From positions 62,001 to 126,000 of the forward strand of contig JACQWY010000018.1 in assembly GCA_016209015.1 (NCBI GenBank): DNA of 64,000 nt. Reading direction: 5' to 3'. A program made the position numbers and the translations under genes. The DNA is from Gammaproteobacteria bacterium (GTDB taxonomy: Bacteria; Pseudomonadota; Gammaproteobacteria; Ga0077536). Position 1 is the first letter of the stretch. Each line of letters starts with the position of its first letter. Under the pieces are notes generated by a model that was not told where the DNA came from, ran no database searches, and saw only the letters and a program-made list of their open reading frames with translations. Shown here piece by piece: positions 1 to 64,000 of this stretch.

Positions 1-1099
1 TGCCGTAGCCGAAGGACAGATGGCGGCGCGCGTTCTCGCGGTTCACGTCGAAGCGATCGCCGTCCGGGAATACGGCCTCGTCGCGGTTCGCGGCGTTGTA
101 CCAGATGACGACCTTGTCGCCCTTGCGGATCTTCTGCCCGCCGAGCTCGGTGTCGGCGAGCGCGGTGCGGCGCATGTGGGCGATCGGCGTCTGCAGGCGC
201 ACGACTTCGACGGCGGCGTTCGCGGCGAGCGCGGAGTTCGCTTTGAGTTTCGCCCATTCTTCGGGGAACGTGTTGATCTGGTAGACGAGGCCGCTCATGG
301 AATTGCGCGTCGTGTCGTTGCCGCCGACGACGAGCAGCGCGATGTTGCCGAGGAAGCGCTGATAGTCGAGATTCGACATCGCCTCCGAGTGCGCCATGAC
401 GGAGATGAGATCGCCCTTCGGCGGCGCGGCCTTGCGCTCCCCGAACAGCTTCAGGAAGTAGCCCGCCATCTCGTGCATGATGCGCTCGCGCTCGGCGTTC
501 AATACCGGATCGGTGCCGATGTCGATGTTCGCCGCCCAGTCCGACCAGTACGGCAGCTTGTGGCGCTCGTCCCAGGGGAAGTCGAGGAGGATGGAGAGCA
601 TGCGCGTCGTGAGCTCGACGGAGACGTGCTCGACCCAGTCGAACGGCACGCCGACCGGCAGTGCATCGAGCACTTCCGCCGTGCGCACGCGCATCGGCTC
701 CGCCATCTTCTTGATCTCACCGGGCAGGAGCGCAGGACTCACGGTCTTGCGCTGCTCGGCGTGCTCGGGATCGTCCATCGCGATGAACATGCGGAGCTGG
801 ACGCCGAGATCCTGCATGTCGAGGATCGTGATGCCGCCGTGTTCCCAGGACGACGAATAGATCTGCGGTTGATCCTCGACCGCGACGACGTCGTCGTAGC
901 GCGTCACGGACCAGAACGGACCGAACTTGCTGTCCTTCAGGTAATGCACCGGCGCTTCCTCGCGCATGCGCTCGAAGTAGCGCTTCCACGTCTGATCGAG
1001 CGCGAGCCGCGGATCGCTCACGTCCAGGCGCTCGATGGGCACGCTGTAGGGATCGACGATCGTGGGTTCGGATGCGGTGGTGGTGAACGCTGCACTCAT
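1..1099 (-). CDS. Cytochrome P450, CYP153-type alkane/fatty-acid terminal hydroxylase (3' end cut by window)
   Basis: The first 366 residues are visible. The I-helix oxygen-binding motif GGNDTTRNS lies at about 259-267, the K-helix ExxR (EVVR) at 298-301, and the protein runs into the heme loop (FGYG, 363-366) where the window ends, so the Cys ligand is outside. Text such as AHMRRTALADTELGG and HGGITI is characteristic of the CYP153 family, soluble enzymes that hydroxylate n-alkanes and related chains at the terminus using ferredoxin and ferredoxin reductase. The ATG at 1099 gives an N-terminus of normal family length. It diverges from an AraC-type regulator, a common arrangement for alkane hydroxylases. 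CYP125-type sterol hydroxylases share some motifs but fit less well. Confidence 0.88.
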   Translation of the reverse strand, partial: MSAAFTTTASEPTIVDPYSVPIERLDVSDPRLALDQTWKRYFERMREEAPVHYLKDSKFGPFWSVTRYDDVVAVEDQPQIYSSSWEHGGITILDMQDLGVQLRMFIAMDDPEHAEQRKTVSPALLPGEIKKMAEPMRVRTAEVLDALPVGVPFDWVEHVSVELTTRMLSILLDFPWDERHKLPYWSDWAANIDIGTDPVLNAERERIMHEMAGYFLKLFGERKAAPPKGDLISVMAHSEAMSNLDYQRFLGNIALLVVGGNDTTRNSMSGLVYQINTFPEEWAKLKANSALAANAAVEVVRLQTPIAHMRRTALADTELGGQKIRKGDKVVIWYNAANRDEAVFPDGDRFDVNRENARRHLSFGYG

Positions 1100-1241
1100 G
1101 CGGCCTCCTCGTATGACGTGACGACGGGCGATGTTCGTGAGCGGCCAGCCTAGTCGCGGCGCCTGCACGCCGAGAGGTCATTTTTCGACACCCGGGGAGT
1201 CATTAAAAGACAAGCTGCGCGGGCTGTGCTAGCTTCCGCCC

Positions 1242-2282
1242 ATGTCGACGAAAGCGACACGCAGGCCGCGCCCCACGATTCCCGTCGCCTATCCGCGGCT
1301 CATCGCGCGACAGCTCGGGCTGCAGGAGAAGGATCTCGGGCTGCTCACGGCGGGCACGGAGCTCGAAGGTACAGTACTGCTCGACGAGCGCACGCTGCTC
1401 ACGCGCGACCAGCTCCTGCAGACCGTGCGCAATGCGGTGCGCCTGTCACGCAATGCAGCATTCGGTCTCAGGCTCGGTCAGGCGCTCACGCCACCGACCC
1501 ACGGCCAGCTCGGCTTCGTCGCGAACACGAGCCCGACGCTCGGCACGGCGATCACCGCCTACCGCCGCTTCCTGCCGGGGCGTGTGAGCTTCACGCATCT
1601 CAGGCTCGAGCACCGCGCGGCGACGATCGTGTGTCATCTCGATGTCGACTTCGGCCACGACGTCGATGTCTATCCGACGATCATCGAGGCCTTCGCCCTG
1701 TCCCTGCTCTCGCTCGTCACGCACGTGCTCGGCCGGCCGCTGAAGGAAGGCCTGCTGCGTCTCGACTATGCTGCGCCGGCTTACGTCCGCAAGTACCGTC
1801 GCTACGTCGCCTGCCCGGTCGAGTTCGCGGCCGGGGAATGCGCGTTGCACGTCCCGGCCGTGCTCCTCGACACGCCGAACGTCACCGCGGATCACGTGAG
1901 CCATCGCATCGCGATGCACCAGTGCGAGATCCTCGTCCGCGAGCTCGACGAACCGGCGGACGCCGTCTCGCGCAAGGTCAAGCAGATGCTGCTCTCGCAT
2001 CCCGGCGGGCAGCTCTCGGAGACGCGCGTGGCGGCGGCGCTGTTCATCAGCAAGCGCACGCTCGCACGGCGGCTCGCGCTCGAGGGCAAGGGCTACCGGC
2101 AACTGCGCGACGAAGTGCTGTCCTCGCTCGCCGCCGGTTATCTGCGCGACACGAAGCTCTCGGTGGACGCTATCGCCGGCCTCCTCGCCTATCACGACAG
2201 TGCGAATTTCCGCCGCGCCTTCAAGCGCTGGTTCGAACGCACGCCGGAGACGTTCCGGAGGGAAGAGCGACGACTCTCGTGA
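1242..2282 (+). CDS. AraC-family transcriptional regulator (Arabinose_bd-type N-domain)
   Basis: A 346-residue cytoplasmic regulator. Residues about 20-210 form the poorly conserved ligand-sensing domain typical of the OruR/ArgR-like AraC branch. The last 90 residues form the paired helix-turn-helix DNA-binding domain; the second helix region with AYHDSANFRRAFKRWFERTPETFR is the AraC signature. It is transcribed away from the P450 gene with a 142-bp shared intergenic region, so control of the P450 in response to a hydrocarbon or fatty acid is the simplest reading. The start gives normal length. An overlapping frame beginning at 1226 is not coding. Confidence 0.9.
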   Translation: MSTKATRRPRPTIPVAYPRLIARQLGLQEKDLGLLTAGTELEGTVLLDERTLLTRDQLLQTVRNAVRLSRNAAFGLRLGQALTPPTHGQLGFVANTSPTLGTAITAYRRFLPGRVSFTHLRLEHRAATIVCHLDVDFGHDVDVYPTIIEAFALSLLSLVTHVLGRPLKEGLLRLDYAAPAYVRKYRRYVACPVEFAAGECALHVPAVLLDTPNVTADHVSHRIAMHQCEILVRELDEPADAVSRKVKQMLLSHPGGQLSETRVAAALFISKRTLARRLALEGKGYRQLRDEVLSSLAAGYLRDTKLSVDAIAGLLAYHDSANFRRAFKRWFERTPETFRREERRLS

Positions 2283-2340
2283 TTAGCCGCAGGCGTGACC
2301 GGACGCAGCCCTTGCCTGTGCCCGGCTGACACGAATCCTC

Positions 2341-2376
2341 ATAGGATGTGCCGACGCAGCAGGCGCATCGATCGCG
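2341..2376 (-). repeat. 36-bp dispersed repeat, copy 1 of 4
   Basis: Reverse-complement copy of a 36-bp repeat with core GCGCCTGCTGCGTCGGCACA. It matches the copy at 7806-7841 at 35 of 36 positions; shorter or more diverged copies lie at 47815-47845 and 63604-63643. All four are in noncoding DNA. It lies just past the AraC-type gene. Confidence 0.7.
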
Positions 2377-2384
2377 GGAAAAAC

Positions 2385-2459
2385 GGGGACAGTTTACTCA
2401 TTGCGCGGCAGTCGACTCCGCTCGTGCGGGTCTCCGGGCGAAATAAGTACACTGTCCCT
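2385..2459. repeat. Inverted-repeat element with GGGGACAGT ends
   Basis: Left arm GGGGACAGTTTACT (2385-2398) and right arm AGTACACTGTCCCT (2446-2459) are inverted with 12 of 14 matches around a 47-bp centre. The layout resembles the GGGGTCAG elements at 41301-41379, 51159-51234 and 57303-57377. Together with neighbouring repeats it fills the 405-bp gap between two convergent genes; no gene is seen there. Confidence 0.65.
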
Positions 2460-2488
2460 CAATTTTCTCCATGACTTGCGCCCCAAGC

Positions 2489-2652
2489 GTCGTCCCGGCG
2501 AAGGCCGGGGCCCGGTCGGCTACCCCCGGCAGACGCAGTGAACCGCGGGCGATCCATGGAGCGGACGTCGACGCGATTCGTGACTTCCTGACGCGTGGCT
2601 GATCGAAGATGCCGTGGTGCGATCGCTCGATCCCGGCCTTCGCCGGGATGAC
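2489..2652. repeat. REPIN/MITE-like element R1, copy 1 (CCCGGC stem)
   Basis: About 164 bp. Each end is a short GC-rich hairpin (CGTCCCGGCGAAGGCCGGGG at the left, ATCCCGGCCTTCGCCGGGAT at the right) and the ends are inverted relative to each other. The interior contains CAGTGAACC, shared with other copies. It sits between the converging AraC-type and acyl-CoA ligase genes. Other copies: 7570-7738, 34377-34537, 37585-37736, 45901-46078 and 58890-59057. Confidence 0.8.
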
Positions 2653-2687
2653 ACGGACGGGCCGCCTGCCTCACGCCGCGTGCGCCC

Positions 2688-4256
2688 TCACCCGATCGCG
2701 CGATCCTCCCCCACCCAGAACGGCGCGCGCAGATCCTTCTTCGCGATCTTGCCGCTGCCGGTCATCGGGAAGCTGTCGTGGAAGTCGATGCTCTTCGGCA
2801 GCTTGTAACCGGCGAGCCGCTCGCGACAGTAGTCGAGGAGCGCCGCGCTCGTGACGCTCGCGCCCGGCTTCAGGATCACGCAGGCCTTCACGGCCTCGCC
2901 CCAGCGCGGATCGGGCACGCCGATCACCGCGGAGGCGGCGACGGCCGGATGCGTCGACAGCACGGATTCGATCTCCGTCGAATACACGTTCTCGCCGCCC
3001 GAGACGATCATGTCCTTCAGTCGATCGTGGATATAGTAGAGTCCGTCGGCGTCGCGGATCGCGACGTCGCCGCTGCGATACCAGCCGCGCTCGAAGGCCG
3101 CCGCCGTGACGGCGGGCTTGCGCCAGTAGCCGCTCGCGAGTGCGGGGGATCGGATCAGGAGCTCGCCGGGCATACCGTCCGGGACGTCGCGGTCCTCGTG
3201 GTCGACGATCCTGAGCTCGATCAGCGGCAGCGGCCGGCCGCAGGCCTTGAGCTTCTCCTCGTGCTCGAGATCGTGCTCGCTCGGCCTGAGCAGCGTGACC
3301 GCGCCCGCGGTCTCCGTCGCGCCGTAGAACTGCATGAACTCGCAACGCATGCTCGTCAGCGCACGCTTGACGAGGCCGAGCGAAATCGGCGAGCCCGCGT
3401 ACATCACGAGCCGGAGCGAGGAGAAGTCCGCGCCCGTCGCCTGCGGATGATCGAGCAGCATCTGGATCATCGCCGGCGCGAACGCCGTGATCGTCGGGCG
3501 CAGCGTCGAGATCGACTGCAGCGCCGCACCCGGCTCGAACTGGCGATCGATGACGAGCGTCATGCCGTTGTACATCGACTGCAGCGAGAGGCCGATCGCG
3601 AGCAAATGGAAATTCGGCAGCGCGACGAGGAAACGATCCTGCGCATGCCATTGCAGCGCCGGCTCGAAGTGCTCGCAGAGGCGCATGTGATTCAGATTGT
3701 CGTGCGTGATCACCACGCCCTTGGGATCGCCCGTCGTGCCCGAGGTGTAGAGCTGGATCGCACCCGCGTCGATCGCGACCTGCGGCAGCGGACCGTCGGC
3801 CTGCGCGGCGAGCCACTGCCGGAACGGATCCGCCGCGCCGGCCGTGCGATCGACGGCCTGCGTCGGCAGCGCGACGCCCGCCAGCGCCTGGATTTCCGCC
3901 CAGATGCCGGCGAATTCCGGCTCGACGAACGCGAAGCAGCCGGCGCTGTCGGCGAGCACGACGGCGAGCTCGGGCTTCGAGAGACGCCAGTTCAGCGGGC
4001 AGAAGCAGGCGCCGGCTTTCGCCGTGCCGAGCAGCGCGACGAAGTAATCGTCCGAGTTCTTGCCCAGGTAGACGACGCGGTCGCCGGCAACGACACCGGC
4101 CGCGAGCAAGCCATGCGCGACGCGCGTCGTCTCGCCCTCGAGCGTGCCGTAGTCGGTCTCGAAGCCGGCGTACACGATAGCCGTCTGCTGCGGCGTGCGT
4201 CGCGCATAGTAGGTGGTGTAATCACCGATACAGCGGATTTCCTGGTAGACCCACAT
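2688..4256 (-). CDS. Acyl-CoA ligase (class I adenylate-forming, FadD-like)
   Basis: 522 residues, the usual length for an ATP-dependent acyl-CoA synthetase. The AMP-binding loop YTSGTTGDPKG is at 170-180, the YGATETAG motif near 315, and the C-terminal PMTGSGKIAKKDL hinge/lysine motif is intact. It activates a carboxylic acid to its CoA thioester in the cytoplasm, feeding beta-oxidation. It is the last gene of a minus-strand run (dehydrogenase, thiolase, hydratase, ligase) with a 12-bp gap from the hydratase. The company it keeps allows a FadD3-like role (ring-derived propanoate activation), but the substrate cannot be read from sequence. Confidence 0.9.
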   Translation of the reverse strand: MWVYQEIRCIGDYTTYYARRTPQQTAIVYAGFETDYGTLEGETTRVAHGLLAAGVVAGDRVVYLGKNSDDYFVALLGTAKAGACFCPLNWRLSKPELAVVLADSAGCFAFVEPEFAGIWAEIQALAGVALPTQAVDRTAGAADPFRQWLAAQADGPLPQVAIDAGAIQLYTSGTTGDPKGVVITHDNLNHMRLCEHFEPALQWHAQDRFLVALPNFHLLAIGLSLQSMYNGMTLVIDRQFEPGAALQSISTLRPTITAFAPAMIQMLLDHPQATGADFSSLRLVMYAGSPISLGLVKRALTSMRCEFMQFYGATETAGAVTLLRPSEHDLEHEEKLKACGRPLPLIELRIVDHEDRDVPDGMPGELLIRSPALASGYWRKPAVTAAAFERGWYRSGDVAIRDADGLYYIHDRLKDMIVSGGENVYSTEIESVLSTHPAVAASAVIGVPDPRWGEAVKACVILKPGASVTSAALLDYCRERLAGYKLPKSIDFHDSFPMTGSGKIAKKDLRAPFWVGEDRAIG

Positions 4257-4268
4257 GTGAGCGTTCCT

Positions 4269-5060
4269 TCAGCGGCCGCGGAATTCAGGCTTCTGCTTCG
4301 CGAGCACGGCATGGAACGCCTGCCAGCAGTCATCGCTGGCGGAGACCTTCGCAATCGCGCGCGCCTCGGCCTCGAGCTGCGCTTCGAGCGGCTGCTCGAA
4401 CGTCGAGGCGAACAGCCGTTTGATTTCACCGTAAGCGCGCGTCGGGCCCACGGCGAGCTCGGCGGCGAGCGCGCGGCCACGCGCCCGCGCCAGTTCTTCG
4501 TCCGGCAGCACTTCGTTCACGAGCCCGTACCCGAGCGCCTGGGTCGCACTCCAGGTCTGGTTGCGCACCAGGAATTCGAACGCGCGCCGCGTGCCGACGC
4601 GCCGTGGCAGGTGATACGAAGTGCCGCAATCGCAGGAGAAGCCGATGCCGGTGAACGCGGCGTAGAAGCGGCTGTCCGCCGGCGCGAGGGCGAAATCCGC
4701 CGCCGCCGTGAGACCGACCGCGCCGCCCGTCACGAGCGAGTGGCAGACCATCACGAGCGGCGCGTCCATGCGCGCGAGGCGCGAGACGGCGCCGTTGACG
4801 AGCCCCGCGGCGTGCTTCACGAAGCGCGGCAGGCTGTCGCGATCGCGCACGAAGCTCTTCAGATCGCCGCCGACGCTGAAGTGCCGGCCGCGCGCTTCCA
4901 TCAACACCGCGCGGACTTCCGGCCGCCCGTCGCACTCGACGGCGATCGCCGCGAGCTCCCGGCAGAACGTCTCGTCGATCGGATTGCCGCGTTCGGGCTG
5001 GTTCCACACGACGTGCGCGATGCCGTCCGCGACCGTGAACTCGAAGGCCTCGTAGCTCAT
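4269..5060 (-). CDS. Enoyl-CoA hydratase/isomerase family protein
   Basis: 263-residue crotonase-fold protein. The oxyanion-hole region GGDLKSF near 65 and a second loop TGGAVGL near 110 are present. The usual first hydratase Glu is missing (GGAVGL in place of GGxxE), while the later catalytic position carries the DCGTS context seen in PaaG-type isomerases with a catalytic Asp. An isomerase or a substrate-specific hydratase is therefore more likely than a generic hydratase. It lies 9 bp downstream of the thiolase on the same strand and 12 bp before the CoA ligase, consistent with one operon. Confidence 0.85.
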   Translation of the reverse strand: MSYEAFEFTVADGIAHVVWNQPERGNPIDETFCRELAAIAVECDGRPEVRAVLMEARGRHFSVGGDLKSFVRDRDSLPRFVKHAAGLVNGAVSRLARMDAPLVMVCHSLVTGGAVGLTAAADFALAPADSRFYAAFTGIGFSCDCGTSYHLPRRVGTRRAFEFLVRNQTWSATQALGYGLVNEVLPDEELARARGRALAAELAVGPTRAYGEIKRLFASTFEQPLEAQLEAEARAIAKVSASDDCWQAFHAVLAKQKPEFRGR

Positions 5061-5069
5061 CTCCCCTCC

Positions 5070-6257
5070 TCAGCAGGCTTCGAAGAGCCCGGCCGCGCCC
5101 ATGCCCTTGCCGATGCACATCGAAACGATGCCGAGCTTGCCCTTGCGCCGGCGCAGCTCGCGCACGAGCAGTCCCGTCAGGCGCGAACCCGTCGCACCGA
5201 AGGGATGACCGATCGCAATCGAGCCGCCGTGCACGTTGTAGATCGCGTCGTCGATGCCGAGCGCGTCGCGGCAGTAGAGACACTGCGAGGCGAACGCTTC
5301 GTTCAACTCCACGAGATCGATGTCGGCGAGCCGCGTGCCGGTGCGGGCGAGCAGCTTCGGGATCGCGAACACGGGACCGATGCCCATCTCGTCCGGCTCG
5401 CAGCCGGCCACGACGAAGCCGCGATAATACGCGAGCGGCGCGAGCCCGAGCCGCGAAGCGCGGCGCTCCGACATGAGCAAAGTCATCGAGGCACCGTCGG
5501 AGAGCTGCGAGGCGTTGCCGGCCGTCACCGTCCCGTCCTTCTCGAACGCCGGCGGCAGCGTGGCGAGACCTTCGAGCGTCGTGTCCGCGCGATTGCATTC
5601 GTCGCGGTCGACCGTGCCCGTCACGAGCGCCGTCTCCTTCGTCTCACGATTGACGACTTTGCGCCACTGCACGGTCATGGGCGCGATTTCCTCCGCCACG
5701 TAGCCCGCGGCGACCGCCGCCGCGTAGCGCTGCTGACTCTGGAGCGCATAGGCATCCTGCGCCTCGCGCGTGACGCCGTAGCGCCGCGCGACGACTTCCG
5801 CCGTGTTGCCCATCGCCATGTACATCGCGGGCTTCTCCGCCAGGAGCCGCGGGTTCTCGTCGAACTTCGCAGGGGTGCCGCGCTCGAGGCCGGTGATCGA
5901 TTCCACGCCGCCCGCGATCGCGACGTCGGCATAACCGAGCGCGATCTGATCCGCCGCCATCGCGATCGCGTTGAGGCCGGACGAGCAGGCGCGGCTGATG
6001 GTCGCGGCGGCGACGGTGATCGGCAGCTTCGAGAGCGCGACGGCGTAGCGCGCGAGGTTCGCGGATTGCTCGCCGGTCTGACGCGCGGCGCCGACGACGA
6101 CGTCGTCGACCTCGGCACCGTCGAGCGCGGGGCTGCGCGCGAGCAGGCTGTCGATGCAGTGCGCGACGAGCTCGTCGGCGCGGGTGAGATTGAACGTGCC
6201 GCGATGGGCTTTCGCGAGGCCCGTACGGACGCTGTCGACGACGACGACGCGGTTCAT
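5070..6257 (-). CDS. Acetyl-CoA acyltransferase (thiolase), FadA6-like
   Basis: 395 residues from the ATG at 6257. The nucleophilic Cys91 sits in RACSSG, the second catalytic region is [14 protein letters not shown], and the C-terminal Cys lies in [10 protein letters not shown]. It performs the thiolytic last step of beta-oxidation, releasing acetyl-CoA or propionyl-CoA. The start overlaps the stop of the upstream acyl-CoA dehydrogenase by one base (TGATG), implying translational coupling. The open frame continues upstream of this ATG but that stretch is the dehydrogenase gene read out of frame. The motif set resembles steroid-pathway FadA6 thiolases, which is suggestive only. Confidence 0.92.
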
Positions 6258-7423
6258 CACGTGCTCCCTTTCTGACGGTGATTCTTGAACAGATCGCGGC
6301 CGATGAGGTACTTCATGATTTCGATCGAGCCACCGGCGATTTTCACGACGCGGGCATCGGCATAGGCCCGCGCGATCGGCAGCTCCCACATGTAACCCCA
6401 GCCGCCGAAGAGTTGCAGGCATTCGTCGACGGTCTTGCAGTGCAGGTTCGAGAGGAACATCTTCGCCATCGCCGCGTCGATCGCCTCGAGCTCGCCGCGC
6501 AGGAAGAGCTCGATGCAGCGGTCCGTCAGCACGCGGCCCGCGACGGATTCCGTCTTCAGCTCCGCGAGCTTGAACTGCGTGTTCTGGAAGTCGGCAATCG
6601 TCCGGCCGAAAGCCTCGCGCTGCGCCGTATACTCGACCGTCCACTCGATGACGGTCTCGGTGACCATCGCACTGCGGATCGCCTGCGCGAGCCGCTCCTG
6701 CGCGAGCTTCGTCATCATGAGCCCGAAGCCCTCGCCCTCGCGGCCGAGCATGTTCGAGGCCGGCACGCGCACGTCCTCGAAGAAGAGCTCGGAGGTATCC
6801 TGCGCCTTCATGCCGAGCTTCTCGAGATTGCGGCCGCGCTTGAAGCCGGGCCGGTCGCCTTCGACGAGGAACAGCGTGATGCCCTTTGCGCCCGCCGCGC
6901 TGTCGGTCTTCGTCGCGAGCACGAGCACGTCGCAGAGCTGGCCGTTCGAGATGAAGACCTTCTGGCCGTTGATGACGTAGTCGTCGCCGTCGCGCACGGC
7001 GCGCGTGCGGATGTTCTTGAGGTCGGAACCCGCGTGCGGCTCGGTCATGCCGAGCGAGCCGATGGCCTCGCCCGTCACCATCTTCGGCAGCCAGGTGCGC
7101 TTCTGCTCCTCGGTGCCGAAGGACTTGAGGTAAGTGGCGACGAGATCCGTGTGGATCATGAAGCCCGGGCCCGTCGCCCCGACGCGCGCCATCTCCTCGA
7201 AGACGACCACGTCGTAGAGATAATCGGCGCCCGCGCCGCCGTATTCCTCCGGCACCGTGCAGCACAGCAGACCCGCGGCACCGGCTTTCAGCCACAGATC
7301 GCGCGGCACGATGCCGGCGTCTTCCCAGGCCGCGTGGAAGGGCACGATTTCGCGCGCGATGAAACGGCGCACGGTCTCGCGGAAGAGCTCGTGCTCGGGG
7401 CTGAAGAGCGTTCGTCGGATCAT
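6257..7423 (-). CDS. Acyl-CoA dehydrogenase (LCAD/IVD-type)
   Basis: 388 residues covering the N-, middle- and C-terminal acyl-CoA dehydrogenase domains; FAD-dependent alpha,beta-dehydrogenation of an acyl-CoA with electrons passed to ETF. MTEPHAGSD and the LFGGWGYMWE segment are family signatures. The classical catalytic Glu of medium-chain enzymes is replaced (AGGSIEI), whereas the Glu in LAQERL on helix G is kept, placing it with isovaleryl/long-chain-type enzymes. It heads the minus-strand operon running to the CoA ligase. Its promoter region carries a perfect 14-bp palindrome inside a motif shared with the MarR divergent region. Confidence 0.92.
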   Translation of the reverse strand: MIRRTLFSPEHELFRETVRRFIAREIVPFHAAWEDAGIVPRDLWLKAGAAGLLCCTVPEEYGGAGADYLYDVVVFEEMARVGATGPGFMIHTDLVATYLKSFGTEEQKRTWLPKMVTGEAIGSLGMTEPHAGSDLKNIRTRAVRDGDDYVINGQKVFISNGQLCDVLVLATKTDSAAGAKGITLFLVEGDRPGFKRGRNLEKLGMKAQDTSELFFEDVRVPASNMLGREGEGFGLMMTKLAQERLAQAIRSAMVTETVIEWTVEYTAQREAFGRTIADFQNTQFKLAELKTESVAGRVLTDRCIELFLRGELEAIDAAMAKMFLSNLHCKTVDECLQLFGGWGYMWELPIARAYADARVVKIAGGSIEIMKYLIGRDLFKNHRQKGST

Positions 7424-7452
7424 GCGGGCCGCCGGCTGGGAGGTGACGGCAC

Positions 7453-7480
7453 GTTAGCAAATAGTACGCATGCGTACAAT
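7453..7480. promoter_or_regulatory. Putative MarR-family operator upstream of the dehydrogenase operon
   Basis: Contains the perfect palindrome GTACGCATGCGTAC (7464-7477). Read on the minus strand, 21 of 27 positions (7453-7479) match the site at 10086-10112 in the MarR/dehydrogenase divergent region, including GCATGC followed by TACTAT and TGCTA. It lies 30 bp upstream of the dehydrogenase start, where bound protein would block transcription. Confidence 0.6.
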
Positions 7481-7569
7481 GTCGGACGCGGACAGGCGAA
7501 CCGTCGTGCCGGCTTCGCCGTCCGGAAGTCGTGCCACTCGCCGGCAGGAGGCGAGGACATCTTCGCGAT

Positions 7570-7738
7570 GTCGTCCCGGCGGAGGCCGGGACCCAGTCGG
7601 TGACCGTCGGCGAGCGCATCGAACGCCGCGATAGGGCGGTGCCGTGAGCCGGCGCGTGCACGAATTCGAAGTACGGACGCGCGGACGATCGAATGCGCCG
7701 AGGAGTGATGACTGGGTCCCGGCCTGCGCCGGGACGAC
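7570..7738. repeat. REPIN/MITE-like element R1, copy 2 (CCCGGC stem)
   Basis: About 169 bp, with GTCCCGGCGGAGGCCGGGAC at the left and GGTCCCGGCCTGCGCCGGGAC at the right, each end a hairpin and the two in inverted orientation. The flanking CCCAGTC/GACTGGG bases are shared with all copies. It lies upstream of the dehydrogenase operon promoter and downstream of the hydratase fusion gene, in a 439-bp gap that also holds an operator and a 36-bp repeat but no gene. Confidence 0.85.
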
Positions 7739-7805
7739 GGTGCGGTGGAGCTCGCTGTGCGGCAATCGAACGTGGGCGGCGATTCGCGATCGATGCTCGT
7801 GAAGA

Positions 7806-7841
7806 CGCGATCGATGCGCCTCCTGCGTCGGCACATCCTAT
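7806..7841 (+). repeat. 36-bp dispersed repeat, copy 2 of 4
   Basis: Plus-strand copy with core GCGCCTCCTGCGTCGGCACA followed by TCCTAT. It differs from the 2341-2376 copy at one position. It ends 21 bp before the stop of the minus-strand gene at 7863. Confidence 0.7.
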
Positions 7842-7862
7842 GAAGCGCGCCGGCGAGCTGCC

Positions 7863-9458
7863 TCAGGTCCGCGGATGGAACACCCGCCCTGCGCACTCGG
7901 CAGGCTGAGTTGCACCCGGCACCTCGCCGCGTCCGAGCATGTCGAGCCACGCCAGCGGCCCGCCGGTCCACGCCGGATAGCCGAGCGCGAAGACCGCGAG
8001 GACGTCGAGCTCGGGCGCCGAGGCCACGACGCCCGCGTCGAGCAACTGCACTGCGGCGAGCGCGATCGCCGTCAGCACGGCGTGCCCCGCGCGGAGATCC
8101 GGCTCGGCGCGGGGCGCGCCCCTCACGCCGGCAACTTCGAACACACGACCGAGATCGAGTGCTGCGGCGATACCCGCGAGCCGCTCTGCGCCGCAGGCCT
8201 CGCAGGCGGCGGCCGCGGCTTCGACGAGCACGGTGAGCGCGCTGCGGGCCGCCGCCACCGGAACGAGCCCGCAGCGGTTCGCGATCGCGACGGCGAGCGC
8301 CGCGGCGTCGCCCGCGGTGCCTGCGACTTCGCAGGCCTCGGCGCTATCGAGCGGACCGAGCGTGCGGATCGTCGCCGCCGCGCTGCCGTGTTCGAGCCGA
8401 AGTTCCGAGCCCCACACGAAGCTCACTGGAGCAATCGTCGTCTCGGCCTCACCCGTGGCGACGTCGAAAGCCTTCGCGAGCCGGGCCGGCGGCGCCGTGT
8501 CGCCGCTCCAGCGCACCGTGCGCGGCGCGGCCTGTTTGCCGAAGCGCCGGGCCGCGCGCTTCGGCGCATCGCCCTTCGCGAGGAACTTCGTACGCACCAT
8601 GTTGCCGGCGACCGGATCGAGCATGAGGCCGAGGAAGCTCTCCACCTCGACGTCGAAGCCGGCATCGATGTCCGCGGGATACCCGTCCATGACGCAGCGG
8701 CAGATCGCGCCGAGCGCGGGATAGAGAGGCGCGGTGTCCACGGCGACGCCGGCGGTGGCGAGCAACTGTGCGGGTGTGCCGTCGAGCCAGGACGCGTCGG
8801 CGGGCATCTGCCACGCCGCGCGATCCCAGCGGGCGCCAGGTGCGGATTGCGCCGCCCGCACCCGCGCCGCCGCGAGCAGTTCCTGCTTCGACGTCAGCTC
8901 GTCGACGAGTCCCCACGCCAGAGCCTGCGCGGGCGGGATCGGACGGCCGTGCAACAGCATCGCCGCACCGCGCCCCGCCCCGACGAGCCGCGGCAGGCGT
9001 TGCGTGCCGCCGGCCCCCGGCAGCAGGCCGAGCCCCACTTCGGGCAGGCCCAGCGTCGGCTGCGTGCTCGCGACGGCGACGCGGTAGTGGCAGGCCATGG
9101 CGAGCTCGAGCCCGCCGCCGAGCGCGAAGCCGTCGATCGCGGCGACGGTCGTCGTGCCGACACGTTCGAGCCGGCGCAGCAGCCGCTGCAGCCGCGAGAA
9201 GCGCGCGCGGATCTCATCCGGCTCCGCCTCGAAACGCAACGTCGTGAAGCCCTGCACCATCACGAGATCCGCGCCCGCCATGAACGTGGGCTTCCCGGAG
9301 ATGACGACGAGCCCGTGCCAGCGCTCGCGCTCGATCGTCGCGACGAGCATTTCGAGCTCGTCGATCATGTCCTCGGAAAAAACGTTGAACGGCCGGTTCG
9401 GCATGTCGAGCGTCGCGACGGCGAGACCGTCGTCGACGAGGAGGCGGATGTTCTGCAT
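7863..9458 (-). CDS. Enoyl-CoA hydratase fused to 3-hydroxyacyl-CoA dehydrogenase C-domain, lacking the NAD-binding domain
   Basis: 531 residues. The N-terminal ~200 form a crotonase domain with FadB/FadJ-like motifs: AGADL near 62, GGGLELAM with the first catalytic Glu, and LPEVGLGLLPGAGGTQ with the second. The C-terminal ~100 residues (VVASAPELDVLAVFALGYP, then WTGGPLAWLD) match the substrate-binding C-terminal domain of FadB-type 3-hydroxyacyl-CoA dehydrogenases. The Rossmann NAD-binding domain that should lie between (GxGxxG, ~180 residues) is absent; the ~200-residue linker is Ala-rich. It should be a hydratase, with the C-terminal part perhaps structural. The MarR gene is 32 bp upstream on the same strand. 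Confidence 0.8.
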   Translation of the reverse strand: MQNIRLLVDDGLAVATLDMPNRPFNVFSEDMIDELEMLVATIERERWHGLVVISGKPTFMAGADLVMVQGFTTLRFEAEPDEIRARFSRLQRLLRRLERVGTTTVAAIDGFALGGGLELAMACHYRVAVASTQPTLGLPEVGLGLLPGAGGTQRLPRLVGAGRGAAMLLHGRPIPPAQALAWGLVDELTSKQELLAAARVRAAQSAPGARWDRAAWQMPADASWLDGTPAQLLATAGVAVDTAPLYPALGAICRCVMDGYPADIDAGFDVEVESFLGLMLDPVAGNMVRTKFLAKGDAPKRAARRFGKQAAPRTVRWSGDTAPPARLAKAFDVATGEAETTIAPVSFVWGSELRLEHGSAAATIRTLGPLDSAEACEVAGTAGDAAALAVAIANRCGLVPVAAARSALTVLVEAAAAACEACGAERLAGIAAALDLGRVFEVAGVRGAPRAEPDLRAGHAVLTAIALAAVQLLDAGVVASAPELDVLAVFALGYPAWTGGPLAWLDMLGRGEVPGATQPAECAGRVFHPRT

Positions 9459-9490
9459 GGTGCTCCGGGGACGCGAGAGTTGGAGCGGGC

Positions 9491-10012
9491 TCAGTCCGCC
9501 TCGGCCTCCGGATCGAGATGACGCTCCTGCATCATGCGCAGCAGGTTCGTCTTGACTGCCCGGAGCGTCTTGGCCGTCGCCCGCATGTCGCCGGCCGTAA
9601 TGCCTTTCAGGATCTCAGCGTTCACGGCCGTGGCGATCGTGCGCATCTTCGCGACCACCCGGCGGCCGGCCTTCGTGAGAAAGATGCGCTTCACGCGGCG
9701 ATCGCTGTCGTCGGGCCGGCGCTCGACGAGCCCCGTCGCTTCGAGACGATCGACGAGCCCGCCGAGCGCGACCTTGCCGAGGTCGAGTTTGCTCGCGAGC
9801 TCGGACTGCGGCATGCCGTCCTTGCGCGACAGATAGGCGATGACCCAGGACTGCGAGCGCGTGACGCCGAGCGGACGCAGCGCGCCGTCGTAGATGATCC
9901 GCCGCAGCCGCGAAGCGTCGTGGATGTAGAAGCCGAGCCGGATCGCCCAGTCCTCGTCGCTGTCTCCCGACGCCGCGAGCGCCTGTACCAGTTCGTCCGC
10001 AGACTCGCCCAT
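9491..10012 (-). CDS. MarR-family transcriptional regulator
   Basis: 173 residues with a winged helix-turn-helix: SELASKLDLGKVALGGLVDRLE is the recognition segment and the wing contains PDDSDRRVKRIFLT, a MarR signature. MarR proteins are dimeric repressors usually released by a small aromatic or acyl-CoA ligand. It diverges from the acyl-CoA dehydrogenase at 10178 and precedes the hydratase fusion by 32 bp. The motif at 10086-10112 and its copy at 7453-7480 are the likely operators, making this the local regulator of the 2.7-13 kb cluster. Confidence 0.9.
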   Translation of the reverse strand: MGESADELVQALAASGDSDEDWAIRLGFYIHDASRLRRIIYDGALRPLGVTRSQSWVIAYLSRKDGMPQSELASKLDLGKVALGGLVDRLEATGLVERRPDDSDRRVKRIFLTKAGRRVVAKMRTIATAVNAEILKGITAGDMRATAKTLRAVKTNLLRMMQERHLDPEAEAD

Positions 10013-10061
10013 GCCGCCCTACTCCCGTCGCACATCGTTCATCGCGACAGTCTACACGGGC

Positions 10062-10089
10062 TTGTACCCCACCGCCCGGCCGATATAAT
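10062..10089 (+). promoter_or_regulatory. Sigma-70-like promoter for the dehydrogenase-NMO-hydratase operon
   Basis: A perfect TATAAT at 10084-10089 is preceded after 16 bp by TTGTAC at 10062-10067 (three of six matches to consensus). A start near 10096 would lie inside the putative MarR operator. The leader to the GTG start would be about 80 nt. Confidence 0.5.
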
Positions 10090-10112
10090 GCGCATGCTTA
10101 CTATATGCTAGC
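10086..10112. promoter_or_regulatory. Putative MarR operator in the divergent region
   Basis: TAATGC-GCATGC-TTACTATATGCTAGC; 21 of 27 bases match the site upstream of the dehydrogenase operon at 7453-7479 read on the other strand. It overlaps the -10 and predicted transcription start of the plus-strand operon, the classic position for a repressor site. Confidence 0.6.
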
Positions 10113-10177
10113 GTTCTTGTTCCGGTCAACGCGGATCAGGCGGCGCCGGCGCCACATCCGGCCCAGGAGAAACGCTC

Positions 10178-11314
10178 GTGATAGCCCGCACGCTCTTCAC
10201 CCCGGAACATGCCCAGTTCCGCGACGCCGTCCGGAAATTCTTCGCCCGTGAGCTCGTGCCGAACCTCGCGCGCTGGGACGCGCAGGGCATGGTGGACAAG
10301 GCGTTCTGGCGGCGCTGCGGCGAGCAGGGTCTGCTCTGCCCCGACATGCCGGAGGAGTACGGCGGCGCGGGCCTCGATTTCCGCGCGAACGCGATCGTGC
10401 TCGAGGAGACCTCGTACACAGGCTCGCCGACGCCGGCCTTCGGCGTGCATTCCGACATCGTCGCGCATTACCTCTTGAAGTATGCCGCGGAGGAGATCCG
10501 CCGGACCTGGATCCCGCGCATGGCCGACGGCACGGCGATCGGTTGCATCTGCATGACCGAGCCCGCCGGCGGCAGCGATCTGAAGGCCTTGCGCACGACC
10601 GCGCGACGCGACGGCGATCACTGGCGCATCGACGGCTCGAAGACGTTCATCACGAACGGGGCCACGGCCGATCTCGCGATCATCGCCGCGCGGACCGGCG
10701 CGGAGCCCGGCGCGAAGGGCATCTCGCTCTTCTTCTGCGAAACGGATCGGCCCGGCTATCACGTCGGCCGCAAGCTCGACAAGGTCGGTCAGCCGTCCTC
10801 GGACGTCACGGAGGTGTTCTTCGAGGATCTGCTCGTGCCGGCGCATTACCTGCTCGGCATCGAGAACGCGGGGTTCGCCCACATGATGCAGGAGCTGCCG
10901 CAGGAGCGCCTCTCGATCGCGGTCAGCGCGCACGCCGCCGCCCAGCGCGCCTGGGACATCACGGTCGAGTACGTGAAGCAGCGCCAGGCCTTCGGCGGCA
11001 CGCTGCTCGATTTCCAGAACACGCGTTTCGTCCTCGCGGACCTGCGCGCGAAGCTGCAGGTCGGCTGGGCGCATCTCGACGCCTGCATCATGGCGCTCGT
11101 CGGCAAGCAGCTCACGACCGACGAGGCCGCGGGCGCGAAGCTCTGGCACACGGAGCTGCGCTGCGAGGTGACGGATGCCTGCGTGCAGCTCTTCGGCGGC
11201 TACGGCTACATGAACGAGTACGAGATCGCGCGGCTCTGGAAGGACGCGCGCATCCAGCGCATCTACGGCGGCTCGTCCGAGATCATGAAAGAATTGATCA
11301 GCCGGGCGATCTGA
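10178..11314 (+). CDS. Acyl-CoA dehydrogenase (LCAD/IVD-type)
   Basis: 378 residues. The start is GTG at 10178 with AGGAG eight bases upstream, and the N-terminal MIARTLFTPEHAQFRDAVRKF aligns with that of the dehydrogenase at 6257-7423. MTEPAGGSD, FGGYGYMNEYEIARLW and YGGSSEIMKELI are family signatures. As in its neighbour the MCAD-type catalytic Glu is replaced by Gly and the helix-G Glu (LPQERL) is kept. It is the first gene of a plus-strand operon with the NMO-like and BadI-like genes. The two dehydrogenases may be paralogues for successive steps or a heteromeric pair as in steroid catabolism. Confidence 0.92.
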   Translation: MIARTLFTPEHAQFRDAVRKFFARELVPNLARWDAQGMVDKAFWRRCGEQGLLCPDMPEEYGGAGLDFRANAIVLEETSYTGSPTPAFGVHSDIVAHYLLKYAAEEIRRTWIPRMADGTAIGCICMTEPAGGSDLKALRTTARRDGDHWRIDGSKTFITNGATADLAIIAARTGAEPGAKGISLFFCETDRPGYHVGRKLDKVGQPSSDVTEVFFEDLLVPAHYLLGIENAGFAHMMQELPQERLSIAVSAHAAAQRAWDITVEYVKQRQAFGGTLLDFQNTRFVLADLRAKLQVGWAHLDACIMALVGKQLTTDEAAGAKLWHTELRCEVTDACVQLFGGYGYMNEYEIARLWKDARIQRIYGGSSEIMKELISRAI

Positions 11315-11317
11315 ACC

Positions 11318-12271
11318 ATGGCGCTGCCTTCCCTCTTACAGCATCTGGCCGCGCCGATCGTGTGCGCGCCGATGTTCATCGTCTCGAGCCCCGAGCTCGT
11401 GATCGCGCAATGCCGTGCCGGGCTCGTCGGCTCCATGCCGGCCCTGAACGCGCGCACGGCAGCGGAGCTCGAAGCCTGGCTCACGCGCATCGACGCCGCG
11501 CTCGGGTCCGGCGCCGCGCCCTACGCCATCAACCAGATCGCGCACCGCACGAACGACCGGCTCGCCGAGGACACGGAGACCATCGTCCGCCACCGCGTGC
11601 CGCTCGTCATCATCAGCCTCGCCGCGGATCGCGCGATCGTCGATGCCGTGCACGGCTACGGCGGCCTCGTCTTCAACGACGTGATTTCCGATCGTCAGGC
11701 GCGCAAAGCCGTCGACAACGGCTGCGACGGCCTCATCGCGGTCTGCGCCGGGGCCGGCGGGCATACGGGCACGCTCTCGCCGTTCGCGCTCGTCGCGGAA
11801 ATCCGCGCCTGGTGGGACGGCCCGCTCGCGCTCTCGGGCGCGATCGCGAACGGCCGCGCCGTGCTCGCGGCAGAAGTCATGGGCGCGGACCTCGCCTACC
11901 TCGGCTCGCCGTTCATCGCGACCGAGGAGGCGAATGCCCTGCCGGAATACAAGGCGCTCGTGCAGGCGGCGACGAGCGCGGACATCGTGACGACGGATTA
12001 CTTCAGCGGCGTCCCGGCGAACTTCCTCGCCGGCTCGATCGCGCGCGCCGGCCTCGATCCCGCCGCGCTCCGCCGCAGCGCCGACAAGCAGACGAACGTG
12101 AGCCCGACCGGCGACGCCCGGAAGACCTGGCGCGACATCTGGGGCTGCGGCCAGGGGGTCGGACAAATCACGGATCTCGTGCCGGCCGCGTCGCGCGCGC
12201 GCCGGCTCGTCGACGAATACCACGCGGCCCGCGCCGCACTCCGAACATCGAAACCCGAGGACGAGCCATGA
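11318..12271 (+). CDS. Nitronate monooxygenase-family FMN protein (IpdC/ScdK-like candidate)
   Basis: 317-residue TIM-barrel flavoprotein of the 2-nitropropane dioxygenase family. The FMN/active-site loop GAGGHTG is at 145-151 with His149 at the usual catalytic position, followed by LSGAIANGRAVLAA and LGSPFIATEEA for phosphate binding. It starts 3 bp after the dehydrogenase stop and overlaps the next gene by ATGA. Family members include true nitronate monooxygenases, but in steroid-degrading bacteria a homologue (IpdC/ScdK) acts as a CoA-thioester enone reductase in ring C/D breakdown. Position between a dehydrogenase and a ring-opening hydrolase favours the latter; this is an inference. Confidence 0.85.
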   Translation: MALPSLLQHLAAPIVCAPMFIVSSPELVIAQCRAGLVGSMPALNARTAAELEAWLTRIDAALGSGAAPYAINQIAHRTNDRLAEDTETIVRHRVPLVIISLAADRAIVDAVHGYGGLVFNDVISDRQARKAVDNGCDGLIAVCAGAGGHTGTLSPFALVAEIRAWWDGPLALSGAIANGRAVLAAEVMGADLAYLGSPFIATEEANALPEYKALVQAATSADIVTTDYFSGVPANFLAGSIARAGLDPAALRRSADKQTNVSPTGDARKTWRDIWGCGQGVGQITDLVPAASRARRLVDEYHAARAALRTSKPEDEP

Positions 12272-13065
12272 GCGACTATCAGGACATTCTCTACACCGTC
12301 GAAGGGCGCACCGCGACGATCACCATCAACCGCCCGCAGAAGTACAACGCGTTCCGGCCGCGCACGGTCGTCGAGCTGATAGACGCGTTCCAGAAAGCCG
12401 GCTGGGATCGCGACGTCGGCTCGATCGTCTTCACCGGCGCGGGCGGCAAGGCGTTCTGCACGGGCGGCGATCAATCCGATCACGAAGGCGGCACCTACGG
12501 CAACAACGACGCGCGCGGCGCGGTCGGCATGCCGGTCGAGGAGCTGCACTCCGTGTTGCGCGACGTCCCGAAGCCCGTGATCGCGAAAGTGCGCGGCTAC
12601 GCGATCGGCGGCGGCAACGTGTTCTGCACGATCTGCGATCTGACTATCGCTTCCGAGAACGCGATTTTCGGCCAGGTCGGTCCGAAGATGGGCTCCGTCG
12701 ACCCGGGCTTCGGCACGGCCTATCTCGCCCGCGTCGTCGGCGAGAAGAAGGCGCGCGAGATGTGGTACCTCTGCAAGCGCTACAGTGCGCAGGAGGCGCT
12801 CGCGATGGGGCTCGTCAACGCCGTCGTGCCGGACGCAGAGCTCGACGCCGAGGTGCAGCGCTGGTGCGAGGAGCTCAACAAGCGCAGCCCGACCGCGATC
12901 GCGCTCGCGAAGAAGAGCTTCAACGCGGATTCCGAATCCATCCGCGGGGTCGGTCAGCTCGCCATGCAGGCCATGCGCCTCTACTACTTCACCGAGGAAT
13001 CGCAGGAAGGCGTGAAAGCGCTGAACGAGAAGCGCGAGCCGGATTTCATGAAGTTCCATCGCTGA
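12268..13065 (+). CDS. BadI/MenB-type crotonase, probable ring-cleaving 2-ketoacyl-CoA hydrolase
   Basis: 265-residue crotonase-fold enzyme. AFCTGGDQSDHEGG, GYAIGGGNVFCTICDLTIA and GQVGPKMGSVDPGFGTAYLA are hallmarks of the BadI/MenB branch. BadI hydrolyses 2-ketocyclohexanecarboxyl-CoA to pimeloyl-CoA; MenB runs the chemically related Dieckmann condensation. No other menaquinone gene is nearby, and the acyl-CoA context favours hydrolytic ring opening. It begins on ATG 12268 overlapping the NMO stop (ATGA). In steroid ring D degradation an analogous hydrolysis is done by EchA20, so it may open a five- or six-membered ring ketone. Confidence 0.85.
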   Translation: MSDYQDILYTVEGRTATITINRPQKYNAFRPRTVVELIDAFQKAGWDRDVGSIVFTGAGGKAFCTGGDQSDHEGGTYGNNDARGAVGMPVEELHSVLRDVPKPVIAKVRGYAIGGGNVFCTICDLTIASENAIFGQVGPKMGSVDPGFGTAYLARVVGEKKAREMWYLCKRYSAQEALAMGLVNAVVPDAELDAEVQRWCEELNKRSPTAIALAKKSFNADSESIRGVGQLAMQAMRLYYFTEESQEGVKALNEKREPDFMKFHR

Positions 13066-13291
13066 CGACCGGGGCGACGCCGGGTGGGAACCTCGGCGGT
13101 ATCGGGCCGTGCCCGGGTGCGGACCGTCGACCGGAAGGGGGGCGACAGGTCCGGCGTAAAGCGCGGCCCCGCCGCAGTCGATATGAGTGAGGAGGCCGGC
13201 GCACGCCGGGCGGCCCGATCGCGCGGGCGGCAAGGGCGCCGGACCCGGGAATCGCGGTCTCCGCTGCACCGTTCAGTCGAGGAATAGCATC
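13066..13291 (+). other. Structured GC-rich leader before the cytochrome c gene
   Basis: No gene. The stretch carries several possible stems and a segment (13160-13203) loosely resembling part of a cobalamin riboswitch: GGCCCCGCCGCAGTC followed by GAGTGAGGAGGCCGGC. The match is partial and upstream core elements are not convincing. Confidence 0.25.
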
Positions 13292-13603
13292 ATGAAACTT
13301 CAGCGCGCTCTCATCCTTCTCCCCGCTCTGCTCCTCGCCGGCACCGCGACCGCCAGCGAAGAGCTGTTCAAGAAGAACGGCTGCGTCGCCTGCCACAAGG
13401 TCGATCAGAAATTGGTCGGCCCGGCCCTGAAAGACGTCGCGAAGAAATACGCCGGTCAGGCCGGCGCCGCGAACATGCTCGCGAAGAAAGTGCGGGCCGG
13501 CGGCACCGGCGTGTGGGGCAGCGTCGCGATGCCGCCCGCGCCGACCACGGTGAGCGATGCGGATCTCAAGGCCAGCATCGAATGGGTGTTGTCGCTGAAG
13601 TGA
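13292..13603 (+). CDS. Class I cytochrome c (c551/c5-type), periplasmic
   Basis: 103 residues. A signal peptide occupies 1-22 (basic start, hydrophobic LILLPALLLAG, Ala-rich cleavage region). The heme-binding CVACH is at 31-35 and the likely axial Met is Met80 in AMPP. It is a single-heme periplasmic electron carrier of the size of c551/c5 proteins, serving terminal oxidases or reductases. ATG 13292 is the start that yields the signal peptide; the longer open frame from 13187 does not. It is preceded by a 226-bp structured leader and converges on the acyl-CoA ligase. Confidence 0.92.
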   Translation: MKLQRALILLPALLLAGTATASEELFKKNGCVACHKVDQKLVGPALKDVAKKYAGQAGAANMLAKKVRAGGTGVWGSVAMPPAPTTVSDADLKASIEWVLSLK

Positions 13604-13680
13604 GGCGACGTCCTCGCGGGGTGGATCGGCCGCCCGGCCGCCGGACCGCGTCGTAGCGGCCTGCGCCTCCCGGACGCGGA

Positions 13681-15231
13681 TCAGACGATCCGCGTCTTGT
13701 GATCCCCCCAGTAGCGATCGCGCAGCACGCGCTTGTAGAGCTTGCCGGTCGGCAGGCGCGGCAGCTCGTTCTCGAAATCGATCGTGCGCGGACATTTGAG
13801 CTTCGCGAGGTGCTGCTGGCAGAACGCGATGAGCTCCGCCTCGGTCGCCGCGTTCGCGGGCACGCCGGGCAGGAGCTGCACGACCGCTTTCACTTCCTCG
13901 CCGAAGTCCTCGTTCGGCACGCCGAACACCGCGGCGTCCGCGACCTTGGGATGCGTGATCAGCAGGTTCTCGCATTCCTGCGGATAGATGTTCACGCCGC
14001 CCGAGATGATCATGTAGGTCTTGCGATCCGTGAGATAGAGGAAACCGTCGGCGTCGACATAGCCGACGTCGCCGACCGTGCTCATGCCGCCGTCCGCCGA
14101 GCGCGCCTCCTGCGTGCGGCCGGCGTCGTTGTAATACTCGAACGGGGTGGCGGTCTTGAACCAGATCGTGCCCGACTCGCCGAGCGCGCACTCGCGTCCC
14201 TCCTCGTCGAGGATGTGCAGCTCGCCGAGCAGCACGCGCCCGACCGTGCCCGGATGCGCGAGCCATTCCTCCGGCGTGCAGGCCGTGAAGCCGAGACCCT
14301 CCGTCGCGCCGTAGTACTCGTGGATGATCGGGCCCCACCATTCGATCATCGCGCGCTTGACCTGCTCCGGGCAGGGCGCGGCGGCATGCACGGCGAACTC
14401 GAGCGAGGACACGTCGTGGCGCAGTCGCGCGGCGTCCGGCAGCTTCAGCATGCGGCTGAACATCGTCGGCACGAGCTGGGTGTGCGTGACCTCGAAACGC
14501 TCGACGAGCGCGAGGAAGCGCTCGGGATCGAAGTGCTCCATGATGACTGTCGTGGCTCCCGCGCGGATCGCGCCCCCGACCGCGGCGAGCGGCGCGGAAT
14601 GATAGAGCGGCGCGGGCGAGAGATAGACCATGTCCTCGCGGAAGCGCAGCAGCTCGTGCACGAAGACGAACAGCGGCAGCGGTTCTTGCGGCGGCACGTC
14701 CGGGAGCGGACGCAGGATGCCCTTCGGCCGGCCCGTCGTGCCGGAGGAATACAGCATTGCCGTGCCGAGGCGCTCGTCGGCGATCGGTGTCGTGGGCAGA
14801 CCGGCGCAGAGATCCTCGTAGCTCGCGAAGGTGCCGGCTTCCGCGGGACCGTCGATCAGGATCGCGCAGCGCAGCTCCGGGCAGAGCTTCATGGCCTCGC
14901 GCGCGACCTCGCGCTTCGCCATGGACGTGAACAGCACTTTCGACTCGCTGTCGTTCACGATGAACGCGAGCTCCTCGGCCGTGAGGTGCGAGTTCACGCA
15001 GGTGTAATGGAGCCCCGTGCGCTCGCCCGCGCCGCAAATCTCGAGATAGCGCGGATGGTTCTCCATGTAGATCGCGATGTGATCGAGCCGGACGAGACCC
15101 TGCCCGCGCAGCAGGTGGGCGCAGCGGTTCGCCCGGCGCTCGAACTCGCCGTAGGTCACGGCCTCGCCGCTCTCGGCCATGATGAAGCAGGGTTTGTCCG
15201 GATGCTGGACAGCGAAAGATCCCGGATACAC
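13681..15231 (-). CDS. Acyl-CoA ligase (FadD-like)
   Basis: 516 residues from a GTG start at 15231, chosen because GAGGGAGG lies six bases upstream; the open frame continues further but with non-homologous sequence. AMP-binding loop YSSGTTGRPKG is at 161-171, YGATEGLG near 337, and the LPRLPTGKLYKRVLRD C-terminal lysine motif is complete. It makes an acyl-CoA at the expense of ATP. It stands alone between the cytochrome c and Hsp20 genes on the minus strand. Family members include steroid and fatty-acid ligases; substrate unknown. Confidence 0.9.
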   Translation of the reverse strand: MYPGSFAVQHPDKPCFIMAESGEAVTYGEFERRANRCAHLLRGQGLVRLDHIAIYMENHPRYLEICGAGERTGLHYTCVNSHLTAEELAFIVNDSESKVLFTSMAKREVAREAMKLCPELRCAILIDGPAEAGTFASYEDLCAGLPTTPIADERLGTAMLYSSGTTGRPKGILRPLPDVPPQEPLPLFVFVHELLRFREDMVYLSPAPLYHSAPLAAVGGAIRAGATTVIMEHFDPERFLALVERFEVTHTQLVPTMFSRMLKLPDAARLRHDVSSLEFAVHAAAPCPEQVKRAMIEWWGPIIHEYYGATEGLGFTACTPEEWLAHPGTVGRVLLGELHILDEEGRECALGESGTIWFKTATPFEYYNDAGRTQEARSADGGMSTVGDVGYVDADGFLYLTDRKTYMIISGGVNIYPQECENLLITHPKVADAAVFGVPNEDFGEEVKAVVQLLPGVPANAATEAELIAFCQQHLAKLKCPRTIDFENELPRLPTGKLYKRVLRDRYWGDHKTRIV

Positions 15232-15445
15232 GTTCGTCCTCCCTCTCGAGGTGTGGTGCCTGTTCGCACAGGTTCTCGTGGCGCTGCCCCGCCGCCGCAC
15301 GCGCCTCGTCACCGGAGGACGAGGCGGGATCACCGCAAGAATTAAGGAGGCGCCCGGGAAAGTCAGGGCATGGTTGCACGGCCCGCGACCGGCGGGCAAG
15401 CCCGGGCGACCGGCGGCGGGCACGCCGGCCCGCCGCCGGCATCGC

Positions 15446-15967
15446 TCACGAGACGGACACCGACTTGCGCGGTGTGGTCTTCACTTTCGGCAGCACGAGC
15501 TCGAGCACGCCGTCCTTCAAACTGGCCTGCACGGCGTTCGTGTCGATGTCCTGCGGTAACGGCAGGGTGCGCTCGAACTCGCCGCGCGTGATCTCGCGAC
15601 GGAAGTACTGGTCCTTCTCGTCCTTCGTTTCGGAGCTCGTCTTCGCCTTCAGCGTCACGCTGCGCTCGGTGACGGACACGTCGAGATCTTCGCGCTTCAC
15701 GCCGGGGAGCTCGGCGTGCACCAGCACGTCGTTCTCGCGATCGACCATGTCGACTTTCGGCCAGCGGCCCGCGAACGGCGCATGCAGTTCGGGCATGTCG
15801 CCGAACGTCGGCCAGCCGCGTCGCAGATGCGCCATCAGGCCGGTGGGGAACGCTTCGTCGAACCAGCGTTCGAGATCGTCGAAAGACACCATGCCGCCGC
15901 GCCGGGCTGCCGGTTCCGTGCCGGAAGGGGTGGCGGGAGTTTTGGATGTGGATGTGTCGGTTCTCAT
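15446..15967 (-). CDS. Small heat-shock protein, Hsp20/alpha-crystallin family
   Basis: 173 residues. The alpha-crystallin domain covers about 65-160 (VHAELPGVKREDLDVSVTE, then GEFERTLPLPQDID, and the closing GVLELVLPK), followed by a short C-terminal tail. It is an ATP-independent holdase that binds unfolding proteins in the cytoplasm. The second in-frame Met (15967) is chosen because the GGAGG ribosome site (15976-15980) lies eight bases before it and overlaps the earlier ATG codon. That ribosome site lies in an imperfect hairpin (15972-15999), a plausible RNA thermometer. It diverges from rtcB. Confidence 0.92.
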   Translation of the reverse strand: MRTDTSTSKTPATPSGTEPAARRGGMVSFDDLERWFDEAFPTGLMAHLRRGWPTFGDMPELHAPFAGRWPKVDMVDRENDVLVHAELPGVKREDLDVSVTERSVTLKAKTSSETKDEKDQYFRREITRGEFERTLPLPQDIDTNAVQASLKDGVLELVLPKVKTTPRKSVSVS

Positions 15968-15971
15968 TTCC

Positions 15972-15999
15972 AGATCCTCCATTCGTTCGAAAGAGATCT
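15972..15999 (-). promoter_or_regulatory. Candidate RNA thermometer hairpin over the hsp20 ribosome site
   Basis: On the minus strand AGATC pairs with GATCT, enclosing UCUUU facing GGAGG through mostly wobble and mismatched pairs, so the ribosome-binding site at 15976-15980 sits in a weak stem. Such melting hairpins are known in many bacterial small heat-shock gene leaders. No clear sigma-32 promoter was found. Confidence 0.4.
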
Positions 16000-16205
16000 T
16001 TGCGGGCCCCTCGGTCGAGGGATCGCGCCCGGGTCGGAAAAATTCCCGGCCGGACGGCGCGGAGACCCGCGCCGCCCTCGGTTCATACTATACCGCCGCG
16101 CGGCACGCGAGACCTTGGAGCGGATCAAGAATCCGAGGTGCCGCTTGCGAAGATCGCGCGCTCCCGCCACGCTGCACCGAGGCTGGCGATGACGGAGCGA
16201 CGGAC

Positions 16206-17636
16206 ATGGAACTCGGCGGACTGACGCGGCTCGCGGAATGCGCCTGGCAGATCCCGATGCAGGGGCCGATGCGCGTCCCGGCGGTGATCTATGCGACCGA
16301 GACGCTCATGCGCGAGATGGACGAGAAAGTGCGGGAGCAGATTTCGAACGTCGCGGCCCTGCCCGGCATCGTGCGCGCGGCTTACGCGATGCCGGACGCG
16401 CACTGGGGCTACGGTTTCCCGATAGGCGGGGTCGCGCTCTTCGATCCGCGCGAGGGCGGCGTGGTGTCGGCGGGCGGCGTCGGCTTCGACATCTCCTGCG
16501 GCGTGCGCTGTCTGCACACCGGCGTCCGGAGCGAGGACGTGCGCGCCGTGCAGCGTGAGCTCGCCGACGCGCTCTACGCCCGCATCCCGGCCGGCGTCGG
16601 CAGCACCGGCAGCCTCTCGCTCCGCAGCCGCGACATGGACGCCATGCTCGGCGGCGGCGCACGCTGGGCCGTCGAGCAGGGCTATGGCGAGGCCGCGGAT
16701 CTCGAGCGCACCGAGGAGCACGGCACGATGGCGGGCGCGGATCCGCACGCCGTGTCGCCAGAGGCGAAACGCCGGCAGCGCGACGAGCTGGGCACGCTCG
16801 GCAGCGGCAATCACTATCTCGAAGTGCAGGAAGTCGCCGCGATCCTCGCCCCGGTGCAGGCGCGCGCTTTCGGTCTCGCGGCCGGCGACGTCGTCGTCTC
16901 GATCCACTGCGGCTCGCGCGGCCTCGGCCATCAGATCGGCACGGAGTTCCTGAAGCGCATGGCGATCGAGGCGCCGCGGCACGGCATCGCGCTGCCCGAT
17001 CGCGAGCTCGCCTGCGCGCCGATCGATTCCCCGCTCGGCGAGGAATACCTGGGCGCGATGCGCGCGGCGATCAACTGCGCGCTCGCGAACCGGCAGGTTC
17101 TGACGCAGCTCGTGCGCGAGGTCTTCGCCGACGTCCTGCCGCAGGCGCGGCTGCCGCTGCTCTACGACGTCTCCCACAACACCTGCAAGCTCGAGACGCA
17201 CGAGGTCGACGGCCGCACGCGACGTCTCTACGTCCATCGCAAGGGTGCGACGCGCGCGTTCGGGCCGGGTCATCCGGACTTGCCCGAAGCACTGCGCGAC
17301 GCCGGTCAGCCCGTGCTGATCGGCGGTTCGATGGGCACCTCGTCCTGGGTGCTCGCGGGGGCTGCGTCGGGCGAGGCCTCGGCCTTCGCGTCGGCCTGTC
17401 ACGGCGCCGGCCGCGCGCTGAGCCGCCATCAGGCCGCGAAGCGCTGGCGCGGCCGCGAAGTCGTCGACGAGCTCGCGCGTGCCGGGATCCTCATCCGCAG
17501 CCCCTCGATCCGCGGCGTCGCCGAGGAAGCGCCGGGCGCGTACAAGGACGTCGGCACCGTCGTCGACGCAGCGGAACGCGCCGGTCTCGCGGTCAAGGTC
17601 GCGCGGCTCGCACCGCTCGTCTGCGTGAAGGGATGA
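16206..17636 (+). CDS. rtcB: RNA-splicing ligase RtcB
   Basis: 476 residues. Key RtcB motifs are present: HWGYGFPIGGV, GGVGFDISCGVR (metal-binding Asp/Cys), GSGNHYLEVQ, HCGSRGLGHQ and SHNTCKLE. The C-terminal SPSIRGVAEEAPGAYKDV matches the family end region. RtcB joins 2',3'-cyclic phosphate or 3'-phosphate RNA to 5'-OH RNA using GTP and Mn2+, in RNA repair. The ATG at 16206 has GGAG nine bases upstream; the open frame runs further up but into unrelated sequence. Its stop overlaps the archease start (ATGA), so both are translated together. No RtcR regulator or sigma-54 site is seen beside it. Confidence 0.95.
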   Translation: MELGGLTRLAECAWQIPMQGPMRVPAVIYATETLMREMDEKVREQISNVAALPGIVRAAYAMPDAHWGYGFPIGGVALFDPREGGVVSAGGVGFDISCGVRCLHTGVRSEDVRAVQRELADALYARIPAGVGSTGSLSLRSRDMDAMLGGGARWAVEQGYGEAADLERTEEHGTMAGADPHAVSPEAKRRQRDELGTLGSGNHYLEVQEVAAILAPVQARAFGLAAGDVVVSIHCGSRGLGHQIGTEFLKRMAIEAPRHGIALPDRELACAPIDSPLGEEYLGAMRAAINCALANRQVLTQLVREVFADVLPQARLPLLYDVSHNTCKLETHEVDGRTRRLYVHRKGATRAFGPGHPDLPEALRDAGQPVLIGGSMGTSSWVLAGAASGEASAFASACHGAGRALSRHQAAKRWRGREVVDELARAGILIRSPSIRGVAEEAPGAYKDVGTVVDAAERAGLAVKVARLAPLVCVKG

Positions 17637-18052
17637 GCGCGCGCTGGGAGCACTTCGAGCACAGCGCAGACGTCGGCGTGCGCGGCTACGGCGCGACGCC
17701 CGCGGAAGCGTTCGAACAAGCCGCGCTCGCGCTCACCGCGGTGCTCGTCGATCCGGCGACGCTCGTGCCGCGCGAGCGCATCGTGCTCCACTGCACGGCG
17801 CCGGATCGCGAGCTGCTGCTCGCGACGTGGCTCGATGCCGTGATTTACGAAATGGCGGTGCGCCGCGTGCTGTTCGGGCGTTTCGAGGTGAACATCGACG
17901 ACGGTGAGCTGGACGCGACCGGCTGGGCCGAGCCCGTCGATCGCGAACGTCATCACCCGGCGGTCGAAGTGAAAGGCGCGACGCTCACCGCGCTCGAGGT
18001 CCGCGAGCAACCGGACGGCGGCTGGCTCGCGCAGTGCGTCGTCGACGTCTGA
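17633..18052 (+). CDS. Archease, RtcB activating factor
   Basis: 139 residues of the archease family: WEHFEHSADVGVRGYG at the N-terminus with the conserved metal-binding Asp, APDRELLLATWLDAVIYEM in the middle, and the acidic C-terminal end (CVVDV). Archease speeds guanylylation of RtcB and widens its nucleotide use. The gene overlaps rtcB by four bases. It converges on the GMC oxidoreductase with a 3-bp gap. Confidence 0.93.
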   Translation: MSARWEHFEHSADVGVRGYGATPAEAFEQAALALTAVLVDPATLVPRERIVLHCTAPDRELLLATWLDAVIYEMAVRRVLFGRFEVNIDDGELDATGWAEPVDRERHHPAVEVKGATLTALEVREQPDGGWLAQCVVDV

Positions 18053-18055
18053 GGC

Positions 18056-19591
18056 TCAGACCGCGTGGCGCAGCTTCTCGACGAGCTTCTCGCCGAGATG
18101 CGAGGCCCAGGCCGCGATCGTGAACGTCGGCGGCCCGCCCGGGATGCGCGGGAAGGCCGCGCCGTCCGCGACGTAGAGTCCCGGGTGGTCGAAGACCTCG
18201 CCCTGCGCATCGACGACGCCGTGCTCGGCATCGCGGTCCATGCACGCCCCGCCGAGCGCATGCACGGTGATGGGGTTCTTCGGATAGTAGATGCGCCGGC
18301 CCGTGACCTCGCTCACGCGCCGGAACGTCGCCTTCACCTGATCGTAGATCGGGCTGTTGCGCGCATCGAAGCGCAGGCGCAGGCGGCCGTCCTCCATGCT
18401 CAGCGAGCCGTCCATCGCGTCCACGCCCATGCAGTTCGTGAACGCGGCGCGCTTGATGCGCTCCTTCAGGAAGCGCGGCAGGGGATAAGTCTCCGCCGCC
18501 GGCCAGCCGCCGCCGCCGAGCGGGATCGGATAATTCGGATCCTTGAGCTGGAAGCCGCCGTGGAACGGCAGACCGGTGGAGAGGTTCCGCCCGGGCTCGT
18601 TGTAGTCCCAGAACGCGAAGAGATCGCCATTGCCGCCGATGCGTTTGCCGAGCCGCGGCATGCCGGCGAGCGTCTTCGTCACGTCGCGGCTGTGGAGCAG
18701 CAGCTTCAACGTGTTGATGGCGCCGGCACCGAGGATCACGTGATCGGTATGCAGCGCGCGCAGCTCGCCGCTGCGGTGATCGCGATAGTCGACGCGATAA
18801 CGCGCCGGCATGCCGCGCGGCTGTGCGACGATCGTCAGCGCCTCGGCGAGGTCGTGCAGCACGAGGCCGCGCTTCAGCAGCGGCGCGAGGTAGAGAAAAT
18901 CGAGCGTCGTCTTTGCGCCGCTCGGCGAGCCGAGGAAGCCGTGGCTGTCCGGATCATCGTAATCGAGCTCCGTGCGCTCGATGCCGTTCTCGTCCGTGAC
19001 GCGCCGGTGCTTGCCGATTTCCTCGGGATAGAGGAAGCCGAGCCAGGTCGGCGGCGTGGAGGCCGGGCCCTGCATGGGATCGTCGGGGCCGAAACGCTCG
19101 TGCGCCTGGTGCGGGATTTTCAGGGCCGCGGTCGGGGTGATCATCGCGAAGCGCGCGAGTACGCGCTCGTAGTGCGGCGCCATCTCCTCGTTCGACATGC
19201 CGTCGCAGATGCCGTCCCAGAAGGCCTCGACCTGCGGATAGCGGAAGAGTCCCGAATAGACGTGGCTGCCGCCGCCGACGCTCGATGAGCACATCGAGCT
19301 CAGGCCCTCGCCGAAAAAGATTTCGATGAGGCCGCGGCGATTGAGCGTGAGCCCGCGCTTGGGCAGCCAGCGATGGTGCACGCTGCGCAGCGTGTCCGTG
19401 ACGAGTGCCCCGCCGCGCGGAAAGGGCGTGCGCTCGGCGATGCCCATGGAGCGCACCGGCACGGTGTCGCGCCACGGTCCGCGTTCCAGCATGACCACCG
19501 AGAGCCCGGCCTCGATCAGCCGATCCGCCGCGACGGAGCCGGCGAAGCCGCTGCCGATGACCACCGCGTCCGCATTGCCCGTATCCGTCAT
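18056..19591 (-). CDS. GMC-family FAD oxidoreductase (cholesterol-oxidase-like)
   Basis: 511 residues. The FAD-binding GSGFAG is at 13-18 and the ribose-binding acid follows in MLERG. SSVGGGSHVYSG and the C-terminal HALGG plus VADGAAFPRIPGGPPTFTIAAW are GMC features closest to the cholesterol oxidase/glucose-methanol-choline group. The Asn that cholesterol oxidases use next to the conserved His appears replaced by Pro (GGPPT in place of VNPF), so substrate and oxidase activity are uncertain; a membrane alcohol or steroid dehydrogenase is possible. No signal peptide. It follows corA by 29 bp on the same strand. Confidence 0.85.
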   Translation of the reverse strand: MTDTGNADAVVIGSGFAGSVAADRLIEAGLSVVMLERGPWRDTVPVRSMGIAERTPFPRGGALVTDTLRSVHHRWLPKRGLTLNRRGLIEIFFGEGLSSMCSSSVGGGSHVYSGLFRYPQVEAFWDGICDGMSNEEMAPHYERVLARFAMITPTAALKIPHQAHERFGPDDPMQGPASTPPTWLGFLYPEEIGKHRRVTDENGIERTELDYDDPDSHGFLGSPSGAKTTLDFLYLAPLLKRGLVLHDLAEALTIVAQPRGMPARYRVDYRDHRSGELRALHTDHVILGAGAINTLKLLLHSRDVTKTLAGMPRLGKRIGGNGDLFAFWDYNEPGRNLSTGLPFHGGFQLKDPNYPIPLGGGGWPAAETYPLPRFLKERIKRAAFTNCMGVDAMDGSLSMEDGRLRLRFDARNSPIYDQVKATFRRVSEVTGRRIYYPKNPITVHALGGACMDRDAEHGVVDAQGEVFDHPGLYVADGAAFPRIPGGPPTFTIAAWASHLGEKLVEKLRHAV

Positions 19592-19620
19592 GGCGCCCTC
19601 CCGGCGTGCCGCGGCGCTGC

Positions 19621-20574
19621 CTACTTGAGCCAGCCCCGGCGTCTGAAGACCCAGAACGGCACCGCGACGGAGAACAGCATGACCAGAAGCGAGAACGGAT
19701 AGCCGAAGCTCCAGTCCAGCTCGGGGAAATGCCTGAAGTTCATGCCGTAGATGCTCGCGATCAACGTCGGCGGCAGCAGGGCCACGGACGCGACGGAGAA
19801 GATCTTCACGATCTTGTTCTGGTTGATGTTGATGAAGCCGACGATGGCGTCCATCAGGAAGTTGATCTTGTCGAACAGGAAAGCCGTGTGGCCGGTCAGC
19901 GATTCGATGTCGCGGAGAATCTGCCGCGCCTCTTCGAACTGGAGATCGTTCAGGAGCTTCTTGCGCATGAGGAAGGACAGCGCGCGGCGCGTGTCCATCA
20001 CGTTGCGGCGGATGCGCCCGTTCACGTCCTCGGTCTGCGCGATCTCGGAGAGCATCTCGCCGGCGCGTTCGTCGGAGAGCTTCGTGTCGAGCACCTGGCG
20101 GCTGATGGCGGCGAGATCGGCGTACACGTCCTCGAGCCGGTCCGCGGAGTACTCCGCGTCCGTCGCGTACAGATCGAGCAGCACGTCCATGCTGTCCTCG
20201 ATGTAGCCCGGCTGCTGGCGGGCGCGGCGGCGGAGCAGGCGGAACACCGGCAGGTCCTGGTCGTGGATGCTGAACAGCACGTCGTCGAAAATGACGAAGG
20301 CCACGCCGACGTTGCGGGATTCGGACTCGGTGTCGAGCAGGAAGTCCGAGCGGATGTGCAGCTCGCCGTACTCGCCCTCGAAGAAGCGCGCGCTGGACTC
20401 GATGTCCGTCGTGTCCTCGGGCGAGGGCAGCTTGATGCCGAACACCTTGGACGCGAGAGCGAGCTCCTCGTCGGTCGGCGCGATGTAGTCGACCCACACC
20501 GGCTTGTGCTGCGAGAGATCCTGGAGGGCGTCGCCCGTGATCTGCTGCAATCTGCGATTCTGTAATTCGAACAT
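19621..20574 (-). CDS. corA: CorA-family magnesium/cobalt transporter
   Basis: About 317 residues. Two C-terminal membrane helices flank the signature YGMNF loop (SIYGMNFRHFP), and the last helix ends in RRRGWLK. The N-terminal soluble domain forms the cytoplasmic funnel; a coiled-coil-rich helix leads into the membrane (INQNKIVKIFSVASV). It is a pentameric Mg2+ channel in the inner membrane. The Met at 20574 (MFELQNRRL) matches the E. coli CorA N-terminus; an alternative ATG lies at 20604. GMC oxidoreductase follows 29 bp downstream. Confidence 0.92.
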   Translation of the reverse strand: MFELQNRRLQQITGDALQDLSQHKPVWVDYIAPTDEELALASKVFGIKLPSPEDTTDIESSARFFEGEYGELHIRSDFLLDTESESRNVGVAFVIFDDVLFSIHDQDLPVFRLLRRRARQQPGYIEDSMDVLLDLYATDAEYSADRLEDVYADLAAISRQVLDTKLSDERAGEMLSEIAQTEDVNGRIRRNVMDTRRALSFLMRKKLLNDLQFEEARQILRDIESLTGHTAFLFDKINFLMDAIVGFININQNKIVKIFSVASVALLPPTLIASIYGMNFRHFPELDWSFGYPFSLLVMLFSVAVPFWVFRRRGWLK

Positions 20575-20940
20575 CCGGATCACGTCCGGTCCCCCCGCTG
20601 GCATGGCCCGCCCCGCGGGCCCGGGGACCGGCGGAGCCGATGACGCACGGGTCGCCCGAGGCGTGCGGGGACCGTGCGCAAGGTGCGCTAGTATCGCTCA
20701 CTCGGCAGCGATCGAACACTCCCGATCGCGAGCGCCCCGGCGGGCGGCTGCACGCAGCTTGCGATCGGAATCGGAAACTCGTGTGACAGTCACGCGCGGC
20801 CCGCGTTCTCGGCCGGCGGCCCTGCGTCGTATACTGCCGGACAGCGCGGGCCCGCGTCGGCGTTCGCGGCGCTCGGTGCTACCCGCCGCTGTCGGCAGGG
20901 CTGAAACCGGCCGCGCCGGGCGGCGCGGCCGTCATCCGGA
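20575..20940. other. Intergenic region corA/nrdJb, no gene seen
   Basis: No convincing coding sequence. It contains a perfect 9-bp-stem hairpin at 20909-20930 just past nrdJb, an imperfect palindrome CGTGTGACAGTCACGCG near 20780-20800, and presumably the corA promoter. Confidence 0.5.
20909..20930 (-). terminator. Possible terminator hairpin after nrdJb
   Basis: GGCCGCGCC and GGCGCGGCC form a perfect 9-bp stem with loop GGGC, 11 bp beyond the nrdJb stop on the minus strand. Only a short U-rich stretch follows, so it is a weak intrinsic terminator or a general stabilising stem. Confidence 0.4.
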
Positions 20941-21621
20941 TCAACCGCACTTCGAATCGCCGCAGTTCAAGCAGGTCAGGCAGCCGTCCATGATGATGAC
21001 GGCCTTCGTGTTGCAGTGGCTGCAGAGCATGGATTCCTTCGGGAACGTCCCGTCCTCGGCCACCGTATCCTTGCCCTGCGCGGCCGCATACTCCTCGCGC
21101 TTCTCGGCGATGAAGGCCGCGCGGCGATCGTCGCCGCGGGAGTCGATCATGCCGATCAGCTTCAGGTGCGACTCGATCACGTCGCCGATCTCGGCGACGA
21201 GCGAGGGCATGTACTTGCCGCCCTTCTTGAAATAGCCGCCCTTCGGATCGAATACGCTGCGCAGCTCGTCGACGAGGAACGTCACGTCGCCGCCCTTGCG
21301 GAACACCGCCGAGATGATGCGCGTGAGGGCGACGATCCACTGGAAGTGATCCATGTTCTTCGAGTTGATGAAGACCTCGAAGGGCCGGCGATGCTCGTGC
21401 GGCGTGTCCGCGTTCAGCACGATGTCGTTGATCGTCACGTACAGCGCATGCGGCGACAGCGGCGTCTTGATCTTGTACGTCGAGCCGAGCAGCGTCTCGG
21501 GCCGCTCGAGCTTTTCGTGCATCTGGATGATTTCCGCCTTCGGCTCGGGCGGCGGCGCCGCCCGCTCCGCTTCCGGCAGCACTTCGTAGCCGGTGATCTT
21601 CTTTTCGATTTTGATGCTCAT
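20941..21621 (-). CDS. nrdJb: NrdJb, C-terminal subunit of B12-dependent ribonucleotide reductase (TSCPD domain)
   Basis: 226 residues. A TSCPD-type domain covers about 45-170 (INSKNMDHFQWIVALTRIIS, DVTFLVDELRSVFDP) and the C-terminus has a CxxC...CxxC zinc-type cluster (CSHCNTKA, CLTCLNCGDSKCG) carrying the redox-active cysteines. In split class II enzymes, as in Pseudomonas, this subunit re-reduces the active site of NrdJa. It begins 35 bp after nrdJa on the same strand. Confidence 0.93.
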   Translation of the reverse strand: MSIKIEKKITGYEVLPEAERAAPPPEPKAEIIQMHEKLERPETLLGSTYKIKTPLSPHALYVTINDIVLNADTPHEHRRPFEVFINSKNMDHFQWIVALTRIISAVFRKGGDVTFLVDELRSVFDPKGGYFKKGGKYMPSLVAEIGDVIESHLKLIGMIDSRGDDRRAAFIAEKREEYAAAQGKDTVAEDGTFPKESMLCSHCNTKAVIIMDGCLTCLNCGDSKCG

Positions 21622-21656
21622 CAAAGCGTCCTCGGTGGTGTGAGTGCCGGCGTATC

Positions 21657-23852
21657 TCAGAAGGCCCCGTAGTAACCTTCCTTCAGCGCGTCGAACAGGT
21701 TCGCCGCCGTGTGGGTCTCGCCCTCGTATTCGACCTCGTCGCTGCCCTTCGCTTCGACGACGGTGCCGTCCTCGAGGAAGAAGCGGTACGTCGTGCGCGC
21801 GAGGTCCTCGCGCTTCACGAGCACGCCCTGGAACGCGGCCGGGTTGAAGCGGAACGTCGTGCACCCCTTCAGACCCTTCGCATAGGCATCGAGGTAGATG
21901 TGCTTGAAGTCCTCGAACGCGAAGTCGCTCGGCACGTTGATGGTCTTGGAGATCGAGGAATCGATCCACTTCTGCGCCGCCGCCTGCATGTCGATGTGCT
22001 GCGTGGGCGTGACGTCGTCCGCCGTCACGAAGTAGTCCGGCAGGCCGTGACCGGCGTCGCCGCCCGGTTCGGCGAGGGCGTCGACGTAGTGCCGGTAGGC
22101 CAGCAGCTCGAACGAGCAGACCTCGACGCGCTCTTTCGATTTCTTGCCTTCGCGGATGATGTTGCGCGAATAGGAGTGCGCGAAGCTCGGCTCGATGCCG
22201 TTGCTCGCGTTGTTCGCGAGCGAGAGCGCGATCGTGCCGGTCGGCGCGATCGAGCTGTGGTGGGTGAAGCGCGCGCCGACGAGCGCCAGCTCCTGCACGA
22301 GCTCGGGCGCGACCTTCGCGAGCTGCTGCATGTAGCGGCTGTAGCGGGCGTGCAGCTCGCGGCCCTTGATCACGTCGCCCGGCTTCCAGCCGTCGCCGCG
22401 CATCTCGGGACGGCGCGCGAGCATCTCCCCGGTGACCGTGAAGTCCTGGTCCATGACCGGCGCCGGGCCTTTCTCGCGCGCGAGGTCCAGGCCGGTCTGC
22501 CAGCCGGTGACGGCGAGCTCGCGGCTCACTTCCTCGGTGAACGCGACGGCCTCCCCGGAGCCGTAGGCCATGCGCAGCATCGCGAGCGCGGAGCCGAGGC
22601 CGAGGAAGCCCATGCCGTGACGGCGCTTGCCCATGATCTCCGCCTGCTGCTGGGGCAGCGGGAGCCCGTTGATCTCGACGACGTTGTCGAGCATGCGCGT
22701 GAACACCGCGACGACCTGCCGGTAGGCGTCCCAATCGAAGTACGCATCGGCCCGGAAGGCGTTGCGCACGAACTTCGTGAGATTGATCGAGCCGAGCAGA
22801 CAGGCTCCGTACGGCGGCAGCCCCTGTTCGCCGCAGGGGTTCGTGGCGCGGATGTTCTCGCAGAACCAGTTGTTGTTCATCTCGTTGTAGCGATCGATGA
22901 GGATGAACCCGGGTTCGGCGAAATCGTAGGTGGAGGACATGATCACGTCCCACACGCGGCGCGCCGGCAGCCGGCGATAGACGCGGCAGGCGACCTTGCC
23001 TTCGGCGTTCGCGATGTAGCCCCCGCGCGTCGGCCAGTCGCGCCAGATGACCTTGCTCTCGTCGGCGAGGTCGATGTTCTCCTCGTCGACTTCGCGCTGC
23101 GTGACCGGGAAGGCGAGCGCCCATTCGCCGTCGTTGACGACGGCGTCCATGAAGCCGTGCGTGACGAGCAGCGAGAGGTTGAAGTTGCGCAGCCGTCCGT
23201 CCTGACGCTTGGCGCGGATGAAATCGAGCACGTCCGGATGGCCGACGTCGAACGTCGCCATCTGCGCGCCGCGGCGTCCGCCCGCCGAGGAGATCGTGAA
23301 GCACATGCGATCGTAGACGTCCATGAACGACAGCGGCCCGGAGGTGTGCGCGCCGGCGCCGCTCACGTAGGCGTGGCGCGGACGCATCGTCGAGAACTCG
23401 TAGCCGATGCCGGCGCCGGACTTCAGCGTCATGCCGGCCTCGTGCAGCTTGCCGAGGATGTCGTCCATCGAGTCCACGATCGTGCCCGACACCGTGCAGT
23501 TGATCGTCGAGGTCGCCGGCTTGTACTGCGAGGCGCCGGCGTTCGAGAGGATGCGGCCCGCCGGGATCGCGCCGTTCTGCAGGGCCCACAGGAACTGTTC
23601 GCGCCAGTAGCGGCGCGCGACGGTCGTCGCTTCGAGTGAGGCGAGCGCCGTGGCGACGCGATCGTAGGTATCGAAGATCGTCTCGTCGACCGGCTCGCCG
23701 GACTGCGTGCACAGCCGGTACTTGCGCTCCCAGATGTCGAGCGCCGCCGGCTGCAGCGGCACCTCGTCAGCGACCGCGGCCTCCACGACCGGTCCGCCCG
23801 TGATTACTTTCAGATTCTTCTCGCGGCCAATGTTCATCTCGATAGCTGCCAC
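21657..23852 (-). CDS. nrdJa: NrdJa, adenosylcobalamin-dependent ribonucleoside-diphosphate reductase, catalytic subunit
   Basis: About 731 residues. The active-site NPCGEQ loop, the SIAPTGTIALS segment and the GAGIGYEFSTMRPRHAYVSG region identify class II reductases, which make deoxynucleotides with coenzyme B12 and work with or without oxygen. The GTG at 23852 is chosen because GGGGAG lies seven bases upstream; GTG 23867 and ATG 23837 are alternatives. The C-terminal redox domain is missing and supplied by the separate downstream nrdJb. hemN lies 94 bp upstream. Confidence 0.93.
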   Translation of the reverse strand: MAAIEMNIGREKNLKVITGGPVVEAAVADEVPLQPAALDIWERKYRLCTQSGEPVDETIFDTYDRVATALASLEATTVARRYWREQFLWALQNGAIPAGRILSNAGASQYKPATSTINCTVSGTIVDSMDDILGKLHEAGMTLKSGAGIGYEFSTMRPRHAYVSGAGAHTSGPLSFMDVYDRMCFTISSAGGRRGAQMATFDVGHPDVLDFIRAKRQDGRLRNFNLSLLVTHGFMDAVVNDGEWALAFPVTQREVDEENIDLADESKVIWRDWPTRGGYIANAEGKVACRVYRRLPARRVWDVIMSSTYDFAEPGFILIDRYNEMNNNWFCENIRATNPCGEQGLPPYGACLLGSINLTKFVRNAFRADAYFDWDAYRQVVAVFTRMLDNVVEINGLPLPQQQAEIMGKRRHGMGFLGLGSALAMLRMAYGSGEAVAFTEEVSRELAVTGWQTGLDLAREKGPAPVMDQDFTVTGEMLARRPEMRGDGWKPGDVIKGRELHARYSRYMQQLAKVAPELVQELALVGARFTHHSSIAPTGTIALSLANNASNGIEPSFAHSYSRNIIREGKKSKERVEVCSFELLAYRHYVDALAEPGGDAGHGLPDYFVTADDVTPTQHIDMQAAAQKWIDSSISKTINVPSDFAFEDFKHIYLDAYAKGLKGCTTFRFNPAAFQGVLVKREDLARTTYRFFLEDGTVVEAKGSDEVEYEGETHTAANLFDALKEGYYGAF

Positions 23853-23908
23853 CCGAGTTCTCCCCACCTAATGTCATGCTGCGGACTCCTGCTCTTTTGG
23901 GCGGTCGG

Positions 23909-23939
23909 TCCCGGGCGAATCCGCCGAATGCCCGGGACG
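23909..23939. other. Hairpin between hemN and nrdJa
   Basis: GTCCCGGGC and GCCCGGGAC pair perfectly over 9 bp around a 13-nt loop. No U-run follows on either strand, so a transcript-processing or stabilising stem is as likely as a terminator. Confidence 0.35.
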
Positions 23940-23946
23940 TGCGGTC

Positions 23947-25338
23947 TCAGATCGCTCTGGAGAACCGCGTGCGCTCTGCTGGCGCTTCGAGATATTTGTC
24001 GAACGTCATGCAGACGAGGCGGATCAGGAGCCTGCCGGGCGGCAGCACCGTGATCTCGTCGTCCGCGATGTCCACGAGCCCGTCGTCGGCGAGCGGTGCC
24101 AGCCGCGCGAGCTCCTGTGCGAAATAATCCTTGAAGTCCACGTTCCAGCGCTTCGAGAAGGCGTCCATCCCGACGTGGAAGTGGCAGATGAGGCGCGTGA
24201 TCGCGTCGCGCCGGATCCGGTCGTCCTCGCTCAGCTCCACGCCGCGCGCGATCGGCAGGCGACCGGCGTCGAGCGCCGCGTAATAAGGCGCGGCCTCCTT
24301 GAGGTTCTGGCTGTAGGAATGTGTGAGCATGCCGATCGAGCTCATGCCCATCGCCACGAGATCGCAGTTCGAGTGCGTGGAGTAGCCCTGGAAGTTGCGA
24401 TAGAGCGTGTCGTCGCGCTGCGCCCGCGACAGCTCGTCGTCCGGCAGCGCGAAATGGTCCATGCCGATGTAGACGTAGCCGGCGTCCGTCAGGCGCTCGA
24501 TGCTGCGCTCGAGGATCGCGAGCTTCTCCGCCGCCGCCGGGAGCTGGGCCGCGTCGATCTGCTTCTGGGTCTTGAACAGATGCGGCAGGTGCGCGTAGTT
24601 GAACACCGAGAGGCGGTCGGGCCGGATGTCGAGCACGCGGTCGAGCGTCGCATCGAAGCTCGCGAGCGACTGGTGCGGCAGGCCGTAGATCAAATCGAGG
24701 CTCACGCTGCGGAAACCCGTGGCCCGCGCGGTATCGACGACGCGCCGCGTCTCCTCCTCGCTCTGCACGCGGTTCACGGCGAGCTGCACGTCGGCGGCGA
24801 AATCCTGCACGCCGAGGCTGATGCGGTTGAAACCGAGCTCGCGCAGACGCTCGATCGTCCCCGGCGGAGTCGTGCGCGGGTCGACCTCGAGCGAGTAATC
24901 GCCCGCGTCGCCCCCGAGCAGCGTGAAGTGCTCGCCGGTCACGCGCATCAGCGCGCTCATCTGCGCCTCGTCGAAGAACGTCGGCGTGCCGCCGCCCCAG
25001 TGCAATTGAGCGACCGGCCGCGCGCCGCCGTGCAGCGCTGCCTGCATCCCGATTTCGCGGAACAGCCGCTCGAGATAGTCGGCAGCGTGACGGCGATTGT
25101 TCGTGATGATCTTGTTGCACGCGCAGTAGTAGCAGACGCTCGCGCAGAACGGCAGGTGAAAGTACAGCGACAGCGGGCGATCGCCGTGGCGCTCGAGGTT
25201 CTCGCGGGCGTGGCGGACGTAGGCGGCCGCGTCGAATTCCGGCGTGAACTGCACGGCCGTCGGATAGGAGGTATACCGCGGCCCCGACACGTCGTATTTC
25301 TGGATCAACTCCGGCGAAAACAACGCGCTGGCTGACAT
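23947..25338 (-). CDS. hemN: Oxygen-independent coproporphyrinogen III oxidase HemN
   Basis: 463 residues from ATG 25338, preceded by GAGGAGAG. The radical-SAM CX3CX2C cluster is at 65-72 (CASVCYYC) with the extra Cys typical of true HemN right after. GGGTPTFF and EVDPRTTPPG are SAM-binding motifs, and the HemN C-terminal domain is complete, which separates it from HemW. It converts coproporphyrinogen III to protoporphyrinogen IX for anaerobic heme synthesis. An FNR-type box lies about 68 bp upstream. It precedes the B12-dependent reductase genes on the same strand. Confidence 0.95.
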   Translation of the reverse strand: MSASALFSPELIQKYDVSGPRYTSYPTAVQFTPEFDAAAYVRHARENLERHGDRPLSLYFHLPFCASVCYYCACNKIITNNRRHAADYLERLFREIGMQAALHGGARPVAQLHWGGGTPTFFDEAQMSALMRVTGEHFTLLGGDAGDYSLEVDPRTTPPGTIERLRELGFNRISLGVQDFAADVQLAVNRVQSEEETRRVVDTARATGFRSVSLDLIYGLPHQSLASFDATLDRVLDIRPDRLSVFNYAHLPHLFKTQKQIDAAQLPAAAEKLAILERSIERLTDAGYVYIGMDHFALPDDELSRAQRDDTLYRNFQGYSTHSNCDLVAMGMSSIGMLTHSYSQNLKEAAPYYAALDAGRLPIARGVELSEDDRIRRDAITRLICHFHVGMDAFSKRWNVDFKDYFAQELARLAPLADDGLVDIADDEITVLPPGRLLIRLVCMTFDKYLEAPAERTRFSRAI

Positions 25339-25399
25339 TTCTCTCCTCGGTCCTAAGGCACTCACGGGGGCAGGGTTGCAGATACGGTCCGGCGGTCCA

Positions 25400-25413
25400 T
25401 TGACGTGGATCAA
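25400..25413. promoter_or_regulatory. FNR/Anr-type box upstream of hemN
   Basis: TTGAC-GTGG-ATCAA matches the FNR/Anr consensus TTGAT-N4-ATCAA at nine of ten positions. Its centre is about 68 bp before the hemN start, compatible with activation at low oxygen. hemN is a known FNR/Anr target in several gammaproteobacteria. Confidence 0.65.
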
Positions 25414-25512
25414 CCGGTTCCGAAGGGGGATCTTACCCTCGCGGCCCCCCGGAATATACCCGCATTTCACCCCGTTTTTCGGGGCCTGGAATCGCCCGGC
25501 GCAGCGTGTTTG

Positions 25513-28500
25513 TCAAGCGCCCGGGAGGGACTTCGCGCCGTGGATATGGAGGTCGCGCTGGGGGTAGGGAATGGTGATTCCGCGCTCGGCGAAGAGGCGC
25601 TGGATGTCGAGCAGCAGATCGTGTACGACTTTGCCCCGGTCCGCCATCTCGCCGACGTGGACGCCGAGCTCGAGCTCGACCGCGCTCTCCGCGAAACCCT
25701 GGACCGCGGCGGTCGGAGCCGGCTCCTTCAGCACCCGCGGGTGCCCGCCCGCGGCGGCGAGCAGGAGCTCGAGCGCGAGTCTCGCGTCGTCGCGGTAGCC
25801 GATGCCGATCTTCATCGCGACCCGCGTCACCTGGTCCGTCAGCGTCCAGTTCACGAAGCGCTCGGTGATGAAGTTCTTGTTCGGAACGATGATCTCTTTG
25901 TTGTCGGCGTCGACGATCGTCGTCGCGCGGATCTGGATGCGCGCGATCTTGCCCGTCCGGTCGCTGATCGTGACGATGTCGCCGACCCGGATCGGCCGCT
26001 CGAAGAGCAGGATGAGGCCGGAGACGAAGTTCGCGAAGATTTCCTGCAGACCGAAACCGAGCCCGACGCCGAGCGCGGCGATGAGCCACTGGATCTGCGA
26101 CCAGCGCACGCCGATCGTGCCCAACGCGAGGCTCATGCCGAGGCCGACGATCGCGTACTGCGAGAGCGTGGTCACGGCGTAGCGGCTGCCATGGTGCAGC
26201 CGCAGGCGCTGCAGGATCGCGATTTCGAGCACGCCCGGCAGATTGCGCGCGGCGATCAGCGTGATGCCGAGCGTGATCGTCGCGAGGCCGAGGCTCGCGA
26301 GCGTGATCGGCTGGGCGTGGGTGCCGCCGCTGCCGTCGGGGACCTCGATTTCCCACAGCCGCACGTCCTGGAAGACGGTGAGCGCCGGCAGCACGTCCTT
26401 CCAGATCCAGTAGAGACCGAAGGCGACCGACCAGCCGATGACGTTGCGCAGGATGAGCCGCGTCTGGGCGTTCACGGTCGCGATGTCGACGACCGTCGGC
26501 GGCGATTCGGCCGCGGTCGCCTCCTCGCCCTCTTCGCGCTTCGCCGCGCGCTCCTCCCGCCGCTCCACGACGAGCCGGGTCTCCGCGATGATGAGCCAGC
26601 GCTGGGCGAGGCCGTAGACGAGCGCCGCGGTCCACACCAGCAGGAGCGTCATGAGGTAGTACCGGCTGAGCTCGAGCGCCGTGTAGTAGAAGCCCGCGAC
26701 GGCGAGAACCGCGAGGGCGAGCGGCATGAGCACCGCGGCCGTGCTCCAGATCACGGCGCTGCGCGTCAGCCACGCGCTCGGGTGCTTCAGCGCGAGCTCG
26801 TGGTGCAGCGGTCCGTAACGGCGGAACAGCCGATGGCTCAGCCAGGCGGCGCAGCCCATCGCGAGCAGGAACAGCATGCGGCGCGTCGTGTACTGGAAAG
26901 CGGGATTGCCGTACCAGTCGAACATCGACGAAATGGCGTAGGCCGGGATGAACACCGGGCCGATGCGGTACAGGCCGCGGCGGAACGCCCGCACCACCGG
27001 CTCCGGCCAGTGCAGGTGCACGGCGGCGACGCCGTTGCGATTCAGGAACACGCGCGTCCACAGGAATGCGAAGCTGACATCCGCCATCACCCGCAGCACC
27101 GGCGCGATGGCGAGCGAGACGTCGCTGACCTCGGGGCTCACGTGCAGCAGATCGGCGATGGCCCAGGCGAGCACCGGCAGCGGCAGCGCGAGCACGCTCG
27201 AGATCATGAGCGCATAGGCCGTGTAGCGCACGCGATCCGTTGCGGGCGTGCGGACCTGCGCCGCGAGATCGTCGAGCATCGCATACAGCCGCGGGCGGCT
27301 GCGCAGGACGGCGACGACGACGAGCACGAGCCCGAGCAGCCGGAACCAGGCGACGCGCACGCCCGCCCGGAAATCCGCGAACAGCGAGCCCGGGATGTCG
27401 GCGCGCCCGAACCAGCTCCCGACGGCGCTCAGGTCGCCCACGAGGTTCACGCCGAGCGGCGGGGCGTTCGGCAGCCACAGCAGGCGCTCGTCGAGATAAG
27501 CCCCGAAGGCCGTCACGGTGGCGAGGAGCTGGCGCAGCTCGAACTCCTCGGCGTCGATCGAGCGCAGATAGCTCGCATAGTTCGAATCGAGCGTCGCGAT
27601 GAGCTGCACTTGATCCTTCAGCAACTGCCGGAGCTGCTTGTCGTACTCGGCGCGTTGTTCGGGCGGGAGATCGGCCGGCAACTGGCGGAGCAGCGCCTCG
27701 GCGCTCTTCTCGCCGTCGGCGAGCTGGCGCGAGGATTCGTCGAGCTCGATGCGGCGCAGACCGATCTGCTGCACGATGCCCTCGCGGATCTTCGACTGCC
27801 GGGCGAGCGCATCGGGCTTCGGGAGCTGGCGCCGCTGTTCGACGAGGATGCGGCCGAGGCTCGAGGAGGCTCCGGCGAGCTTGAGCCGGTGCTGGGCGCG
27901 CGCGAAATCGTCGTCGAGCCGCTGCCGCCGCTCGACATACGCGGAGCGCTCGGCGATCGCCCGCGCCTGATCGCCGATGACCCGCCAGGATTCCTCGCCG
28001 TAGGCCGCGTTCTCACCGGCGAGCTTGCGCACCACGGGCGGCGCGCCCGAGGCGTCGCGCTGCGCACGCGAGGCGTTTTCCTGGGCATCGCGCATGTCGC
28101 TCTCGCGCCGCGCGAGCAGCAGTTGCTCGAGCTCGGCGACCCGCGCCGTCTGCGCGCTCAACTGGGCCGTGGCGAGCTTGCGCGTCGCGACGAGCACGTC
28201 GGCGCGCACATCGTGACTCGATTGTTCCTGACCGAGCATCGCGAGCTCGGCGTGCTTCGCAGCGAGCTCGGCCTCGCCCGCCATGCGCCGGGCCCGGCCG
28301 AGCTCGTCGGTCTCCGCGGGCGAGGCGCTGCCGGTCTCGAGCTCGAGCTCGCCGATGCGCCGCGCGACGCGCGATTTCTCCTGCAGGATGTCGGCGGGTC
28401 GCGAGGCGAGCGCCTGCTCGCGCAGCTCGAGACTCTTGAGCTTGTTCTCGAGTGCGGTGAGCTCCGTGGTCGCGGCCTGCAGCAGACGTTCGAGCTCGGT

Positions 28501-28842
28501 GGCCGGCAACTGCTGCTCGGCCGTCGTGAGCTGGGGACGGCCCTGGCGGGCGGCGAGCTCGGCCTGCTTCGCGGCGAGATCCTTCAGCGTCGCCGGCCCC
28601 TGGTTCAGGCTCTTCGAGAAATTGGCGGCGGCGGCCTCATTCGCGGCGCGGGCTTCGAGGAAGGCCTTCGCCTGCTGATAGGTCTGCACGAGCGGCTGCT
28701 TCGCGGCATCGTCGCTGTAACTCTGCTCGACGTCCGCGAGACGGCCGGCGACGTCCTCGAGCGTCGGCACGGCACGCGCGCCGCCGAGCACGCCGGCGAG
28801 AACGATCGCGATGAGTAAGCGGAGCGACAGACGGGTGGACAT
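25513..28842 (-). CDS. mscK: MscK/KefA-type large mechanosensitive channel
   Basis: About 1109 residues. A cleavable signal peptide (LLIAIVLAGVLGGARA) is followed by a long periplasmic helical and coiled-coil domain to about 480, then a multi-helix membrane domain, then the MscS core near 850-1080. The pore helix segment (IAALGVGLGFGLQEIFANF) and the beta domain (FERPIRVGDIVTI, IIVPNKNFI) are clear. Such channels open under membrane tension to release solutes during hypo-osmotic shock. Met 28842 gives the signal peptide; the open frame extends upstream without homology. Single-gene unit. Confidence 0.9.
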   Translation of the reverse strand: MSTRLSLRLLIAIVLAGVLGGARAVPTLEDVAGRLADVEQSYSDDAAKQPLVQTYQQAKAFLEARAANEAAAANFSKSLNQGPATLKDLAAKQAELAARQGRPQLTTAEQQLPATELERLLQAATTELTALENKLKSLELREQALASRPADILQEKSRVARRIGELELETGSASPAETDELGRARRMAGEAELAAKHAELAMLGQEQSSHDVRADVLVATRKLATAQLSAQTARVAELEQLLLARRESDMRDAQENASRAQRDASGAPPVVRKLAGENAAYGEESWRVIGDQARAIAERSAYVERRQRLDDDFARAQHRLKLAGASSSLGRILVEQRRQLPKPDALARQSKIREGIVQQIGLRRIELDESSRQLADGEKSAEALLRQLPADLPPEQRAEYDKQLRQLLKDQVQLIATLDSNYASYLRSIDAEEFELRQLLATVTAFGAYLDERLLWLPNAPPLGVNLVGDLSAVGSWFGRADIPGSLFADFRAGVRVAWFRLLGLVLVVVAVLRSRPRLYAMLDDLAAQVRTPATDRVRYTAYALMISSVLALPLPVLAWAIADLLHVSPEVSDVSLAIAPVLRVMADVSFAFLWTRVFLNRNGVAAVHLHWPEPVVRAFRRGLYRIGPVFIPAYAISSMFDWYGNPAFQYTTRRMLFLLAMGCAAWLSHRLFRRYGPLHHELALKHPSAWLTRSAVIWSTAAVLMPLALAVLAVAGFYYTALELSRYYLMTLLLVWTAALVYGLAQRWLIIAETRLVVERREERAAKREEGEEATAAESPPTVVDIATVNAQTRLILRNVIGWSVAFGLYWIWKDVLPALTVFQDVRLWEIEVPDGSGGTHAQPITLASLGLATITLGITLIAARNLPGVLEIAILQRLRLHHGSRYAVTTLSQYAIVGLGMSLALGTIGVRWSQIQWLIAALGVGLGFGLQEIFANFVSGLILLFERPIRVGDIVTISDRTGKIARIQIRATTIVDADNKEIIVPNKNFITERFVNWTLTDQVTRVAMKIGIGYRDDARLALELLLAAAGGHPRVLKEPAPTAAVQGFAESAVELELGVHVGEMADRGKVVHDLLLDIQRLFAERGITIPYPQRDLHIHGAKSLPGA

Positions 28843-28986
28843 GCACTCGATCCGAGTTCGGGCCGGACCGCATGCCCGTGGTCTCCCGGACATGCGCGCG
28901 AGCCGCGAGTCTAGCAGAGGGCGGCGGCGCTGTCCGGCCGTGCGGCGCGGTACCCCCAGCGTTCGGGCTTCTGCTAGCATCGCCGC

Positions 28987-29490
28987 ATGCGCCGCGCGCC
29001 CGTTCTCATCGCCCTCCTCGCCTCGCTGCCGTCCGCCGCGCGCGCAGCAGGCGAGCTCGCGCTGGCGCCGCCCGCGTTCCTCGTCGGTCCGCACGTCGCG
29101 CATTCCGCGCTCGGCGCGACGTACGCGTATCGCGGACGCGCGCCGCATGCCGCGTCGGCCCTCCAGATCACCGTCGTCGAGGTCCCCGACGAGCTCGCCG
29201 CCGGCGGACGCACGAGCGAACGCTGCCTGAAGATGTTCGTCGACGAGCTCGCGCGCGGCCGCAACGCCTTCTTCTCCGCGCCGATTCCCGAACCGCTCGT
29301 CGCGGCGGGGCTCTCGTTCGCGCAGGTGCGCTGGCTCGATACCGCGGCGAGCGGAGCGACCGGCGTGATGGGCTGTGCCGTCGACGGCGAGCGCTACGTC
29401 GCGGTGAGCTACCAGGATTCCTTGAAAAGCGCCGTCGAGAGCTTTCCGAAAATCCGCGCCGCGCTCGCCAAGCTCGCTGTGCCGCGGTGA
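28987..29490 (+). CDS. Secreted protein of unknown function
   Basis: 167 residues. The N-terminus (MRRAPVLIALLASLPSAARA) is a signal peptide ending near residue 20, so it is probably periplasmic. No domain recognised; the rest is a compact alpha/beta-looking domain with two Cys residues. Its stop overlaps the GTG start of the queuosine-precursor transporter (GTGA), so the two are translationally coupled. It diverges from mscK with a 144-bp gap. Confidence 0.7.
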   Translation: MRRAPVLIALLASLPSAARAAGELALAPPAFLVGPHVAHSALGATYAYRGRAPHAASALQITVVEVPDELAAGGRTSERCLKMFVDELARGRNAFFSAPIPEPLVAAGLSFAQVRWLDTAASGATGVMGCAVDGERYVAVSYQDSLKSAVESFPKIRAALAKLAVPR

Positions 29491-30236
29491 ATGCGCCGGC
29501 CGTGAAACCGGGCGTGCCCGGCCGCCACTACCGTTACTACGATCTGCTGATGGCGGGTTTCGTCACGGTGCTGCTGTGCTCGAACCTGATCGGCCCGGCG
29601 AAGGTCTGCCAGCTCGAGCTGCCGTTCGACGTGCCGCTCATCGGCACGCTGCTCGTCTTCGGCGCGGGCAACATCTTCTTTCCCGTCAGCTACATCTTCG
29701 GCGACATCCTGACCGAGGTGTACGGCTTCGCACGCGCCCGCAAAGTGATCTGGGCGGGCTTCGCGGGCATGGTGTTCGCGAGCGTGATGACGCTCGTCGT
29801 CATCGGCCTGCCGCCGAGTCCGCGCGAGCCGTTCAACGCGACGCTGCAGCCCGCGCTCGAGACCGTCTTCGGCGGCACGTGGCGCATCGTCGTCGGCTCC
29901 ATCCTCGCGTTCTGGGTCGGCGACTTCGTCAACTCCTACGTACTCGCGCGGATGAAGGTCTGGACGCGCGGCCGCATGCTCTGGACGCGCACGATCGGCT
30001 CGACGCTCGCCGGGCAGGCGATCGACAGCTTCATCTTCTATCCGCTCGCGTTCTACGGCGTCTGGGAGGGCTCGACGCTGTGGCGCGTCGCGGCGTTCAA
30101 CTGGGTGTTCAAGGTGAGCGTCGAAGTGCTCATGACGCCGCTCACCTATGCGGCGGTCGGCTTCCTCAAGCGTCGTGAGCGCGAGGACTACTTCGACATC
30201 GGGACGGACTTCACGCCGTTCTCGCTCGAGGACTGA
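29487..30236 (+). CDS. yhhQ: Queuosine precursor transporter YhhQ (VUT/ECF-like family)
   Basis: 249 residues with about six membrane helices. NLIGPAKVCQLELP, GDILTEVYGFARARKVIW and the C-terminal FNWVFKVSVEVLMTPLTYA are typical of the YhhQ/VUT family, which brings 7-cyano-7-deazaguanine-type precursors of queuosine into the cell. The start is GTG 29487, overlapping the upstream stop, as no ATG fits in this frame. It converges on the MBL-fold gene with an 8-bp gap. Confidence 0.9.
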   Translation: MNAPAVKPGVPGRHYRYYDLLMAGFVTVLLCSNLIGPAKVCQLELPFDVPLIGTLLVFGAGNIFFPVSYIFGDILTEVYGFARARKVIWAGFAGMVFASVMTLVVIGLPPSPREPFNATLQPALETVFGGTWRIVVGSILAFWVGDFVNSYVLARMKVWTRGRMLWTRTIGSTLAGQAIDSFIFYPLAFYGVWEGSTLWRVAAFNWVFKVSVEVLMTPLTYAAVGFLKRREREDYFDIGTDFTPFSLED

Positions 30237-30244
30237 GCGCGCCG

Positions 30245-31042
30245 CTACACGACGCGCGTGAGCGACGCGGTCTCGGGATCCGCTGCCGGCTGACGCGACA
30301 CGGGCAGCGGCGGCTTGAGCAGGAAACGCTCGCCCGCCTTCGCCACGCGGAAACCGCGCCGCTCGAGCTCGCGCCCCGCCGCTTCGGACTCGTAGTGATA
30401 GAGCACCAGCCGGCTCTTCTGCTCCTCGGAATACTCACGCGCGATGTCTTCGACGCCGGCGTGCGCGGGCGAACCCTCGACGCCGCAGTCGTGGAACACG
30501 GGCTCGCCGGAACGCGCGAAATGGCCGAGCACCTCGGGGATCGGGCGCGTGTCGCCGGTGTAGGCGAAAGCGCCCGGCAGGCACAGACCGAACGCCTGGT
30601 GATAGCCGCTGTGACGCACCGGGAACACCGACAGCAGCAGCCCCCGCAACCACATGAATTCACCGACGGGCAGGAGCTGGAACGCATCCCAGAAGCTCGC
30701 GTTGCCCTCGCTCAACACGAAGGAGCTGCCGGCGAGCTTCGCGTGCAGCGCGGGCACGAGCGCGGCCGGCACGTGCAGGCGCACGAGCCCCTGGTCCGCG
30801 AAGTAGGCGCGATAGAACAGCGCTTCGATGCCGCCGATGTGATCGAGATGGAGATGGGTGATGAACACCGCTTTCGGGATCGCATCGCCATAGCAGGTGC
30901 GGTAGTCGTCGAGCGTGCGCGGCCCGCAATCGATGAGCAGCAGGGGCTCACCGTCCGCCTCGAGCACCGCCGCGGCGCTGCCGAGCTCGGAGGCGCGGGC
31001 ATTGCCTACGCCGAGAAAACGCAGTGCCAGTGCTTCAGTCAT
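30245..31042 (-). CDS. Metallo-beta-lactamase-fold hydrolase (RNase Z-like)
   Basis: 265 residues. The metal-binding HLHLDHIGG, a later His in RHSGYHQAFG, the Asp in YTGDTRP and the C-terminal YHYE region resemble the RNase Z/PQQB-like side of the MBL superfamily. The usual RNase Z exosite arm is not seen, so tRNA processing is not assured; phosphodiesterase or thioesterase activity is possible. Soluble and cytoplasmic. It has its own 188-bp upstream gap before the glycosyltransferase. Confidence 0.8.
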   Translation of the reverse strand: MTEALALRFLGVGNARASELGSAAAVLEADGEPLLLIDCGPRTLDDYRTCYGDAIPKAVFITHLHLDHIGGIEALFYRAYFADQGLVRLHVPAALVPALHAKLAGSSFVLSEGNASFWDAFQLLPVGEFMWLRGLLLSVFPVRHSGYHQAFGLCLPGAFAYTGDTRPIPEVLGHFARSGEPVFHDCGVEGSPAHAGVEDIAREYSEEQKSRLVLYHYESEAAGRELERRGFRVAKAGERFLLKPPLPVSRQPAADPETASLTRVV

Positions 31043-31230
31043 GTCGCGATCCCTCCAGTGCCGCGCAGCCTACGCCGGGGAGGGGCCCCTACGCCACAGG
31101 ATGGCGGACGCAGCGGTCTGCGGGGAGCCTGCCCGTCGTCGCGTACCGGCGCTTCCTCTAGGCAGCGAGCCTGACCAGCCGGCGCAAGCATCGCCGCGCC
31201 CACCGACACGCAGTGCAGCGCCCGGCCGGC

Positions 31231-31995
31231 TCACGCGAACCGGTATTTGACCAGATACCACAGCGCTTTCACGCCGTCCTTCCAGTTGATCTTCTTGCCT
31301 TCGGCATACGTCCGGCCGTAGTAGCTGATGCCGAGCTCGTAGATGCGCCACTTCCGGGCGAGCGCCATCTGGGCGCTCATCTGCACTTCGATGCCGAAGT
31401 CGTTCGCCGACAGGCGCAGGTCGGCGAGCACTTCGCGCGTGAACATCTTGTAGCAGACCTCGATGTCCGTGAGCGTCTGGTCGTAGAGCGCGTCGAAGAG
31501 CAGCGAGATGACGCGGTTCGCGAGGAAGTGATGGAAATAGAGCGCGCGATGCGGGCGGCCGTAGAAGCGCGAGCCGAACACGACGTCGGCGACGCGTTTG
31601 ACGGCGATGAGCTCGTACATCGTCCGCCAGTCGTCGGGATCGTATTCGAGGTCCGCATCCTGGATCACGACGACCTCGCCGCTCACCGTTTCGAAGCCGG
31701 TCTGGAGCGCGCCGCCCTTGCCGCGATTGCGCTCGTGGAGCACGACCCGCAGCGCGAACTCCCGGCCCGGGCCGGGCACGACGCGGAGGTCGCCGCGCTC
31801 GTCGATCTCGAGCGCGCAGGCCGTGCCGGCGAGCGCGGCGTGACGGACGAGCCAGTCGCGCGTGCCGTCGCGTGAACCGTCGTCGACGATCACGATCTCC
31901 TTCACGACCTCGGGCAGCGCCGCGACCACGCGCACGAGGCATTCGGCGATGGTTTCGCGCTCGTTGTAGCACGGTATGACGATCGAAAGTTTCAT
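31231..31995 (-). CDS. Glycosyltransferase family 2 (dolichyl/polyprenyl-phosphate mannose synthase-like)
   Basis: 254 residues. The GT-A fold begins with LSIVIPCYNERETI and carries VDDGSRDGT and the DADLEYDP metal-binding DxD segment. NRGKGGALQTGFETVSGE is typical of polyprenyl-phosphate sugar synthases. No C-terminal membrane helices, so it is probably a peripheral membrane enzyme using a nucleotide-sugar donor. It ends with a WKDGVKALWYLVKYRF tail seen in this subfamily. Confidence 0.88.
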   Translation of the reverse strand: MKLSIVIPCYNERETIAECLVRVVAALPEVVKEIVIVDDGSRDGTRDWLVRHAALAGTACALEIDERGDLRVVPGPGREFALRVVLHERNRGKGGALQTGFETVSGEVVVIQDADLEYDPDDWRTMYELIAVKRVADVVFGSRFYGRPHRALYFHHFLANRVISLLFDALYDQTLTDIEVCYKMFTREVLADLRLSANDFGIEVQMSAQMALARKWRIYELGISYYGRTYAEGKKINWKDGVKALWYLVKYRFA

Positions 31996-32149
31996 CGGGC
32001 CCGCTCCGGGGGATGTCGGGTAAGCGCGCTGCCGGCAGAAGCCCCCACGCCCGCCGTGTCCCGCACGCTACGCAATACCCAGCCGGGGGTCAATGTCCGA
32101 TCGCCCGGAAATTCATGAGCTTGGCCGATGATTCCCGCGCGATTCCTGA

Positions 32150-32815
<666 letters not shown>

Positions 32816-32826
32816 GGATTTCCCAA

Positions 32827-34266
32827 ATGAAGACCGTGGAGGACTTTGAAATGAACTTTATGAACGACCGGAAGGTGGCCGGCTCGGTCGCGAGGTCCCT
32901 CGTGGGTCTCGGAATCGCGCTGTCACCGCTATTAGTCCTGGCCGAGGATGCCGCGCCGCCGGTAGCCAACAAGGGCGACACTGCCTGGATGCTGGTCTCG
33001 ACGCTCCTCGTGATCATGATGGCGGTGCCCGGGCTCGCACTGTTCTACGGCGGCATGGTCCGTTCGAAGAACATGCTGTCGATCTGCATGCAGGTCTTCG
33101 TCACCTTCTCCCTCCTGACCGTACTGTGGTGTGTCTACGGCTACAGCCTCGCGTTCACGGAAGGCAATGCGTTCTTCGGCGGCTTCGGCCGGCTCATGCT
33201 GAGCGGCGTCACCCCCGACTCCACGGCCGCAACCTTCAGCAAGGGTGTGGTGATCCCCGAGTTCGCCTACATCGCGTTCCAGTGCACGTTCGCCGCGATC
33301 ACGCCCTGCCTCATCGTCGGCGCCTTCGCCGAGCGCATGAAATTCAGCGCGGTGCTCGCGTTCATGGTGCTGTGGTTCACGTTCTCCTACCTGCCCGTCG
33401 CGCACATGGTGTGGTTCTGGGCCGGTCCCGATGCCTACACCGATGCCGACGCCGCCGCCAAGGCCGGCTCGATCGCGGGCTTCATCTTCCAGAAGGGCGC
33501 GCTCGATTTCGCGGGCGGCACGGTCGTGCACATCAACGCCGGTATCGCGGGCCTCGTCGGCGCGCTCGTGCTCGGCAAGCGCAAGGGCTACGGCACGACG
33601 GCGATGCCGCCGCACAACCTGCCGATGGTCATGATCGGCGCCTCCCTGCTGTGGGTCGGCTGGTTCGGCTTCAACGTGGGTTCGAACCTCGAAGCCTCGG
33701 GCTTCGCGGCGCAGGTGTTCGTCAACACCTTCCTCGCGACCGCCGCCGCGGCGGTGAGCTGGACGATCGCGGAGTGGATGTTCCGCGGTGCGCCCACGAT
33801 GCTCGGTGCGGCCTCGGGCGCCATCGCGGGCCTCGTCGCCATCACCCCGGCCTGCGGTTTCGTCGGGGTCACCGGCGCACTCGTCATCGGCCTCGTCGTC
33901 GGTATGCTCTGCCTGTGGTCGGTGTCGAAGCTCAAGTCCTGGCTCGGCTACGACGACTCGCTCGACGTGTTCGGCGTGCACTGCCTCGGCGGTATCTTCG
34001 GCGCGATTTCGACGGGCGTGTTCTGCTCGCCCAAGCTCGGCGGTACGGGCGTCTACGACTACGTCGCGAACAAGGTCGGCGATTTCGACATGACGGCGCA
34101 GGTCATCAGCCAGTGCTGGGGTGTCGGCACGACGCTCGTGTGGTCCGCGGTCGTCGCGTTCATCTCCTACAAGCTCGTGGACCTCGTCATCGGTCTGCGC
34201 GTCTCGGAGGAAGTGGAGCGCGAAGGCCTCGACACCGCGGAGCACGGCGAGCGCGCCTACTCCTGA
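32827..34266 (+). CDS. amtB: Ammonium transporter AmtB
   Basis: 479 residues. A signal-peptide-like N-terminus (GIALSPLLVLAEDA) precedes eleven membrane helices. Family signatures include FYGGMVRSKN, FAERMKF, VVHINAGIAGLVGA with the first pore His and GVHCLGGIFGAI with the second. It conducts ammonium across the inner membrane under GlnK control. ATG 32827 and 32851 both have good ribosome sites (GAGGA, GGAGG), so the exact start is open. An intrinsic terminator follows. Confidence 0.96.
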   Translation: MKTVEDFEMNFMNDRKVAGSVARSLVGLGIALSPLLVLAEDAAPPVANKGDTAWMLVSTLLVIMMAVPGLALFYGGMVRSKNMLSICMQVFVTFSLLTVLWCVYGYSLAFTEGNAFFGGFGRLMLSGVTPDSTAATFSKGVVIPEFAYIAFQCTFAAITPCLIVGAFAERMKFSAVLAFMVLWFTFSYLPVAHMVWFWAGPDAYTDADAAAKAGSIAGFIFQKGALDFAGGTVVHINAGIAGLVGALVLGKRKGYGTTAMPPHNLPMVMIGASLLWVGWFGFNVGSNLEASGFAAQVFVNTFLATAAAAVSWTIAEWMFRGAPTMLGAASGAIAGLVAITPACGFVGVTGALVIGLVVGMLCLWSVSKLKSWLGYDDSLDVFGVHCLGGIFGAISTGVFCSPKLGGTGVYDYVANKVGDFDMTAQVISQCWGVGTTLVWSAVVAFISYKLVDLVIGLRVSEEVEREGLDTAEHGERAYS

Positions 34267-34294
34267 TTCCAGACCTCCTGCTGTCACAAGCTTT

Positions 34295-34325
34295 GGGGCG
34301 CCTGCGGGCGCCCCTTTTCTTTGTT
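34295..34325 (+). terminator. Rho-independent terminator of glnK-amtB
   Basis: GGGGCGCC-TGCG-GGCGCCCC forms a perfect 8-bp stem with a tetraloop, directly followed by TTTTCTTTGTTT. It lies 28 bp after the amtB stop. Confidence 0.92.
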
Positions 34326-34376
34326 TCGCCCCCAAACGTCGGGGTACGTCGATGCATCTCACCTTGGCTGATCCCT

Positions 34377-34537
34377 GTCGCCCTCGCGCAGGCGCGGACC
34401 CAGTCGGTGACCCACGACACGAGCAGTGAACCCCGGCTGTCGAGTGCTATGCGCCGCGCTCGTATTCTGCGCTGACCCCGGGGTTCGACCGCAGCGCCGC
34501 GGCTGAACGACTGGGCCCTCGCCTGCGCGAGGGCGAC
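34377..34537. repeat. REPIN/MITE-like element R1, copy 3 (CCCTCGC stem)
   Basis: About 161 bp. The ends read GTCGCCCTCGCGCAGGCG at the left and CCCTCGCCTGCGCGAGGGC at the right, so the terminal hairpin sequence differs from the CCCGGC copies yet still pairs; the left stem has a mismatch. The interior CAGTGAACC, CGAGTGCT and GGTTCGAC segments match copy 58890-59057. It lies in the 426-bp gap between amtB and the CoA-transferase-like pair. Confidence 0.82.
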
Positions 34538-34692
34538 AAGTGGAGGGTGTGCGCCGCGGTGTGTTGATCAATGGCACCCGCAGTTCGAAGAAGAAGCTGC
34601 GCTCGTCGCGGCACCCGCCACGCCGCCTTCACTTGGCGCATTTCGGTGCGCACCCTTAGAATCAGGACTCCACCACTCCGACGGATGCGCCG

Positions 34693-35502
34693 ATGCCCGA
34701 TCGTTACTGTTCCACGCCCGACGTCCTCGTCGCCGACGTCGCTGACGGCTCGAGCATCGCGGTCGCGCCGGACTACAGCGGCGTGGCGATCGCCGCGACC
34801 CGCGCGCTGATCCGCAAGCAGGCGCGCCGGCTGCATCTCATCGCCGTGCCGCAGTCCGGCCTGCAGGCGGATCTGCTGATCGGCGCGGGCTGCGTCGGCA
34901 TCATGGAATGCGCGGGCGTGAACCTCGGCGAATTCGGCCTCGCCCCGCGCTTCACGGACTGGGTGCAGCAGGGCCGGCTGACGATGCGCGACGCGACCTG
35001 CCCGGCGATCCATGCAGGCCTGCAGGCCGCGGAGAAAGGCGTGCCGTTCATACCGCTCCGCGGCATCCTCGGCTCCGATCTGCTGAACGAGCGTCCCGAC
35101 TGGCGCGTGATCGACAACCCCTACCAGCACGACGATCCGATCGTCCTGATCCCGGCGATCAAGCCCGACGTCGCGCTCTTCCACGCCGCGCTCGCCGACC
35201 GCGCGGGCAATGTGTGGGTCGGCATCCGCCGCGAATTGATGTTGATGGCCCACGCCGCGCGCCGCACGCTCGTGACGGTGGAAGCGATCCACGACGGCGA
35301 TCTGCTCACCGATCCCACGCTCGCCGCCGGCACGATTCCCGCGTTCTACGTCAGCCGCATCTGTCTCGAGCCGGGCGGCATGCGGCCGCTCGGCTTCTCG
35401 CCGGCGGGCGAACAGGCCGACGCGCCGATGATCGAGGCCTATGTCGCCGCCGCGCGCACACAGGCCGGCTTCGACGCGCACCTCGCGGAGTGGCTGGCAT
35501 GA
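34693..35502 (+). CDS. CoA-transferase family I subunit A, IpdA-like
   Basis: 269 residues of the class I CoA-transferase alpha-subunit fold; PLRGILGSDLL and YQHDDPIVLIPAIKPDVALFH are characteristic of the glutaconate-CoA-transferase/IpdA branch. In actinobacterial and proteobacterial steroid degraders IpdAB (ScdL1L2) is not a transferase but a hydrolase opening the last steroid ring. It overlaps the B subunit by ATGA (35499-35502). The NMO-like and BadI-like genes at 11-13 kb complete the enzyme classes needed for that pathway, so an IpdA role is likely but unproven. Confidence 0.82.
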   Translation: MPDRYCSTPDVLVADVADGSSIAVAPDYSGVAIAATRALIRKQARRLHLIAVPQSGLQADLLIGAGCVGIMECAGVNLGEFGLAPRFTDWVQQGRLTMRDATCPAIHAGLQAAEKGVPFIPLRGILGSDLLNERPDWRVIDNPYQHDDPIVLIPAIKPDVALFHAALADRAGNVWVGIRRELMLMAHAARRTLVTVEAIHDGDLLTDPTLAAGTIPAFYVSRICLEPGGMRPLGFSPAGEQADAPMIEAYVAAARTQAGFDAHLAEWLA

Positions 35503-36248
35503 GCGGCGTGGATCCGGCGCGCGACGGTTACACGACGGAAGAACTGCTCGCCATCGTGATGGGGCGGCTGACGACGGGCCTCGGCCACATCGCGGTCGGC
35601 GCGCTCTCGCCGCTGCCCGCCGCCGCCGCGCTGCTCGCGCGCGAGCTGAGCCCGCGCACCGAGATCACGATCCTCGGCAGCCCGCGCCACATGCGCTTCA
35701 CGGACGGCGGACGCGAGCTCTTCGATTGCGCGGCTCAAGGCCGGCTCGACGCGTTCTTCCTGAGCGGCGGTCAGATCGACGGCCAGGCGAACATCAACCT
35801 CGTCGCGATCGGCGACTACGTAAAACCGAAGCGCCGCTTCCCGGGCAGCTTCGGCTCGGCGTATCTCTATCATCTCGTGCCGAAGGTGATCCTGTTCCGC
35901 CAGGAGCACAGCCCGCGCGTGTTCGTCGAGCACGTCGATTTCGTGAGCGCCGCGGGCACTTCGCCGCGCAACGTCTACCGGCCGGGCGGGCCGAAGCATC
36001 TCGTGACGGAGATGGCGGTGATGGATTTCGACGCCGGCCCGGGGCGCTTCAGGTTGAATACCGTGCAACCCGGCTACACCGAGGCCGAGCTCCGCAAGCA
36101 GACCGGCTTCACCTACGCCCTGCCGGCCGAAGTCCGCACGACGCCCGCGCCGACTGCCGAGGAGCTCGCGCTGCTGCGCGGCCCGGTGCGCGAGGAGCTC
36201 GTGCACGCCTATCCGAAATTCGCGCGCGAGGCTTATCTCGCGCCCTGA
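35499..36248 (+). CDS. CoA-transferase family I subunit B, IpdB-like
   Basis: 249 residues, beta-subunit partner of the preceding gene. GGQIDGQANINLVAIGDY corresponds to the loop that in true CoA-transferases carries the catalytic Glu; no Glu is seen at that spot here, as expected for IpdB-type hydrolases. RFPGSFGSAYLYHL and FRLNTVQPGYT fit the IpdB branch. It is coupled to subunit A by a four-base overlap and followed 18 bp later by an OsmC gene. Confidence 0.82.
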   Translation: MSGVDPARDGYTTEELLAIVMGRLTTGLGHIAVGALSPLPAAAALLARELSPRTEITILGSPRHMRFTDGGRELFDCAAQGRLDAFFLSGGQIDGQANINLVAIGDYVKPKRRFPGSFGSAYLYHLVPKVILFRQEHSPRVFVEHVDFVSAAGTSPRNVYRPGGPKHLVTEMAVMDFDAGPGRFRLNTVQPGYTEAELRKQTGFTYALPAEVRTTPAPTAEELALLRGPVREELVHAYPKFAREAYLAP

Positions 36249-36266
36249 GTACTCCAGAGGTCGTCC

Positions 36267-36707
36267 ATGTCCGAAATCCTGCGCCAGATCCATCTCCGCA
36301 CCGAGGGCCCTGCCTATCAGAGCGTCATCACGAACGCGACCGGCCAGGAGCTCCGCGCCGACGAACCTTCCGCGCTCGGCGGCGAGGACGCGGGCTTCCT
36401 GCCCTTCGAGCTGCTCTCCGCCGCGCTCGCCTCCTGCACGGCCGCGACGCTCATGATGTTCGCACGCCGTCACGGCTGGGAGCTCGCCGAGGTCGTGATG
36501 GACGTGCGCTACGTCCGGACGGGCGAGCGCGAAGGCAACGCCCACCACGGCCGCGATCTCATGGCCCGCGACATCGTGCTCAAGGGCAACATCAGCGACG
36601 AGGAGATGGAGCGCCTCACGGCGGTGGCGAAGCGCTGCCCGGTCGCGAAAGTCCTCGAAGGCGCGAGCATCGAGATCTTCGATCAGGTCCGCCTCGAACA
36701 GGCCTGA
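36267..36707 (+). CDS. OsmC-family peroxiredoxin-like protein
   Basis: 146 residues. The two conserved Cys of the OsmC/Ohr fold are present (LASCTAATL and KRCPVAKVLE), as is the helical SALASC segment. OsmC proteins reduce organic hydroperoxides or act on small redox substrates. It is in a tight plus-strand run after the IpdAB-like pair and 4 bp before a DUF71 gene, so it is probably co-transcribed with both. Confidence 0.88.
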   Translation: MSEILRQIHLRTEGPAYQSVITNATGQELRADEPSALGGEDAGFLPFELLSAALASCTAATLMMFARRHGWELAEVVMDVRYVRTGEREGNAHHGRDLMARDIVLKGNISDEEMERLTAVAKRCPVAKVLEGASIEIFDQVRLEQA

Positions 36708-36711
36708 GATC

Positions 36712-37386
36712 ATGCCGCGCGTCGTGCTCGCCTGGAGCGGCGGCAAGGACAGCCTGATGGCGCTCGGCGCACTGCGCGCCGATCCGGCGTACGACGTCCT
36801 CGGTCTCGTGACGACGGTGAGCGCCGTCCACGATCGCATCTCCATCCACGGCATCCGCCGCAGCATTCTCGCCTTGCAGTGCGCCTCGCTCGGTCTGCCC
36901 TGCGTAGAAGCCGTGCTGCCGGCGGCTCCCTCGAACGCGGATTACGAACGCGTGTGGGCCGAGGCGCTCGCGACGGCGCGCCGGCAATGGGGCGGATTCT
37001 CGGGCGTCGCCTACGGCGATCTCTTCCTCGCCGACATCCGCGCCTATCGCGATCGTCAGCTCGGCGCGCTCGGCCTCGCGACGCACTACCCCTTGTGGCT
37101 ACGGGATACGAAGGCGCTCGCGCGCGGTTTCGTCGCGGCAGGTCACGAGGCTTGCGTCACCTGCGTCGACACGACGCTGCTCGACGGCGCGTTCGCCGGG
37201 CGGCGCTACGACGAGGCGTTCCTCGATGCCCTGCCGGCGTCGGTCGATGCTTGCGGCGAGAACGGGGAGTTCCATACCTGCGTCGTCGGCGGGCCGCTGT
37301 TCGCGCAGGCCATTGCGGTGACGACGGGGGAGAGGGTGTTACGCGAGGGGCGATTTCAATACGTGGATCTGATTGAAGCTCGATAG
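36712..37386 (+). CDS. DUF71/Dph6-like ATP-binding (ATP pyrophosphatase) protein
   Basis: 224 residues. The PP-loop SGGKDS is at 9-14, and GEFHTCVVGGPLF plus the Cys-rich ACVTCVDTTLL match the diphthine-ammonia-ligase-like DUF71 family. In eukaryotes and archaea Dph6 amidates diphthamide, which bacteria lack, so the bacterial role is unknown; adenylation-driven amide or thio chemistry is expected. It is the last gene of the IpdAB-OsmC run and is followed at once by the four-hairpin array at 37423-37558. Confidence 0.82.
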   Translation: MPRVVLAWSGGKDSLMALGALRADPAYDVLGLVTTVSAVHDRISIHGIRRSILALQCASLGLPCVEAVLPAAPSNADYERVWAEALATARRQWGGFSGVAYGDLFLADIRAYRDRQLGALGLATHYPLWLRDTKALARGFVAAGHEACVTCVDTTLLDGAFAGRRYDEAFLDALPASVDACGENGEFHTCVVGGPLFAQAIAVTTGERVLREGRFQYVDLIEAR

Positions 37387-37422
37387 GCTGTACCCACGGC
37401 GAAGGCTCATCGATCGCGTTAG

Positions 37423-37558
37423 GGAAGCTCTGAATAAGTCCATCCTGGACTTTTCAGAGCACGGTCGGCAAGAAGCGTGGTTCTTGCCAACCTTACGTGA
37501 ACAATGGCTTACGCCACTGTTCACGGCGGCACATCCCTGTGCCGCCGGAAGCTCTGAA
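37423..37558 (+). repeat. Four-hairpin array bounded by a 12-bp direct repeat
   Basis: Four consecutive stem-loops: 37427-37460 (15 bp with one bulge, loop TCC), 37467-37488 (8 bp), 37497-37524 (12 bp, one mismatch, loop TTAC) and 37525-37546 (perfect 9 bp, loop TCCC). The array is framed by GGAAGCTCTGAA at 37423-37434 and 37547-37558. TTCAGAGC at 37453-37460 can pair with either copy of GCTCTGAA, giving a four-hairpin string or a cloverleaf with three arms. Noncoding; function unknown. Confidence 0.8.
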
Positions 37559-37584
37559 CGGACGCACGGTGTCACCGTCACCGC

Positions 37585-37736
37585 GTCGTCCCGGCGGAGG
37601 CCGGGACCCAGTCATCGACCCACGGCGTCCACGTCGAGCCTCGCGATTCCAAAGCGTGTCGCGCCGGTGATTGATCCCGAGGTTCCACCTGACTGCCGCG
37701 GCTGAACGACTGGGTCCCGGCCTCCGCCGGGACGAC
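37585..37736. repeat. REPIN/MITE-like element R1, copy 4 (CCCGGC stem)
   Basis: About 152 bp, starting GTCGTCCCGGCGGAGGCCGG and ending with the inverted form. It shares CGCGGCTGAACGACTGGG with copy 3. It lies 27 bp after the four-hairpin array in a 395-bp gap between convergent genes that contains no coding sequence. Confidence 0.85.
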
Positions 37737-37781
37737 GAATGGAGGAACGTATTCGCCCGGTAGCGCGAAACGCTCGAAATC

Positions 37782-38789
37782 TCACCCCGTCAATATCGCC
37801 CGCGACCTCTCGAACATCGGCCCGATCACGTGGCTCATGTGCTCCCACACCTCGTCGATGCGCTGGCCCTTGCGATGCAGCTTGACGTTCAGACAGCCGA
37901 TCGAGCCCAGCCGATAGCCCGCGAACGCCTGGAACCACGGAATGGACGCGAACGTGCGGCCCATGCCGCGCTCGTAGATGTCGCGGATCTCGGCGAGCGG
38001 CAGCGGATGGATCGCATGCCACTGCTCGACCCAGTTCTCGGGATCGGCGCACATCATGAGCCAGCCGACGTCGAGGAGCTGCGCGCCGAGGCCCGAGATC
38101 TCCCAGTCGATCACGCCTGTCAGCCTCCCCTCGTGATAGAGGCAGTTCCCCGGCTGGAAGTCGCCGTGATAGAGCCCTTCCGGCGCGTCCGTCGGAATCT
38201 TCGCGAGCAGCAGGCGCTCGACGTCCTCGGCGAGCGTGATCCACGCGGGCTCCGGCGAATGACGGTAGATCTTCGACCAGCGCTTCACCTGATCCGCGAG
38301 CGGCTCGGGCGTGTCCCAGCCGGCGAGCTGCGTGCGCCAGTCGAACTGGTGGAGGCGCGGCAGGAGTTCCGCGCACTGGCGCCACAGCGGTTCGGCCGCT
38401 TCGCGCGACCGTCCGAACGACTTGTGCGGATCCCAGATGAAGAACACGCGCCCCGGCAGGCGCTCCATCACGATGAACGGCACGCCGAACCAGTGCTCGT
38501 TCTCGCTCGCGAACGGCACGTCCGGCACGGGCAGGCCGGCGGCATGCAGCGCGCGCAGCAGCGGCGCCTGACGATAGACGTCGGTGTTGCCGCGCCGCGC
38601 GACGCCCGGCGGCGGCACCTTCAGCACATATTCGCCGACGATCTCGTGCGTGCCCTTCTTCTGCACGTCGAACAGGAACGTGAGCCCGGCGTGGCCGTCC
38701 GAGTCGTGCACGGAATGCAGCTCGACACCGTGACCGAGATGATCGTCGATGAACGTCTGCAGATTCGCCTTCAGCTCGGACTTGACCAT
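37782..38789 (-). CDS. APH-type phosphotransferase (ACAD10/11 N-domain/LvaA-like)
   Basis: 335 residues with an aminoglycoside-phosphotransferase/choline-kinase fold. The catalytic HGDFQPGN is at 208-215 and the metal-binding IDWE at 227-230. Members of this branch are found fused to or beside acyl-CoA dehydrogenases; in levulinate catabolism (LvaA) and in ACAD10/11 the kinase phosphorylates a 4-hydroxyacyl-CoA before dehydrogenation. No dehydrogenase is adjacent here, but an ACAD11-like one lies at 55702-56994. A PPOX protein gene is 14 bp upstream on the same strand. Antibiotic resistance is unlikely in this context. Confidence 0.85.
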   Translation of the reverse strand: MVKSELKANLQTFIDDHLGHGVELHSVHDSDGHAGLTFLFDVQKKGTHEIVGEYVLKVPPPGVARRGNTDVYRQAPLLRALHAAGLPVPDVPFASENEHWFGVPFIVMERLPGRVFFIWDPHKSFGRSREAAEPLWRQCAELLPRLHQFDWRTQLAGWDTPEPLADQVKRWSKIYRHSPEPAWITLAEDVERLLLAKIPTDAPEGLYHGDFQPGNCLYHEGRLTGVIDWEISGLGAQLLDVGWLMMCADPENWVEQWHAIHPLPLAEIRDIYERGMGRTFASIPWFQAFAGYRLGSIGCLNVKLHRKGQRIDEVWEHMSHVIGPMFERSRAILTG

Positions 38790-38803
38790 GCCTCCCCGCT
38801 CCC

Positions 38804-39340
38804 TCAGTCGACGCTCTTCGCGATGAGATCCGGCGCCGTCCGATCGACTTTCGCGTCCGGCGTCCAGTAACGCTTCGCCCAGATCCCCTTGTACGCCTCC
38901 TCGCCGACCGGCATGCGCCAGGTCTTCAATTCCGCGCCTTCGAGCGTGACGGCACACAGCGCGCGCGGCTGATCGTCCGTGGCGTCGACGTAGCCGTCCG
39001 CGTCGGTCTTTGGAATGTAGCGCCGCGCGATGCGGCGATAACGCTCGCGCCAGAGTTCGTCGTTGCCGACTTCGTGCACGACTTCCGCGGCGCCGCGCAC
39101 GATCACTTTACGATACGGGAATACGCGCTCGTCGATGCAGAGCGCGACGCGCGGATCGCGGCGGATGTTCGCGAGCCACTCGGAATGCTGGCGCGGCGTG
39201 AACCAGATGCGGCCTTCCTCGTAGACGAACCAGATCGGCGCGAGCAGCGGCGCGCCGTCGGCGTCGAGCGTCGCGATGTCCATGAGGAATCCGGGTTCGT
39301 TCAGAAAGACGTCGCGCTCGGCGACGGTGAGTTTCGGCAT
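38804..39340 (-). CDS. Pyridoxamine 5'-phosphate oxidase-family flavin/F420-binding protein
   Basis: 178 residues forming a split beta-barrel. FLMDIATLDADGAPLLAPIW and VIVRGAAEVVHE are typical of PPOX-fold proteins that bind FMN, F420 or heme. True PNPOx residues are not evident. ATG 39340 follows GGAGGGG. Probably in one transcript with the phosphotransferase 14 bp downstream. Substrate unknown; a dehydrogenase or reductase of an acyl-CoA-related compound is possible. Confidence 0.8.
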   Translation of the reverse strand: MPKLTVAERDVFLNEPGFLMDIATLDADGAPLLAPIWFVYEEGRIWFTPRQHSEWLANIRRDPRVALCIDERVFPYRKVIVRGAAEVVHEVGNDELWRERYRRIARRYIPKTDADGYVDATDDQPRALCAVTLEGAELKTWRMPVGEEAYKGIWAKRYWTPDAKVDRTAPDLIAKSVD

Positions 39341-39562
39341 GCTCCCCTCCTGCTGATACTGGACGGTGACCGGCACGGCCGGCGGTCGCGTGACTATAGC
39401 CAGTTCGTCGGGCCGCGGCCACGCGGCGGTGCGGCATGGCCAGGTAGAGCAGGATACCGGCCGGTAGACACGCCGGACACCCGACGGCTATCGAGCAGGC
39501 AGCCGCTTCGACATAATAGGCCGACGCGGGCACGAGACCCGCGACACACGAGGGGAGAAACC

Positions 39563-40006
39563 ATGATCGACCGCCGTCACATCGGCTACGAAACGCCGCC
39601 GTTCACCGTCGAAGTCGAGAAGGGCCGGCTGCGCCTGTTCGCGAAGGCGATCGGCGAGACGGATCCGAAATACTTCGACGAGGCGGCAGCTCGAGCCGCG
39701 GGCTATGCCTCGCTGCCCGTGCCGCCGACGTTCCTGTTCTGTCTGGAGATGGAGCAGCCGGATCCTTATGCCTGGTTCGACGACGTCGGCATCGAGCTGC
39801 CGAAAGTCCTGCACGGCGAGCAGAGCTTCACGTATCACCGCACGCCCTGCGCCGGCGAGAAGCTGACGTTCCGCGCGAAGGTCGTCGACATCTACGACAA
39901 GAAGGGCGGGCTCCTCGAGTTCGTCGTCCAGGACAACACCATCACCGACGAACGGGGTGCCGCGGTCGCGGAATTCCGCCGCTCGATCGTCATCCGTCAC
40001 GGCTGA
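39563..40006 (+). CDS. MaoC-like dehydratase, N-terminal-type (structural) subunit
   Basis: 147-residue hot-dog-fold protein of the MaoC_dehydrat_N/FAS1_DH type: IGETDPKYFDEAAARAAGY and PPTFLFCLEME, with LHGEQSFTYHRTP. It lacks the catalytic DxNPxH hydratase motif, which the next gene has, so the two should form a heteromeric (R)-specific enoyl-CoA hydratase like HadA-HadB or ChsH1-ChsH2. ATG 39563 follows GGGGAG. First gene of a four-gene operon (MaoC, MaoC, SDR, racemase). Confidence 0.85.
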   Translation: MIDRRHIGYETPPFTVEVEKGRLRLFAKAIGETDPKYFDEAAARAAGYASLPVPPTFLFCLEMEQPDPYAWFDDVGIELPKVLHGEQSFTYHRTPCAGEKLTFRAKVVDIYDKKGGLLEFVVQDNTITDERGAAVAEFRRSIVIRHG

Positions 40007-40016
40007 GGGCAACGGC

Positions 40017-40439
40017 ATGAGCACACCGAAATACTCCGAACTCGAAGTCGGCGCCGCGATCCCGAGCCTGACGCAACGCCCGATCACGCGCCAGACACTC
40101 GCCGTCTACTGCGGCGCCTCGGGCGATCACAATCCCGTCCACGTCGACATCGATTTCGCGCGCGCCGCGGGCCTGCCCGACGTGATTGCCCACGGCATGC
40201 TCGTCATGGCCTACATGGGCCGGACGTTGACGCAGTGGGTGTCGCAGGAACGCATGCGCGCCTTCAGCACGCGCTTCATGGCGATGACGCACATCGGCGA
40301 CGCGATCACCTGCACGGGGGCAGTGCTCGAGAAGCTCGAGCGCGACGGCGAGAAGCTCGTGCGCGTCAGCATCAGCGCCGCGGATCAGCGCGGCGAAGTG
40401 AAGACCGCGGGCGAAGCGCTGATTGCGCTCGATCCCTGA
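40017..40439 (+). CDS. MaoC-like (R)-enoyl-CoA hydratase, catalytic subunit
   Basis: 140-residue hot-dog protein. The hydratase-2 motif GDHNPVH spans 36-42, with Asp37 and His42 as the catalytic pair, and AHGMLVMAYMGR follows. It hydrates trans-2-enoyl-CoA, probably with the preceding subunit. The 10-bp spacing on both sides indicates an operon. In sterol degraders such pairs hydrate side-chain enoyl-CoAs. Confidence 0.9.
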   Translation: MSTPKYSELEVGAAIPSLTQRPITRQTLAVYCGASGDHNPVHVDIDFARAAGLPDVIAHGMLVMAYMGRTLTQWVSQERMRAFSTRFMAMTHIGDAITCTGAVLEKLERDGEKLVRVSISAADQRGEVKTAGEALIALDP

Positions 40440-40459
40440 ATCACGCAAAGGAGAACACC

Positions 40460-41293
40460 ATGGGTACGCTCAACGGCAAGGTCGCCATCGTCTCGGGCTC
40501 CGGCCGCGGCATCGGCCGCTCGGTCGCCTCGAAGCTCGCCGCGGAAGGCGCGGCGGTCGTCGTCAACGATCTCGATCCGGCGCCGGCCGACGAGGTCGTG
40601 AAGGAAATCACCGCCGCGGGCGGACGGGCGATCGCCTGCAACGGCGACGTCACGGCCGCGGACTTCGGCGATCGTTTCGTGAAAGCCGCGATCGACGCGT
40701 TCGGCGGCCTCGACATCATCGTCAACAACGCGGGCTACACCTGGGACAACGTCGTGCACAAGATGACGGACGAGCAGTTCGAGGCCATGCTCGCCGTGCA
40801 CTTGACCGCACCGTTCCGCATCCTGCGCGCCGCCGCCGAGCCGATCCGCATCTTCACGAAGCAGGAAGCGCAACAGGGTCGCGAGGTCTATCGGAAAGTC
40901 GTCAACATCTCCTCCATCGCCGGCATCTTCGGTAACGCCGGGCAGATCAGCTACGCCGCGGGCAAGGCCGGCATCGTCGGCATGACGCGCGCGATGTGCA
41001 AGGAATGGGGGCGCTACAAGGTGAACGTCAACTGCGTGGCCTTCGGCTGGATCGACACGCGTCTGACGCAGGCCATCAAGGCGGACGAGGCACAGAAGAC
41101 GATCGACGTCGCCGGACGCGAGATCAAGGTCGGCGTGCAGGAAGGCAATCTCGGCGCGATGCGCCAGCTCGTGCCGCTCGGCCGCCCGGGCACGCCCGAG
41201 GAAGCGGCGGGCGCCGTCTATCTCTTCTGCATCCCCGAATCGAACTACATCAGCGGCCAGTTGCTCGTGTGCGGCGGCGGCCTGCTGCTCTGA
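40460..41293 (+). CDS. Short-chain dehydrogenase (3-hydroxyacyl-CoA dehydrogenase type)
   Basis: 277 residues. NAD(P)-binding GSGRGIG is at 13-19, NNAG near 89-92, and the catalytic Ser152/Tyr165/Lys169 are in place. An insertion after about residue 128 (FTKQEAQQGREVY) is typical of the 17-beta-HSD4/FabG-like acyl-CoA branch. It likely oxidises the 3-hydroxyacyl-CoA made by the MaoC pair 20 bp upstream. AAAGGAG precedes the ATG. A 41294-41400 repeat block separates it from the racemase. Confidence 0.9.
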   Translation: MGTLNGKVAIVSGSGRGIGRSVASKLAAEGAAVVVNDLDPAPADEVVKEITAAGGRAIACNGDVTAADFGDRFVKAAIDAFGGLDIIVNNAGYTWDNVVHKMTDEQFEAMLAVHLTAPFRILRAAAEPIRIFTKQEAQQGREVYRKVVNISSIAGIFGNAGQISYAAGKAGIVGMTRAMCKEWGRYKVNVNCVAFGWIDTRLTQAIKADEAQKTIDVAGREIKVGVQEGNLGAMRQLVPLGRPGTPEEAAGAVYLFCIPESNYISGQLLVCGGGLLL

Positions 41294-41300
41294 CCAATTC

Positions 41301-41379
41301 GGGGTCAGAGTCCAATTGCAACGGACTCTGACCCCATTTATTTTGGGGTCAGAGTCGATTTCTTTTGGACTCTGACCCC
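41301..41379. repeat. Double GGGGTCAGAGTC palindrome inside an operon
   Basis: Two tandem palindromes: GGGGTCAGAGTCC/GGACTCTGACCCC (41301-41335, perfect 13-bp arms, 9-nt loop) and GGGGTCAGAGTC/GACTCTGACCCC (41345-41379, perfect 12-bp arms). An A/T-rich ATTTATTTT joins them. The motif is of the REP type associated with RAYT transposases elsewhere. It splits the SDR and racemase genes, where it may attenuate or process the mRNA. Confidence 0.85.
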
Positions 41380-41403
41380 AAACACAACTGCAAGGATAAG
41401 AAG

Positions 41404-42546
41404 ATGGGTCCACTCAAAGGCATCAAAGTCATCGAAATCGCGAGCATCGGTCCCGGCCCCTACGCGGCCATGATGCTCGCCGACATGGGCGCGACGGTCA
41501 TCCGCGTCGATCGCACGCAGCCCGCAAACCTCGGCATCAACATGCCGCCGAGCGCGAACGTGATGATGCGCGGCCGGCGTTCCGTCGCCGTCGATCTCAA
41601 GTCGAAGCAGGGCATCGAGACCGTGCTGAAGCTCATCGAAGGCGCGGACGCCGTGATCGAAGGCTTCCGCCCCGGCGTGATGGAGCGTCTCGGCCTCAGT
41701 CCCGAGGTCTGCCTCGCGCGCAATCCGCGCCTCGTGTTCGGCCGCATGACGGGCTACGGTCAGAATGGCGACATGTCGACCGTCGCCGGCCACGACATCA
41801 ACTACCTCGCGCTCTCGGGCGTCTTGAACACGATCGGCGAGAAGGGCCGCCGGCCCGTGCCGCCGTTGAACCTCGTCGGCGATTTCGGCGGCGGCGGCAT
41901 GTACCTCGCGTTCGGCGTGCTGTGCGGCATCCTCGAAGCGAAGAGCTCGGGCAAGGGCCAGGTCGTCGACTGCGCGATGGTGGAAGGCGCGACCGTGCTC
42001 GCGAACATCATCATGGGCCTGCGCGCGATCGGCGAATGGAGCGACGAGCGCGGCTCGAACACGCTCGACGGCGGCGCGCACTTCTACGGTACCTACGAGA
42101 CGAAGGACGGCGGCTGGTTCGCCGTCGGCGCCATCGAGCCGCCGTTCTATTCGAAGCTGCTGACGCTCATGGGTCTCGACGAGAAGGACTTCCAGCCGCA
42201 GATGGACAAGTCGCGCTGGCCGGCCTGGCAGCAGCGTTTCGCCGAAGTCTTCCGCACGAAGACGCGCGCCGAATGGGCGGCGATCCTCGAGCACGAGGAC
42301 ACCTGCGCGAATCCCGTGCTGACGTTCGAAGAGGCGCAACGGCATCCGCACAACGTCGCGCGCGGCGTGTTCGCGACAGCCGGCGGCGTCGCACAGGCCG
42401 CGCCGGCCCCGCGCTTCAGCAGGACGCCGGGCGGTCTCGGCCTCCCGCCGCAGGAACCGGGCGCGAACACCGACGACGTGCTCGCGGAATTCGGGTTTGG
42501 TGCGGAGGAGATTGCGAAGCTGCGGGTGGCGAAGGTGGTGGGGTGA
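41404..42546 (+). CDS. Alpha-methylacyl-CoA racemase (CoA-transferase family III)
   Basis: 380 residues. His130 (AGHDINY), Asp160 (VGDFGGGG) and Glu245 (AIEPPFY) match the catalytic His, Asp and Glu of Mycobacterium alpha-methylacyl-CoA racemase, so racemisation is favoured over CoA transfer. It interconverts (2R)- and (2S)-methylacyl-CoA, needed for oxidation of branched chains such as those of sterols, bile acids or isoprenoids. It ends the MaoC-MaoC-SDR operon and is followed by a strong hairpin. Confidence 0.9.
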   Translation: MGPLKGIKVIEIASIGPGPYAAMMLADMGATVIRVDRTQPANLGINMPPSANVMMRGRRSVAVDLKSKQGIETVLKLIEGADAVIEGFRPGVMERLGLSPEVCLARNPRLVFGRMTGYGQNGDMSTVAGHDINYLALSGVLNTIGEKGRRPVPPLNLVGDFGGGGMYLAFGVLCGILEAKSSGKGQVVDCAMVEGATVLANIIMGLRAIGEWSDERGSNTLDGGAHFYGTYETKDGGWFAVGAIEPPFYSKLLTLMGLDEKDFQPQMDKSRWPAWQQRFAEVFRTKTRAEWAAILEHEDTCANPVLTFEEAQRHPHNVARGVFATAGGVAQAAPAPRFSRTPGGLGLPPQEPGANTDDVLAEFGFGAEEIAKLRVAKVVG

Positions 42547-42555
42547 GATCTTCGC

Positions 42556-42586
42556 AGGTCCGATTACGCTGGCGGTAATCGGACCT
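42556..42586. terminator. Perfect hairpin after the racemase operon
   Basis: AGGTCCGATTAC and GTAATCGGACCT form a perfect 12-bp stem with a 7-nt loop, 9 bp past the racemase stop, followed by TCGTATTGTTCC-type sequence with few U. It may terminate the operon or be one copy of a common GTCCGATTAC genomic palindrome. Confidence 0.5.
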
Positions 42587-42755
42587 CGTATTGTTCCTTC
42601 GTCGTCCCGAGGTCGCGTCTCGGAGCGAAAGGACGGCCGGACGCCGCTTCGGACCTCGAGCTTTGAGCTTGCAGGCTGGATCTTGGCGCCGGCTGTCCGC
42701 TTTACCCTTGCGAGAAATCGAACAGTCGCTACGCAAACCCACGAAAGCCCCGCCC

Positions 42756-43523
42756 ATGACCTTGAGCCTCCTCGATCTCGCCCTCATCACCCTCGCCGCC
42801 CTGCTTGCGGGCGCCGTCAACGCACTCGCCGGTGGCGGGACATTGATCACCTTCCCCATGCTGACCGCGGTCGGCGTACCGGCCGTCGCAGCGAACATCA
42901 CGAATACCGTCGCGCTCTGTCCGGGCTATTTCGGCGGGACGCTCGCGCAGGCCAAGGACCTCGCAGGGCAGCGCGCGCGATTGCTGCTGCTCGTGCCGCT
43001 CGGCATCCTCGGCGGGCTCGTCGGCGGCTGGCTGCTGACGCATACCGGAGAGAAGATTTTCCGGATGCTCGTGCCCTGGCTCATCTTCATGGCCTCCGGC
43101 CTCCTCGCGGCGCAGGATCCGCTGCGACGCTGGTTGATCAAGCACGCGGAAGCGCGCGGTCACGACGGCATCCAGGAATCCTGGGCCGCGGCACCGGTGT
43201 TCTTCGCGGCCATCTACGGCGGCTACTTCGGCGCCGGGCTCGGCGTCATCATGCTCGCCACACTCTCGCTCACGCTCGACGACACGCTGGTCAGGCTCAA
43301 CGCCGTGAAGCAGATGCTCGCGTTCGTCATCAACGTCGCGAGCGCGACCTACTTTCTCTTCTCGGGCCAGGTCGTCTGGCCGGCCGCGCTCGTGATGGCG
43401 ATCGGCGCGCTCGCGGGAGGCGTCTTCGGCGGCAGGCTCGCCGGGCGCATCAGGCCCGCGACGCTCCGCTACGCAGTCGTCGCGATCGGCGTGGTCGTGG
43501 GCGCGGTGTATCTCGTCCGCTGA
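42756..43523 (+). CDS. TauE/SafE-family (sulfite/organic anion exporter) membrane protein
   Basis: 255 residues with about eight membrane helices. [19 protein letters not shown] at the N-terminus and [13 protein letters not shown] in the middle are the duplicated TauE/SafE motifs. Family members export sulfite, sulfoacetate or other organic anions. ATG 42756 starts just before the first helix; the longer open frame upstream is not hydrophobic. Single gene converging on the host-attachment gene. Confidence 0.9.
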
Positions 43524-43535
43524 GACGCCCCGCCC

Positions 43536-43979
43536 TCAGAGCGGCACGATGTCCGCGAGGTGGCGCGGCAGGTCGTCGATGGGCACGTCCTGCAGATCCT
43601 TGTGGAGCTCCGCGCTGACGAGCGCGGCGGTCGGGCCGTCGAGCGCGTCGCGCAGATGGCCGAGCAGGTGCGGGCCGGCGACGAGCACGAGCGCCTCGAA
43701 CTGACGCTCGAGCCGCGCCTTGCGCAGGCGCTCCGCGATGTCGTGCGCGAAAGCCTTCGCGAGATGCTCCGTCGGCGCCTCCTCGCGGGCCACGCCGTGG
43801 CGGTGGCTGCCCATCCGGTCGTGGACCCGGCCGGGGCGGTCGGCTTCGATCTCGCGCGGGCGCAGACGGCCTTCGGGGTGGGCGATCTCGGCGGCGAGCT
43901 GCAGGCCGTGGCTCGCGCCCTGGTGGCGCAGGATGCGCGCACCGCTGCGATCCGCGATGACGATCCAGGTGGTTTTCAT
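43536..43979 (-). CDS. Host attachment family protein (Host_attach/baeRF-like)
   Basis: 147 residues. TTWIVIADRSGARIL at the start and LVLVAGPHLLGHLRDAL in the middle identify the Host_attach family, related to archaeal eRF1-like domains. It was named for a plant-attachment mutant but occurs widely in free-living bacteria, where its function is unknown. Cytoplasmic. Converges on TauE with a 12-bp gap and diverges from the AlkK-type ligase. Confidence 0.82.
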   Translation of the reverse strand: MKTTWIVIADRSGARILRHQGASHGLQLAAEIAHPEGRLRPREIEADRPGRVHDRMGSHRHGVAREEAPTEHLAKAFAHDIAERLRKARLERQFEALVLVAGPHLLGHLRDALDGPTAALVSAELHKDLQDVPIDDLPRHLADIVPL

Positions 43980-44215
43980 GGGGTCCTCCTCGACGCGTGT
44001 CGCGTGGAGTGTTACCGCGTTTTCAAGATGCGCCCGTGAGCCTTCCGGCCGCAAGCAGGCAGATCAATTCCGGGTCCGATGCGGGCGATTTTCGGCACGG
44101 CAGAGGGGATTTTCTGCCGGCGGTCCGGCATGGCGTGTCGGCGCAGCGCCCATTAGACTGTGCGACTTCGCGGCGGCGCCGACGCCCGCTTCCCCAAGTC
44201 ACGAGAGGGTCCCCA

Positions 44216-45820
44216 GTGTCCGAGTACAACCTGAACCTGAAGCGCCTCATCGAGCGGCCGGAGCGCTATTTCCCCCGCAACGAGCTTTGCACCCGCCTGG
44301 AAGACGGAAGCATGTTCCGCTACACGTACCGGGAAATGACGGCCCGCACGCGCCGCCTCGCGAGTGCGCTGTCGACGATCGGCATCGGCACGCTCGACAA
44401 GGTCGCCACACTCTCCTGGAACACGCATCAGCACCTCGAGCTCTATTTCGCCGTGCCCTGCTCGGGCGCCGTGCTGCACACCGCGAACCTGCGGCTCTCC
44501 GACGAGCACCTCGCGTACACGATCAACCACGCCGCGGACAAAGCCCTCTTTTTCTCACCCGATCTGCTCGCGCAAGTCGAGTCCGTCGCACCGCTCCTGA
44601 AGACCGTGAAGCACTACGTCGTCATCGGCGATCGCGTGCCCGAGACGAAGCTCTCACCCATCAGCGCCTACGAGGACCTCATCGCCGCCGGCGATCCGGA
44701 CTTCGTCTATCCGGAAGTCGACGAGCGCGCGCCGGCCTCGATGTGCTTCACCTCGGCCACGACGGGCAATCCCAAGGGCGTCGTCTACTCGCATCGCGCG
44801 CTGTACCTGCACTCGCAGGTGCTCTGCAACGTCGACTGCTGCGCCGTTTCGGAACGCGATGCGCTGCTGCCGATCGCCCCCATGTTCCACGTCAATTCCT
44901 GGGGCGTGCCGTTCGCCGGCACCTGGATGGGCTCGCGCTTCATCTTCCCCGGACAGCGTCCGCATGCCGGCGACATCGTGAAGCTCATCGCGCAGGAGAA
45001 GGCGACGTTCGCGTTCGGCGCGGTCACCGTCGGCATCGACATGATGAACTTCCTCGAGCACGAGAAGCACGACGTCTCGAGTCTCCGCGCGATGATGCTC
45101 GGCGGCTCGGCGACGCCCGCGGCCGTCATGCACTACTTCGAGAAGCACCACGGCTTCCCGATCTACACCGCCTGGGGCTCGACGGAGTGCGCGCCGATCG
45201 CGACGGCCGTGTGCATCAAGCGCGATCAGCAGGATCTGCCCGCGGACCAGAAGATCGCGATCCGCGTGCGTCAGGGCGTGCCGGTCGCGGGTGTCGAGAT
45301 GAAAGTCCTCGACGACGACGGCAAGCAGATCCCCTGGGACGACCGGGCAATCGGCGAGGTCTACGTGCGCGGCCCCTGGATCGCGACGACTTATCTGAAC
45401 GAGCCGCGCAGCAAGGAGAGCTTCATCGACGGCTGGTGGAAGAGCGGCGACATCGCGTCCGTGAATGACGACGGCGTGATCAAGCTCGTGGATCGCGCGA
45501 AGGACCTCATCAAGAGCGGCGGCGAGTGGATCTCCTCCGTCGATCTCGAGAACACGCTCATGGCGCATGCCGGCGTGCGCGAGGCGACGGTCGTCGGCCA
45601 GCCGCACGAGAAGTGGATCGAGCGTCCGATCGCCTTCCTCGTCGGCGATCCGAAAGTGCCGCGGCCGAACGACGAGGCGCTGCGCGAACACCTCGCCGAG
45701 CACGGCATCGCGAAATGGTGGATGCCCGATCGCTTCATCTTCCTCGACGCGCTGCCGAAGACCGGCGTCGGCAAGTTCGACAAGAAATACCTGCGCCAGC
45801 ACCTCGATCAGTATCTTTGA
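44216..45820 (+). CDS. Medium/long-chain acyl-CoA ligase, AlkK-like
   Basis: 534 residues from a GTG start with GAGAGGG upstream. The overall text (HTANLRLSDEHLAYTINHA, YSHRALYLHSQ, MFHVNSWG, KDLIKSGGEWISSVDLEN) matches AlkK-type medium-chain ligases that activate fatty acids made by alkane oxidation. The AMP loop reads FTSATTGNPKG (178-188), with Ala in place of the second conserved Gly; this is unusual but may be tolerated. The enzyme could act on acids produced through the CYP153-type P450 at the left edge. Single-gene unit. Confidence 0.9.
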   Translation: MSEYNLNLKRLIERPERYFPRNELCTRLEDGSMFRYTYREMTARTRRLASALSTIGIGTLDKVATLSWNTHQHLELYFAVPCSGAVLHTANLRLSDEHLAYTINHAADKALFFSPDLLAQVESVAPLLKTVKHYVVIGDRVPETKLSPISAYEDLIAAGDPDFVYPEVDERAPASMCFTSATTGNPKGVVYSHRALYLHSQVLCNVDCCAVSERDALLPIAPMFHVNSWGVPFAGTWMGSRFIFPGQRPHAGDIVKLIAQEKATFAFGAVTVGIDMMNFLEHEKHDVSSLRAMMLGGSATPAAVMHYFEKHHGFPIYTAWGSTECAPIATAVCIKRDQQDLPADQKIAIRVRQGVPVAGVEMKVLDDDGKQIPWDDRAIGEVYVRGPWIATTYLNEPRSKESFIDGWWKSGDIASVNDDGVIKLVDRAKDLIKSGGEWISSVDLENTLMAHAGVREATVVGQPHEKWIERPIAFLVGDPKVPRPNDEALREHLAEHGIAKWWMPDRFIFLDALPKTGVGKFDKKYLRQHLDQYL

Positions 45821-45846
45821 AGAAGGGCTGAAGGGGAGCGTCGGCA

Positions 45847-45877
45847 CGTCGGGCTTCCTTCGTCAGCCCGACCTACG
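45847..45877. repeat. GTAGGTCGGGCT hairpin repeat, copy 1
   Basis: CGTCGGGCTTCCTTCGTCAG followed by CCCGACCTACG: GTCGGGCT and AGCCCGAC pair around a short loop. Related copies are at 47745-47775, 47867-47897 and 57161-57188. It lies just past the AlkK-type gene. Confidence 0.75.
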
Positions 45878-45900
45878 AAGGCTGTCGCCGAATTTGCCGC

Positions 45901-46078
45901 GTCGTCCCGGCGAAGGCCGGGACCCAGTCATCTCACTACGGCGCTGAGGCAGAACTGCGAGGTGTTGGGGGGCGCCGGTTACGCTCTGGAAATCCCCGCG
46001 GTTCGCTGCTCGTGCCGAGGGTCGCCGACTGGGTCCCGGTCCCGGCCTTCGCCGGGAGAGGCCCTTCGCCGGGACGAC
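45901..46078. repeat. REPIN/MITE-like element R1, copy 5, right end duplicated
   Basis: About 178 bp, beginning GTCGTCCCGGCGAAGGCCGG. The right end contains two partial hairpins in series (GGTCCCGGTCCCGGCCTTCG, then AGGCCCTTCGCCGGGACGAC), so the terminal stem has been duplicated or slipped. With the hairpin at 45847-45877 it fills most of the 439-bp gap before pap; no gene is seen. Confidence 0.8.
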
Positions 46079-46259
46079 AAATTGGAATGCGGTCAGCAAC
46101 TCGATGAACTGCTTCGAGCCCGCTGCGGCACGCGCATGTCGCCGCGTCCCGCTCCGCCTTTGACCTGGATCACCCGCCACCGCGCCGCGCCGATTGAGCG
46201 CCCTGCCGTTCCGTCCTATGTTGGATTCACGAGAACGGCAACGGGCTCCGGGGGTCACC

Positions 46260-47741
46260 ATGTTCGAATCCGCTGAAATCGGCCACAAGCTGAAGAAATC
46301 CGAATACGAGCGCGAGGAGCCGAAGCTCCGCCAGGCGCTGCTCGCCGCGCAGTTCGAGCTGCTCGAGAAGAAGAAATTCCCGGTCGTCGTGCTCGTCAAC
46401 GGCGTCGACGGCGCCGGCAAGGGCGAGACCGTGAATCTCTTCAACGAGTGGATGGATCCGCGCCACATCCACACCTTCGCGTTCGGCCCCGCGAACGAGA
46501 TCGAGCGGGCGCGGCCGCCGATGTGGCGTTACTGGCAGGCGCTGCCGCCGAAGGGCAAGATCGGCATACTGTTCGGCTCCTGGTACACCGATCCCATTCT
46601 CGACCGCGTCATGGGCCATGCGAAGCGCGCGGAGTTCGACGCCCAGCTCTCGCGGCTGCGCGATTTCGAGCGCATGCTCGCGGCCGAGGGCGCGCTGATC
46701 CTCAAGCTCTGGTTCCATCTCTCGAAGAAGGCGCAGAAGAAGCGCCTGAAGACGCTCTCCGCGGATCCCAAGACCGCCTGGCGCGTGACGCCGGACGACT
46801 GGGCGCACTTCAAGCATTACGACGAGTTCGTGAGCGTCTGCGAGCACGCGCTCCGCGAGACGAGCACGGGCGAGGCGCCGTGGCACGTCATCGAAGGCTC
46901 GGATGCTGAATACCGCTCGCTCACGGCCGGCAAGCTGTTGTCGACGTCCTTGCGCGCGCGCCTCGCCGGCAAGGCCCAGCCGCTCTCCCCTGCCGCGCCG
47001 CCGCCTGCGCCGCCGATCGACGCGCGCGACGTGCTCACCGCGCTCGACTACACGCAGAAGCTGAAACCCGCGACCTACGATCGCAAGCTCGACAAGGCGC
47101 AGGGCAAGCTCAATCTGCTCACCCGCGACAGGAAGATGCGGGAGCGCTCGATCGTCATGGTGTTCGAGGGCATGGACGCCGCCGGCAAGGGCAGCACGAT
47201 CCGCCGCATCACGCGCGCGCTCGACGCCCGCTTCTACCGCATCGTGCCCGTCGCCGCGCCGACCGAGGAGGAACGCGCCCAGCCCTATCTCTGGCGCTTC
47301 TGGCGTCACATCCCGCCGCGCGGACGCGCCGCGATCTTCGACCGCTCCTGGTACGGCCGCGTGCTCGTCGAGCGTGTGGAGAATTTCTGCGCCGAGGCCG
47401 ACTGGCAGCGCGCCTATCACGAGATCAACGAATTCGAGGAGCAACTCGCGGAGACCGGCGGCATCGTCGTGAAGTTCTGGCTCGCAACCACACCGCAGGA
47501 GCAGCTCCGCCGCTTCAAGGAGCGCGAGAAGATCGCCCACAAGCGCTTCAAGATCACGGACGAGGACTGGCGCAACCGCAAGAAATGGCCGCTCTACAAG
47601 CAGGCCGTCGCCGACATGGTGGAGCGCACCTCGACCGCGGAAGCCCCGTGGCACCTCATCGCCGCCGACGACAAGAAGTTCGCGCGGGTCGCGGTGATCG
47701 AGACGCTGTGCAAGGCGCTGGAGAAGTCGTTCGATCGATGA
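46260..47741 (+). CDS. pap: Polyphosphate:AMP phosphotransferase (two-domain PPK2)
   Basis: 493 residues made of two fused PPK2 domains. Walker A motifs are GVDGAGKGE (48-56) and GMDAAGKGS (about 300), and each domain has its lid motif (RPPMWRYWQALPPKG; QPYLWRFWRHIPPRGR). Two-domain PPK2 enzymes phosphorylate AMP to ADP with polyphosphate. ATG 46260 is right for the family N-terminus. Single gene between repeat-rich spacers. Confidence 0.93.
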   Translation: MFESAEIGHKLKKSEYEREEPKLRQALLAAQFELLEKKKFPVVVLVNGVDGAGKGETVNLFNEWMDPRHIHTFAFGPANEIERARPPMWRYWQALPPKGKIGILFGSWYTDPILDRVMGHAKRAEFDAQLSRLRDFERMLAAEGALILKLWFHLSKKAQKKRLKTLSADPKTAWRVTPDDWAHFKHYDEFVSVCEHALRETSTGEAPWHVIEGSDAEYRSLTAGKLLSTSLRARLAGKAQPLSPAAPPPAPPIDARDVLTALDYTQKLKPATYDRKLDKAQGKLNLLTRDRKMRERSIVMVFEGMDAAGKGSTIRRITRALDARFYRIVPVAAPTEEERAQPYLWRFWRHIPPRGRAAIFDRSWYGRVLVERVENFCAEADWQRAYHEINEFEEQLAETGGIVVKFWLATTPQEQLRRFKEREKIAHKRFKITDEDWRNRKKWPLYKQAVADMVERTSTAEAPWHLIAADDKKFARVAVIETLCKALEKSFDR

Positions 47742-47744
47742 ACC

Positions 47745-47775
47745 GTAGGCCGGGCTGACGAAGGAAGCCCGGCGT
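47745..47775. repeat. GTAGG-CGGGCT hairpin repeat, copy 2
   Basis: GTAGGCCGGGCTGACGAAGG followed by AAGCCCGGCGT. Compared with copy 1 one stem pair has changed on both sides (GTCGGGC to GCCGGGC with GCCCGGC), preserving pairing. It is inverted relative to copy 3, about 90 bp away. Confidence 0.75.
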
Positions 47776-47814
47776 CGGGCGCTCATCGAAGCCCGCTCGT
47801 CCCGTCGGCGAAGA

Positions 47815-47845
47815 CGCGAGGGATGCGCCTCCTGCGTCGGCACAA
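47815..47845 (+). repeat. Dispersed 36-bp repeat, copy 3 of 4 (short)
   Basis: CGCGAGGGATGCGCCTCCTG followed by CGTCGGCACA, sharing the core with 7806-7841 but lacking the TCCTAT end. It sits between two inverted hairpin repeats. Confidence 0.6.
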
Positions 47846-47866
47846 TGAAGACCGTGGCGTCCGGAA

Positions 47867-47897
47867 CGTCGGGCTTCCTTCGTCAGCCCGACCTACG
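47867..47897. repeat. GTAGGTCGGGCT hairpin repeat, copy 3, supplies a stop codon
   Basis: ACGTCGGGCTTCCTTCGTCA followed by GCCCGACCTACG, near-identical to copy 1. Read on the minus strand it encodes the last residues and the TGA stop of the phosphatase gene ending at 47883. Confidence 0.8.
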
Positions 47898-48356
47898 TAG
47901 CGTTTCCGCCAATCCCTCGCTCGATGCCCAGATGTAATCGATCGTGCGGTAGATGTAATCCCAGGCCGCGCGCTCGTTCGTGAGCCAGTCGTCGACGGCT
48001 TCGTGGAGATCGAGCACGGGCGTGCTCAGACCGTGGCACAGCTCGTTGAACAGCACGCTGTCGCGGCCGAACTCTTCGCGCAGTCGTGCACGGTGATCCT
48101 CGCCCATCGCGACGACGAGCGCGTGCTCGGCGAGGATGCGCGCCGAGACGCGGCGCGGCCGGTGGGCTTTCGAAGCGATGCCCTTGCGGTCGAGGTATTC
48201 GTGGATGCGCCAGTGTCCCTCGCCCTGATCGGCGCGCGTGCCGGCCGAGGCGATGCGCAACGTCGTTTCCGGGCCGAGGTGATGCTTCAGCGCGTATTCC
48301 GCGGAAACGCTGCGGAAGATGTTGCCGGTGCAGACGAAGAGGATGCTCGTGATCAC
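47883..48356 (-). CDS. Low-molecular-weight protein tyrosine phosphatase family
   Basis: 157 residues from GTG 48356. The P-loop CTGNIFRS starts at Cys9 (CX5R, Arg15), as in LMW phosphatases and arsenate reductases. The usual DP general acid is not obvious; LDLHEAVDD is the nearest acidic segment. The C-terminal tail and stop codon lie in an intergenic hairpin repeat, so the original end may have been replaced. Cytoplasmic; substrate unknown. Confidence 0.82.
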   Translation of the reverse strand: MITSILFVCTGNIFRSVSAEYALKHHLGPETTLRIASAGTRADQGEGHWRIHEYLDRKGIASKAHRPRRVSARILAEHALVVAMGEDHRARLREEFGRDSVLFNELCHGLSTPVLDLHEAVDDWLTNERAAWDYIYRTIDYIWASSEGLAETLRRSG

Positions 48357-48570
48357 GACGCCATGATACGCGAGCCGGGCGCGCCGCTCACCGCGCAAGT
48401 CTGGCCATCGCTGCCCGGGTCTGAGAACATACGGTCGTCACCAACGTACAACGATCGGCCCCGGGCGGGTGCCCCGGCGAGCCGTTGCCGGGAGACATGC
48501 AACTGAGTCCATTCATCCGCACGCGCGTCGCCGCCGGGAACGCGCGCGGGCTCGTTTCGCAGGAGCCCGC

Positions 48571-49584
48571 ATGGTCCGACTGAGAGTCGTCGCGGTCGCG
48601 GTGCTGTGCGTCGTCATGACGGCGGCGCTCATCGTCTACTGGCTGCAGCGGCTCTATTTTCCGAGCACGGACGATGCCTACGTGCGTGCCCACGTCGTGC
48701 CGATCGCGCCGCGCGTCGCCGGCCAGGTCACTGCCGTCCACGTCAGGAACAACCGGCACGTCAAGGCCGGCGAGCCGCTGTTCGATCTCGATTCCGCGCG
48801 CTTCCAGACGGTCGTCGACGCCGCGCGCGCCGAGCTCGAGCTCGCCGCCCAGGACACGGGCGCGAACGGCGCCGCCGTCACCGCGGCGAGCGCGGCACTG
48901 CGCGAGCGCCAGGTCTCCGCGGACAACGCGCGGCGCACGATGGAGCGCCTGCAGCAGCTCGTGAAGCAGCGGCTCGTGCCCGAGCAGCAGTACGACGACG
49001 CGCTCTCGGCGTCGGGCCAGGCGCGCGCCGCGGTCGATTCCGCGCGCGCCGATCTCGAACGCGCCCGCAACCAGCTCGGCCAGACCGGCGCCCAGAACGC
49101 GCGGCTGCGCGCCGCCGCCGCCGCCGTCGAACGCGCCGAGCTCGATCTCTCCTACACCCACATCGCGGCACCGGCCGCGGGCTGGGTCTCGGATTTCGCG
49201 CTCCGCGTCGGCACGACCGTGAAAGACGGCCAGCCGCAGTTCGCGCTCGTCGAGGAACGCGAGTGGTGGATCGAGGCGAACTTCCGCGAGACGGATCTCG
49301 AGCGCATCCGCGTCGGCCAGGCCGTGCGCATCGACGTCGACATGTATCCCGGCGTCGAGCTCGTCGGCCGCGTGCACAGCCTGAGCGCAGGCTCGGGCGC
49401 GACGTTCTCGCTGCTGCCCCCGGAGAACGCGACCGGCAACTGGGTGAAAGTCACGCAGCGCTTCCCGGTGCGCATCGAGCTCGTGACGCTGCCGCCGGAT
49501 CCGGCGACGCCGCTGCGCGTCGGCGCGAGCGTGACGACGGTCGTCGACACGCTGCCGCTGCCCGTACGGTGGCCGTGGCGCTGA
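48571..49584 (+). CDS. HlyD/EmrA-family membrane fusion protein
   Basis: 337 residues. One N-terminal membrane anchor (VVAVAVLCVVMTAALIVYWL) is followed by the lipoyl half-domain (DAYVRAHVVPIAPRVAGQV), an alpha-hairpin coiled coil and the closing barrel with YTHIAAPAAGWVS. It bridges the inner-membrane MFS pump, encoded next, to an outer-membrane channel, which is not in the window. The permease gene begins within its 3' end. Substrates are probably hydrophobic drugs or metabolites. Confidence 0.92.
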   Translation: MVRLRVVAVAVLCVVMTAALIVYWLQRLYFPSTDDAYVRAHVVPIAPRVAGQVTAVHVRNNRHVKAGEPLFDLDSARFQTVVDAARAELELAAQDTGANGAAVTAASAALRERQVSADNARRTMERLQQLVKQRLVPEQQYDDALSASGQARAAVDSARADLERARNQLGQTGAQNARLRAAAAAVERAELDLSYTHIAAPAAGWVSDFALRVGTTVKDGQPQFALVEEREWWIEANFRETDLERIRVGQAVRIDVDMYPGVELVGRVHSLSAGSGATFSLLPPENATGNWVKVTQRFPVRIELVTLPPDPATPLRVGASVTTVVDTLPLPVRWPWR

Positions 49585-51110
49585 GCGCGGACGTCGCGGC
49601 CGGCCGCGTCGCCTGGCCGGTCGTCATCGCGGCGATGCTGACCGCGCTGCTCGAAGTGCTGGATCTCACCGTCGTCAACGTCTCGCTGCCGCACATGCTC
49701 GGCGCGTTCGGCGCGACGCCCGATCAGATCACCTGGGTCGTGACGTCCTACATGATCTCCTCCGCCGCGATCATGCCGCTCACGGGTTATCTCGTGACGA
49801 ACTACGGCCGGCGCCGGACGCTGCTGTTCTCGATCGGCGGCTTCGTCGTGACCTCCGCCGCCTGCGGCGCGGCGTGGAATCTGCAATCGATGGTGATCTT
49901 CCGGCTGCTGCAGGGCGCGACGGGCGCGGTGCTGATCCCGCTCGCGCAATCGTTCCTCTTCGAAGCCTTCCCGCGCGAGAAGCGCGCCCAGGCGATGTCG
50001 ATCTTCGGGCTGTCGATCATGATCGCGCCGATCCTCGGGCCGACGCTCGGCGGCTGGATCACCGAGAATTTCGAATGGCGCTGGGTGTTCTACATCAACG
50101 TGCCGATCGGCGTCGTCGCCTTCCTGCTCGGCATGGCGCAGGTGCCGGCGAGCGAAAGGCCCGCGGTCAGGTCCACGGACTGGACCGGGCTCGTCCTGCT
50201 CTGTGTCGGCATCGGCTCGCTGCAGGCGGTGCTCGACCAGGGTCAGACGCTCGACTGGTTCGCCTCGAATGTCATCTCGGGGCTCACGTTCGTGTGCGTG
50301 GTGACCTTCCTGGTGTTCACCGTGCGCGGCCTCTCGCGCCCGGACAACATCATCGATCTGAAGCTCTTCCGCGATCGCAATTTCGCGCTCGGCTGCCTGC
50401 TCATCGCGGGCTACGGGCTCGCGATGTACGGCACGATTACGCTCCTGCCGTTGCTCTCGCAGCGCGTGCTCGGTTATCCGGCGGACACCGCGGGCCTGAT
50501 CTTCCTGCCGCGCGGCCTGGTGAGTGCCGTGATGATGGTGCTGATCGGCTCCTATCTCGCGGGGCGCGTCGACGTCCGCAAGCTCATCGGCGTCGGCGTC
50601 GTCGTCTCGGCGGTGTCGTGCCTGCTCATGACGGAGTACAGCCTCGACATCGACATGTGGGGACTCATCTGGCCGGGCTTCGTACAGGGCTTCGGCATGG
50701 CGCTGATCTTCGGTCAGGTGTCCGTCATCACGTTCGACACCGTACCGCCGCACAAATCGGACGAAGCGGCCGGCCTCTACAGCGTGACGCGGACGATCGG
50801 ATCGTCGATGGGGGTCGCGATCTCGGGCACGGTGCTCGTCCGCCAGGAGCAGGTGCACACGAACATCCTCGGCGGCCACGTCACGGCCTGGAATCCCGCG
50901 CTCGCGCACTGGCTCGACGTGCAGCACCTCGACTGGACCGAGCCGACGACCCCGGCCTTCCTCGCCCACGAGATCGGCCGCCACGCGACGATGGGCGCGT
51001 TCCTCGACTGCTACTGGATGATCGCGTGGTTCTTCATGGCGCTGCTGCCGATGGTGTTCCTGCTGAAGCGATCGGTGCATTTGAAGGCAAGGGAGTCGGG
51101 GGCGCATTGA
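49569..51110 (+). CDS. MFS transporter, DHA2 family (EmrB/QacA-like)
   Basis: About 513 residues with 14 predicted helices. LDLTVVNVSLPHMLGAFG is the DHA2 first-helix motif, MLTALLEVLD opens it, and NYGRRRTLL and GPTLGGWI are the A and C motifs. It expels hydrophobic compounds using proton motive force with the HlyD partner. GTG 49569 (or 49575) starts inside the HlyD gene, implying coupling. Confidence 0.92.
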   Translation: MAVALSADVAAGRVAWPVVIAAMLTALLEVLDLTVVNVSLPHMLGAFGATPDQITWVVTSYMISSAAIMPLTGYLVTNYGRRRTLLFSIGGFVVTSAACGAAWNLQSMVIFRLLQGATGAVLIPLAQSFLFEAFPREKRAQAMSIFGLSIMIAPILGPTLGGWITENFEWRWVFYINVPIGVVAFLLGMAQVPASERPAVRSTDWTGLVLLCVGIGSLQAVLDQGQTLDWFASNVISGLTFVCVVTFLVFTVRGLSRPDNIIDLKLFRDRNFALGCLLIAGYGLAMYGTITLLPLLSQRVLGYPADTAGLIFLPRGLVSAVMMVLIGSYLAGRVDVRKLIGVGVVVSAVSCLLMTEYSLDIDMWGLIWPGFVQGFGMALIFGQVSVITFDTVPPHKSDEAAGLYSVTRTIGSSMGVAISGTVLVRQEQVHTNILGGHVTAWNPALAHWLDVQHLDWTEPTTPAFLAHEIGRHATMGAFLDCYWMIAWFFMALLPMVFLLKRSVHLKARESGAH

Positions 51111-51129
51111 TCGGCGATCCCAGGTCGCG

Positions 51130-51255
51130 GTGAAAGAGGCGCGGCGCCGACGGGAAATGGGGTCAGGTTCGAATTCGCGGGCGAGCGCCCGGGCATGGGT
51201 CGCTCGCGTCGGCCGCGAAATCGAACCTGACCCCAATTCCCTCTACGCGTCTTTC
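51130..51255. repeat. ~125-bp GGGGTCAGGTTCG inverted-repeat element, copy A
   Basis: GGGGTCAGGTTCG (51159-51171) is inverted against CGAACCTGACCCC (51222-51234). Homology with copy B at 57281-57405 extends beyond the arms on both sides (GTGAAAGAG outward, CTACGCGTCTTTC inward), in the opposite orientation; only the centre differs. It lies between the MFS pump and the AsmA-like gene. Confidence 0.85.
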
Positions 51256-51256
51256 C

Positions 51257-54200
51257 TCACGGCTTCACCTCGGGCACCTTCACCTTCGCCGCACTCCCTT
51301 TCTCCAACTGCGGCGCTTCGGCTTCGCGTTTGATCTCCTCGCCGAGCCAGCGGTACCTGATGTTGCCGATGAGGCCGGCGAGCGGGCGGAAGAACGCGCC
51401 CTTGACCGTGCCGCTGCTCGCGGCCTGGATGATGTCGTCGAAATTCGATTCCGTCGCCGAGGGCGTGCCCCAGATGCGGAACTCGGGTCCCTTCCAGTAG
51501 CCGAGCGCGTCGCGTTCGGGTTTCAGCAGATCCATGCTGTAGAGGATCGCGGCACCGCGGCCCACCATGTCGAGATTGCCCGTGAGCTCGAGCGGGCTCG
51601 ACAGGATGTCCTTGCCCGGCACGTAGCCGATGCCGCCCGTCGCGGTCATCGCGATCGTCGGGCTGCGCACCACGAACTGCTCGACCTTCACGGCCCGCGA
51701 ATCGTCGCGCAGCACGTGGATGTCGACGGTGTCGTAGTTGATCTCCTGGATGTAGTTCACGAGCCGCGACAGCGCGCCCGCGCCGAAGCCGTCCGTCGGC
51801 ACGTAGGAGAGGCCCTCGCCGATGATCCCGAGGATGCCGGAGGACGCGATGAGCAGCGTGCTGTCCGGGGGCAGTGGCCGGAACAGGCCGTCGCGGCTCT
51901 GCATGCGGATGTCGAACAGCACGTGGTTGCGGAACTGCGCGGCGTTCGGCGAGCGGCCGAACGCGGACACGTCCATGCCGAACAGGCCCTCGATCTGCGG
52001 CTTGTTGCCGGGCACGAGCTCGGTGAAGAACGTGTTGAGATCGAAGTCCTCGACCTTGCCGGTGAGCTTCACGTCGTAGGGCTCGGCATTCGCCTTGTCG
52101 AATGCGACCGCGCCGTCGAACGTGATCGGGCTGTCGTGGAAGCGCATCGCGAAGTCGCGCAGCGAGACGTGATCCGGGAAGACGTCGAGCTTGCCCTGGA
52201 TGCCGCGCAGGATGATGTAGTCCGTGTAGTACACGCGCTTCGCGTCGAGGTTCACGTGCGCGGCCCAGGGCAGCTTGTCCCAGAACGCGCGCGCATCGGG
52301 CGTCTCGTCGAGCACGACCGGCGACGTCGGCGCCGCAGCCTGCTCCGGCGCGGGCGCCGACACTTGCGCGGGCGGCCGGCGGATGCTCGCGCGCAGCGCG
52401 AGCATGTCGTTGAGATAGAAGCGCTCGCTCTTGAAATCCAGCTTGAACAGGCCCGGACCCTCGGCCTGCGGTGCGTAGCTCGTCGCGATCAGCGCCTTCG
52501 TCGGACCGGAATCACCGTCGCCGTTGAACGCCATCTGGAATTCGAAGCCCTTGCCGTCGGGCGACATGTGACCGTCGGCCGGCATGTCGATCGTCGCGAT
52601 CGCGAGCGGCTCGGCGGCGGCGAGCTCGCGCACGTTCGTGTCCGCGTGGATGTTGCCCGAGGGCTCGACGACGATCTTCGTCGCGAGCCGGCCGGCGCGC
52701 AGCTTGTGGCCCGGGAGGATCGCCTGCTGATCGAGGAGCTGCGGCAGCGAGACCTCGAGCTCGGCGAGCAGCTTCTGCAGCGGCACGGTATGCGTGCCGT
52801 CGAGATCGAAGGCGAGCCTGCCCTTCACCGCGGGATCCGCCTCGTGCCCGGCGAACGCGAGCGCGAGGCCTTCGAGACCGGCGCTCAGCGTCTGGCCGCG
52901 CGCGGTGACCTTGCCCGCGATGGTCGCGGTGAGCGGCTGGAACGGCGGCGGCGCACCGTCGGCGAGAACGAGCTCGCGCACCACGAGCGGTGCGACCGTC
53001 GAGGCGTGGAGCAGCGTGCCGTCGGATTCGATCGCGAGCTTGCCGTCGAGACTCGCGAAGCGCGGCGTATCACCGAGGAACACCGACAGCGGCAGGGACG
53101 ACAGCTTCTCGACCTCGAGCGTCGCCGCACCGATGACGTAGTGCGCGTAGGTCTCGTTCTTCGCGAGCAGCGGCTGCACGCGCAGGCCCGGCGAGCCGGC
53201 GAGGCGCACGACCGGGGCGCCGTCCGCGAGCAGGTCCGCTTTCAGGCTCGCGAACTCGCAGGCCGCGCCCTTCTGCGCGAGCTCGTAGTCGAGCTTCAAC
53301 ACGAGCGGCTGCTTCGGCAGCGGGCGCGGCAGCGCCTGCGCGAGGATCGGCTGGCGGGCGAGCCCGTTCAGGCGCATCTCGAGCCGGCCCTTCGCCCCGA
53401 GCCCCATGCCCGCGGCGGTCTTCTCGACGGCCATGCTCGCCGTGCCCGCGCCGAGCACGAGCGCGCCGCGTCCGGCACCGAGCGTGAGATCGGTGTAGCT
53501 GAGCCCGTAGGCGGCCGGCGAGTAGGTGAGCTCGGGCTCGAGGCTCAGCGTAAGACCGCGCAGCCACACCTGCTTGCCCTCGCGCAGGCCGAGGCCCTGG
53601 ACCTCGAGCGGACCGGCGGCGGAGAGCGTGAGCGCGTCGCCGCCCGCCGCGCTGAGCGTGAAGCTCGCGTTCGCGAGCTCGCCCTCGAGCTCGTAGGGCG
53701 GCATGAAGGGATTCAGCCATTCGAGCTGCAGGCGCTGCACCGCGATCGCGGCGAGCTCGCCCTGCGGATTCTTCCAGGTGCCGCCGGCGCCGGCCTCGAT
53801 GCGGAACTTCTGTTTCGCCGTCACCTCGGCGAGCTTCGGCCGATCGCGGCCCGCGATCGTCGCTTTCAAGGCCTGGATCACGAACGCGCCGTTCGCCGCG
53901 TCGATTTTCGCGTCGTAGCTCGCGCTGAGCCCGGCCGGGAGCTTCACACCCTTCACGTGCGGCGCGACCCCGGGCAGCGCGAGCAGCGGATCGACTTCGA
54001 GCTTCGCCTGGCTCGTCACGCCGAAGCGGCGCGGCGCCTCGAGCCGCGGCACGGTGACGTGGAACAGCCCGCTCAGCAGCCGCTGATCGCCGCTGTTGAA
54101 GACGAGATCGTCGAGCCGCAGCCACAGGTGCTCGGGCGTCACACTCAGCTTCGGATTGAACGTCGCATTGCCGGCCGTGAGGATCGCGCCGGCCTCGTTC

Positions 54201-55606
54201 CCGATCTCGAGCTCCGCGAGCGTCGCGGGCGCGCTCGGCAGCAGCCGGATCGTGCCCTTCTTCGTCGTCAGCAGATCGAGATCCGCCTTCAGCACGCCGC
54301 CGCCGACGGTGAGGCCCGGCGCGAGCGGGCTCAGCCAGTCGAGCGGGATGCCGGTGATCTTCAGCCACAGGAGCGCGCGATCGGCCATCAGGAAGGATTT
54401 CGGATCGGCGAGCGGGATCGCGAGCGGCGCCTTCAGCGCGGCGTTCAGGATGCCCCGGCTCTCGTCGTCGGTCAGCGCGGAATCGAAGCGCGTGACATCG
54501 AGCGTCGCGTCGTGCAGCGCGAGCTCGATGATGCTCTCGAGCTTCAATTCGCCCGGCAGCTTCGGCTTCGCGCCGAGCACGCGGTCGAGCGACTTCACGC
54601 CGATCGTGCTCGTGAGCGTGGACTCGACGCCGAGCGGCTGCAGCGTCGCCTGCAGCTTGCCGTCGAGATCCGCGGCGAGCGCCGGCAGCACGAGCGGGCT
54701 GCCGGAAGGCGCGATCAGCCGCTCGTTCGCGGACACGTGGTAGCCGCCCGCGAAGCTGCCGCTCACGCCCGTGTAGACGCCGTCGACGTGCGCCGTCACG
54801 CGCATCTCGCCGACCTCGTCGTACTGCGTGACGACGAGCCGGACGGTCTCGGGCGCAGGCAGCGGCACGGGTTCGTCCCCCTCGTTCGCGGGCGGCGCCG
54901 GCGGCGGCCTGTCGCCCGCCATGACGCCGGCTTCGATCTTCAGCGGGATCGGCGCCGCGTCCGGTGCCGGCTGCAGCGTCACGCTCAGATGCGCATCGAG
55001 CGCGCCGGCGCTGCCGTCGTCGCGTTCCGCGAGATCGAGCGTGCCCTTCGCGGCGACCTGCTCGGGCGCGCCCGGCGGGCCGAGCTTCGCAGCGACGTTG
55101 AAATGCCCGGCCCGGCCGCGGTCGACGCCGCCGCCGTGCAGGCGCAGCGTCAGCACCTGGTGATCGTTCAGCACGACGTCGGCCGTGAGCGCGACGCCCT
55201 CGGCGCGCAGGCCATAGCCCGTGTCGAGCGGTGCGAGCACGCCCGGGAACGGCGTCGCAGGGCCGGGCGGCGGCGCGAAGCGGCTGATGTCGATGTCGGT
55301 ATGGGAGACGTCGAGCGAGCGGACGTCGAGCGTCTTGCGGAGCAGCGCGAGCAGGCCGAAACGCGCCTCGGCCTTGCCGACGTGGAACTTTCCGCCGCGG
55401 TAGACGACCTCGGCGCCGGCGACGTCGAGCGACCAGGGCGTGAGATGGATATAGTCGAGCGCGATCTTCTCGACGTAGGGTGCGGCGTATTTCAGCACGA
55501 GCCGCCGCTGGGTCTCGGCCCGGAAGTAATAGCCGATCACTGCTGCGACGAGCAGCGTGACGGTGACCGCGATGATGAGACGCCGGTGTTTCTTCAGCAC
55601 CGGCAC
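51257..55606 (-). CDS. AsmA/TamB-like giant envelope protein
   Basis: 1449 residues. One N-terminal membrane anchor (about 9-28) is followed by a short AsmA N-domain (LTPWSLDVAGAEVVYRGGKF, LALLRKTLDVRSLDVSHTDI) and a long repetitive beta-rich periplasmic body. The C-terminal part (FAMRFHDSPITFDGAVAFD, GIGYVPGKDILSSPLELTG, FRIWGTPSATESNFDDI) is typical of AsmA-like C-terminal domains. Relatives (YhdP, TamB, YdbH) bridge phospholipids to the outer membrane. Single-gene unit between two inverted copies of the 125-bp element. Confidence 0.82.
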   Translation of the reverse strand: MPVLKKHRRLIIAVTVTLLVAAVIGYYFRAETQRRLVLKYAAPYVEKIALDYIHLTPWSLDVAGAEVVYRGGKFHVGKAEARFGLLALLRKTLDVRSLDVSHTDIDISRFAPPPGPATPFPGVLAPLDTGYGLRAEGVALTADVVLNDHQVLTLRLHGGGVDRGRAGHFNVAAKLGPPGAPEQVAAKGTLDLAERDDGSAGALDAHLSVTLQPAPDAAPIPLKIEAGVMAGDRPPPAPPANEGDEPVPLPAPETVRLVVTQYDEVGEMRVTAHVDGVYTGVSGSFAGGYHVSANERLIAPSGSPLVLPALAADLDGKLQATLQPLGVESTLTSTIGVKSLDRVLGAKPKLPGELKLESIIELALHDATLDVTRFDSALTDDESRGILNAALKAPLAIPLADPKSFLMADRALLWLKITGIPLDWLSPLAPGLTVGGGVLKADLDLLTTKKGTIRLLPSAPATLAELEIGNEAGAILTAGNATFNPKLSVTPEHLWLRLDDLVFNSGDQRLLSGLFHVTVPRLEAPRRFGVTSQAKLEVDPLLALPGVAPHVKGVKLPAGLSASYDAKIDAANGAFVIQALKATIAGRDRPKLAEVTAKQKFRIEAGAGGTWKNPQGELAAIAVQRLQLEWLNPFMPPYELEGELANASFTLSAAGGDALTLSAAGPLEVQGLGLREGKQVWLRGLTLSLEPELTYSPAAYGLSYTDLTLGAGRGALVLGAGTASMAVEKTAAGMGLGAKGRLEMRLNGLARQPILAQALPRPLPKQPLVLKLDYELAQKGAACEFASLKADLLADGAPVVRLAGSPGLRVQPLLAKNETYAHYVIGAATLEVEKLSSLPLSVFLGDTPRFASLDGKLAIESDGTLLHASTVAPLVVRELVLADGAPPPFQPLTATIAGKVTARGQTLSAGLEGLALAFAGHEADPAVKGRLAFDLDGTHTVPLQKLLAELEVSLPQLLDQQAILPGHKLRAGRLATKIVVEPSGNIHADTNVRELAAAEPLAIATIDMPADGHMSPDGKGFEFQMAFNGDGDSGPTKALIATSYAPQAEGPGLFKLDFKSERFYLNDMLALRASIRRPPAQVSAPAPEQAAAPTSPVVLDETPDARAFWDKLPWAAHVNLDAKRVYYTDYIILRGIQGKLDVFPDHVSLRDFAMRFHDSPITFDGAVAFDKANAEPYDVKLTGKVEDFDLNTFFTELVPGNKPQIEGLFGMDVSAFGRSPNAAQFRNHVLFDIRMQSRDGLFRPLPPDSTLLIASSGILGIIGEGLSYVPTDGFGAGALSRLVNYIQEINYDTVDIHVLRDDSRAVKVEQFVVRSPTIAMTATGGIGYVPGKDILSSPLELTGNLDMVGRGAAILYSMDLLKPERDALGYWKGPEFRIWGTPSATESNFDDIIQAASSGTVKGAFFRPLAGLIGNIRYRWLGEEIKREAEAPQLEKGSAAKVKVPEVKP

Positions 55607-55701
55607 AGTATACGGATTCCGGCGCGCGGCGCAGCCCGCCGCGGCCGGATTCGAGTCGTGCTCGGCGCCTCGGCGCGGGCGCCAGGAGATCGCCGTCCGG
55701 C

Positions 55702-56994
55702 TCAGACCACGAAGCGCGGCCGCGTCGCGCGGCCGGGACCGCTGTCGCGCGGCGAGACATGCGCGTTACCGCCGCGTTTGCTCGGCGTGTCGTCGTATTC
55801 CGCGAGCTCGAGACGCGCGATCTGATTGCGATGAACTTCGTCCGGGCCGTCCGCGATGCGCAGCAGGCGGGCCATCGCATAGGCATGCGAGAGGCCGTAC
55901 TCGGCCGAGACGCCCGCGCCGCCGAAGGACTGGATGACGAGGTCGACGACCTGGCAGGCCATGTTCGGCACCGCGACCTTGATCATCGCGATTTCCTTCC
56001 GCGCGACCTTGTTGCCGACGGTGTCCATCATGTAGGCGGTCTTGAGCGTGAGCAGCCGCGACTGCTCGATCATGATGCGGATGTTCGCGATGCGCTCCTG
56101 TGTGACCGTCTGCTCGGAGACCTTGCGGCCGAACGCGGTGCGCAGCTTCGTGCGCCGGCACATGCGCTCGAGCGCGCGCTCGGCGAGGCCGATGAGCCGC
56201 ATGCAGTGATGGATGCGGCCGGGCCCGAGGCGTCCCTGTGCGATCTCGAAGCCGCGGCCCTCGCCGAGCAGGATGTTCTCCGCCGGCACGCGCACGTTCT
56301 CGAAGAACACTTCCGGATGGCCGTGCGGCGCCTCGTCGAAGCCGAACACGGGATGGATGCGCTTGATCGTCACGCCGGGCGTGTCGCGCGGCACGAGGAT
56401 CATGGACTGCTGCTGGTGGCGGTTCGGATTGTCCGGATCGGTCTTGCCCATGACGATCATGATCTTGCAGCGCGGGTCGAGCGCGCCCGACGTCCACCAC
56501 TTGCGGCCGTTGATCACGTAGTGGTCGCCGTCCCGCACGATGCGCGTCGCGATGTTCGTCGCGTCCGACGACGCGACCTCGATCTCCGTCATCGCGAACG
56601 AGGAGCGGATCTCGCCCGCGAGCAGCGGTTCGAGCCACTGCTGCTTCTGCTTCGCCGTGCCGTAGCGCACGAGCACTTCCATGTTGCCGGTGTCGGGCGC
56701 GGAGCAGTTGAAGACCTCGGGCGCGAAGAACGAGCGGCCCATCTCCTCGCAGATCGGGGCGTACTCGAGGTTCGTGAGGCCGGCGCCCAGCTCGCTCTCC
56801 GGCAGGAAGAGGTTCCACAGGCCGGCAGCTTTCGCCTTCGCCTTCAGCTCTTCCAGAAGCGGGATCGGCTGCCAGCGATCGCCCTCCTCGATTTGCGCGA
56901 GCATCTCCTCCTCGTTCGGGTAGACGTGCTCGATCATGAAATCGGCGACGGCCTGTCCGAGCTTCCTCGTCTTGTCGTTGTAGGCGAAATCCAT
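55702..56994 (-). CDS. Acyl-CoA dehydrogenase, ACAD10/11-type
   Basis: 430 residues. [50 protein letters not shown] at the C-terminus (shown here for its DGPDEVH signature) mark the ACAD10/11 branch, where the position of the classical catalytic Glu is Asp. Eukaryotic ACAD11 joins this domain to a kinase for 4-hydroxyacyl-CoA; here the kinase-like gene is separate at 37782-38789. FAD-dependent, cytoplasmic. The first start, ATG 56994, gives the family N-terminus. Confidence 0.88.
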
Positions 56995-57160
56995 CGGCGC
57001 TCTCCTCGGTTGAGTGGGGACGAACGTCCCGCATGCCGCGGCATCCTAGGTAGCCGGCCGCCCATAGGTCAAATCAATAGTCGTTATCTGCGGCCATTCC
57101 CGATAATGATGTGACTGCAGGTCGTGCCGAGGGAAGCGCCGCATAGCCCGCGTCTTCCGG

Positions 57161-57188
57161 AGGTCGGGCTGACGAAGGACGCCCGACA
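57161..57188. repeat. GTAGGTCGGGCT hairpin repeat, copy 4
   Basis: AGGTCGGGCTGACGAAGGAC followed by GCCCGACA. The stem GTCGGGC/GCCCGAC is kept, and loop GACGAAGGA is shared with copies 2 and 3. It lies in the 527-bp gap upstream of the ACAD10/11-type gene. Confidence 0.75.
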
Positions 57189-57280
57189 TTCCGACCGTCT
57201 CTCCAGCCTCGTCACGAACATCGGTGATTCCCATCGGCGTCGGCCCAACGGTCATGCAGTTTGTGCAGCGCCCGCAAACA

Positions 57281-57405
57281 TGAAAGACGCGTAGAGGGAA
57301 ATGGGGTCAGGTTCGATTTCGCGGCGAACGTAATGGCGCGTACCCGGGCGCTCCCCCGCGAATTCGAACCTGACCCCATTTCCCGCCGGCGCCGCCGCTC
57401 TTTCA
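57281..57405. repeat. ~125-bp GGGGTCAGGTTCG inverted-repeat element, copy B
   Basis: GGGGTCAGGTTCG (57303-57315) is inverted against CGAACCTGACCCC (57365-57377). Outside the arms, GACGCGTAGAGGGAA to the left and CGCCGCTCTTTCAC to the right match copy A at 51130-51255 in reverse. Together with the 57161 hairpin it fills most of the gap; no gene is seen. Confidence 0.85.
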
Positions 57406-57521
57406 CGGCAACCTACGAGACGACGAGACGGCCGGGCCTCGTCGCGACGCTCCCGCAGACGACCCGCCGCGGATCTCGGCTACCATACGCGCTCCCCGCC
57501 ACACGACCCACGAGGACCGCC

Positions 57522-57851
57522 ATGCCGCTCGCCGACACGGACAAGATCGATTACACCGGCATCGCGCCGAACGGCACGTGCGTGCTGACGCTCGCCGACG
57601 ACCGCGACTGGTCGGCGCTCGCCGAGCATCTGAACCTGCTCGGCGCGAAGCTCGCGACGTATCGTCACTTCCTCGCGAGCGGCGAGCTGCAGCGCGCCTA
57701 TCCCGGCGCGCGCGGCAAGCCCGTCGAAGTGATCGTCGCGCTGCGCGCCGCGCCGCCGGCGGAAGCGCTGGACGTGCTGCAGGAGCATATCGCGGACTTC
57801 CAGGCGCTGGGCGCCGCGTTCTCGTGGCGCGTGTTCGACATGCCCCCCTGA
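57522..57851 (+). CDS. DUF6572-family small protein
   Basis: 109 residues; the KIDYTGI...CVLTLADDRDW opening and LNLLGAKLATYRHFLASGEL resemble the DUF6572 family of unknown function. ATG 57522 follows CGAGGA; the longer open frame to the left runs through repeat DNA. Soluble, no signal peptide. Not obviously in an operon; the LLM gene starts 98 bp on. Confidence 0.72.
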   Translation: MPLADTDKIDYTGIAPNGTCVLTLADDRDWSALAEHLNLLGAKLATYRHFLASGELQRAYPGARGKPVEVIVALRAAPPAEALDVLQEHIADFQALGAAFSWRVFDMPP

Positions 57852-57948
57852 AGGGAGTGGGACGGCGTGCGTCGCCGCCTTGCTAGAATCCCCTGTCGCG
57901 CGACCAGTCGCGCGACAGCACGATCAATCGACATCCCGGGAGGACAAT

Positions 57949-58833
57949 GTGAGCAAGAAAACCGCGAGTGGCATCGGCGTCGGCGTGTTCCAGGTGATAG
58001 GCGATCTGCCGTCCGGCGATCCGGCCGTGATCGCGAAGCGCGCCGAGGAGCTCGGCTTCCATTCCTACTGGCTGCCCGAGCACACCGTCATACCCAAAGG
58101 CTCCTGTGACGATTATCCGGGCCGGCCGCCGAACACGCCCGTGCCGGAGTATCTCTTCAAGATGCCGGATCCCTTCATCGGCCTGACCCGTGCCGCGGCG
58201 GTGACGAAGACGATCAAGCTCGGCACCGGCGTCTGCCTCGTCCCGGAGCGCAATCCGCTGCTCGCCGCAAAACAGATCGCGACCCTCGATCACTACTCCG
58301 GCGGCCGCTTCCAGTTCGGCATCGGCGCCGGCTGGAACGAGCCCGAGTGCACGGTGCTCGGCGGCGACTTCGATCACCGCTGGGCGCAGACGAAGGAATC
58401 GATCGCGGTGATGAAGAAGCTGTGGACCGGCGAATACGTCGAGCATCACGGCAAGTACTACGACTTCGGGCCGCTCGTCTGCCTGCCGAAGCCCGGCCGC
58501 AGGCCGCATCCGCCGGTCCTGCTCGGCAGCATCGGCTCGCCGCTCGTCTTCAAGCGCGTCGTGGAATGGGGCGACGGCTGGGTGCCGGTGTGCTTCGATC
58601 CGAAGGAGATCGCGGACGGCAAGGCCGAGCTCGTGAAACTCGCGAAGGCCGCGGGCCGGGATCCCGACTCCCTCGAAATCACGGCCTTCGGTCTCGACGG
58701 CTTCCACCGCACGCCGCAGGCGCTCGCGGAGATCGCGAAAGCCGGCGCGCAGAACGCGGTGATCTGGCTGCAGGGCGGGGACGAGAAGTCCGTGCTCGCC
58801 GAGCTCGAGGCGCTCGCGGCGGCGGTCTTCTAG
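57949..58833 (+). CDS. Luciferase-like monooxygenase-family (F420/FMN-dependent) oxidoreductase
   Basis: 294 residues from GTG 57949 with GGGAGGA upstream. TIM-barrel luciferase-like fold: GFHSYWLPEHTVIP, LGTGVCLVPERNPLLAAKQIATLD and GIGAGWN are LLM family motifs shared by F420-dependent and FMN-dependent members. The TIGR03619-type subgroup is likely. No F420 biosynthesis gene is in the window. A second LLM gene lies convergently at 59092-59940. Confidence 0.88.
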   Translation: MSKKTASGIGVGVFQVIGDLPSGDPAVIAKRAEELGFHSYWLPEHTVIPKGSCDDYPGRPPNTPVPEYLFKMPDPFIGLTRAAAVTKTIKLGTGVCLVPERNPLLAAKQIATLDHYSGGRFQFGIGAGWNEPECTVLGGDFDHRWAQTKESIAVMKKLWTGEYVEHHGKYYDFGPLVCLPKPGRRPHPPVLLGSIGSPLVFKRVVEWGDGWVPVCFDPKEIADGKAELVKLAKAAGRDPDSLEITAFGLDGFHRTPQALAEIAKAGAQNAVIWLQGGDEKSVLAELEALAAAVF

Positions 58834-58889
58834 GGTCGTCGCCGAGCGGCAGGGTGGATTGGCGGACGCAGCCTGCCACGACTCATCGC

Positions 58890-59057
58890 TGTCGCCCTCG
58901 CGCAGGCGAGGGCCCAGTCGGCGACCTGCGGCACCGGCAGTGAACCTCGGGTCATCGAGTGCTCGCTTGCACGCCGCGCCGCCGGTCGGCAATCGCCCTG
59001 CGGTTCGACATCAGCGCCGTGGCTGGACGACTGGGCCCTCGCCTGCGCGAGGGCGAC
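58890..59057. repeat. REPIN/MITE-like element R1, copy 6 (CCCTCGC stem)
   Basis: About 168 bp. Left end GTCGCCCTCGCGCAGGCGAG then GGC, right end GGGCCCTCGCCTGCGCGAGG then GC. Both stems pair perfectly, with the CCCAGTC/GACTGGG flank common to all R1 copies. It lies between the two convergent LLM genes. Confidence 0.88.
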
Positions 59058-59091
59058 GCGTCGATACCAGCCCGACCCTGGGCGACGCCCC

Positions 59092-59940
59092 TCAGCCCCC
59101 GAGCTGCTGACGCAGCGACGAGTAGCGATCGAGCAGCTTCAGGGTCGCGTCGTCGTCGAGCGCCGGGACGGCCAGGATCGCGCGATCGACGCCGAGGTCC
59201 TGGTAGCGGCGCAGCTTGTCCGGATCGTCGGGCGCCCAGAATATCGAGATTTCGACGTCCTCGGGCCTGCGGCCGTGCCTGCGCAGGCGTGCGTGCAGAT
59301 CCGCGATTGCCGCCGGCAGGTCCTCCACCATCATGTCGAGCGGCACCCAGCCGTCGCAGTAGCGCGCGACGCGCTCGCGGCCATAGGGCGTCGACGCGCC
59401 CATGACGATCGGCGGATAGGGCTTCTGCACGGGCTTCGGCCACGACCAGAGGGGGTCGAAGCTCACGTACTTGCCGTGATACTCGGCGGCTTCCTCCGTC
59501 CAGATCTTCTTCATCGCCTCGAGTCTTTCCTCGAGCACCTTCCAGCGCTCGGCGAACGGCGTGCCGTGGTTCTCCATTTCCTCGGCGTTCCAGCCCGCGC
59601 CGATGCCGAACATGAAGCGGCCGCGCGAGAGCATGTCGAGCGTCGCGACTTCCTTCGCGAGCACGATCGGATCGCGCTCGATGACGAGGCACACGCCGGT
59701 CGCGATCTTGATGTGCTTCGTCGCGGTCGCGGCCGCCGCGAGCGCGATGAAGGGATCGTGGATGTGCGAATACTCCCGGGGCAGCTCGCCGCCGCCCGGG
59801 AACGGCGTGCGCCGCGACACCGGAATGTGCGTGTGCTCCGGATACCAGACCGATTCGAAGCCGCGTTCCTCGCAGGCGACCGCGAAATCGTCGGGCCGCA
59901 TCGCGTAATCCGTGGCATAGAGCATCGTCGCGAGCCGCAT
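59092..59940 (-). CDS. Luciferase-like monooxygenase-family (F420/FMN-dependent) oxidoreductase
   Basis: 282 residues of the LLM class. GFESVWYPEHTHIP, IATGVCLVIERDPIVLAKEVATLD and GIGAGWNAEEM match the paralogue at 57949-58833, so the two probably arose by duplication, although they are now convergent and separated by a repeat element. Cytoplasmic, cofactor F420 or FMN; substrate unknown. Start at ATG 59940 gives normal length. Confidence 0.88.
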   Translation of the reverse strand: MRLATMLYATDYAMRPDDFAVACEERGFESVWYPEHTHIPVSRRTPFPGGGELPREYSHIHDPFIALAAAATATKHIKIATGVCLVIERDPIVLAKEVATLDMLSRGRFMFGIGAGWNAEEMENHGTPFAERWKVLEERLEAMKKIWTEEAAEYHGKYVSFDPLWSWPKPVQKPYPPIVMGASTPYGRERVARYCDGWVPLDMMVEDLPAAIADLHARLRRHGRRPEDVEISIFWAPDDPDKLRRYQDLGVDRAILAVPALDDDATLKLLDRYSSLRQQLGG

Positions 59941-60018
59941 TACATCTCTCCCCTGCCGTCGTTGATCGAAACGCGGCTATGGTAGGTCGGCGGGCGGCGC
60001 GGGAGCAACGCGCGGTGA

Positions 60019-61122
60019 TCAGCCTCGCCGGCGTCGCACGCGCGCGAGCGTCGAGGCGCCGGCGAGCAGCATCGGCAGGCTCGCGGGCAGCGGCACCGGC
60101 GCGACGACGCCGAACCGTCCGTGCGTTTCGCCGCCCGGGCCGGCCGTGAAGTAGAGCGCGCCGCTGCTGCCGCCGGTACCGTCGTTGCCGACGAGCAGTG
60201 CCCACAGACCGTCGATCGCGAGGGCCCGCCCCCCGCTCGTGGTGAGCTGCCCGAGCAGTACACCGCTGAGCGGATCGAAGGCCGCGATGCTGCCGTCGCC
60301 GAAATTGCCGACGAGCAGGCTGCCCGCGAACGCACCGAACGTCGCAGGCGCGATGGCAAGCCCCCACGGCGCGTTCAATGCGCCGCCCGTCGCGACGCGC
60401 TTCACGAGCGTGCCGTCGGGCCTGAACTCGTCGACGAGGCCGAGCCCGGGACCGGTGAGCTCGTCGTCTCCCGCCGCATTGCGCGCGGCATACGTGACGT
60501 AGAGGCTCTCTCCGAGCTTCGCCACGTTGAACGGCGCATAGCCCGCGGGCAGCGTCGGATCGGTGAAACCGCCGGCGAGATCGGCCGCGCCGGACTCGCC
60601 TTTCACGACGTCGATCCGGCCGTCGTGGAAGTTCGCGGCATAGAGATAGGTGCCGGTGCCGACGGTCGCGACCGCCGCCCCCTTGTAGACCGCGTCCGAC
60701 GGCGATTGCAGGATTTCGGCCTGCGTGCCGAGCGCACCGCGCCAGCCCGCGATCGTGCCGTCCTCGCCGACGAACAGGAATGCATCGCCGTTGAAGCTCC
60801 CGCTCACACCGGCGCGAGCGACCCCCGTCACCGATCCCGCGCCCGGGATCGCGACCGTGAGCCCGACCTTCGAGGGGGCATTCGTCGCGGGATCGACCGC
60901 ATAGATCGTCGCGGTGCCCGTGGCGTTGTTGCCGACCCAGAACGCGCCGGTCGGCGTGTAGGCCGCACCCCAGGCGTTCTTCAGGACGGGATCGACGATC
61001 GGGGCGGGATCGACGCTCGCATCGTCGCGGACGAGCGTGCGTACGGAGAAGTCGATCGCATGCGCGGCGCCGGGAGTGAGGCCGCAGACGAGAAGCACGA
61101 AAGCCGGCAGACGAGATGACAT
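60019..61122 (-). CDS. TIGR03118-type secreted protein with PEP-CTERM-like sorting signal
   Basis: 367 residues. A signal peptide (1-22, ending TPGAAHA) leads into a beta-propeller-like body with repeats such as NAWGAAYTPTGAFWVGNNATG. The last 25 residues (VPLPAS, hydrophobic LPMLLAGASTLA, then RVRRRRG) form a PEP-CTERM-like tail, variant VPLPA, normally cut and processed by exosortase. Members are extracellular and linked to exopolysaccharide biofilms. Single gene. Confidence 0.85.
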   Translation of the reverse strand: MSSRLPAFVLLVCGLTPGAAHAIDFSVRTLVRDDASVDPAPIVDPVLKNAWGAAYTPTGAFWVGNNATGTATIYAVDPATNAPSKVGLTVAIPGAGSVTGVARAGVSGSFNGDAFLFVGEDGTIAGWRGALGTQAEILQSPSDAVYKGAAVATVGTGTYLYAANFHDGRIDVVKGESGAADLAGGFTDPTLPAGYAPFNVAKLGESLYVTYAARNAAGDDELTGPGLGLVDEFRPDGTLVKRVATGGALNAPWGLAIAPATFGAFAGSLLVGNFGDGSIAAFDPLSGVLLGQLTTSGGRALAIDGLWALLVGNDGTGGSSGALYFTAGPGGETHGRFGVVAPVPLPASLPMLLAGASTLARVRRRRG

Positions 61123-61257
61123 GGCGGTCTCCCACGATGAAGGACGGCAACGTATCGAGGCTAGCGGGCGCCGCGGCCTCGCGACAGTGCGCCGCGCCGG
61201 ACAGGCGACGGACTGGGCAAGTTTCGAGGCCTCGCGTGCTCGCCTGTGGCTTCGAAT

Positions 61258-62379
61258 TCACACCTCTCCGTCGCGGTTCTCGCGCTGCGCAGGCGCGGCC
61301 CCGACATCGTCCCCGGCCTCGCGCCCAATCTGGATCTTGAGGGATGGGCTCGCGAACGCAATTCCGCGGCGCGCGAACTCGCGGAAGATCTCGAGATTGA
61401 TCGCCTGCTGGATGTCCATGTAGCGGTTGAAGTCCGGCGAGAGCACGTAATAGACGGTCTCGACGTCGAGCGCCTCGAGCGTGAAGGCGGAGAAGTGACT
61501 GCGATCGAAGCGGACGTCGCGTTGCGCCTCGACGATGCGGCGGATGTCCGCGCCGAGGCGCGCGAGCTCGTCGGCCGCCGTGCCGTAGTCGACCTTCACC
61601 GTGAACACCACGCGCCGCTCCGCCATGCGGCCGTAGTTGCGGATGCGGCTGCCGAGCAGATCGGCGTTCGACATCGCGATCTCCTCGCCGGACAGGCTCA
61701 GCAGGCGCGTGCTCTTGATGCCGATGTGCCGCACTTCGCCGAGGAATTCGCCGACGCTCAGGAAATCGCCGACGACGAAGGGCTTGTCGAGCGTGATCGA
61801 GAGCGAGGCGAAGAGATCGCCGAGGATGTTCTGCACCGCGAGCGCCACCGCGACGCCGCCGATGCCGAGCCCGCCGACGAGCGCCGTGATGTTCACGCCG
61901 AGATTGTCGAGTGCGAGCAAGAGCACGAGCACCCAGATCAGTACGCGCGCGATCGGCGCGAAGATCGCCATCGAGCTCGCGAGCGCATGATCGCCGGGCG
62001 CCCGCTGCACGGCCTGCCGCTCGAGCCAGGCGGCGAATATCGCCGAGAGCCAGATCCCTGCCTGCCAGAACGCGATGACCGTGATCGCCAAGGTCGCCGC
62101 ACGGTCGATGCGCGCCGGCAGTGTGAGCGGGCCGAGCCCCGCGTAGAGCGCGAGCGCGAGCATGAACGCGGGGGAGGTGCGCCCGAACACCGCGAGCGGC
62201 GCGTGCATGAACCCGAGGCGGCCGTATTTCACCAGGCGCGCGTGATAGCGTCCGAGCAGCCGGCGCGCGACGACGAGCGCGACGAAGACGACGAGCGTCA
62301 CGCCCCAGGCGAGCGCCCAGTCCCCGAGTGTGTTGCCGAAGAACGGGGGCTCGAGGGCCGCGGCGGGCACGGCGGTCAT
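61258..62379 (-). CDS. MscS-family small mechanosensitive ion channel
   Basis: 373 residues with about four membrane helices before the MscS core. The pore helix (LVGGLGIGGVAVALAVQNILG) and the beta domain (LDKPFVVGDFL, EIAMSNADLLGSRI) are clear. It releases osmolytes under membrane tension; the extra N-terminal helices suggest the YnaI/MSL subgroup. ATG 62379 precedes the first helix. It diverges from the wHTH gene with a 280-bp gap. Confidence 0.9.
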   Translation of the reverse strand: MTAVPAAALEPPFFGNTLGDWALAWGVTLVVFVALVVARRLLGRYHARLVKYGRLGFMHAPLAVFGRTSPAFMLALALYAGLGPLTLPARIDRAATLAITVIAFWQAGIWLSAIFAAWLERQAVQRAPGDHALASSMAIFAPIARVLIWVLVLLLALDNLGVNITALVGGLGIGGVAVALAVQNILGDLFASLSITLDKPFVVGDFLSVGEFLGEVRHIGIKSTRLLSLSGEEIAMSNADLLGSRIRNYGRMAERRVVFTVKVDYGTAADELARLGADIRRIVEAQRDVRFDRSHFSAFTLEALDVETVYYVLSPDFNRYMDIQQAINLEIFREFARRGIAFASPSLKIQIGREAGDDVGAAPAQRENRDGEV

Positions 62380-62659
62380 GTCCCGGCGCCCGGCGCGGTG
62401 TTGCGGGATGAGGATTGCGGCATGGCGCGCTCCGGCGGCGAACGACTGAGCGCTGCCCTTGCATAAGCGGATCCACCCCGCGCGGCGCACGCTTCGCGCC
62501 GGATGGCGCCCCCGGGCGGGCCGCGGCGGGCAGCGCAGGCACGCCGCGGTTGTAAGTTTTACAATAGATCTTCGATGTGCCGGGGTCCGCTGCTACGCTT
62601 ACGGCGCTGAGGCCGGCCCGGGATCTGCGGCTGACCGCGAGGCTTGGAGAGATCGGCGC

Positions 62660-63049
62660 ATGCCGGCAGACGAACTTCCCGAAGACGTGATGGCTTTCGT
62701 CGCGAGGCGCATCGACAGCGTGCCGCATCTCGAAGCGCTGCTGCTCCTGTGCGGGGACGCGGCCGTGCACTGGAGCGACGAGGCGCTCGCGCAGCGCGTC
62801 TACGTCAGCCGCGAACGCGCGGCCGTGCTCCTGGCCGATCTCGCCCGCCTCGGCCTGCTTGCGCCCGTGGGGGGCGCCGGCGGGGGATATCGCTATGACG
62901 GGAGCTGGGACACGGGCGGTTTGATGGCGCGCGTGGCGGAGACGTACCGGCGGCACCTCGTGCCCGTCTCGCGCTTCATCCATGCGAAGAGCGCGTCCGG
63001 CGCAGTGCACGAGTTCGCGCGGGCCTTCGAGTTCAAGAGGCGGGATTGA
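62660..63049 (+). CDS. Small winged-helix protein, putative regulator
   Basis: 129 residues. The middle (WSDEALAQRVYVSRERAAVLLADLARLGLL) reads as a winged helix-turn-helix, and the C-terminal helix follows a Gly-rich wing (GGAGGGYRYD). It has no ligand domain. It starts a three-gene run with two small membrane proteins, the first of which begins one base after its stop. It may sense or control the membrane pair; function unknown. Confidence 0.7.
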   Translation: MPADELPEDVMAFVARRIDSVPHLEALLLLCGDAAVHWSDEALAQRVYVSRERAAVLLADLARLGLLAPVGGAGGGYRYDGSWDTGGLMARVAETYRRHLVPVSRFIHAKSASGAVHEFARAFEFKRRD

Positions 63050-63050
63050 A

Positions 63051-63311
63051 ATGGGTGCGAGCGTCTACTTTCTCGGCTTCCTCACCACGCTGCTCTGCGC
63101 GGTGCTGCTCGCGCGCGGATACGCCCGCAGCCGGATGAAGCTCCTGCTGTGGAGCGCGTTGTGCTTCTTCGGCTTGACGGTCTCGAACGCGCTCGTCGTG
63201 CTCGATCTCGTGATTTTCCCGACGTCCGTCGACCTCCATCTGCTCAGGCTCGCGACAGCCGCGGTGTCGATGGTGTTGCTGCTGTTCGGTCTGCTCTGGG
63301 AAAGCGAGTGA
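63051..63311 (+). CDS. Small membrane protein (DUF5985-like), member 1
   Basis: 86 residues with three predicted membrane helices (YFLGFLTTLLCAVLLARGY, LLLWSALCFFGLTVSNALVV, LLRLATAAVSMVLLLFGLLW). The RSRMKLLLWSALCFFGLTVSN core recalls the DUF5985 family. It begins one base after the wHTH stop and is 4 bp before member 2, so the three are an operon. Function unknown. Confidence 0.75.
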   Translation: MGASVYFLGFLTTLLCAVLLARGYARSRMKLLLWSALCFFGLTVSNALVVLDLVIFPTSVDLHLLRLATAAVSMVLLLFGLLWESE

Positions 63312-63315
63312 GACC

Positions 63316-63576
63316 ATGATCGAAGGCTTCCTGCTCGGGATCATCGTCACCGCCTCGCTCGCGAGCGGCGCCTATTTCCTGAAGTTCTGGCGGCGCACGC
63401 GCGATCCGCTGTTCCTCGCCTTCGGCCTCGCGTTCACGATCGAGGGCTGCAACCGGCTCGGCTTCCTGTTCCTCCCGAAGCCGAACGAGGGCAGCCCGGC
63501 GATCTACGTCGTGCGCCTGCTCGCGTTCATGCTGATCCTCGCGGCGATCGTCTGGAAGAACCGGCGCGGGACGTGA
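63316..63576 (+). CDS. Small membrane protein (DUF5985-like), member 2
   Basis: 86 residues with three predicted helices (FLLGIIVTASLASGAYFLKF, LFLAFGLAFTIEGCNRLGF, VVRLLAFMLILAAIVW), the same length and layout as member 1, with the RTRDPLFLAFGLAFTIEGCN core in the equivalent place. The pair are probable diverged duplicates forming a heteromer. Function unknown. Confidence 0.75.
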   Translation: MIEGFLLGIIVTASLASGAYFLKFWRRTRDPLFLAFGLAFTIEGCNRLGFLFLPKPNEGSPAIYVVRLLAFMLILAAIVWKNRRGT

Positions 63577-63603
63577 CGCGGCGACACGTCGACCGCCTGC
63601 GGC

Positions 63604-63643
63604 GAAGCTGCGATCGAGCCGCGTCCTGCATCGGCACCTACGA
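63604..63643 (+). repeat. Dispersed 36-bp repeat, copy 4 of 4 (diverged)
   Basis: GAAGCTGCGATCGAGCCGCG followed by TCCTGCATCGGCACCTACGA, matching copy 7806-7841 and its flank at about 31 of 40 positions. It ends at the stop of the allophanate hydrolase gene. Confidence 0.5.
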
Positions 63644-63644
63644 G

Positions 63645-64000
63645 TCACTCCCGCCCCAGCCACGCGCGCCAGCCGCCGTACGACGTGATGTCCGTCGCGC
63701 CGGCGAGCGCGTGGTGCTCGCAGAGGAAGCCCGTGACGTACGAAGCGTCGGCGAGCTCGACGCGGCCGAGACCGAGCGGTGACGGGATGCCGGCGAGGAA
63801 GCTGCCGATGGTCTCGATGGGCAGCGACCAGACTTCGACCTCGATTGCGGCACCGTCCTCCGCGACGCGCACGAGCCCCGGCCGCGCCGGCGGCCCGCCG
63901 GGCAGCGCGTAGAAGCGATACGCGGGCGCCGTCGTCGTCGCCGCGACGAGCGTGCCGCCCCGTGCCGTGAGCTGGAGGTTCAGCGGCAATCCCGAGAGAT
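63645..64000 (-). CDS. Allophanate hydrolase, C-terminal domain (5' end beyond window)
   Basis: The last ~118 residues of a minus-strand gene running off the window. LSGLPLNLQLTARGGTLV, then TTTAPAYRFYALPGGPP and VGRVELADASYVTGFLCE-type text match the C-terminal domain that follows the amidase in AtzF allophanate hydrolases. AtzF splits allophanate to ammonia and CO2 in urea or cyanurate use. The amidase half is outside, and no start is visible. Confidence 0.82.
   Translation of the reverse strand, partial: LSGLPLNLQLTARGGTLVAATTTAPAYRFYALPGGPPARPGLVRVAEDGAAIEVEVWSLPIETIGSFLAGIPSPLGLGRVELADASYVTGFLCEHHALAGATDITSYGGWRAWLGRE

Follow-up and report, generated by a model that had tools for sequence, protein, structure and literature searches.

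In this work we have asked what a dense array of hairpins in a gammaproteobacterial genome represents. Is it an RNA that switches between two folds, or a mobile unit, and if it is mobile, does it carry anything besides the ends by which it moves? The array occupies positions 37423-37558 of the window, that is, of the whole stretch of 64,000 nucleotides that was analysed. It sits between two convergent genes, one of the diphthamide-synthase family upstream (36712-37386, plus strand) and one of the APH-type phosphotransferase family downstream (37782-38957, minus strand). The four stem-loops and the direct repeats GGAAGCTCTGAA (37423-37434 and 37547-37558) on which the original prediction was built are indeed present, and the fold surpassed all 200 shuffled sequences on both the plus strand (MFE -80.1, z -8.0) and the minus strand (MFE -85.4, z -8.4). 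From left to right, a copy of a 4-bp YTAR target, TTAG (37419-37422, plus strand), which we recognized from the perfect 4-bp duplications around complete copies, is followed by the left terminal inverted repeat GGAAGCTCTGAA (37423-37434, plus strand), whose last 8 bases double as the 5' arm of hairpin 1. The next four features were assigned to the minus strand: hairpin 1 (37427-37460), with the apical loop AGGAT at 37446-37442 within UCCAGGAUGGA, a CsrB-type CAGGAUG motif; hairpin 2 (37463-37492), with a 12-bp stem and the conserved loop YCRYRY; hairpin 3 (37497-37524), with a 12-bp stem of strong covariation and a variable loop; and hairpin 4 (37525-37546), whose hexaloop AGGGAU at 37538-37533 within CACAGGGAUGUG fits ACA-N-GGA-N-GU. 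The second GGAAGCTCTGAA (37547-37558, plus strand) is the right terminal inverted repeat and the 5' arm of a fifth hairpin. Complete copies continue from there with CTTGTTCAGAGCTTCC-YTAR, but the copy in the window has neither the 3' arm of hairpin 5, TTCAGAGCTTCC, nor a second target copy.

The array is almost certainly one copy of a 152-bp MITE. A sequence that stood alone and was not conserved in relatives would have spoken against a defined element, and the opposite was found: there are approximately 97 copies in its own genome, and the element occurs in 57 of 275 sampled genomes. When the own genome was searched by BLAST with a 181-bp query, 86 matches were obtained, about 43 of them near full length and 91-100% identical, and a covariance model gave 97 matches. 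Reading the copies together with their flanks, we saw that in most of them the right-hand GGAAGCTCTGAA is followed by CTTG-TTCAGAGCTTCC, so that the complete element, with its five hairpins, has the form YTAR|GGAAGCTCTGAA...TTCAGAGCTTCC|YTAR. Target-site duplication, proposed earlier as a check, was evident as perfect 4-bp YTAR repeats (TTAG, TTAA, CTAA, CTAG) flanking the complete copies, and in the closed genome G155 the two 4-bp sequences were identical at 51 of 57 copies. The element is thus short, multi-copy (152 bp, about 97 matches) and without a transposase gene, as is typical of MITEs, and the complete copies of the own genome also have the inverted ends and the target duplication, which the window copy does not. 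The direct repeats described earlier are real, but they show only part of an element whose full frame is a pair of inverted repeats and in which the right-hand GGAAGCTCTGAA pairs with its own 3' arm to form hairpin 5. With genes called by a home-made program, more copies lie between convergent genes than between divergent ones (28 vs 9). A second type of repeat was also noticed in the window, consisting of paired palindromes GTCCCGGCnnnnGCCGGGAC in inverted arrangement, about 125-145 bp apart (7 matches vs 0.02 expected); pairs lie at 37584-37737, 7573-7735 and 45904-46058, and one pair directly adjoins the MITE.

Which enzyme could move such an element? IS5-type elements sharing ends and target with the MITE were found in four genomes, G008, G057, G155 and G287. 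The related MAG G008 has two of them. The first, CTAA|GGAAGCTCTGCAAAAG...TTTTCAGACCTTCC|CTAA, has an interrupted transposase reading frame, and its GGAAGCTCTGCAAAAG end shares 16 identical nt with the right end of the MITE in the same genome; the second, TTAG|GGAACGTCTGAACAAG...TATGCAGAAGTTCC|TTAG, has an intact transposase. The transposase belongs to NCBIfam IS5 (NF033581), with 337 bits against a cut-off of 140. In G057 the IS5-type elements have ends close to those of the MITE, G287 contains at least 12 IS5-type copies, 1,220-bp elements with the ends GGAAACGCTGATTTATTC (the three that were read are flanked by the duplications CTAG, CTAA and TTAG), and alignment of the five copies in G155 revealed similar but imperfect ends. 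The end sequences of the IS5-type elements track those of the local MITE, as with GGAAACGCTGATTTATTC in G287; the ends of E. coli IS5A are GGAAGGTGCGAATAAG. We infer that IS5-type elements mobilize the MITE: their transposase would act in trans on the GGAAnCTCTGAA inverted ends of the 152-bp element, insert it into a 4-bp YTAR target and duplicate this target. Because the element has many copies, inverted ends and 4-bp target duplications, and because IS5 elements with matching ends occur in related genomes, its mobility is well supported, and the earlier proposal of a non-autonomous mobile unit is borne out. Recognition as single-stranded hairpins, which was part of the same proposal, is not needed for movement, since a DDE (IS5-type) transposase makes both inverted ends and duplications. 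The own genome yielded no relative of the IS5 transposase; perhaps the copies there are stranded, or perhaps the IS has fallen into assembly gaps. One IS5 copy of G155 (L305, G155:C1, around 728680-729624) is flanked by repeats resembling the type I-E CRISPR repeats CCCCGCGCACGCGGGGATGAACCG, as if it had been inserted into a CRISPR array.

The window copy is not alone in its damaged right end. About a dozen other copies likewise reach only as far as the hairpin 5 loop and have no second target copy, and in still others hairpin 1 is affected by a small truncation or duplication. We classified the copies by eye, setting aside contig-edge and tandem ones, and in the own genome (G000) right-end defects affected 15 of 23 plus-strand copies and 0 of 14 minus-strand copies (p=7e-5), whereas hairpin-1 defects were seen in 5 of 14 minus-strand and 1 of 23 plus-strand copies. 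In G008 the corresponding figures were 14/22 vs 0/10 (p=1e-3) for the right end and 5/10 vs 0/22 for hairpin 1. When both genomes are pooled, defects on the contig-right side outnumber those on the left by about 39:1, whichever way the element points. The direction of a contig should be biologically arbitrary, so this bias points to an artefact of assembly, and the direct-repeat framing and the lost right end of the window copy are probably such an artefact and not biology. Could the truncated, directly repeated form instead be a real one-armed variant, generated in vivo when a hairpin tip is cleaved or replication slips? In its favour, G000 and G008 contain many copies that break off at a terminal hairpin loop. 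However, the defects keep to the contig-right side in either orientation of the element, and in the closed genome G155 57 of the 58 examined copies are complete and only one is not. We have rejected a real one-armed element on account of this side bias and its near absence from G155, and regard it as improbable. The small deletions and duplications at terminal hairpins, nearly all of them contig-right, should warn readers of repeats in the G000 and G008 assemblies.

The element is distributed well beyond its own genome. By BLAST it was detected in 9 of 58 relatives, and a pattern scan of named genomes gave, among the matches listed, Gammaproteobacteria MAGs including Pseudohongiella, Pseudomonadales and Thiotrichales. 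The 57 of 275 sampled gammaproteobacterial genomes in which the covariance model located it represent 42 genera, with 131 matches in the closed 3.2-Mb genome G155 and 55 in G287. No match to the own element was obtained in plasmid and phage collections. In G044 and part of G193 (L248, L272-L299) a related four-hairpin cassette, which has kept its GGA loops, is bounded by different ends, GAGGGTGTCGCAAAA, next to which 5 bp of target appear to be duplicated (TCTTA, TCAAG, TCGAA, GACAA, AATCA). If the inside were only a passenger, the occurrence of the cassette between transposon ends of two kinds would be difficult to account for. Tandem arrays of the unit occur in G054. An array of six units (L213, G054:C1:13813-14534) lies directly 3' of a tRNA-Ser(tga) gene and upstream of an rnhB-like gene; its CsrA-type loops are on the tRNA strand, and in this arrangement it would be transcribed as a tRNA trailer.

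What, then, could the hairpins do? When the minus strand is read, the loop of hairpin 4 is ACA-N-GGA-N-GU and that of hairpin 1 is CA(N)GGAUG. GGA stands in the loop in 61/61 cases for hairpin 1 and 58/61 for hairpin 4, but in only 0-3 of 61 for hairpins 2, 3 and 5, in statistics that come partly from alignments and a model favouring conserved loops. The CsrA site obtained by SELEX is RUACARGGAUGU, with ACA and GGA invariant, an ANGGAN hexaloop occurs in RsmE complexes and the repeats of CsrB read CAGGA(U/A/C)G (PMC7652899), while the recognition consensus of CsrA/RsmA is CANGGANG (PMC6849547). The element has GGA in two apical loops that fit ANGGAN/CANGGANG, as expected of a CsrA/RsmA target, for which at least two such loops are looked for. 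Most of the variation in the loops of hairpins 1 and 4 falls on the N positions of the ANGGAN motif; in further genera the first N is G, C, U or A, and the stems of hairpin 4 covary (GGTGCA/TGCACC, GCAGCGC/GCGCTGC, GCGACAC/GTGTCGC). In the diverged copies of G054, ACA, GGA and GU are conserved at 0.92-1.0, and the N positions go down to 0.77 and 0.68. Exceptions are AGAGAC at L049 and AUGGCU in the G033 elements. Each of the nine carrier genomes that were tested has a gene for CsrA, as is expected for the class. In almost every element the minus-strand loop of hairpin 2 (37475-37480 in the window) reads YCRYRY. This loop has no CsrA motif and yet is conserved, which means that loops are kept for at least one other reason. 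We did not detect any strand bias among copies co-directional with their flanking genes (18 CsrA-sense vs 25 antisense) or among the copies of G155 (12 vs 13), and thus saw no sign of selection for the CsrA-sense orientation.

Judging from the loop conservation and the match to the consensus, RNA of the element would bind CsrA if the minus strand is transcribed, and a CsrA-binding role seems to us quite probable. In such a transcript hairpins 4 and 1 would present ANGGAN or (N)GGAU loops about 75 nt apart, a distance that one CsrA dimer could bridge. Depending on the place of the copy, the RNA might titrate CsrA or put CsrA sites into a host transcript. The earlier suggestion of a noncoding RNA is probably right in part, in that the minus-strand loops fit CsrA sites. 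We would give a probability of roughly 0.7 to the whole reading, an IS5-mobilized MITE carrying CsrA-binding hairpins.

The hairpins themselves are conserved as structures. All 26 non-redundant elements folded without constraint into closely similar five-hairpin arrays, a few with local irregularities. In 71 aligned matches, fitted to a covariance model so that the figures lean towards structure, 94.6% of the cells were paired compared to 75.3% in shuffles, with 642 double-changed cells vs 163, and pairing fell below 50% when the partner was slid by one column. RNAalifold on a MAFFT alignment, which was not fitted to the model, gave compensatory changes in 22 of 54 pairs. Template-switch correction can restore palindromes in DNA and keep them perfect, and for this reason compensation alone is no proof of selection on RNA; part of the covariation could come from this correction at the DNA level. 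Might the element then be a plain IS5-derived MITE, in which the hairpins matter only as DNA, through transposase or host-factor access or as cruciforms, and the GGA loops are passengers? The inverted ends, the YTAR duplications and the IS5 elements nearby all agree with this, as do the intergenic sites, the lack of strand bias and the ability of template-switch correction to maintain perfect palindromes. What it leaves unexplained is that two hairpins of unrelated stems have, on the same strand, (C)A(N)GGA(N)G as their common loop, that change falls at the N positions and that the loop-bearing cassette is found between different transposon ends. We consider a plain MITE unlikely, though it is the likeliest of the alternatives to CsrA-binding hairpins on a MITE.

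The other alternatives are far less probable. The original prediction saw in the array a cloverleaf alternative, and a regulatory four-hairpin RNA switch with the direct repeats as alternative partners could be built on it. Both folds can form on paper and are only 3.5 kcal/mol apart, but the cloverleaf is the less stable one (-69.0 kcal/mol, compared with -72.5 for the four local hairpins). The right repeat of a complete copy is taken up in hairpin 5, where its partner is its own 3' arm, and in such copies too the alternative pairing is less stable (-98.2 vs -102.9). The alternative exists because each end of the element uses the same terminal repeat (arm order A, A', A, A'). We find a switch very hard to credit. 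Membership of the RsmW or gyrA-motif families of Rfam appears equally remote. Weak matches were obtained to RsmW (RF02809; 35.3 and 36.5 bits) and to the gyrA motif (32.1), but they fall short of the gathering scores (52 and 45, respectively), they shift with the stretch searched and most members of the element family have no such match. The RsmW, RsmV, gyrA-motif and RNAI matches were all rejected as sub-threshold and unstable, and no tRNA or other Rfam family reached the gathering threshold in the window.

How does the MITE with CsrA-type loops relate to known systems? With IS5-family MITEs it shares the GGAA.. inverted ends, the 4-bp YTAR duplication, the short length, the intergenic location, the high number of copies and the IS5 transposase with nearly identical ends in related genomes. 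Unlike them, it has an interior of four conserved and covarying hairpins, a cassette in which CsrA-type loops are found, it occurs in many genera and a related cassette is also found with non-IS5 ends. GGA in apical hairpin loops (CAGGAUG, ACAnGGAnGU) is common to the element and to CsrB/CsrC, RsmX/Y/Z/W and similar RNAs that sequester CsrA, and the tandem arrays of G054 multiply the sites in a CsrB-like manner. However, in contrast to these RNAs, the element is mobile and high-copy, has two predicted sites per unit and had no promoter or terminator of its own that we could identify. The stems of the element exceed those of most SELEX winners in length. The QMITE1 and QMITE2 elements of Coxiella are gammaproteobacterial MITEs with stable hairpins as well, and a source of small RNAs; QMITE1 is 300-400 bp long with direct repeats of 2-3 nt, QMITE2 150-190 bp with direct repeats of 7-11 nt and a GTAG REP, and no link to CsrA is reported for them (PMC5896051), which sets them apart from our element. 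REP/BIME sequences are also intergenic palindromes in many copies, but our element has inverted ends and 4-bp duplications, and no GTAG foot was seen in the window copy. No earlier description of the element, whether by sequence, as a MITE with CsrA or as a sponge or repeat, was found in open-licence papers. What is apparently new here is the combination of an IS5-type MITE with putative CsrA-binding hairpins, as both kinds are known singly.

CsrA is a global post-transcriptional regulator, and the origin of its target sets and sponge RNAs is an open question. New CsrA sites and sponges would readily arise from a mobile element that has paired CsrA-type loops, gives as many as about 130 matches in a single genome of 3.2 Mb and is present in about one fifth of the sampled gammaproteobacterial genomes. 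Such an element would also tie the copy number of a transposon to a global regulator. Perhaps, and we put this forward only tentatively, a selected, transposon-borne CsrA-binding cassette that can swap its transposon ends has spread in Gammaproteobacteria, its many copies and tandem arrays serving as a dispersed CsrA sponge or as seeds of new CsrA-regulated genes, possibly to the element's own benefit.
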